From a virus: 27,868 nucleotides of DNA. This document shows, piece after piece, positions 1-27,868 of the stretch. The DNA lies in the IMG/VR virus record IMGVR_UViG_3300032287_003461, positions 1 through 27,868 of that record. One strand, written 5' to 3'. The notes beneath the pieces are model-generated. The model was not told the origin of the DNA. It saw only the letters and a list, made by a program, of their open reading frames with translations, and ran no database searches. Each line of letters starts with the position of its first letter. Within the stretch, counting starts at the first letter, position 1. A program made the translations under genes and the position numbers.

Positions 1-1
1 T

Positions 2-253
2 ATGGGATTCTATTACGACAGAAATTCGGACCAAGAAAGAATGTTGAACAAGTTCGACAAAGTAGTTAAGCGTAACAAAAACGTGATTGATGAGAACCAT
101 CCGGACTTTGAACCCACTAGTTTACCACTAGCTGAACAGTTCAAGTATTGGGCTAAGAGAAATGAAATGGAACGTATTGCACGTGACGCGGCTAAAGCAG
201 CTGAGGCAACTAAAGTGGAGGAGAAATTTATTAGTCACTATCGCCCCAAATAG
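2..253 (+). CDS. Hypothetical charged protein, possibly 5'-truncated by window edge
   Basis: An 83-codon frame opens with ATG at the second base of the window and ends in TAG. Because it abuts the edge, the true start may lie upstream and this ATG may be internal. The product is hydrophilic and rich in Lys, Glu, Arg and Asn, with a predicted helical middle (about residues 45-75, Ala/Glu/Lys-rich). It has no signal peptide, membrane segment or recognisable motif. It is followed by a 90-base gap containing a hairpin, so it is probably the last gene of a small transcription unit. I do not recognise the family. It is supported as coding by its length, strand and codon style, which match its neighbours. 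Confidence 0.6.
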   Translation: MGFYYDRNSDQERMLNKFDKVVKRNKNVIDENHPDFEPTSLPLAEQFKYWAKRNEMERIARDAAKAAEATKVEEKFISHYRPK

Positions 254-263
254 TATATTAGTA

Positions 264-312
264 TATACTGATGAGGGGGTGCAAGGTAAGCTCGAAAGGC
301 TGACCTAATAAA
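264..312 (+). other. Structured intergenic RNA element (8-bp hairpin, with hammerhead-like boxes)
   Basis: This is a GC-rich island in an AT-rich gap. Bases 284-291 (AGGTAAGC) can pair with 299-306 (GCTGACCT), leaving one A.G mismatch and a 7-base loop TCGAAAG. No T-run follows, so it is not a classical intrinsic terminator. The same stretch carries CTGATGAG (268-275) and CGAAA (293-297), the two boxes of a hammerhead ribozyme in the correct order. A 3-bp GG/CC helix plus U306-A307 could stand for helix III and the cleavage site. However, helix II is weak, helix I is nearly absent, and the simple hairpin competes with that fold. A processing or stability hairpin at the 3' end of the upstream gene is the cautious reading. 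Confidence 0.4.
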
Positions 313-343
313 AACGATTAAATTAAAATATAAAATAAAAGTT

Positions 344-607
344 ATGGACGTTAGAGAACAATGTTATGAACGAGCAACTAAGTTTGCAATTGAGTATGGT
401 TTCACAGATGTAAGTGAACATATTATGGATGTTATGGTTTCTATTATGTGTACTAGAGATAAGTCCTCACACGCTGGAGGAGGTTTTGTACAAGCAGTAG
501 TAGATAACAACTTATATTTAGCTCTAAGCAGAGCAGATAAGGATTGTAGAAACAACATTTATTTGTTGGCTATGTGTAATGCAAATTGTTTCATCGATAA
601 ATTTTAA
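344..607 (+). CDS. Hypothetical 87-aa protein
   Basis: The start lies in the leader context ATAAAAGTTATG, which also precedes three other genes in this half of the window (1208, 2487, 7776). The protein is probably soluble and helical, with five cysteines (residues 7, 36, 68, 78 and 82) and a glycine triplet near residue 46. The cysteines are not spaced like a classical zinc ribbon. No membrane segment or catalytic motif is visible. It is first in a run of small genes (344-1405) with short spacings, which looks like an early/middle phage operon. I do not recognise the function. Confidence 0.75.
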   Translation: MDVREQCYERATKFAIEYGFTDVSEHIMDVMVSIMCTRDKSSHAGGGFVQAVVDNNLYLALSRADKDCRNNIYLLAMCNANCFIDKF

Positions 608-610
608 TAT

Positions 611-814
611 ATGATTATAGTAGATACAACCGTTTACAAATCATTTGTCTTCATAGTTGAAGATGGTGATCATGAATATGAAGTTAGAATGACTGAAAAT
701 GATATTACTGATGATTGGGAGATGACAGATGAAGATGGAGCTGTTATTCCTATCACAAGTATATTAGGAAAGGAACTAATTGAATTATGTGCCGAACAAA
801 GATTAATGTCTTAA
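611..814 (+). CDS. Hypothetical acidic 67-aa protein
   Basis: It starts three bases after the preceding stop codon. The product is short and strongly acidic, with an alternating hydrophobic pattern in the first 20 residues (beta-like) and a helical C-terminus. Small acidic phage proteins of this sort are often inhibitors or DNA mimics, but nothing specific in the sequence shows that here. There is no cysteine pair, signal peptide or membrane span. It probably shares a transcript with the genes on either side. Confidence 0.7.
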   Translation: MIIVDTTVYKSFVFIVEDGDHEYEVRMTENDITDDWEMTDEDGAVIPITSILGKELIELCAEQRLMS

Positions 815-824
815 AAAATATAAT

Positions 825-1094
825 ATGAAAACATTTAATGATTTAAAATTCAAACCACACCCACATGTTGGTGGTGTTATTAGCAGAATTGTATTTGATA
901 ATGGATTTGGAGCATCAGTAGTTAAAACTGATTTCTCATATGGTGGGAAAGATGGTTTATATGAACTAGCAGTTATAGATAAGGGAGGTGAAGTTACATA
1001 TAGTACTCCAATATCAAGTGATGTTGTAGGTTATTTAAGTGAAGATGAAGTTACAGGATTATTAGAGCAGATTCAACAACTACCTAATGCCTAA
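825..1094 (+). CDS. Conserved small phage protein, 89 aa
   Basis: The 89-aa product has an N-terminal TFNDLKFKPH, a central beta-rich part ending in a Gly-rich turn (YGGKDG), a segment with the sequence YELAVIDK, and a C-terminal helix after DVVGYLSEDEV. From memory, this layout matches a small protein of unknown function common in marine T4-like phages; I cannot check that here. No catalytic residues are evident. The gene overlaps the next ORF by eight bases, which suggests translational coupling. It follows its upstream neighbour by ten bases. Confidence 0.8.
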   Translation: MKTFNDLKFKPHPHVGGVISRIVFDNGFGASVVKTDFSYGGKDGLYELAVIDKGGEVTYSTPISSDVVGYLSEDEVTGLLEQIQQLPNA

Positions 1095-1197
1095 AAAACC
1101 TAAAATAATAATTGTAAAGAAAAAAGGTAAACCATCTAAGTATCATCGTTCACGATTGAAACTGAATAAAGATGGATCAATAACAATTTACGAATAA
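1087..1197 (+). CDS. Small basic 36-aa protein
   Basis: A short frame begins inside the end of the preceding gene (ATG overlapping its last codons) and ends in TAA eleven bases before the next start. The product is highly basic, with about a third Lys/Arg residues, and opens MPKKPKIIIVKKKGKPSK. Its size and charge would suit a nucleic-acid-binding or ribosome-associated peptide, but that is speculation. It fills an otherwise empty 113-base gap in a compact operon, which is the main argument that it is a real gene. Confidence 0.55.
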   Translation: MPKKPKIIIVKKKGKPSKYHRSRLKLNKDGSITIYE

Positions 1198-1207
1198 AAA
1201 ATAAGTT

Positions 1208-1405
1208 ATGACAAATACAACAATTGAACGCTTAATTGAAATTGAAAACGAACGTGAACAAATTATGATGGATAAACAATTCCAGCAGTGGATGAAAAAA
1301 ATGAATGTGTCTCGTTTGTATACTGATAAGACAGGTGTTTTTAGAGCAAATGAACTTATGAATCAGTATGATTTAAGTAAATATAAGTATATAGTAAACT
1401 TGTAA
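1208..1405 (+). CDS. Hypothetical helical 65-aa protein
   Basis: It starts in the recurrent ATAAGTTATG leader context. The product is predicted almost all-helical in its first 35 residues, with a heptad-like pattern of Ile, Leu and Met among Glu and Arg, then a polar tail ending in Tyr-rich sequence. A small coiled-coil oligomer is possible. No family is recognised. It is the last gene before a strong hairpin at 1423-1454, so it probably closes the 344-1405 operon. Confidence 0.7.
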   Translation: MTNTTIERLIEIENEREQIMMDKQFQQWMKKMNVSRLYTDKTGVFRANELMNQYDLSKYKYIVNL

Positions 1406-1422
1406 TATACAACGTTTTAGTT

Positions 1423-1454
1423 AGGGAGCCCGGTTAGATTGACCGCGGCTCCCT
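1423..1454 (+). terminator. Strong terminator-like hairpin after the first small-gene operon
   Basis: AGGGAGCC (1423-1430) pairs perfectly with GGCTCCCT (1447-1454). Inside it CGGT (1431-1434) pairs with ACCG (1442-1445), with one bulged C, around a 7-base loop. The downstream T-tract is weak and interrupted, so termination efficiency is uncertain. The hairpin overlaps the first TTGACCGCG copy of the duplicated cassette, so termination and promoter or operator function may be coupled. Confidence 0.65.
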
Positions 1455-1476
1455 TGCTATCTTTATTATATAATAA
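1439..1476 (+). promoter_or_regulatory. Duplicated regulatory cassette, copy 1
   Basis: The element starts TTGACCGCGGCT (1439-1450) and ends in the perfect 14-base palindrome TTATTATATAATAA (1463-1476). Exactly 24 bases separate TTGACC from TATAAT. The same layout recurs 156 bases downstream (1595-1632). It stands directly before a 34-codon membrane micro-ORF starting at 1490. The spacing is too long for an ordinary -35/-10 pair, so it may be an operator plus -10 or a phage-specific middle promoter. Confidence 0.5.
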
Positions 1477-1489
1477 GAAAATAAAGAAA

Positions 1490-1594
1490 ATGGTAGTAAT
1501 GTTTATAATAATAGTAATTGCGGTCAATTTATGGATAGTAGTGAAAGATGTAATAGACATTATTGGTTTAATTATTAATCGAATTTTTAGATAA
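1490..1594 (+). CDS. 34-aa membrane micro-protein
   Basis: ATG GTA GTA ATG opens a 34-codon frame ending in TAA, lying exactly between the two copies of the duplicated cassette. The product is very hydrophobic: residues 1-18 (Val, Ile, Met, Phe, Leu, Trp) form one transmembrane helix. A second amphipathic or membrane segment follows after Lys-19/Asp-20, and the tail ends in basic residues (NRIFR). Its own leader copy and its position before the ATPase gene argue that it is expressed. It could be a holin-like or regulatory membrane peptide, but no family is recognised. An internal ATG at 1499 is an alternative start. Confidence 0.45.
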   Translation: MVVMFIIIVIAVNLWIVVKDVIDIIGLIINRIFR

Positions 1595-1632
1595 TTGACC
1601 GCGACTAATTTGTTAAATTTATTATATAATAA
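1595..1632 (+). promoter_or_regulatory. Duplicated regulatory cassette, copy 2, before the RadA-like gene
   Basis: TTGACCGCGACT (1595-1606) is followed, at the same 24-base distance as in copy 1, by TATAAT within the palindrome TTATTATATAATAA (1619-1632) and then AAGAAA. It overlaps the stop codon region of the micro-ORF and lies 18 bases before the ATPase start at 1651. It lacks the terminator hairpin that overlaps copy 1. It is likely a promoter/operator for the RadA-like gene. Confidence 0.5.
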
Positions 1633-1650
1633 GAAATAAAAGATAAAGAT

Positions 1651-2466
1651 ATGAATACAGGTAAAAAACGTGGTAGACCAAGTAAAAAACAAGTAGCTAA
1701 CTTTACTGTAGTACCTACAGAATTAAAATTAGATATTGTACAGTTAAGTAATTTAAATATCGATCCACGTATGATGAATACTATGGAAAGTGGATTACCG
1801 ATTGATAATTTAATTTCGCATGAAGGAGGAGTTCCATGTGCCACAAATATAATGTGTATTGGAGATCCGGGGGTTGGTAAAACAACTGTACTATTAGATT
1901 TATTAGCTTCTATGAATAACAAAGGTCATAAATGTTTATTCATATCAGGTGAAATGGGTAAAAAACAAATGTTTAAGTATACACAACGTTTCCCACAATT
2001 TAGAAATGTAAAAACATTGTTCATGGCTGATTATTTAGAACATAATACAAAAGATGTTATTGAACAAGTAATGACTATGGGTTGGGATTGTGTGTTAATA
2101 GATTCAATTGCTGAGATTGTAGAAGGTGTTAGAGACGATAATAAATGGGATCGTAAACAAGCTGAATCATGGTTAGTTGATTTATGTGTTAAGAATAATA
2201 AGGGTGAAAATGACTCAAATGCTTACACTTCATATTTGTTAATTCAACAAGTTACTAAATCAGGTGAGTTTGTAGGTTCAAATAAATTGAAACACATGAC
2301 CGACGCAATGATGGAAATGAGAAGAAGAAGTGACCGCGACGGAGGAGGTACATATATGAACTTTATTAAGAATAGAAATGGTAATGTCGATCAAAAGTTT
2401 AGTTATGAACTACAAAACGATTACATTTACTACGGTTCAATTGTAGAAACAGAAGACGAAGAATAA
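1651..2466 (+). CDS. RadA/Sms-like RecA-family ATPase with AT-hook-like N-terminus
   Basis: This 271-aa protein is a RecA-fold ATPase. Walker A is GDPGVGKTT (residues 71-79) and Walker B is CVLIDS (147-152). A later stretch, VTKSGEFVGSNKLKHMTD (about 201-218), and KNRNG (240-244) match the RadA/Sms signature (VTKEG...LEHMVD and KNRFG). RadA promotes branch migration during recombination and repair. The usual N-terminal zinc finger and C-terminal Lon-like domain are absent, so this is a minimal core and could instead act as a DnaB-like helicase or loader. Residues 5-13 (KKRGRPSKK) resemble an AT-hook, suited to binding AT-rich DNA. It has its own upstream cassette copy. The ATPase call is firm; the RadA assignment is probable. 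Confidence 0.85.
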   Translation: MNTGKKRGRPSKKQVANFTVVPTELKLDIVQLSNLNIDPRMMNTMESGLPIDNLISHEGGVPCATNIMCIGDPGVGKTTVLLDLLASMNNKGHKCLFISGEMGKKQMFKYTQRFPQFRNVKTLFMADYLEHNTKDVIEQVMTMGWDCVLIDSIAEIVEGVRDDNKWDRKQAESWLVDLCVKNNKGENDSNAYTSYLLIQQVTKSGEFVGSNKLKHMTDAMMEMRRRSDRDGGGTYMNFIKNRNGNVDQKFSYELQNDYIYYGSIVETEDEE

Positions 2467-2486
2467 TAAAATTAAAAATATAAGTT

Positions 2487-2624
2487 ATGATTAGAATGAT
2501 TAAAAACCTTTACGGTTATGTGAGATGTAAGTATTGTGGACGTAATTGTGACTCCACTGGTTCAGGAATGTCCATTAATGGAATGTGTGAACGTTGTTAT
2601 GAAAATGGAGGTGATGAAGAATAA
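2487..2624 (+). CDS. Small zinc-ribbon-like protein, 45 aa
   Basis: ATG in the AAGTTATG leader context opens a 45-codon frame ending in TAA. The product carries CKYC (residues 14-17) and CERC (34-37), two CxxC knuckles 16 residues apart, plus another Cys at 21. This is the arrangement of a single small zinc ribbon. The tail is acidic (GGDEE). Such proteins often bind nucleic acid or a protein partner such as RNA polymerase; the sequence does not say which. It follows the ATPase by 20 bases and probably shares its transcript. Confidence 0.65.
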   Translation: MIRMIKNLYGYVRCKYCGRNCDSTGSGMSINGMCERCYENGGDEE

Positions 2625-2659
2625 TTCTAACCCCAATTAACTAATTAAATTAAATTATA

Positions 2660-2845
2660 ATGAAAAAAATGAATTTATATATTATCAAATGTTACAATAA
2701 AGCAGGATATCCAATAGGAGATTATCATGTAGTAGCTTCAGGTGAACGTAAAGCAAAAGCTGCTTTAAGAGAAGATGAACGTACTAAAGGATGGTTGGGT
2801 AAAATGATAGTTGAAAATGTATTAAGTGTAATTATAACAGATTAA
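2660..2845 (+). CDS. Hypothetical 61-aa protein
   Basis: The product opens MKKMNLYIIKCYNKAGYP, looks like a small alpha/beta domain and is basic in its middle (ERKAKAALREDERTK). There is no cysteine pair, membrane span or known motif. The leader is A-rich without Shine-Dalgarno. It lies 35 bases after the zinc-ribbon gene and 12 before a membrane protein gene. I do not recognise the function. Confidence 0.65.
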   Translation: MKKMNLYIIKCYNKAGYPIGDYHVVASGERKAKAALREDERTKGWLGKMIVENVLSVIITD

Positions 2846-2857
2846 AAAATAAAAAAT

Positions 2858-3034
2858 ATGAGTAATAAAGAATCAAACGGATTAGGGTTTACAACAATAT
2901 TATTTCTAATATTCATGACCCTCAAATTAGCAGGTTTTATTAATTGGTCTTGGTGGTGGGTTACATCCCCGATTTGGATACCATTTGTATCAGTAATGGT
3001 TCTTGTTATTATCGCATTAATGTATAAAAAATAA
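2858..3034 (+). CDS. Small two-span membrane protein, Fragile-X-F-associated-like
   Basis: ATG after an A-rich leader opens a 58-codon frame ending in TAA. Residues 11-29 form one hydrophobic helix, then a Trp-rich turn NWSWWWVTSP, then a second helix at about 39-55, ending in MYKK. The pattern LKLAGFINWSWWW followed by PIWIP recurs, from memory, in small phage and bacterial proteins annotated as transmembrane Fragile-X-F-associated. Their role is unknown. Here it sits just upstream of the MoxR/VWA block, five bases before the next start, so it may be co-expressed with that block. Confidence 0.75.
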   Translation: MSNKESNGLGFTTILFLIFMTLKLAGFINWSWWWVTSPIWIPFVSVMVLVIIALMYKK

Positions 3035-3039
3035 AATTT

Positions 3040-4176
3040 ATGTTGAATAGTATTACTAAAATAAGATTTACCCAATATTATAAAAATGGGAAAACAATTC
3101 AAGGATTTAGACAAGCAGGATACTGGAGTGATAATACCTCATTCATTAATGAGAAAGATAGTATCCAACTACAGAAAGCACTTAAAGTAATCACTAAATC
3201 AGATCCAATTCAAATTGGGGGTAAAGATATTATTTATGCTACTAAGGCAAGTGATATACCTCGTTTCAAATTAAAGGAGTTTATTAAGGAGAAAAATCTA
3301 AAGAAAACATCTAGAGCTAAAATGGCTAATATATTCATAATGAATAAAGGTATGTTTTTAGACTTGATTAAGAAATTAGATTATGATGAACATTATTTTG
3401 TGAATGAACATGCTGCTATAAGCGGTCATAGACTTTGGGGTGATGGTGGTAATTGGGAAAATTGTATAAAACAATTTAACTCATATAAGGATAGAAACAA
3501 CTATTGGCTTGTAGAAAAAGATAAGAGTGATTGGAAGGATATGTTTAAGGATAGTAGTTTAGAGCAATTATTTAACAATAGTACTCACACAACTAAAGGT
3601 ACTTTACTTTGTGTTTATAGAGAACAAAAATTAGTTGACTTACTTAATATTATTGTTGATAATGTAAGTGATATTATAAGTGGGAAAAAGAAAATTGTAT
3701 TTGATGAGGATTTATTTGTTGAGTTAAATAAAGAAGGGATTGAACTTGATGAGGAATATTTACAAACACTTCGTGATATGCTGTTTAGTAAAGATGATTC
3801 TAATGTTAAGTTAGGTTTTGAAATGATGTCTAATTTAGTACTTAATCAAAGTACAATATTATCAATTTCGTTCCTACTGAATGAATTAATTTATCAAACT
3901 AGATTCAGACCAAGTTATTATACTAATAATAATACCAACTTAAAAGCGTTATTAAAACTACTTAAAACAAAAGGTATATATTGGGAACGTGATTGGAAAA
4001 CGTTTGGTACTGGGTTGAGAAAGAACTTTAAAATGGGTAAGGAAGGTGCTATTGTTAAGAAGTTCTTATTAGATAATATCAACCGTGAATTTAAATTGAA
4101 CAATTCAGCTGCTGAACAATTAGTTGATATTGTTTTTTCAACCGAGGTTCAAGAAGTAAATTTAATAGAAAAATAA
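3040..4176 (+). CDS. Unknown 378-aa protein of the MoxR/VWA block
   Basis: This is a full-length soluble protein that I do not recognise. The N-terminal 75 residues look alpha/beta and start like a small standalone domain (residues 1-22, with QYYKNGKTIQGFRQAGYW). The middle contains a Trp/Asp/Gly-rich stretch GHRLWGDGGNWENC (about 129-142). The C-terminal half is helical and charged. No Walker, metal-binding or protease motif is visible. It ends six bases before the metallopeptidase-VWA gene and is followed by the MoxR ATPase in the same orientation. That context suggests it is a partner, substrate adaptor or target of that machine, but this is inference only. Confidence 0.8.
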   Translation: MLNSITKIRFTQYYKNGKTIQGFRQAGYWSDNTSFINEKDSIQLQKALKVITKSDPIQIGGKDIIYATKASDIPRFKLKEFIKEKNLKKTSRAKMANIFIMNKGMFLDLIKKLDYDEHYFVNEHAAISGHRLWGDGGNWENCIKQFNSYKDRNNYWLVEKDKSDWKDMFKDSSLEQLFNNSTHTTKGTLLCVYREQKLVDLLNIIVDNVSDIISGKKKIVFDEDLFVELNKEGIELDEEYLQTLRDMLFSKDDSNVKLGFEMMSNLVLNQSTILSISFLLNELIYQTRFRPSYYTNNNTNLKALLKLLKTKGIYWERDWKTFGTGLRKNFKMGKEGAIVKKFLLDNINREFKLNNSAAEQLVDIVFSTEVQEVNLIEK

Positions 4177-4182
4177 AAGCAT

Positions 4183-5424
4183 ATGATAGATAATATACAC
4201 GGCGATATAGCCAAACACTCCAAGACATTAATGTTTCGTGAACCATTTTATGGATTGTTCCTAATTGGTTTGAATAAAGAATTAAGTGATGCCGTTGCAA
4301 CTGCTTGTGTCGCTAAAGATGGTATTAATACTAAGTTAGTTATTAGTCCTAAATTTTGGGAGACACTAGGTGAAGGATGTAAGGTAGCTGTTTTGAAACA
4401 TGAATTGTTACATATTGCATTTAAACACTTACAAATGTATGATGATTATGAAGATAAAACATTATTGAATGTAGCTGCTGATTTAGAAATTAATCAATAC
4501 ATTCAAGACGAGTATAAAGATGATACTTGGGATGGGTTAGAAATTACTGGTGCACCTTGGGCTGAGATGAAATTACCTGAAAAAGCAGGTACTAGAAAGT
4601 ATTATGAACTAATTAAAAAGGAAGCAGAACAAAATCCAGATGGTGATATTGCTAAGTTTTTAGATGCAGCTAAAGCAGCTAATGGAGATGGTGAACCTAG
4701 AGAAATAACTTTAGGAGACGGTACTAAAGTAACTGTTAAAGCATCTCATGAGTTTTGGAAACAATATGAGAATATGGATGAGGCAGAAAAGAAATTGATG
4801 GAGAAACAAATTGAACATCAACTTAAAGATGCTGCTGAACAAGTAAAAAAACAAAGAGGACATATACCTGGTGAGTTGAAAGAATTAATTGATAGTTTAT
4901 ATGTGAGTGAAGAAGCTGTTATCGATTGGAGAGCTTATTTAAGACGTTTTAATGGTATGGCTAGTAAAGTATTTACTAAGAAAACAAGACGTAAACCCAA
5001 TAAACGTTTCTATGGTAATCCAGCTCTTAAAATTAAACAAAGAAAAAATACATTAGTTGCTATTGATACTTCAGGTTCAGTTTCAAATGATGATTTAAGA
5101 GAATTTTTAAGTGAGATTCATCATATATGGAAAACAGGGACTGAAGTGACTGTTATTGAATGTGATGCTCAAATAGGAAATGTTTATGAGTATAAAGGAC
5201 AGTTTTCTGATGATTATAAAGCATCAGGTAGAGGTGGTACAAGTTATGATCCGGTATTAGAGTATTTATTTGATCATAAAGACAAGTATCAAAATTTGAT
5301 TTATTTGACTGATGGTGAGTGTTCAGTTAGGGATACACCATGTAAACCAACATTATGGGTTCACTGTTCAGGAAGAAGTATTAATGAAGATTTACCAGGA
5401 GCTAAAGTTCAAATTAGATCATAA
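4183..5424 (+). CDS. DUF2201-type metallopeptidase with C-terminal VWA domain
   Basis: The N-terminal half carries KHELLHIAFKH, an HExxH zinc-peptidase motif (H73, E74, H77), then AADLEIN (about 98-104), which in this family follows the motif and probably supplies the third ligand. The C-terminal part is a von Willebrand A-like domain: AIDTSGSVS (about residues 293-301) is the DxSxS metal-ion-dependent adhesion site, GRGGTSYDP (about 349-357) supplies the conserved Thr, and YLTDGE (about 373-378) the downstream Asp. This layout matches COG3864-type proteins, which pair with MoxR AAA+ ATPases. Its TAA stop overlaps the next ATG, so translation is coupled. The peptidase motif looks intact; its substrate is unknown. 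Confidence 0.88.
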   Translation: MIDNIHGDIAKHSKTLMFREPFYGLFLIGLNKELSDAVATACVAKDGINTKLVISPKFWETLGEGCKVAVLKHELLHIAFKHLQMYDDYEDKTLLNVAADLEINQYIQDEYKDDTWDGLEITGAPWAEMKLPEKAGTRKYYELIKKEAEQNPDGDIAKFLDAAKAANGDGEPREITLGDGTKVTVKASHEFWKQYENMDEAEKKLMEKQIEHQLKDAAEQVKKQRGHIPGELKELIDSLYVSEEAVIDWRAYLRRFNGMASKVFTKKTRRKPNKRFYGNPALKIKQRKNTLVAIDTSGSVSNDDLREFLSEIHHIWKTGTEVTVIECDAQIGNVYEYKGQFSDDYKASGRGGTSYDPVLEYLFDHKDKYQNLIYLTDGECSVRDTPCKPTLWVHCSGRSINEDLPGAKVQIRS

Positions 5425-5783
5425 TGGAAAATATACACGACTTAGATTCAGACCAAATAGAGAATATTAAAAATATGCTTAATAGTTGGGATGTAGATAA
5501 TATTAGAATGGCATTAATACTTTTAAACAATGCTAACTTTAATAACCCAACTATATCTCAACAAGTAAACTACTTAATGAGTAAATGTTCAGGACTAAGA
5601 TTCGCTGTGTTCAGTAACATTCATGATGAGGGTATGCGTGTTCGTTTTCATTTTGAAGATAAAAATATTGACGCCCCATCATTTAGAGAAAAGAGTTTAT
5701 ATGTTGATGATGAATCAAGTTCTGAATCTGTGAATTATGTTCCGTTAGCTCATCCATGGGGAAATTTAAAATTTAATTCATAA
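5424..5783 (+). CDS. Unknown 119-aa acidic protein between VWA peptidase and MoxR
   Basis: ATG overlaps the stop of the metallopeptidase-VWA gene (TAATG), which predicts tight stoichiometric coupling. The product is acidic. Its N-terminal half is helical (DQIENIKNMLNSW, then DNIRMALILLNNA) and its C-terminal half is beta-rich (RFAVFSNIHDEG, RVRFHFEDK). It has one Cys and no membrane segment. I find no family. The gene's position inside a MoxR/VWA block suggests an adaptor or small subunit. Confidence 0.75.
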   Translation: MENIHDLDSDQIENIKNMLNSWDVDNIRMALILLNNANFNNPTISQQVNYLMSKCSGLRFAVFSNIHDEGMRVRFHFEDKNIDAPSFREKSLYVDDESSSESVNYVPLAHPWGNLKFNS

Positions 5784-5834
5784 TGACCTCAACAAATAGT
5801 ATAAATTTAAGTATAATTAAAAAAGTAAAAGACA

Positions 5835-7025
5835 ATGGCAAAAACAAGTAAAAAAACGAACGCGACTGTATCATTAAATGTCCACGAATTAAAGGACTTT
5901 TTGAAACACATTATTGATAACAACCGTTATCTACAAGAAAACAATAAACCAATGGTATCAACCGAAGTAATAGGTGATAGTGGTATTGGTAAAACATCTT
6001 CTATCGTCCAATTAGCAGATGAATTAGGTTTAAATTTCGTTAAGTTAAACTTAGCTCAAATTGAGGAAATAGGTGACTTAGTAGGTTTTCCAATTCGTCA
6101 ATTTGAAATGAAAGATAAAAAATTATCTGAATGGGTAGATGAAAATTCAGTTGAGGACTATCGTAAGAAAGGTTATGAGGCTACAGGTTTGAATCGTATG
6201 AGTTACTGTCCACCTGAATGGATTAGTGGTAAATCAAATGGTGGTATTCTATTATTGGATGACTGGAATAGAGCTGATATGAGATTCATTCAAGCTGTAA
6301 TGGAGTTAATTGATCGTCAACAATATATTAGTTGGAAGTTACCTAAAGATTGGCATATCATTTTAACTGCTAATCCTGATAATGGAGACTATTTAGTTAA
6401 CAGTATTGACAACGCTCAGAAAACAAGGTTTATTAGTGTTAATTTAAAGTTTGATCTTAAATGTTGGGGTAAGTGGGCTGAACAAGCTAAACTAGATGGT
6501 CGTTGTATTAACTTTATGTTAATGCATCCAGAATTAGTTACTAAAGAAGTTAACAGTAGAAGTGTTAGTATGTTCTTTAATAGTATTAGTTCACTTAAAT
6601 CGTTTGAAGATTCATTACCATTAATTCAAATGATTGGAGAAGGTAGTGTTGGTAGTGAGTTTAGTACTTTGTTTACAATGTTCATTAATAATAAATTAGA
6701 TAAGATGATTTCACCAGAAAACATCATGACTCAAGATGAACAGTATGTAATGAATACCTTAAAAGGTTTAGTTGGTAAAGATAAAGCCTATAGAGCAGAT
6801 ATTGCCGCTACATTAGGAACAAGGATTGCTAACCATTTAGAGTTCTATTCTAAGGATAATGCAGTTGAGAAACCATTAATTGAACGTATCAGTAAAATTG
6901 TTACCGAGAAAATATTCGCAACAGATATTTGTTATAATATGGTTAAGTCAATTTATAATAGTAATCCGAATAAGTTTAAGTTAATGATGTTGAATAAAGA
7001 ATTAGTGAAATATATAACTAAATAA
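5835..7025 (+). CDS. MoxR-type AAA+ ATPase
   Basis: This 396-aa ATPase has Walker A GDSGIGKTS (residues 47-55), Walker B GILLLDDWNRAD (about 137-148), sensor 1 in LTANPDN (177-183) and a likely arginine finger in QKTRF (205-209). The DDWNRAD and TANPDN forms are typical of MoxR/RavA-like AAA+ proteins. These hexamers partner with VWA-domain proteins to remodel or activate client complexes. The C-terminal 170 residues are helical, as in the lid and tail of the family. It lies 51 bases after the 119-aa gene and is followed by a terminator-like hairpin at 7049-7080, so it probably closes the block. The assignment is firm; the client is unknown. Confidence 0.92.
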   Translation: MAKTSKKTNATVSLNVHELKDFLKHIIDNNRYLQENNKPMVSTEVIGDSGIGKTSSIVQLADELGLNFVKLNLAQIEEIGDLVGFPIRQFEMKDKKLSEWVDENSVEDYRKKGYEATGLNRMSYCPPEWISGKSNGGILLLDDWNRADMRFIQAVMELIDRQQYISWKLPKDWHIILTANPDNGDYLVNSIDNAQKTRFISVNLKFDLKCWGKWAEQAKLDGRCINFMLMHPELVTKEVNSRSVSMFFNSISSLKSFEDSLPLIQMIGEGSVGSEFSTLFTMFINNKLDKMISPENIMTQDEQYVMNTLKGLVGKDKAYRADIAATLGTRIANHLEFYSKDNAVEKPLIERISKIVTEKIFATDICYNMVKSIYNSNPNKFKLMMLNKELVKYITK

Positions 7026-7048
7026 TACAGGTTCGTTACTTTTACTAC

Positions 7049-7080
7049 AACTCCCGATCCTGCAATATGGGTTGGGAGTT
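7049..7080 (+). terminator. Intrinsic terminator-like hairpin after the MoxR gene
   Basis: AACTCCCGATCC (7049-7060) pairs over 12 positions, including two G.U wobbles, with GGGTTGGGAGTT (7069-7080) around an 8-base loop. A T-rich tail, TGTTATT, follows. It stands 24 bases after the MoxR stop codon. Confidence 0.75.
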
Positions 7081-7135
7081 TGTTATTAATACCGACTTAA
7101 CCCCGCTTTAAACGGCTATCTCCTATGGTTCATAT

Positions 7136-7147
7136 ATATTTATATAA
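7136..7147 (+). promoter_or_regulatory. Late-promoter-like motif upstream of a structured non-coding interval
   Basis: The 12-mer ATATTTATATAA is identical to the one at 9595-9606, just before the late structural operon. It lies 119 bases upstream of the next start codon (7267) but only about 36 bases before a T-tailed hairpin begins. It could therefore drive a short RNA or, by read-through, the glutaredoxin operon. Confidence 0.45.
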
Positions 7148-7152
7148 CAGTA

Positions 7153-7246
7153 TTTACCCCGTTAAATCCCCGGTAAAGGCCGATGGAAAAGTTTGGATGA
7201 CCTCGACTAGGAGTTTGGAATCCCAGGATATTTTCCATATTTTTTT
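7153..7246 (+). ncRNA. Candidate small RNA between promoter-like motif and T-tailed hairpin
   Basis: Downstream of the promoter-like motif the sequence becomes locally GC-richer and foldable. TTTACC (7153-7158) pairs with GGTAAA (7172-7177). ATGGAAAA (7183-7190) pairs with TTTTCCAT (7231-7238), enclosing GGAT/ATCC (7195-7198 with 7220-7223) and CCT/AGG (7201-7203 with 7209-7211). A run of seven T follows (7240-7246). No start codon in this stretch opens a convincing frame. The 5' end is a guess based on the motif position. A long untranslated leader for the gene at 7267 is the main alternative. Confidence 0.4.
7183..7246 (+). terminator. Hairpin followed by T-run
   Basis: An 8-bp perfect outer stem (7183-7190 with 7231-7238) encloses a 40-base, internally paired loop and is followed by ATTTTTTT. 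It ends 20 bases before the glutaredoxin start. It would terminate transcripts coming from the left or from the motif at 7136-7147. The long loop makes it an unusual terminator. Confidence 0.55.
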
Positions 7247-7266
7247 ATAGCACTAAATTAATTAGA

Positions 7267-7584
7267 ATGAGTAATAGAGGAATGAATGGAGAAGTAGGAG
7301 TTAGAGTATTAACGTTAAGTGACTGTGATTATTGCATTTGGTTGAAAAGTGAATTAGACAGTTGCGGAATAGCCTATGTCGACATTGATGCTAACAAATT
7401 TGATGACTTCTCTGATAAGGTTGAACAGGAATATAAAACTAATAGGTACCCAATAGTGTTTATTGAGACTAAACAGGACACAATTGTTATACTGGGTGAG
7501 ACAGAGTTGGCTACCACAGATAAATTACGTACATTCGATACAATACCTGAATTGGTATCAATGATTAAAAAATATATAAAATGA
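7267..7584 (+). CDS. Glutaredoxin-like thiol-disulfide oxidoreductase
   Basis: This 105-aa protein has the thioredoxin fold pattern of glutaredoxins: a beta strand VRVLTL, then the active site CDYC (residues 20-23), a helix, a strand AYVDIDAN, and the cis-proline loop RYPIVFI (about 59-65). The usual CPYC has Asp in place of Pro at the second position. Phage glutaredoxins typically reduce ribonucleotide reductase to supply deoxynucleotides. An alternative start at Met-6 exists. The TGA stop overlaps the next gene's ATG (ATGA). It stands behind the structured interval at 7026-7266, which may control it. Confidence 0.85.
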   Translation: MSNRGMNGEVGVRVLTLSDCDYCIWLKSELDSCGIAYVDIDANKFDDFSDKVEQEYKTNRYPIVFIETKQDTIVILGETELATTDKLRTFDTIPELVSMIKKYIK

Positions 7585-7757
7585 GATATAAACAACCAAT
7601 CGAAAGAAAATTAGATCAATTAGATAACATGTTAATCGGATTTGGAGCGCAATTCTCAGATCCAAACTTCACTATTGTACTTGCTAAGGATATGCTTAGT
7701 GAGCTAAAGAATAAAGTTGAAGAAATTAGAACATTAATCAACTCAGAACAAGACTAA
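7581..7757 (+). CDS. Hypothetical 58-aa helical protein
   Basis: ATG overlaps the TGA of the glutaredoxin gene, and the frame ends in TAA. The 58-residue product is helical: a first amphipathic stretch (ERKLDQLDNML), a short loop FSDPNF, then a long helix with hydrophobic heptads (AKDMLSELKNKVEEIRTLI). It probably folds as a helical hairpin or a small coiled coil. No family is recognised. Coupled translation with glutaredoxin suggests co-regulation, not necessarily joint function. Confidence 0.65.
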   Translation: MRYKQPIERKLDQLDNMLIGFGAQFSDPNFTIVLAKDMLSELKNKVEEIRTLINSEQD

Positions 7758-7775
7758 AATAAAACAATAAAAGTT

Positions 7776-8549
7776 ATGCTAACACCAGAACAAATCAAAG
7801 ACAATTGGGATAAATTTCTATCTAATATAGAACTATATATCTCAGAACCACGTAAACAACTATTACTTGAGTTTTATACCAGACACGAGGAACGCTTCAT
7901 TATGATGCCCGCGTCTCATAAATCTCAGTATCATAACTGTTTCCCAGGTGGTTATGTCGACCATGTAAATAGAGTAGTAGCTGCTGCCTTAACATTCAGC
8001 ACTGTATGGCATGAGTTTGGAATGATAGACACTTATACAACTGAGGAACTAGTATTCTCAGCTATCAATCATGACTTAGGCAAATTTGGAGATGAACAAA
8101 ACGCAGCGTATATTGAACAAACAGACCAATGGAGACGAGATAAACTAAACGAAACTTATATGTTTAATGATCGTTTAGAATATATGACTGTTCCTGATCG
8201 TGGTTTACATTTGTTACTTAGTAATGGTATTGTACCTACTAAAAACGAAATGATAGCTATCAGAACTCATGATGGACTATATGATGAATCAAATAAGGCT
8301 TACTTAATGGGTTTCACACCTGAAACTAAGCCTCGTACTTCACTTGTATATGTTTTACATCAGGCGGATTTAATGGCAGCTAGAATTGAGTTTGAAAAGG
8401 AATGGTTACCTAAGTTATTAGGCCCAAAACAAGAAACACCTAAGAAAGAAAGTAACTTTAAATTAAATAAAAACAATTCGGCTGTAAAGCAAAAAGCATT
8501 AAAATCTATGTCTAATCCTGCTTTAGCCGAGCTAATGAAAAATATATGA
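7776..8549 (+). CDS. HD-domain phosphohydrolase
   Basis: This 257-aa protein shows the HD-superfamily metal-binding order: His in GGYVDHVNRV (H63), the doublet HD in INHDLGKFGD (H99-D100), a further His in RTHDG (about 165), and Asp in LHQADLMAARIE (about 198). HD proteins hydrolyse phosphomonoesters or phosphodiesters such as nucleotides, ppGpp or cyclic dinucleotides. The close link to glutaredoxin fits nucleotide metabolism, and degradation of a host signalling nucleotide is an open alternative. The last 45 residues are Lys/Asn-rich and look flexible. Its start is in the AAAAGTTATG leader context, and its stop overlaps the next gene. Confidence 0.82.
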   Translation: MLTPEQIKDNWDKFLSNIELYISEPRKQLLLEFYTRHEERFIMMPASHKSQYHNCFPGGYVDHVNRVVAAALTFSTVWHEFGMIDTYTTEELVFSAINHDLGKFGDEQNAAYIEQTDQWRRDKLNETYMFNDRLEYMTVPDRGLHLLLSNGIVPTKNEMIAIRTHDGLYDESNKAYLMGFTPETKPRTSLVYVLHQADLMAARIEFEKEWLPKLLGPKQETPKKESNFKLNKNNSAVKQKALKSMSNPALAELMKNI

Positions 8550-8821
8550 TAATAGGAATTATTGCAATCGCATTATGGGTAGCCACTGTAATTGGTTATA
8601 TCATTTGGAACTTAAATAGTAAAGTAGCTAGACTAGAACAAATTGCTACTAAACAAAGAATTATAATTGATAGTGTAGCCGCTATCGTTGATGAATCGAA
8701 TAGACAACTTAACGCTGTTGAATTAACTGAAGCATTTAAATCAGATGATCAGATAGGATTTTTCTTTAACAGTTTAAAAAATATTCAAGATTCGTTAAAC
8801 CACTACCTTAAGAACGTTTAA
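8546..8821 (+). CDS. Small N-terminally anchored membrane protein
   Basis: This 91-aa protein opens with a transmembrane helix (about residues 2-22: Ile, Ala, Leu, Val, Trp-rich), followed by a helical, coiled-coil-like domain with hydrophobic residues at heptad spacing (KVARLEQIATKQRIIIDSV). The C-terminal part is polar and helical. It is predicted as a single-span protein with a large extramembrane domain. ATG overlaps the previous TGA (ATGA). A spanin or holin role cannot be shown: there is no lipobox and only one span. Function is unknown. Confidence 0.7.
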   Translation: MIIGIIAIALWVATVIGYIIWNLNSKVARLEQIATKQRIIIDSVAAIVDESNRQLNAVELTEAFKSDDQIGFFFNSLKNIQDSLNHYLKNV

Positions 8822-8823
8822 AC

Positions 8824-9579
8824 ATGGCAGAAGAGCAAGAAGTATTATTAACGAAGAAAGGGACTGTCCGTAAACGTAAACCTAAAAAGGCCAATGTTTA
8901 TTTTACTCAAGAAACTGAGGACGGTATCATTGAGTATTTACAATGTAAAGATCAAGACACTCGAAATAAGATATTCAATGAAAAAATTAATTATTCGTTT
9001 CATAAGCTGGCTGAAAATATCATTCATACTTTTAAGTTTTATTATACGGAAGTGGATACTATCCCTGAGCTCCAACATGAAGTGGTGGCCTTTCTATTAG
9101 AGAAATTACACTTATACAATCAAAACAAGGGTAAAGCGTTTAGTTACTTTGGTACCATTGCAAAAAGGTACCTTATTCTTTATAATAATGCTAACTACAA
9201 GAAGCTAAAAGATAAAGCACCTGTTGAAGCAGTTGACGAGGACAAGTCAATTTTAATTAATATTACAAATACTAATAACGATCCTCAAATAGATCAGTTA
9301 CCATCTTACTTACAACAGTTTACTAAGTATGTAGATGCCAATTTATTTATTTTATTCCCAAAGCAAAACGATGCTCGCATTGCTGACGCCATATTAGAGT
9401 TATTCCGTAAAAACGAAAACTTAGATATTTTTAATAAAAAAGCCTTATACATATACGTAAAGGAAATGACAGAGGCATCAACACCTCAGATAACTAAGAT
9501 TATCAAACGTTTAAAATTAGTATATGTTAAGAAATATAACGAATACTATGAACATGGACGTATTACAATGTCGATCTAA
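8824..9579 (+). CDS. T4 gp55-like late-transcription sigma factor
   Basis: This 251-aa protein matches, by pattern, the late sigma factors of T4-related marine phages. A basic N-terminus (about 11-22) is followed by FTQETEDGIIEYLQ, then a helical region with FNEKINYSFHKLAENIIHTFKF, and then LQHEVVAFLLEKLHLYNQNKGKAFSYFGTIAKRY in overlapping segments that correspond to the sigma region-2-like core. The C-terminal part (about 190-235) is helical and could supply a DNA- or clamp-interacting domain. gp55 directs host RNA polymerase to short late promoters. Its position, directly before the structural block and 15 bases upstream of the first ATATTTATATAA motif of that block, fits this role. The symbol of the T4 homologue is 55; I leave the symbol empty because identity is remote. 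Confidence 0.85.
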   Translation: MAEEQEVLLTKKGTVRKRKPKKANVYFTQETEDGIIEYLQCKDQDTRNKIFNEKINYSFHKLAENIIHTFKFYYTEVDTIPELQHEVVAFLLEKLHLYNQNKGKAFSYFGTIAKRYLILYNNANYKKLKDKAPVEAVDEDKSILINITNTNNDPQIDQLPSYLQQFTKYVDANLFILFPKQNDARIADAILELFRKNENLDIFNKKALYIYVKEMTEASTPQITKIIKRLKLVYVKKYNEYYEHGRITMSI

Positions 9580-9594
9580 CTCTTCACATCTTTC

Positions 9595-9606
9595 ATATTT
9601 ATATAA
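9595..9606 (+). promoter_or_regulatory. Late-promoter-like motif at the head of the structural block
   Basis: ATATTTATATAA lies between the sigma-factor stop and the ATG at 9616, with 12 bases from TATTTATA to the start codon. It is identical to 7136-7147 and nearly identical to 23890-23901. Confidence 0.55.
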
Positions 9607-9615
9607 AACGTAAAT

Positions 9616-9975
9616 ATGGATTTTAATCAAGTTTTATTCAAAGATAAAACCTTTTCAAGCTTACTCGAGGATATATACAAAAACGCCAACCGTAAGGAAA
9701 AGGAAATTAAAGCATTAATCGATCAACTGAAACCTATGATACAGGAGCCAGGTGACGCGATGATGCTTGTTCCTTTGTTAAAGGAATATATGGAATTAGC
9801 AATTAAGAATGATGACGCCTTAATCAAAATGGCGGGAATTGTTCAACGTGGTATGAATAGTAATGGTGGAACTGCTGATGATGGCATGTTAAGTGACCGT
9901 GATAAAGAATTATTATTCCAAGAAATTAGCAGTATCGGGCATAATGTTGAAGTAAAGCAACTTGAAAATAAATAA
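9616..9975 (+). CDS. Conserved late protein of unknown function, 119 aa
   Basis: This is the first gene behind the late motif. It is an all-helical protein: residues 1-60 contain FKDKTFSSLLEDIYKNANRK and a stretch with IKALIDQLKPMI, and residues 65-85 contain the LKEYMELAIKNDDALIKMA pattern. The tail is acidic and Gly-rich. From memory, a protein with this DFxxVLxKDKTFSSLLEDIY opening occurs near structural genes in T4-like marine phages. No enzyme motif is present. The stop overlaps the next start (TAATG). It is probably a structural or assembly factor. Confidence 0.75.
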   Translation: MDFNQVLFKDKTFSSLLEDIYKNANRKEKEIKALIDQLKPMIQEPGDAMMLVPLLKEYMELAIKNDDALIKMAGIVQRGMNSNGGTADDGMLSDRDKELLFQEISSIGHNVEVKQLENK

Positions 9976-10499
9976 TGGGAAGAGAAAATAGCATAATAAC
10001 CGGAGCATCTATACCTAAACGATCAATGGCTTCAAATTCAATTCCTAGAGCTAACCCTAGGAAAAATGAAGATAAACGTTTTGTTAGAGTTATAGCTGTT
10101 AATCCTGAAACTAGGATGATATGGTATGAGCAAATCATAAATAATTTTGGTGGCTCTAATGCTCCTAGTGATTTTAATGCTGTTAGTAGTAGCTTTAATG
10201 AAGACGAATTAAACAAAAGATTCCCAAAAGCACTACCAGAAGATACTTCTCAAACACGTTTACCCATTATAAACGAATTAGTAGAATTAAAATCAGTACC
10301 TGACTATTCATCAGGTATTAGAAATGGACAATATAATAGACGAACTGTTTACGCTACAGGGCCTATAACAGCTCAATCTACAGTTAATGATAATAGAGTT
10401 CCTCAACAGGAATCTTACGCTACTAAAGATCCAAATGACATAACTCAAAATCTTGATAAAGGAAATTATTTAGCTAACGATATAGGTATAATTTTATAA
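9975..10499 (+). CDS. Hypothetical late protein next to baseplate hub gene, 174 aa
   Basis: ATG overlaps the stop of the upstream gene, and the TAA stop is one base before the next ATG. The N-terminal 35 residues are Arg/Ser/Asn-rich and look disordered. A compact beta-like segment follows (FVRVIAVNPETRMIWYEQI, about 36-54), and then a long Asn/Thr-rich polar tail. It might be a baseplate or hub-associated protein because of its tight coupling with the lysozyme-bearing hub gene. No family is recognised. Confidence 0.7.
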   Translation: MGRENSIITGASIPKRSMASNSIPRANPRKNEDKRFVRVIAVNPETRMIWYEQIINNFGGSNAPSDFNAVSSSFNEDELNKRFPKALPEDTSQTRLPIINELVELKSVPDYSSGIRNGQYNRRTVYATGPITAQSTVNDNRVPQQESYATKDPNDITQNLDKGNYLANDIGIIL

Positions 10500-10500
10500 A

Positions 10501-12519
10501 ATGGCAGAAGAAAATAAATCATTAGATACCGCTCAATACTTCCCAACAGTAGATCCTGGATATAAAATATCTGTGGGGGCTAATGGTCAAGGTACTTTAT
10601 TCGATACTAATGGTAATATGTTCCATTTTACATCTCCTGATGATGATTTGAAAAAACAATTGATGGATGCCAAATGGAGTACTAGTGTTGGTTTAACAGC
10701 AGATAATAGAACAATGATTGCTGCTGGTAAAGATTTATTTAATACTCCTTTTTTTAAACTTGATCAATTAGGATGTATTAATTATGAAACAAGTAATGAA
10801 AATATAACTAATAATGTTTTACCTGCTATTCAAGGAGCTGATCCTGAAGTTACTTATAGTAAAACTGGAGATATATGGACATTTAAATTCGAAGAAAAAA
10901 GTAGAGGAGTTAGTGGATTCAATTTAGCCATTCAATCAGCTAATAATTTTGATGCATTACATCAATTATCAAATGTTGCGACTAAAATAGTAGGTGATGA
11001 TCTAAAAACATTATATAAATCAGGTGATTTTCATAGAATTGATATACGTAATATTAAATTAGAATATAAATCTACAACACCTGTCACTTATACTATAACT
11101 ATACCTCTTAAAAAAGTACCTCTAGCTACTGAAGCGTATGTAAATTTTGAACATAAAGGATCATGGAGTACTACTCAAAGAACTTTAGGTATGGCTCAAC
11201 AAGATGCTTATAAAGCTATATATGGAAATACTCCATTTGATTCTCCTTCAGGCGCACCTACAACATGGAATTTTCCTTCTACAAATTGGAATGCAACTAA
11301 TGGAAATGGATGGGCTTATCTTGATATTATAAAAACAAATTTTCCATTATATAGTTTTACAGAAAAAACTACTGATCCAAATAATAATAATGTATATGAA
11401 GTTTTCTTTCAATGGAATGATTTAAATAGTTTAAATTTAGTTAAGAAAACTCAAACAACTACTCCTACTACAGCTGATGATGAGTTAGCAATAGAAGGAG
11501 AAATACTAGATACTTTACCTTCTGTTGAAAACCAAAACCCAGTTAGAGTTAAAGATATGGCTAAAGCAATAGAAGATGAAAGACAATTATTAGACGATCC
11601 TGAAATAGAAACAACCGTTAAATTTAATCTCGCTGACTATACTAAATTATTGAAATCAAGTGGTGGATCTTATGATGCTCTATCTGATGCTATTAAAGCA
11701 TCTGCTGCTGCTACTCCTGATGGACAATTATTTTTAAAATGGTGGGCTAATGTTTTACAATGGGAGGGTGCAGGAGGATTTGCTGAAGGTGGTGATAGTG
11801 GGGGATTAACAACATGGGGATGCACAATAGCAACTTGGAAAAAATATGCCCCAACAATATTTCCAGGTCAATATACTGGCTCTGATAATGAATTAAAATC
11901 ACTAAATACTGAAGCAGGTAAAGCAGTTATTGGAGCTGTAGCTAAAGCTGTTGTATGGGATACAGTATGTAAAAAAGCAGATAATACAACTCCTGATATA
12001 TTTAAATGTATTGCTTTCGAAAATATGTGGGGTGGACAAAATCTAATGGGTAAAGGAAATATTTGGCAAAATGCTCAAAAAATGAATGTAGAATTAGGAG
12101 GTGATGTTCAAGCAGCCTTTATTGTATTATGGGGTTGGAAACGAGCATGTGGTAAAAAAAATCTATTTAATCTAGCTGGATTCCCAGGTGATAGATGGGG
12201 ACTAGGATGGTCAAGTAGAACAGGTATAGGTTGGTTCACTAAAGATCCAATCACAGGAAAAGATTTACCTAAAGCAGCTCCTTATAGATTTACAACTGAT
12301 AAAAGAATAAGTACATATCAATTTTATTTAGATGTTCTTAAAGGTACAGCATTCCATGCGGGTGATGCTGATTGGAGTAAATTACCTGGTAAAGCAAAAA
12401 AAGGACGTCCAAATAGTTTAGATATACTCACTGAATCTACTTTAGGTACAGTTACATATAAAAGTAATGGTATGAAAAACGCTGTTACATATAATGGACC
12501 AAACTCAAATCATTGGTAA
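10501..12519 (+). CDS. Baseplate hub/tail-lysozyme protein (T4 gp5-like role)
   Basis: The 672-aa product has an N-terminal part of about 340 residues that looks like a tail or hub structural domain (beta-rich, with KISVGANGQGTLFD). An acidic linker follows (about 345-385), then a peptidoglycan-hydrolase domain (about 395-640). The hydrolase contains WEGAGGFAEGGDSGGLTTWG (421-440), the E-G-G and D-x-G-G-x-T-x-x-G pattern of GH108-like lysozymes, with E422 the likely catalytic acid. Trp and Gly abound in this domain, as in wall-binding enzymes. The architecture recalls T4 gp5, where hub and lysozyme are fused to locally degrade the cell wall during injection. The spike part seems to be the separate next gene. 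The lysozyme assignment is good; the hub role is inferred from context. Confidence 0.78.
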   Translation: MAEENKSLDTAQYFPTVDPGYKISVGANGQGTLFDTNGNMFHFTSPDDDLKKQLMDAKWSTSVGLTADNRTMIAAGKDLFNTPFFKLDQLGCINYETSNENITNNVLPAIQGADPEVTYSKTGDIWTFKFEEKSRGVSGFNLAIQSANNFDALHQLSNVATKIVGDDLKTLYKSGDFHRIDIRNIKLEYKSTTPVTYTITIPLKKVPLATEAYVNFEHKGSWSTTQRTLGMAQQDAYKAIYGNTPFDSPSGAPTTWNFPSTNWNATNGNGWAYLDIIKTNFPLYSFTEKTTDPNNNNVYEVFFQWNDLNSLNLVKKTQTTTPTTADDELAIEGEILDTLPSVENQNPVRVKDMAKAIEDERQLLDDPEIETTVKFNLADYTKLLKSSGGSYDALSDAIKASAAATPDGQLFLKWWANVLQWEGAGGFAEGGDSGGLTTWGCTIATWKKYAPTIFPGQYTGSDNELKSLNTEAGKAVIGAVAKAVVWDTVCKKADNTTPDIFKCIAFENMWGGQNLMGKGNIWQNAQKMNVELGGDVQAAFIVLWGWKRACGKKNLFNLAGFPGDRWGLGWSSRTGIGWFTKDPITGKDLPKAAPYRFTTDKRISTYQFYLDVLKGTAFHAGDADWSKLPGKAKKGRPNSLDILTESTLGTVTYKSNGMKNAVTYNGPNSNHW

Positions 12520-12529
12520 AAAATAATAT

Positions 12530-12979
12530 ATGGCAGATCCAATAAGAGAATATACAGGTGAACAGATAATATTAGCATCAAATCAATTATTTTTTAATGC
12601 TAGAAAAGATAATGTTGAGTTATTAGCAGGTAAAACTATACACTTAGCAGCAAATAAAACTGTACAAATAGATGTAGGTTTAACTGATAGCACAGATGAA
12701 GAAAATAAATTTGTTGTTAATGCTCCTAAAATACAACTTGGTATTTCTATAAAAGGCAGAACATTAGAACCTGTTGTCAAAGGAGATAAACTAGAAGAAG
12801 TACTAACAGAATTAATGGATGTTATTGCTATATATAGTGATTTAGTAGCAGCTTCTGTACCTCCATTTTCACCATTATTACAAGTAGCTTCTACACAACT
12901 AAAATCATCTTTCAGCAATATAAAATTAGATGTAGCAGAACCAGGTAACATTAAATCAGACGTCTCATCAACAATATAA
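12530..12979 (+). CDS. Spike-like baseplate protein (gp5 C-terminal-like beta structure)
   Basis: This 149-aa protein has short alternating hydrophobic strands: GEQIILASNQLFFNARKD (10-27), then VELLAGKTIHLAANKTVQI, then KFVVNAPKIQLG. This resembles the stacked beta-helix of membrane-puncturing spikes. Next comes KGRTLEPVVKGDKLEEVLTE, a pattern I associate with phage spike proteins, and a helical C-terminal tail. In T4 the spike is the C-terminus of gp5; here the gene lies directly after the lysozyme-bearing hub gene. It has no apparent His-rich iron-binding tip. The structural assignment is moderately confident. Confidence 0.7.
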   Translation: MADPIREYTGEQIILASNQLFFNARKDNVELLAGKTIHLAANKTVQIDVGLTDSTDEENKFVVNAPKIQLGISIKGRTLEPVVKGDKLEEVLTELMDVIAIYSDLVAASVPPFSPLLQVASTQLKSSFSNIKLDVAEPGNIKSDVSSTI

Positions 12980-12980
12980 T

Positions 12981-14084
12981 ATGCCTAATTTTAATAATAT
13001 AGCAAACAATATAACATCTTCAGAAGAAATAGCTAAAAAAGCATCTGAAAAAGAAGCTGCTAGACTTGCCAAAAAATCAGAAGCTCTTAAAGAAAAAGCA
13101 GCGAAAAAAGCAGAAGCTCTTAAAAAAGAAGCAATTAAAAAAGCAGAAGCAGAAGCAAAAAAAGTAGAAGCAGCTAAAGAAAAAGCTAAAAAAGAAGCTG
13201 AAAAATTAAAAAAAATAGCTAAAGATCCTAGTAGTCTTGTTACTGCAGAAAAGATTAAAGATGTTAAAAAACAAATCCTAGCTTTATTAGTACCAATACT
13301 TTTACAATTTGTTAGAACATTAAATTTTGGTGACATATTAATTAAGCGTATAACAATCCAAACTAAAAAACAACTAAAAAATAAAGGTTCATTAGTAGTT
13401 AGTAATGGTTCTTTTAGTTTTACTCCTAGTAAAAAAGGTGATTGGAATGTATATAAGAAAAATTTTGACACTAAAGTAAATAATATTAAACAAACAATAT
13501 TATCATTACAAAAAATATTATCTCTATTAACTAATATATTAAATGTATTAAATTTAGCATTATCTGCTTATCAAATGATTTTAATTCTTATGATAGCTAA
13601 ATTAAAATCAACTCAAGCAAAAATAATAGCGGATTTATCATCACCATCACCTTCTAAACCAGCTGCTGGAGTTGAATTAGCGCAATTAAGCGATAAGATA
13701 TTAAAAATGCAAAAATTAAAAGATGATATTGATGTATATAAATTAATGATAACTTCTATTTTAATGTTTGTAAATATATTCACAATGGCTTTAAATAAAC
13801 TAAAAGCTAAATTAGACAAACTTAAATTTATACTTAACACCTTAGATGACCAATCATCAGAAACTATAACTAATGTTACAACATCATCACCATCACCATC
13901 TACTAATGAATATACTAATAGTGCTGGTAAATCCTACATACTAACATTAATGACATACCCTAACAGATCTAAACAATATCAGGCATTAGACGCATTTAGT
14001 AAAATGAAAGTTACACAAACTGCGCCTAGTTTAATTAAAACACCTGAACAATTACTTGAAGAAATTAAACAAATACTAGGATAA
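12981..14084 (+). CDS. Ala/Lys/Glu coiled-coil protein with hydrophobic helices, 367 aa
   Basis: Residues about 15-82 are an almost pure Ala/Lys/Glu helix, a long single alpha-helix or coiled coil. Hydrophobic helices follow at about 98-113, 172-207 and 243-262. A Ser/Pro-rich linker occurs twice (SSPSPS near 210-215 and again near 295-303). The C-terminus is compact and polar. The mix suggests a tail-tube-lumen, tape-measure-like or membrane-interacting hub component injected or assembled with the baseplate, but no family is recognised. It starts one base after the spike-like gene's stop and ends before a late-promoter-like motif. The Lys/Ala run creates a long spurious frame on the other strand. 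Confidence 0.72.
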   Translation: MPNFNNIANNITSSEEIAKKASEKEAARLAKKSEALKEKAAKKAEALKKEAIKKAEAEAKKVEAAKEKAKKEAEKLKKIAKDPSSLVTAEKIKDVKKQILALLVPILLQFVRTLNFGDILIKRITIQTKKQLKNKGSLVVSNGSFSFTPSKKGDWNVYKKNFDTKVNNIKQTILSLQKILSLLTNILNVLNLALSAYQMILILMIAKLKSTQAKIIADLSSPSPSKPAAGVELAQLSDKILKMQKLKDDIDVYKLMITSILMFVNIFTMALNKLKAKLDKLKFILNTLDDQSSETITNVTTSSPSPSTNEYTNSAGKSYILTLMTYPNRSKQYQALDAFSKMKVTQTAPSLIKTPEQLLEEIKQILG

Positions 14085-14088
14085 TAAA

Positions 14089-14100
14089 ATATTTATAAAC
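14089..14100 (+). promoter_or_regulatory. Late-promoter-like motif, copy before the 154-aa gene
   Basis: ATATTTATAAAC directly abuts the ATG at 14101. A T4-like start point would fall at or just inside the start codon, so the transcript would be leaderless. Alternatively this copy is a translation or processing element. Confidence 0.4.
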
Positions 14101-14565
14101 ATGAAAGCGGATACATTCGTAAAATTATTAAGAAAAGTTGTACGTGAAGAAGTACAAGCTGTTGTAAGGGAAGAGCTAGGATTATTATTAGAGACACCAG
14201 CATCTAAACCGGTAGTGGCAGAGTCCAAAAAACCGGCTGTTAAAAATTCCATGGTCGAGTCAATACGACCTGCCAAACCTACACAGCCTTCAAAACCTAT
14301 GAGTTTTTCTAACAATGATGTTTTGAACCAAATTTTAAATGAAACAGCAAACTCAGGTGAGTGGAGAACAGTAGCTGATATGAAAGCTGAAAATGCTATG
14401 GGCTTCAGCGGGAACTCATATGGAAATGAACCTATGGTAGTAGAAAGCGTGGACCAAATGTTTGCTAATACAAGACCAGCAGGTAGTGTTGAGTCTGCTA
14501 GAATTGATGTTGTGCCTGACTTTACCGGATTAATGAGTAAAATGAAAGAACAAGGACAAATCTAA
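14101..14565 (+). CDS. Hypothetical structural/assembly protein upstream of gp25, 154 aa
   Basis: The N-terminal 30 residues form an amphipathic, charged helix (KLLRKVVREEVQAVVREEL) like a small coiled-coil oligomerisation element. A Pro/Lys/Ser-rich disordered linker follows (about 34-65), then a polar part, then a short conserved-looking end (VVPDFTGLMSKMKEQ). Similar proteins with a REEVxxxxREEL opening are known to me near baseplate genes in marine T4-like phages. The stop overlaps the start of the gp25 homologue (TAATG). No catalytic motif is seen. Confidence 0.7.
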   Translation: MKADTFVKLLRKVVREEVQAVVREELGLLLETPASKPVVAESKKPAVKNSMVESIRPAKPTQPSKPMSFSNNDVLNQILNETANSGEWRTVADMKAENAMGFSGNSYGNEPMVVESVDQMFANTRPAGSVESARIDVVPDFTGLMSKMKEQGQI

Positions 14566-14987
14566 TGCTAAAAAGACCTACATATACACTAAACCCACAA
14601 GACGTCGGACAAAAACGAGGTATCGGAATTAATGTCCTTTTTAATAATGGTAATAATGTTTTTAATCAAACATTTACTACTAAAGAACAAGTTAAATCTA
14701 ATTTAATTAATTATATATTAACTAATAAAGGTGAACGCTTTTATGATCCAACATTTGGTGGAGATTTAAGAGCATCATTATTTGAACCTGATTCAGATTT
14801 TGATAGTATAACAGTTAGATTAGAACAAGAAATATATGCTTATGTACCTAATATTGCTATTAGTAATATAGGGATTAAAAAATATTCAGATGAAAATCTA
14901 GTAAACTTAATAATAGATTATTCAATAAACAATCAAGATGATAATTTAGTGATAAATGTTTCAACAACCGACTTAACTAAACAATAA
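14565..14987 (+). CDS. Baseplate wedge protein, gp25/GPW family
   Basis: This 140-aa protein shows the gp25/GPW layout: a beta N-terminus, then the characteristic segment VKSNLINYILTNKGERFYDP (about 43-62) with FGGDLRASLFEP behind it, a helix, and a beta C-terminus. This matches the family's LLxTxxGERxxxPxFG core. gp25 joins wedge to sheath and primes sheath assembly in contractile tails. Its length is close to that of T4 gp25 (about 130 residues). It overlaps both its neighbours at TAATG junctions, directly before the gp6-type wedge gene, which is the classical order in contractile-tail operons. Confidence 0.93.
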   Translation: MLKRPTYTLNPQDVGQKRGIGINVLFNNGNNVFNQTFTTKEQVKSNLINYILTNKGERFYDPTFGGDLRASLFEPDSDFDSITVRLEQEIYAYVPNIAISNIGIKKYSDENLVNLIIDYSINNQDDNLVINVSTTDLTKQ

Positions 14988-16870
14988 TGGCGAACCAACC
15001 AGATATAAAATATTTCGATAAAGACTTTAGTACTCTAAAGCAAAATTTAATTAACTATGCTAAAACGTATTTCCAAAATAGCTATATGGACTTTAGTCCA
15101 TCTGCTCCTGGTAACATGTTTATCGAAATGGCTGCATATGTAGGTGATGTTTTATCATTTTATACTGATACTCAGTTACAAGAAACATTATTATTATACG
15201 CTCAAGAGAGAAAAAATATTATTGCTTTAGCATATGCTTTAGGTTACAGACCTAAAATAACTACAACATCATCTGTTATGTTAGATGCATATCAAATTGT
15301 ACCTTCAGATGTGAGTAATGGATTTATTCCTGATTATAGATACGTTTTAAAGGTTGAAAGTAACTCAACTATTAAATCAATATCAAGACCGGATATTACA
15401 TTTTTAACTCAAGATATAATTGATTTTGGGTTTTCTTCATCGTTTGATCCCACAGTAGTAACAATATATCAATACTATACTAGTGGTCCTTATAATAGTC
15501 AACCTTCATATTATTTGCTTAAAAAACAAATAGAAGCAGTATCAGGACAAATCAAGTCAACATCATTTACTTTTGGCAATCCAGAACAATTTCCTGTTGC
15601 TACTATAACTGATACTAATATTATTCAAGTATTAGGTGTGACTGATAGTGATAATAATCAATGGTATGAAGTACCTTATTTAGCTCAAGATACAGTATTT
15701 GATGAATCATTAAATCTACCAGTAAACGAACCTAATTATTATACTCAAGATGATAATGCTCGTTTCTTATTACGTTTGAAAAAAGTACAAAAACGTTTCG
15801 CTACTCGTTTTGATGATGATAATAACTTAAAATTAGAATTTGGTAGTGGTGTCATATCAGTACCTGATGAAACAATTATTCCAAATCCTGACAATGTAGG
15901 TATAGGTTTAGTAGATGGTGTTAGTAAATTAACTATGGCTTATGACCCATCTAACTTCCAATATACAAACGAATATGGTTCTGCACCTGCTAATACTACA
16001 CTAACAGTAACTTATTTAGTAGGTGGCGGTACTGAAGCTAACCTACCATCAGATGATATTGGTTTAAATGATAATGTTAACACTTCTATTAATACTTATA
16101 ATTTAAATTCATCATTAGTAACAACAGTACAAGATTCACTTAGATTTAATAATCCTTCTCCTTCATCTGGAGGTGGACCTGGTGAAACAACTGAACAAAT
16201 TCGTTTACAAGCGTTAGCTAATTTCCCAACTCAAAATAGAAATGTTACCAAAGCTGACTATTTAGTTCGTGCTTTATCATTACCTGCTAAATATGGTTAT
16301 ATAAGCAAAGCTTATGTAGCGCAAGATTATTTAGTATCAAAAGATACTGACCGACAAAATTTCTTAAATACTAATCCATTATCTCTTTCTATTTATGTTT
16401 TATCAACAGATATAAACAGTAAAATGGTAAAAGCATCAGATGTTATAAAACAAAATCTAAAAACATACTTATCATATAATAAAATGATGAGTGATGCTGT
16501 TATTATTAAAGATGCTTATTACGCTAATATTAAAATTAGCTTTGACATAACTGTATTACCTGCTTATAACTCACAAGATGTATTAACTAAATGTATTAAT
16601 GCTCTAAAAGATTATTTCAATATAGCTAAATGGCAAATTAACCAACCAATAATATATTCAGATATTTACAATTTATTAGGTACTATTAAAGGTGTACAAT
16701 CAGTAATTAAAGTAAATATTATAAACCTAACAGGCGGACAATATTCTGCATACAGTTATGATATCCAAGCAGCTACAAAACAAGGTGTTGTTTATCCATC
16801 TCTAGATCCAATGATTTTTGAAGTAAGATACCCTGACTCTGATATTTATGGCCGTATTGTAACATACTAA
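14987..16870 (+). CDS. Baseplate wedge protein, gp6/baseplate-J family
   Basis: The 627-aa protein opens with the gp6-type N-terminus: PDIKYFDKDFSTLKQNLINY, then DFSPSAPGNMFIEMAAYVGD (about 36-55) and the helix around LLLYAQERKNIIALAYALGY. The middle is beta-rich, and the segment NRNVTKADYLVRALSLP (about 418-434) is the second family signature. Its length matches T4 gp6 (about 660). gp6 forms the ring that ties wedges together around the hub. It is translationally coupled to gp25. Confidence 0.93.
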   Translation: MANQPDIKYFDKDFSTLKQNLINYAKTYFQNSYMDFSPSAPGNMFIEMAAYVGDVLSFYTDTQLQETLLLYAQERKNIIALAYALGYRPKITTTSSVMLDAYQIVPSDVSNGFIPDYRYVLKVESNSTIKSISRPDITFLTQDIIDFGFSSSFDPTVVTIYQYYTSGPYNSQPSYYLLKKQIEAVSGQIKSTSFTFGNPEQFPVATITDTNIIQVLGVTDSDNNQWYEVPYLAQDTVFDESLNLPVNEPNYYTQDDNARFLLRLKKVQKRFATRFDDDNNLKLEFGSGVISVPDETIIPNPDNVGIGLVDGVSKLTMAYDPSNFQYTNEYGSAPANTTLTVTYLVGGGTEANLPSDDIGLNDNVNTSINTYNLNSSLVTTVQDSLRFNNPSPSSGGGPGETTEQIRLQALANFPTQNRNVTKADYLVRALSLPAKYGYISKAYVAQDYLVSKDTDRQNFLNTNPLSLSIYVLSTDINSKMVKASDVIKQNLKTYLSYNKMMSDAVIIKDAYYANIKISFDITVLPAYNSQDVLTKCINALKDYFNIAKWQINQPIIYSDIYNLLGTIKGVQSVIKVNIINLTGGQYSAYSYDIQAATKQGVVYPSLDPMIFEVRYPDSDIYGRIVTY

Positions 16871-16880
16871 AAATTAAACT

Positions 16881-17480
16881 ATGGACTTAAACAAATTAAA
16901 AGGACATGTTCCTGACAAAGTAATTAACCAAATTCCTGGAGTAATGGATAAATTCCAAATCAATACTCCACTACGTTTAGCTCATTTCTTAGCTCAATGT
17001 GGTCATGAATCAGGTGGATTCCGTTTAACTAAAGAAAATTTAAACTATAGTGCTAAAGGTTTAGCAGGTACATTTAAAAAATATTTCCCAACAGAAGCTG
17101 CTGCCGCATCATATGCTAGACAACCTGAAAAAATTGCCAATAAAGTATATGGTAATAGAATGGGTAATGGTCCTGAAGCATCAGGTGACGGTGCTAAATT
17201 CTGTGGTCGTGGTTACATTCAATTAACAGGTAAAGATAACTATACAGCATTTGGTAAATCTATTAATGAAGACTTAACAAAAGATCCAACATCAGTAGCA
17301 GACAAATATGCATTATTATCAGCTGCTTGGTTCTTTAACAAGAATGGTTTACATAAGATGGCTGATGAAGGTGCTACTGACGCAGTTGTAACTAAAATTA
17401 CAAAACGTGTTAATGGTGGTACTATTGGTTTAGCAGATCGTATTAAACACTTCAAAGAATACCATCACTTACTAGCTTAA
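16881..17480 (+). CDS. GH19 family endolysin (chitinase-like muramidase)
   Basis: This 199-aa protein is a single catalytic domain of glycoside hydrolase family 19. AQCGHESGGF (38-47) holds the catalytic Glu (E43), and TKENLNYSAKGLAGTF (50-65) gives the second acidic residue (E52). CGRGYIQLTGKDNY (108-121) is the family's substrate-binding signature, and TKRVNGG appears near the C-terminus. Phage GH19 enzymes act on peptidoglycan and release progeny. There is no signal peptide or binding domain. It sits ten bases after the gp6 gene, inside the baseplate cluster and without a recognisable holin beside it. It is distinct from the hub lysozyme. Confidence 0.92.
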   Translation: MDLNKLKGHVPDKVINQIPGVMDKFQINTPLRLAHFLAQCGHESGGFRLTKENLNYSAKGLAGTFKKYFPTEAAAASYARQPEKIANKVYGNRMGNGPEASGDGAKFCGRGYIQLTGKDNYTAFGKSINEDLTKDPTSVADKYALLSAAWFFNKNGLHKMADEGATDAVVTKITKRVNGGTIGLADRIKHFKEYHHLLA

Positions 17481-17496
17481 TCTCTATAAACATTCC

Positions 17497-17508
17497 ATAT
17501 TTATACTA
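17497..17508 (+). promoter_or_regulatory. Late-promoter-like motif before the DNRLRE-like structural gene
   Basis: ATATTTATACTA stands 20 bases upstream of the ATG at 17526 (counted from TATTTATA). It lies in a 45-base gap after the endolysin stop. Confidence 0.5.
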
Positions 17509-17525
17509 GAATAATACTAATATAA

Positions 17526-18638
17526 ATGGGTGTTTACAAAATATTTCCGTCACAGGATACAACAATCTATACAGATTACAATACTCTGAACGCAGGGTTA
17601 GACTCTATTTTAGATTTATCTAAAAATCAATCTAGTCTTTACACATCATCTGCTACTAGCCGAGCGTTAATTAAATTTGATAATGCTGATATAGCTGACG
17701 CTGTATCAAAATCCGGCACCAACTTTACAGCTTCACTTAAGTTATATAACGCTAATGTGGAGGGTATTCCAACTACTTTTAACATTGAAATTCATCCATT
17801 ATATGAAAGCTGGGATATGGGCACAGGACGTTTCGGAAATATTCCAGAATCAAATGATGGGGCTAGTTGGAAATATAGAAGCGCTAATGAAAAAAACGCT
17901 TGGGTTATTACTACATTACCTACAGGTGTTACTTCATCTTATTTTGTTGTTAATGGAGGAGGAGCAGCTTATTACACCTCTTCAGTAACTCAATCGTTTG
18001 ATTATTTTTCAACAAAAGATATTAATGCTGATGTAACTAGATTTGTTGGGTGGTGGACAGGAAGCGTTATTAACAATAACGGATTCATCATCATGAATAG
18101 TACAGCTCTATCCCCAAATGGTACAGGCTCATTTGAATTCGATCCAAATTACAGATATACATTTAATTTCTTCTCTAGAGATACTAACACTATTTACCCT
18201 CCATGTTTGGAGTTTAAATGGAATGATAGTACATTCAACACGGGTTCAGCGGTAACTATACCTAATGAAGAAATAAATATAGCTATTGCTAATAATAAAA
18301 ATTCATTTTATGATACTGAATATGTGAAGTTTAGAGTATACGCTAGAGAGAAATATCCCGCTAGAGTTTACTCACAGACATCATTATATCCTTATAATAA
18401 AATTTTACCTACTGCTTCATACTACTCAATTATAGATTTAAATACAAATCTAAAAATAGTTGATTTTGACACTTCAGCTACTAAATTAAGTGCTGATGCA
18501 ACAAGTAGTTATTTCAGAATGTATATGAATGGATTAGAACCTGATCGTTATTATAAAATACAAATTAAGTCCATCATTGATGGTGGTACTTATATTTTTG
18601 ATGATGATTATTATTTTAAAGTATTACAAACAGTTTAA
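17526..18638 (+). CDS. Baseplate/tail structural protein with DNRLRE-like beta domain, 370 aa
   Basis: The N-terminal 215 residues follow the DNRLRE/collagen-adhesin-like pattern: FPSQDTTIYTDYNTLNAG (7-24), a strand ending RALIKFDNADIADAV, and later DINADVTRFVGWWTG followed by NNNGFIIMNS. In other proteins such beta-sandwich domains bind surface polymers. The C-terminal 130 residues are beta-rich and end with a YYKIQIKSI pattern. It is probably a late structural component of the baseplate, perhaps exposed. It lies between the endolysin gene and a 1631-aa baseplate/tail giant, two bases before the next gene. Domain identity is by pattern only. Confidence 0.72.
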   Translation: MGVYKIFPSQDTTIYTDYNTLNAGLDSILDLSKNQSSLYTSSATSRALIKFDNADIADAVSKSGTNFTASLKLYNANVEGIPTTFNIEIHPLYESWDMGTGRFGNIPESNDGASWKYRSANEKNAWVITTLPTGVTSSYFVVNGGGAAYYTSSVTQSFDYFSTKDINADVTRFVGWWTGSVINNNGFIIMNSTALSPNGTGSFEFDPNYRYTFNFFSRDTNTIYPPCLEFKWNDSTFNTGSAVTIPNEEINIAIANNKNSFYDTEYVKFRVYAREKYPARVYSQTSLYPYNKILPTASYYSIIDLNTNLKIVDFDTSATKLSADATSSYFRMYMNGLEPDRYYKIQIKSIIDGGTYIFDDDYYFKVLQTV

Positions 18639-18640
18639 TA

Positions 18641-18991
18641 ATGGCTGAACAAGTAACAATAAAAAAAACTATTTACTCATTAGATCAGTTTAATAATACT
18701 GTTGATACTCAATTTTCACAGTTAGTAAATAACTCAAAACCTGAACCTATAAAACCAGATACAACAGTAGCTGAGTTTTTCGATCAATATAGCCTTTTAT
18801 TTTATCAAATACCTCTATCAGGTTCAGATGAAACACATTTAGGATTAGCAACTAGGAGTTTAGAACATTTAGATCTATCATTAGAAAATTTACAAATAGA
18901 AATTGACTATCTAAGAAAAGAAAATATTGAATTAAAAAATCAAATTGTTCAAATAACAAATATTGATCCAGGAACATTAGACTTAATATAA
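18641..18991 (+). CDS. Hypothetical baseplate-associated protein, 116 aa
   Basis: Residues 40-70 include VAEFFDQYSLLFYQIPLSG, and residues about 82-112 form a coiled coil (LENLQIEIDYLRKENIELKN). A similar small protein with FFDxYxxLFxxIP and a C-terminal coiled coil precedes giant tail proteins in marine T4-like phages, to my recollection. It lies two bases after the DNRLRE-like gene and one base before the giant, so all three are probably made together and may form one subassembly. No enzyme motif is seen. Confidence 0.72.
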   Translation: MAEQVTIKKTIYSLDQFNNTVDTQFSQLVNNSKPEPIKPDTTVAEFFDQYSLLFYQIPLSGSDETHLGLATRSLEHLDLSLENLQIEIDYLRKENIELKNQIVQITNIDPGTLDLI

Positions 18992-18992
18992 T

Positions 18993-21900
18993 ATGCCAAA
19001 TACTGTTACTAACATATCTTCAACAAGTAATATCCTATCAGGATCTATTTCTAACTTAGTGGCGTCTAAAGAAATGGTTAGAAACTTTAATGCTTCTACT
19101 GATTATGTAGAAATGTCAGTTTTAAATCCTATTGGAACTCTTCTTTTAAACATTCCAGATTTTAAAGGATATACAATCCCTGTTATAGGTCCTCAAAAAG
19201 TAGGAGATATTAGTGTACAAGAATTATCATTTAATCCTGTAACAGATTTAAGTAATTTAGGTTTAAATAATGGAGAATTTATTGTTCAATATAATATATT
19301 AGAACCACAAATTGTTCGTAGTAATAACAAACCATTCTTTATTAAAGAAATTTCTGCTAATAGAACAGAAATTAGATTATCTACTAACACAATTAACACC
19401 GCTACTTTACAATCCAATTTCTTTGATTTTCAATTAAATTTCCAAGCGAATACTTATTTCAAAGAATTTTATATAAATTTAGGACGTAATGTCTTATTAC
19501 CAGGTATTAATGCTGCTCTTGATTTAGGTCCATCTACACAAACAGTAAACCCTACTACAGGAGAAGTTACATCAACTTTATCAGGTACACCTACAGTATT
19601 AGTTAAATTATTAAATCCACTTCCACTAAGTATTAAAGTTAATACTTTAGTTAGTATTGTTGATTTACTTTCAAACCCACAAATATTCAATGTTAAGGTA
19701 TCTCCAGAACCAATACCTGTAGTTTATCCTTCATTACGTGGACCTAACTTTGATTTAGATTTAGATCAATTAAGAGTAGGACCTACCCCATATTATAATT
19801 TTACTCAAGTAACTAGTTTCCAAGGTACATTCGCTCCTCAATTGCAGCAATTACTTGGTCATTTAAGTGCTTCTAACTTCCATGTTAATGTAGATTACAC
19901 TAACTATGAAGATTTTGTTCATTATTCAAGTGCTGCTCGCCGTTTAGATGGATTTCAATATAAATTAACTAATATTGAACTTTATACTTCTTCAAGTGCA
20001 TCAGCAGCTCAAAGCACTTCTCCATCAGCTCCAGCTGATGCCGCATCATTTCAGGGTAAAATAAATTCTGTAATTCAGAGTTTTGATGGATATGAACAAT
20101 ATTTGTATTATAACTCAGGTTCATATACATACCCAAAACAAAATTCTACTAAACCATACATAAATTATTCAGTTACATCTTCTCAAGCTATAACTTGGTA
20201 TAGTAGTAGTTACACATCAGCTTCATTATATGATGATAATAACCAAAATTATTTATTATATACCTTACCAGGATATATAAATGAAAATACTGATAATGAA
20301 TTAGCATTTAAATTTGTAGCAACTGTTGGACAAATGTTTGATGACATTTGGATTCATATTAAAGCTATAACTGATTTATATAAAGCAAAAAATGCTTTAG
20401 ATCAAGGTATATCTAAAGATATAGTATATTTTGCTCTACAATCAATGGGTATTAATGTATACACAGACCAAGATGGTAAGGATGTATTTCAATATCTATA
20501 TGGTGTTAATGCTGATGGTACATTCAAACCACAAGTTGCTTCATATCAAACATTAATTAGTGCTTCTAACTATCAACTATCAGGAAAAGATCAGCAAGAA
20601 GGAATTTATAAACGTTTATATCATAACTTACCTTTATTATTAAAATCTAAAGGTACAAATCGTTTTGTACAATATTTAAATACTATATTCGGTATTCCAT
20701 CTACAATAATGGGGTCATTAGAATACGGAGGTGTAGATAAAGTAACATCTTCATTTGAATATGAATATGATAGATTTAATTATGCTCTACAAACATCAGG
20801 TTCAAGTAATGTAAGTATTCCTTGGACTTATGTTTCACAAAGTAAAACAAGAACAACATTCTCAGATATAGTGCCAGATGGTATTGAATTTAGATTCAAA
20901 GCGTCACCATCCTATGCTACTACTCAATCATTATTTTATAGTGGTTCTAATCTTAAGTTAGATGTATTATACGCTAATACAGGTTCTAGTAACTCTATTT
21001 ATGTTAATACTATAGGTAATTTTGGTTATTTCCAATTTAAATTAGGTACAACTGTAGTTACTTCATCAACAATACCTATATTTACAACAGGTTCAGATGG
21101 TGATACTAGCTGGTATAATGTATTAGTACAAAGACGTACTCCTAATTTAAGAATAGGACAAACAAGTACTTCTCAAACATATGATGTTTATATAAAAAAT
21201 AATGTTTGGGGAGCTGTAGGACACGTAGCAAGTGCTAGTTTAACAACTGCATTTCCTGCTTCTAACTCATTATGGTACACTCAAGGTGCTATGACTTTTG
21301 GAGGTGGTTCTTTTCCATTTAGTGGTTCAATTCAAGAGGTAAGATTATGGTCTTATAAATTAAATGAAGATGTATTTAACTCACATGTATTAAATCCTGA
21401 ATCAATTGAAGGTAATACTTATACTTCATCATTCTCAGATTTAGTAGCTAGATGGCCACTAGGAAATAACTTATACACATACAACCATACTTTAACTTCA
21501 AGTGTTGCTTCAGTAGCTCCTGATCAAAATATTCAAGCGTTTACTGCTTCATTTGCTAGTTTTCCAAATAAAAATAATTACACTTCATTTACTGAAACAT
21601 ATTATGCTGATGTTGCTAACTCAGGATATGCTAGTCCAGTAACTGATAAGATCAGAATTGTAAGTGGAAGCACATACGGTACTCAATTATTACCTAATAA
21701 GAGTATTGTCACACCAGATCTAATTCCTATAACTAAAGATATACATTTATTAGATGCAAGTTTATCTCCTCAAGATGAGATAGACAGGGCTATTATAGCA
21801 GCATTCGGTTCATCTTATAGTATAGATGATATTATTGGTAATCCTGCTACAGGATCATATTATGAATTACAACCAATTCAAAACGAATTCTTTAAGAAAT

Positions 21901-23888
21901 TTGTTAATAAATACAATTACAAAGACTATATTCGTTTGATTGAATTCTTCCATAATTCATTATTTAGAACACTTAAAGACTTTACACCAGCTAGAACTAA
22001 TTTAGCTACAGGTATTGTTATTAAACCACATTTACTTGAAAGATCTGTTATATACAGAAGTGAACCTACATTTACTTCATTTGATGTAACTGCTTCAATT
22101 AATACAGCATTTATAAGTGCTAGTAATAGTGGTAATTATAGTCAATCATTATACCCAATAACTTATCAAGGTTCATTTGGTAAGGTTACTGTAACATCAG
22201 ATGCAAGAGATTTCTTTACTGGAGTATTACCAAGTGCATCTATTAACATCCATGATCCTTTCCTATCAGGATCTTATAATCCGTATAATAGTTTTAATCC
22301 AAATAGCACAAGTTCATTCTCAAGTTCAGTTTGGAATTATTCATATAATCCGTTATTTAATAATGTTAATACTTCTTCTTATATATCAAATATAAGAAAA
22401 AAAATAACTTATATCACTAGTGGAAGTAAATTAGTTCAAGTACTTGAACCATACGCTATTCAAGACTTCACTTACGAATATACTCGTCATAATAGACCAA
22501 GATATTTTGGTTCTAGAACAACAAGTGCTGATTTTAATTTTTATAATGCTAGTACTGATTATAGTTTTGGTATATTAGGACCATTAGGTAAAAATGCTAC
22601 TATTAATGACAACTCAGTTTATTTTGGTTATTTCGCGGAAGCTGTAGCTACAGGTTCTCAATTAATAGGTGCTCCTGAACGTACTAATTTATACTTAAAA
22701 TACTTAATTGATGAAAAAGGTTCATTAACAGAATTATTCCAACGTAATTATGAAACTATAATTGATAGTCAATATTTTGATTTATATCAAGTCCAAAGTA
22801 TTTTCAAACCAGGAGAAACAGCAAATATATCTTTATTTGATAATCAATCCCCATCTCATCAAAAATCATTAGATGGAAACCAATCAATATTTGCTAGTGG
22901 TATTAAATTTTATCCAACCTTATGGAAAGTAAATAGTGGAAGTTTTGGACAAATATATTCATTACCATCAGGTAGCTCAACATCAGCTTATTTACAACCT
23001 ACTAATTATAGACTTATTAATTATAGAGTTCGTACTCTTGTAGGATGGGGTGGTGTTGATATAAGTATTGAAGGTGATGTTAATTATTATCCAGGATCAA
23101 CTCCAGTAGGATATATACCTTTTGATGTTACCGCTGAAGTTTATCTTGACTTTGGGCTTGGAGGCTCACATATAATATTACCAGTATTAATACCAGCCAG
23201 AAAACCAGATGGCACTCCAAATTATTCAGGACATTTTAGATATGATAGAGGTTGGACAGTAGTTAATAATACAGAAATAATAAGAGTACGACCAACTCAA
23301 GGTATTGATAATGTAGTTAAATACTATGATACAGATGGTGCTCCTCAATTAACTGTAAATTCTTCTGATAAACGTATAGTATCATGCTCAGCAATGATGT
23401 CTACATACTACAAAGATGGACTTTATATGTCTGCTAGTATTGTAACAGGAAATGCTAATGTGGATCCTACATTAAAACTATATAATTCATTTACCCCTCT
23501 TGACTATGCTTTTAAACTAAACCCAGGTGATATTGTTCGTTTTGATAAAGAACAACTTGGTACAGTAGCTACAACTAGATTTAGACCTGAAAATGAATAT
23601 ACTATCCTTGAAACATATTCTACAGGATCTGTTATAGCATTTAGATTAGATAGAGAAGTACAAAATGAAGTAACTGCTAGTGGTACTCCTTATAAAATTG
23701 ATAGATATGTATTCTCAAGAAAAATAGTAGATGAAACAAACATAGTTATCAATCATCAAAAAGCATTAGGACAAACCTCAGCAGGTATTGTTAAGAATGT
23801 TGATTTACGTCCTGACATTGATAAAAATGTAGGAAACATAGTAAGTGATCTGAAGAGTAAGATATTTAGTACAGTTCTGAAACAATAA
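18993..23888 (+). CDS. Giant baseplate/tail protein with LamG-like domain, 1631 aa
   Basis: This is the largest gene of the window. The N-terminal about 500 residues are beta-rich. Residues about 539-580 carry YKRLYHNLPLLLKSKGTNRF and FGIPSTIMGSLEYGG, a signature I recognise from large tail proteins of Bacteroidota phages. Residues about 625-800 look like a LamG/concanavalin jelly roll (GIEFRFKASPSYATTQSLFY, then SWYNVLVQRR, then SIQEVRLWSYKLNEDVF), a fold that often binds carbohydrate. Residues about 966-1005 contain FVNKYNYKDYIRLIEFFHN followed by LKDFTPAR. The remainder is beta-rich. Its size and place suggest the slot of T4 gp7, the large wedge protein, though homology is unproven. It is likely a baseplate component that also touches the host surface. 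Confidence 0.78.
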   Translation: MPNTVTNISSTSNILSGSISNLVASKEMVRNFNASTDYVEMSVLNPIGTLLLNIPDFKGYTIPVIGPQKVGDISVQELSFNPVTDLSNLGLNNGEFIVQYNILEPQIVRSNNKPFFIKEISANRTEIRLSTNTINTATLQSNFFDFQLNFQANTYFKEFYINLGRNVLLPGINAALDLGPSTQTVNPTTGEVTSTLSGTPTVLVKLLNPLPLSIKVNTLVSIVDLLSNPQIFNVKVSPEPIPVVYPSLRGPNFDLDLDQLRVGPTPYYNFTQVTSFQGTFAPQLQQLLGHLSASNFHVNVDYTNYEDFVHYSSAARRLDGFQYKLTNIELYTSSSASAAQSTSPSAPADAASFQGKINSVIQSFDGYEQYLYYNSGSYTYPKQNSTKPYINYSVTSSQAITWYSSSYTSASLYDDNNQNYLLYTLPGYINENTDNELAFKFVATVGQMFDDIWIHIKAITDLYKAKNALDQGISKDIVYFALQSMGINVYTDQDGKDVFQYLYGVNADGTFKPQVASYQTLISASNYQLSGKDQQEGIYKRLYHNLPLLLKSKGTNRFVQYLNTIFGIPSTIMGSLEYGGVDKVTSSFEYEYDRFNYALQTSGSSNVSIPWTYVSQSKTRTTFSDIVPDGIEFRFKASPSYATTQSLFYSGSNLKLDVLYANTGSSNSIYVNTIGNFGYFQFKLGTTVVTSSTIPIFTTGSDGDTSWYNVLVQRRTPNLRIGQTSTSQTYDVYIKNNVWGAVGHVASASLTTAFPASNSLWYTQGAMTFGGGSFPFSGSIQEVRLWSYKLNEDVFNSHVLNPESIEGNTYTSSFSDLVARWPLGNNLYTYNHTLTSSVASVAPDQNIQAFTASFASFPNKNNYTSFTETYYADVANSGYASPVTDKIRIVSGSTYGTQLLPNKSIVTPDLIPITKDIHLLDASLSPQDEIDRAIIAAFGSSYSIDDIIGNPATGSYYELQPIQNEFFKKFVNKYNYKDYIRLIEFFHNSLFRTLKDFTPARTNLATGIVIKPHLLERSVIYRSEPTFTSFDVTASINTAFISASNSGNYSQSLYPITYQGSFGKVTVTSDARDFFTGVLPSASINIHDPFLSGSYNPYNSFNPNSTSSFSSSVWNYSYNPLFNNVNTSSYISNIRKKITYITSGSKLVQVLEPYAIQDFTYEYTRHNRPRYFGSRTTSADFNFYNASTDYSFGILGPLGKNATINDNSVYFGYFAEAVATGSQLIGAPERTNLYLKYLIDEKGSLTELFQRNYETIIDSQYFDLYQVQSIFKPGETANISLFDNQSPSHQKSLDGNQSIFASGIKFYPTLWKVNSGSFGQIYSLPSGSSTSAYLQPTNYRLINYRVRTLVGWGGVDISIEGDVNYYPGSTPVGYIPFDVTAEVYLDFGLGGSHIILPVLIPARKPDGTPNYSGHFRYDRGWTVVNNTEIIRVRPTQGIDNVVKYYDTDGAPQLTVNSSDKRIVSCSAMMSTYYKDGLYMSASIVTGNANVDPTLKLYNSFTPLDYAFKLNPGDIVRFDKEQLGTVATTRFRPENEYTILETYSTGSVIAFRLDREVQNEVTASGTPYKIDRYVFSRKIVDETNIVINHQKALGQTSAGIVKNVDLRPDIDKNVGNIVSDLKSKIFSTVLKQ

Positions 23889-23889
23889 T

Positions 23890-23901
23890 ATATTTATATA
23901 A
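23890..23901 (+). promoter_or_regulatory. Late-promoter-like motif before the 222-aa structural gene
   Basis: ATATTTATATAA, identical over 12 bases to those at 7136 and 9595, begins one base after the giant gene's stop codon. It lies 17 bases (from TATTTATA) before the ATG at 23916. Confidence 0.55.
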
Positions 23902-23915
23902 AACCACATTAACAA

Positions 23916-24584
23916 ATGGCGTATTTAAATAACCAATATGTAACAATTGACGCGGTCCTAACAAAGAAAGGCCGTGAATTGTTAGCTCGTAATGACGGGT
24001 CTTTTCAAATCACTCAATTCGCGTTAGCTGATGATGAAATTGATTATACCCTTTATAATCCAAATCACCCATCAGGGTCTGCTTTCTTCGGAGAAGCAAT
24101 TGAGGCAATGCCTTTATTAGAAGCATTTGTGGATGAAACACAAATTATGAAATATAAGCTAGTTACACTTAACCGTGGTACAAGTAAATTACCTGTATTA
24201 AATGTAGGGTACACAGCTATTTCATTACGCCAAGCTGCATCTATTAATATTACTCCTCAAACATTAAACTACCTAGGTGCTGTTTCAACCTTTGAACCAT
24301 CAGGTTACTTAATGACTGTGGGAGATTCAAGATTCTTAAGTACATTCACTGGTACTGGTATTGACATAACAGGATTAAACATCACTGCTCCAATGCCAAA
24401 TGCAAGTGGCGCTAGTCTATCAGCTACTCAAGTGGGTACTTCATTTAGTTTAATTGCAACAACAATTAATACTTTATTCCCAACAAGTGCTATAGCAGGT
24501 GCTACAATTTCTACTACAGTGACAGTGATGGGTCGAGATAGTGGAGCTAGAATTACTATACCTTTAACATTAATTAAAACCTAA
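23916..24584 (+). CDS. Conserved T4-like phage structural protein, 222 aa
   Basis: The first 90 residues hold a highly recognisable block: VTIDAVLTKKGRELLARNDG (9-28), then FALADDEIDYTLYNPNHPSG (36-55), then FFGEAIEAMPLLEAF. From memory, this is a virion structural protein of marine T4-like phages of undefined location. The C-terminal half is Thr/Ser/Ala-rich with beta strands, like a fibre or decoration domain. It heads its own promoter-like motif and precedes another conserved structural gene by seven bases. Confidence 0.82.
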   Translation: MAYLNNQYVTIDAVLTKKGRELLARNDGSFQITQFALADDEIDYTLYNPNHPSGSAFFGEAIEAMPLLEAFVDETQIMKYKLVTLNRGTSKLPVLNVGYTAISLRQAASINITPQTLNYLGAVSTFEPSGYLMTVGDSRFLSTFTGTGIDITGLNITAPMPNASGASLSATQVGTSFSLIATTINTLFPTSAIAGATISTTVTVMGRDSGARITIPLTLIKT

Positions 24585-24591
24585 TTAAAAT

Positions 24592-25668
24592 ATGTCTTTC
24601 GGAACATACGCAAACGATGACCAAGTACTTAGCTCTGATGCTATAGTAGCTCCTATGTGGAGTAATAATTCCACTCAGTTAAATACTTTTTACAGTTGGT
24701 CAAACCAAGAACAAGCTACAAGTCAAGGTAAATTTTTCCTTAACGTGTATGCTGTTGATGCAGCTACTACTCAATCTGCTGAGACTCAATTCTCAATAGC
24801 TTATGGTCACATTAGCGGTTCAGGTTCAGCTTATTTTAATGCTTTAGTACCTGATAAAACACCAACTAGAGATGTTTATGGTCAATTTAGATCATTAATC
24901 TATGGTGATGAAAATACTTCATTTACTTTTGGTACATCAACAAACCCATCAAAAGATATTGTTATTTTATCTGTAGCTAGATCTCGTTTTAAAGAATCAT
25001 TCAATCCAGGCTCTTTCTTTTTAACATTAAAGAGTGGCTCTAGCCAAATCGGTTTAGTAGATGACTCTACAGTAACAACAACTTCTACTTATGTTGGTAC
25101 ATCTCGTGTTTACCAATTACTAAGTGGTTCTTATAACTCAGGTACAGGATTAGCTACTCCATCTTCTTCTAACTATACAGTTAGTGGATCTTATGGTATC
25201 ATAATTCCTGATGAAGGTTTAATTATCTTAAATCCAAGAGCATTAGCTCTACCAGCTGGTCCGTTAGGTGGTGTTGCCGCTATATTTAATGAATATAGTT
25301 CATCTCAAGCAGCAACATTTTTTTCAGCAATTTCATCTTATAACCTTAATAATAGAATGGTTTATAATATGATTGCAACAACACCAACTGCACCAACATT
25401 TAGTTTACAAAGCTACGAAACAATATCATCACGTTATTTCTTCACTCGTGTTAAAAACAGTGAATTTAACTATACAACTAACCCAACAGTAATTGATTCA
25501 AACGGTAACTTACTTTATACTCAATTAGTATATAACCCACAAACATTTATTACAACTGTAGGTTTATATAACAATAGTGGTGATTTATTAGCTGTAGCTA
25601 AATTAAACAAACCATTAGTAAAAGACTTTACTAAAGAATTATTATTAAGAGTTAAACTAGACTTCTAA
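24592..25668 (+). CDS. Conserved T4-like phage structural protein, 358 aa
   Basis: The start [20 protein letters not shown] and the internal segment [13 protein letters not shown] (about 68-80) match a structural protein common in T4-like marine phages, usually next to the 222-aa family encoded just upstream. It is beta-rich throughout. The C-terminus [20 protein letters not shown] (about 321-340), then LLLRVKLDF, is a module also seen in the last, truncated gene of the window. It is probably a tail or fibre component; its exact place in the virion is unknown. Confidence 0.8.
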
Positions 25669-25678
25669 TGTTACGCCC

Positions 25679-26875
25679 ATGTCAGCAAATGTGTATAAAA
25701 GACTTAGTGTATCTGATACTTTCGTAGTACCATATACAGCGAATAAAAGCTGGGATATCACCTCAGGGTCTTTTACAGCTAACAAAATAACTGTTAACAT
25801 AGGGACTAACTATAGTGGATCAATATTTGATCCAACTTCAGAATATATTACTAATGGTCAATACGATAGATTAGTTTACGACTCTATCAATATGACTTAT
25901 TATCCTAATTTTTTACCTAGATATGTTGATATATCATCTAGGCAAAATACTTTGCTTAATGATGGTACATTAACAACATCTTCTTATTTTAGAGGACATG
26001 TTGAATTAGGTAACGCTAATACAATAAAATATTTTCCAACTGGTGCTAATGCTTCTATTTATGTTTTAAATATACCTAGAAACTTAACTAGTGATAAAAT
26101 ATTACCTACTACTTTTGAAGCTTATTTTGCTACAGGTTCAACATCATTTAAATTATATGATGATGGAAACTATAATTTACTTTATAGTGGAAGTAGTGTA
26201 GTTTCATCTATTGGAACTACATTAACTTATGGTTCTCAAGTTGGTAATGTATTTTACGAACAAAATGTAGCTATAATAACTGTTATTCCTAATAGTATAA
26301 GACAAACAGCTTGGAGAGGAAGTAATCCATATTGTATTCAAGCATCTCCTTCTCCTAGTGTTACACCAAGTATAACACCAACTATAACACCGACAGTAAC
26401 ACCATCTGTTACTCCGACAATAAGTGTAACACCTAGCCCAGGAAATAGTCCAAGTACTACTCCAACTATATCTGTTACACCAACTATAAGTGTAACACCT
26501 ACAATTAGTGTAACACCAGGCACAAGTACACCACCTTCACTTAGTGCAACACCAACAATAAGCGTAACCCCAACAATAAGCGTAACCCCAACAATAAGTG
26601 TAACCCCAACAATAAGTGTAACCCCAACAATAAGTGTTACACCAACAATAAGTGTTACACCATCTGAAACACCACCCGTTACACCTATAGAATCATCAGC
26701 TGTTTGTTATAGTTATGTAAACTATACTGGAGGTATGGTAACTGTAAGTTACGTAGATTGTAATGACTTTACTCATAACAATGAAATGGTAGGTCAGTTA
26801 GGTTCTATATGTGTTAAATCATTTATTGGTGGTAATGGAGGTATGACTAACGTAAATCAATTCTGTACTTCTTAA
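25679..26875 (+). CDS. Tail-fibre-like protein with TISVTP repeats, 398 aa
   Basis: The N-terminal 215 residues are beta-rich, with [20 protein letters not shown] (about 122-141), a short stretch [13 protein letters not shown] and [16 protein letters not shown] associate this with T4-like fibre or baseplate-attached proteins of Bacteroidota phages. Residues about 221-338 are low-complexity Thr/Pro/Ser/Val repeats, ending in six exact TISVTP hexamers. A C-terminal domain of about 60 residues has four cysteines and beta strands ([19 protein letters not shown]). A stalk with a Cys-bearing tip is likely, which fits receptor contact. The Pro/Thr stalk could be glycosylated by the host, though that is speculation. 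Confidence 0.75.
26341..26690 (+). repeat. Thr/Pro/Ser/Val-coding degenerate repeat region
   Basis: This block of degenerate 12-18-base units encodes TPS, TPT and SVTP motifs inside the fibre-like gene. It gives way at 26555 to exact 18-base tandem units. It probably encodes an extended stalk. Confidence 0.85.
26555..26662 (+). repeat. Six tandem 18-bp units encoding TISVTP
   Basis: Six consecutive 18-base units start ACAATAAG at 26555, 26573, 26591, 26609, 26627 and 26645. They differ only at a few wobble positions (AGCGTA, AGTGTA or AGTGTT; CCCCA or CACCA). Units 1-2, 3-4 and 5-6 are pairwise identical, which points to recent unit duplication. Copy-number change keeps the reading frame. 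Confidence 0.93.
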
Positions 26876-26877
26876 AA

Positions 26878-26889
26878 ATATTTATAAAA
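26878..26889 (+). promoter_or_regulatory. Late-promoter-like motif before the second repeat protein
   Basis: ATATTTATAAAA lies in the 15-base gap, only 4 bases (from TATTTATA) before the ATG at 26891. As at 14089, a transcript starting from it would be leaderless or nearly so. Confidence 0.4.
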
Positions 26890-26890
26890 A

Positions 26891-27523
26891 ATGAGTAATA
26901 CAGGATTTAAAGCATATACAAACCTAGAACAATACTATGTAGATAGTGGTGTGGCTACAGGTACTACTAAAACAAATAGTATTAGTGATCCTGACTATGT
27001 TGCTCCTGTTTATGACACTAATTATTGTCCTTTACCATCTTTATCAGCTACACCAACACCAACAGTAAGTATAACTCCAAGTATTACTCCTACAGTAACA
27101 CCTACAGTTACACCTAGTATAAGTGTAACACCAAGTATTGGTGTATCGCTTTCAGTTAGTGTAACTCCAAGTAAAACACCAGCAGTAAGTTTAACACCTA
27201 CAATTAGTATAACACCTACAATTAGCTTAACACCTAGTGTAACACCAAGCGTATCAACTAGTCCATCTATTTATTACCATTATAGTGGTGATAGATATGA
27301 ATGTGTAGGAGGATATTGCTATTGGGTAGAATCTACTACTATCGCAAATAAAAATCCAATAAATATTGACGCAGGTAGGTATTATTATGATTATGACAAC
27401 TGTTATATATTTACTGTTGCATATTCAATACCACCAACAGCATCATTAATAACCAATATAACTGATGCTGGAGTTAAAAACTGTTCTTTATTATGTAATG
27501 TAATATGTGGTAATACTCCGTAA
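26891..27523 (+). CDS. Second Thr/Pro-repeat fibre-like protein, 210 aa
   Basis: A short N-terminal part (1-49) contains NLEQYYVDSGVATG and DPDYVAPVYDTNYCPLPS. This is followed by a Thr/Pro/Ser/Val/Ile repeat stalk (about 50-128) of the same style as the upstream gene but more diverged. The C-terminal domain of about 80 residues has seven cysteines and aromatic residues (YECVGGYCYWVES, then DNCYIFTVAY, then CSLLCNVICGNTP). The two adjacent genes share the stalk type but not the tip, which suggests modular host-contact proteins. There is no catalytic motif. Confidence 0.72.
   Translation: MSNTGFKAYTNLEQYYVDSGVATGTTKTNSISDPDYVAPVYDTNYCPLPSLSATPTPTVSITPSITPTVTPTVTPSISVTPSIGVSLSVSVTPSKTPAVSLTPTISITPTISLTPSVTPSVSTSPSIYYHYSGDRYECVGGYCYWVESTTIANKNPINIDAGRYYYDYDNCYIFTVAYSIPPTASLITNITDAGVKNCSLLCNVICGNTP
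27040..27270 (+). repeat. Thr/Pro/Ser-coding degenerate repeats in second fibre-like gene
   Basis: Degenerate short units encode ITPS, VTPT and SVTP, similar in sequence to 26341-26690. There is no exact 18-base array here. The similarity could allow recombination between the two genes. Confidence 0.8.
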
Positions 27524-27532
27524 TAATTTAAA

Positions 27533-27868
27533 ATGAATCCAAGAAACTTAGATATAAACCTTACAAAAGTAAAACTCAAAAACAACCATGTTGTTTATGA
27601 GAATTTTATCAAATGTACTATAAAGGACTATGAATTTAATTTAAGTTATAACCCAACTTTACTATCAGGTTCTCAAGCTGTATTACTTCCTTATAGTAGT
27701 TCAGCTGGTGGGAGTGTATTCTATCAAATAAGTGGATCTAATTACGGAATATTAAAGGATTTTGTTACTGGTTCTATAATGTCATCTGATGGAACATCAT
27801 CATTTTCTCCATATGTTAGTACTATTGGTTTATATAATGATGCTCAAGAATTATTAGCAGTAGCTAAA
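27533..27868 (+). CDS. Structural protein, 3' end beyond window
   Basis: ATG ten bases after the previous stop opens a frame that is still open at the window end (112 codons visible). The product is beta-like and polar with Ser/Gly/Tyr, and ends at the edge with STIGLYNDAQELLAVAK. This strongly resembles [20 protein letters not shown] at the C-terminus of the 358-aa structural protein encoded at 24592-25668. The missing part is therefore probably a short conserved C-terminus. Likely a virion structural protein. Confidence 0.75.
   Translation, partial: MNPRNLDINLTKVKLKNNHVVYENFIKCTIKDYEFNLSYNPTLLSGSQAVLLPYSSSAGGSVFYQISGSNYGILKDFVTGSIMSSDGTSSFSPYVSTIGLYNDAQELLAVAK

Follow-up and report, generated by a model that had tools for sequence, protein, structure and literature searches.

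A probable insulated dual-promoter control region ahead of the glutaredoxin operon in an uncultured Flavobacterium-type T4-like phage

In a virus record of 27.9 kb (as a whole, hereafter the window), the gap at 7026-7266 between a MoxR-like gene and a glutaredoxin-like (Grx) gene probably serves the Grx operon as an insulated control region with two promoters. In the arrangement that we propose, a hairpin behind the MoxR gene, found to be under selection, would mark or protect the end of the upstream transcript; the box TATTTATA at 7137, assigned to its class by sequence statistics, would start a late transcript; and the element TTTGG-N19-TATTTTTT at 7214-7245 would give rise, from about position 7250, to a transcript of early or middle type. 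Among relatives with a long leader, a hairpin ending at the T-run found there can form in the late RNA, and late transcription may in part stop at that point. An initial annotation of this DNA had offered two guesses for the gap, namely a self-contained small-RNA unit or a controlled leader for the glutaredoxin operon, and it is the second and better of these that holds up.

The gap is preceded by the gene for a MoxR-like AAA ATPase (5835-7025, plus strand; phrog_1297, with Pfam AAA_5 matched at the cut-off) and followed on the same strand by the Grx gene (7267-7584; PF00462), which heads the downstream operon. Its earlier description as the only long non-coding gap is roughly right, although two further intervals, 1406-1650 and 2467-2659, would count as long non-coding gaps too if their short ORFs are not genes. 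The gap contains no tRNA and no Rfam family at either gathering or loose thresholds, a sigma-70 promoter scan gave no excess over shuffles, and no DNA match to 6900-7800 was recovered from phage records. Scanning IMG/VR with the MoxR protein yielded 80 loci, 53 of which carry a Grx match beside MoxR (54 with the window's own record); as the sequences are related, these and the following counts across relatives are not counts of independent events. The contigs of the relatives are partly fragments, and ORF calling in them followed a simple longest-ORF rule. Their gaps fall into size classes of about 240 nt, to which the window belongs, of 650-1040 nt with at least one extra gene, and of 116-136 nt; this short class also includes longer gaps that hold other small genes. 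Among cultured phages, the nearest relative found is the Flavobacterium phage immuto (NC_055915.1, 160 kb), with a baseplate wedge protein that is 48% identical.

The first of the two promoters, TATATATTTATATA (7133-7146, plus strand), has its core TATTTATA at 7137-7144, with the Grx start codon following 130 nt further on. Here the initial annotation had placed a start signal, based on the 12-mer ATATTTATATAA at 7136-7147, and the same 12 letters do recur at 9595-9606 ahead of the next gene block, where the core (9596-9603, plus strand) lies 20 nt before the first gene. With up to two mismatches allowed the 12-mer is as common as in shuffles; the core itself matches the plus strand of the window six times, in every case in intergenic DNA (6/6, with 0.4 expected), and its minus strand not once. 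The remaining copies in the window are found 11-28 nt ahead of a start codon, against 130 nt for the copy before Grx. In immuto, TATTTATA precedes 24 genes at a distance of at most 60 nt, as against 6 for its reverse complement; many of the 24 are structural, and they include those for terminase, portal, sheath, tube, hub and tape measure. The proposed start signal is borne out by this strongly intergenic and directional distribution, which identifies TATTTATA, on sequence grounds, as a directional late-type promoter of this phage group; that it would act late is suggested by the genes that follow it.

In T4, late promoters are served by the gp55 sigma factor. The element described here resembles them in having a single -10-like box without a -35 box ahead of structural genes in T4-like phages, and TATTTATA is, as in the T4 type, a directional AT-rich box just upstream of such genes. 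It differs in its sense-strand core, where the middle AA is replaced by TT: as T4 late promoters read TATAAATA (PMC3014915; the T4 late promoter scaffold is given in PMC7892883), TATTTATA would represent a variant of the T4 late promoter with different letters. A literature search on late promoters of Bacteroidetes phages found nothing relevant.

The second promoter, TTTGG-N19-TATTTTTT (7214-7245, plus strand), lies 53 nt before the Grx start codon, with a predicted start near 7250 and hence a leader of about 17 nt; the other intergenic sites listed for this class lie mostly at 44-80 nt. In the relatives the pattern YTTGG-N-TATATTTA has 24 sites at N=19 and 0-1 at each other spacing from 8 to 31, and with N19 it is absent from their opposite strand. 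For immuto, GTTG-N-TATATTTA was found 20 times at N=20, once at 21 and never at the other spacings tested, which amounts to an identical geometry, the count being shifted by one base. The element upstream of Grx is present in 54 of the 54 Grx loci and in all 43 distinct upstream sequences. Its TTTG-N20-TAT(T)TTT geometry is that of promoters of the Bacteroidetes primary sigma factor, sigma-ABfr (-33 TTTG / -7 TAnnTTTG), for which the host consensus has been given as TTTG / TANNTTTG, the -7 box occupying -12 to -5 and reading TAHHTTTG in F. johnsoniae (PMC6847099). A further likeness is the start codon close downstream, and the closest cultured relative infects Flavobacterium. A promoter of this type would start its transcript 4-5 nt past the -7 box, here near 7250 by prediction. 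TTTG-N20-TATTTTTT matches seven of the eight letters of the host -7 box, at a spacing common to the phage promoters; it departs from both the host TAHHTTTG and the phage consensus TATATTTA at the last base, where the host has G, the phage consensus A and the window T. Within the spacer, TTGGN4CCA and CCRTAT are conserved at the Grx operon only and not in the other promoters of the phage. As the pattern ACTTGG-N4-CCA...CCGTATNTTTGC found no match in bacterial genomes, the full Grx element is not a general host promoter. In class and geometry 7214-7245 is thus recognizable as a -33/-7 promoter, which would be expected to be active. The initial annotation had instead seen a stop signal at this end of the gap, a reading that gives way because the element matches the -33/-7 promoters of the phage exactly in its geometry and retains its boxes where the T-run is broken (L013, L014) or the stem lost (L044, L046, L119).

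The structural features behind that reading, an 8-bp stem (7183-7190/7231-7238) and seven T at 7240-7246, are indeed present in the window. The 8-bp stem is poorly kept in relatives; an extended hairpin formed by GGAAAAGTTTGG (7185-7196) and CCAGGATATTTTCC (7223-7236) before the T-run (7185-7236 as a whole, plus strand) is a possible terminator of the long-leader class. Across 20 long-leader sequences 92% of its pairs are kept, with 9 cells changed on both sides, and its covariation score is higher than that of any of the 500 shuffles or of any slid control; it is absent or different in L013, L014, L044, L046, L119 and the short class. Since this hairpin covaries, in long-leader relatives only, the 7214-7245 region, besides its proposed role as the Grx promoter, may also terminate. 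One stretch would then both end late transcripts and start early-type ones, an arrangement that we regard as plausible at Grx, if somewhat short of an even chance, because the extended stem covaries and because nested hairpins exceed shuffles elsewhere. For instance, certain promoters of the relative G016 and of immuto have a GC hairpin filling the -33/-7 spacer and ending in T's, and hairpins of at least 6 bp occur in the -33/-7 region at 10 of 55 sites in the relatives (null 1.0, sd 0.95, maximum 5 in 200 shuffles) and at 8 of 37 in immuto (null 0.35, maximum 3). Against this, the stem at the Grx site itself is weak, mostly A-U, and lost in some relatives. Early-type promoters in which a T-run abuts the -7 box after a terminator-like spacer hairpin can be seen in immuto at 22068 and before 68018, and in G016 (168 kb) at 100280 and 113016. 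A literature search on promoter-terminator overlaps in phages found nothing relevant.

At the left end of the gap, the 12-bp stem hairpin that had been noted at 7049-7080 (plus strand) is present, and a combination of folding, a synonymous-codon test and pair counts indicates that it formerly lay within the codons of a gene now lost. In the relatives with a 650-nt gap, an intact gene of the T5orf172 family starts at the MoxR stop; it is intact in L003, L004, L010 and others, and its L003 version matches PF10544 (T5orf172) with an e-value of 4e-16. The window keeps only a relic of it (7031-7112, plus strand), comprising two pieces at about 7031-7090 and 7092-7112. In an alignment made by eye, the window hairpin corresponds to the codons around TPDPANPGWEF of this gene, with the flanking parts missing; the left hairpin is, as judged from this correspondence, a remnant of a T5orf172-family gene. 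We compared the folding of the codon stretch with that of 300 synonymous-codon shuffles per gene. All 17 distinct gene copies in the MoxR-Grx gap fold far better than their shuffles (z -2.4 to -7.6), with mostly 0-4 of the 300 shuffles folding as well (11 for the weakest copy), as against none of 12 homologues at other places (z -1.5 to +2.6). Changes on both sides are seen at three pairs of the hairpin, in copies with differing amino acids too (PHNE, LQEA); the gene-less copies keep all 12 pairs and have no such changes. Relatives without the gene here display unrelated hairpins at the same place; in the short class the hairpins there are different ones, several with a real T-run abutting the late promoter. 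The excess over synonymous shuffles, the pair changes and the replacement hairpins of the short class together show that a hairpin at the MoxR-Grx junction is under selection. In six short-gap relatives (L093, L097, L144, L173, L025, L039) a T5orf172-family gene lies about 2.5 kb upstream of MoxR, without a codon-embedded hairpin.

What the left hairpin does is less direct: it might terminate, protect or process the MoxR transcript. That it is an ordinary intrinsic terminator, present here by chance, is possible but rather doubtful. A terminator scan does score it as terminator-like, and the T-runs beside the late promoter in several short-class relatives are as expected of terminators. However, in the gene-bearing relatives the hairpin sits within codons ~34-50 of the next gene without a T-run, where a full terminator would keep transcription from upstream out of that gene. 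In the window its U-tract, TGTTATTAAT, falls short of that of a terminator, and simple termination is disfavored on this account. Of the earlier proposal that the hairpin closes the MoxR operon, the insulation is retained and the simple terminator is doubtful. T4-type homing endonucleases provide a partial parallel, with mRNA hairpins known for I-TevI and segB of T4 and for mobE of Aeh1 (PMC3014915), in that both cases associate an RNA structure with a nuclease-family gene of a T4-like phage. Unlike those hairpins, the one described here lies in codons ~34-50 rather than across the start site, is confined to one genomic place and outlasts its gene.

Between these elements, and overlapping the late promoter, the long class conserves both the sequence and the rigid spacing of a non-coding block of about 100 nt (7107-7207, plus strand), which contains TTTGGATGACCTCGACT. 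An alignment of 27 sequences revealed no conserved fold on either strand (alifold z -1.0 on plus, -0.8 on minus), and a DNA site fits the block better than a folded RNA. The block recurs in two other contigs (L212, 1640-1766; L213, 2337-2463), where it is inverted relative to the neighboring genes, adjoins or lies upstream of a putative prohead-core gene, has nearby a short relic resembling the 3' end of T5orf172, and is accompanied by neither the late promoter nor the Grx element; a pattern scan of bacterial genomes did not find it. These features invite the interpretation that the block is a protein-binding or recombination site belonging to a T5orf172-gene module, and that the gap is a decayed mobile module: the spacing is rigid without a conserved fold, the second location combines opposite orientation with a T5orf172-like relic, and in most gene-bearing relatives the block is directly 3' of the T5orf172 gene. 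We consider this unlikely, given that copies of the gene elsewhere lack the block downstream, that the gene has another flank in L014, L044 and L233 (the L119 contig), and that the L212 and L213 contigs, both of them fragments, yielded no T5orf172 gene.

The block also overlaps TTTG-N2-TGACCTCGACT (7192-7208, plus strand), which matches the upstream half of a further class of phage promoters but has no -7 box at N13. This third class, TGACC-N13-TAHHTTTA, has 58 sites in the relatives (five contigs) and 3 in the window, with 0-2 at each of the other spacings. It appears to be the main early/middle-type class, exemplified by TGACC-N13-TAAATTTA at 5784-5809 (plus strand), 51 nt before the MoxR-like gene. 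The other window sites are at 1440-1465 and 1596-1621, and in close relatives this is the most frequent promoter class. T4 middle promoters combine a MotA box with a -10 box. The TGACC class is comparable in having an upstream box at a fixed distance from a -10-type box; unlike in T4, the box sequence is unrelated to the MotA box and the host -33 TTG is retained. Within 1406-1650 of the window, two near-identical promoter copies of the form TTGACCGCG...TTTATTATATAATAAG stand about 155 nt apart and flank a short ORF, which possibly codes for a 51-residue membrane peptide with a TTG start. The idea that relatives without the leader TGACC box lack TGACC promoters genome-wide was not borne out.

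The remaining alternative is a free-standing small RNA of about 95 nt, running from the late promoter at 7137 to the terminator hairpin and T-run at 7240-7246, with the -33/-7 match being secondary. It could draw on the pairing and covariation of the extended hairpin in the 20 long-leader sequences and on the high sequence conservation of the block, yet we judge it improbable. The block lacks a conserved fold, relatives with short leaders have no such stretch or RNA, five relatives (L013, L014, L044, L046, L119) are without the hairpin and yet have the promoter boxes, and in L212 and L213 the block recurs without a late promoter. No complementary target of at least 11 nt was found in the window or in the close relative G009, and antisense targets of the leader did not rise above chance. 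The initial annotation had described a foldable stretch here; 7148-7250 folds no better than shuffles (z 0.03), and the whole gap has a z of -0.88. It had also taken conservation of the hairpins in relatives as decisive for a self-contained RNA of roughly 90 nt: the left one is conserved, the right one only in one class. A leader hairpin, TTTACC-13 nt-GGTAAA, looked compensatory in comparison with L044 and L046, and pair counts over 20 sequences gave no covariation; likewise, in an alignment by eye, the frame of a short ORF from the ATG at 7197 is not kept in relatives. A conserved free-standing small RNA is therefore not supported. Phage-encoded non-coding RNAs of the kind first envisaged do have a precedent in RNAC and RNAD of T4 (PMC3014915), but those sit in a tRNA region.

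Returning to the insulated dual promoter, its two less usual elements can be combined into a more general proposal for T4-like phages of Flavobacterium, which we put only slightly below an even chance: that a terminator hairpin lies inside the -33/-7 spacer of the promoter of the next operon, and that a junction hairpin is carried in the codons of an inserted nuclease-family gene, to be kept as its main relic or replaced by unrelated hairpins. The junction also constitutes a clean natural experiment in which a hairpin is selected for its genomic place, first inside codons and later without them. The late, -33/-7 and TGACC classes amount to a sequence-level promoter map for widespread uncultured T4-like phages of the Flavobacterium type, which can be tested in the cultured phage immuto. 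Elsewhere in the window, two adjacent proteins with long repeats are encoded at 25679-27523, where the tail gene block ends.
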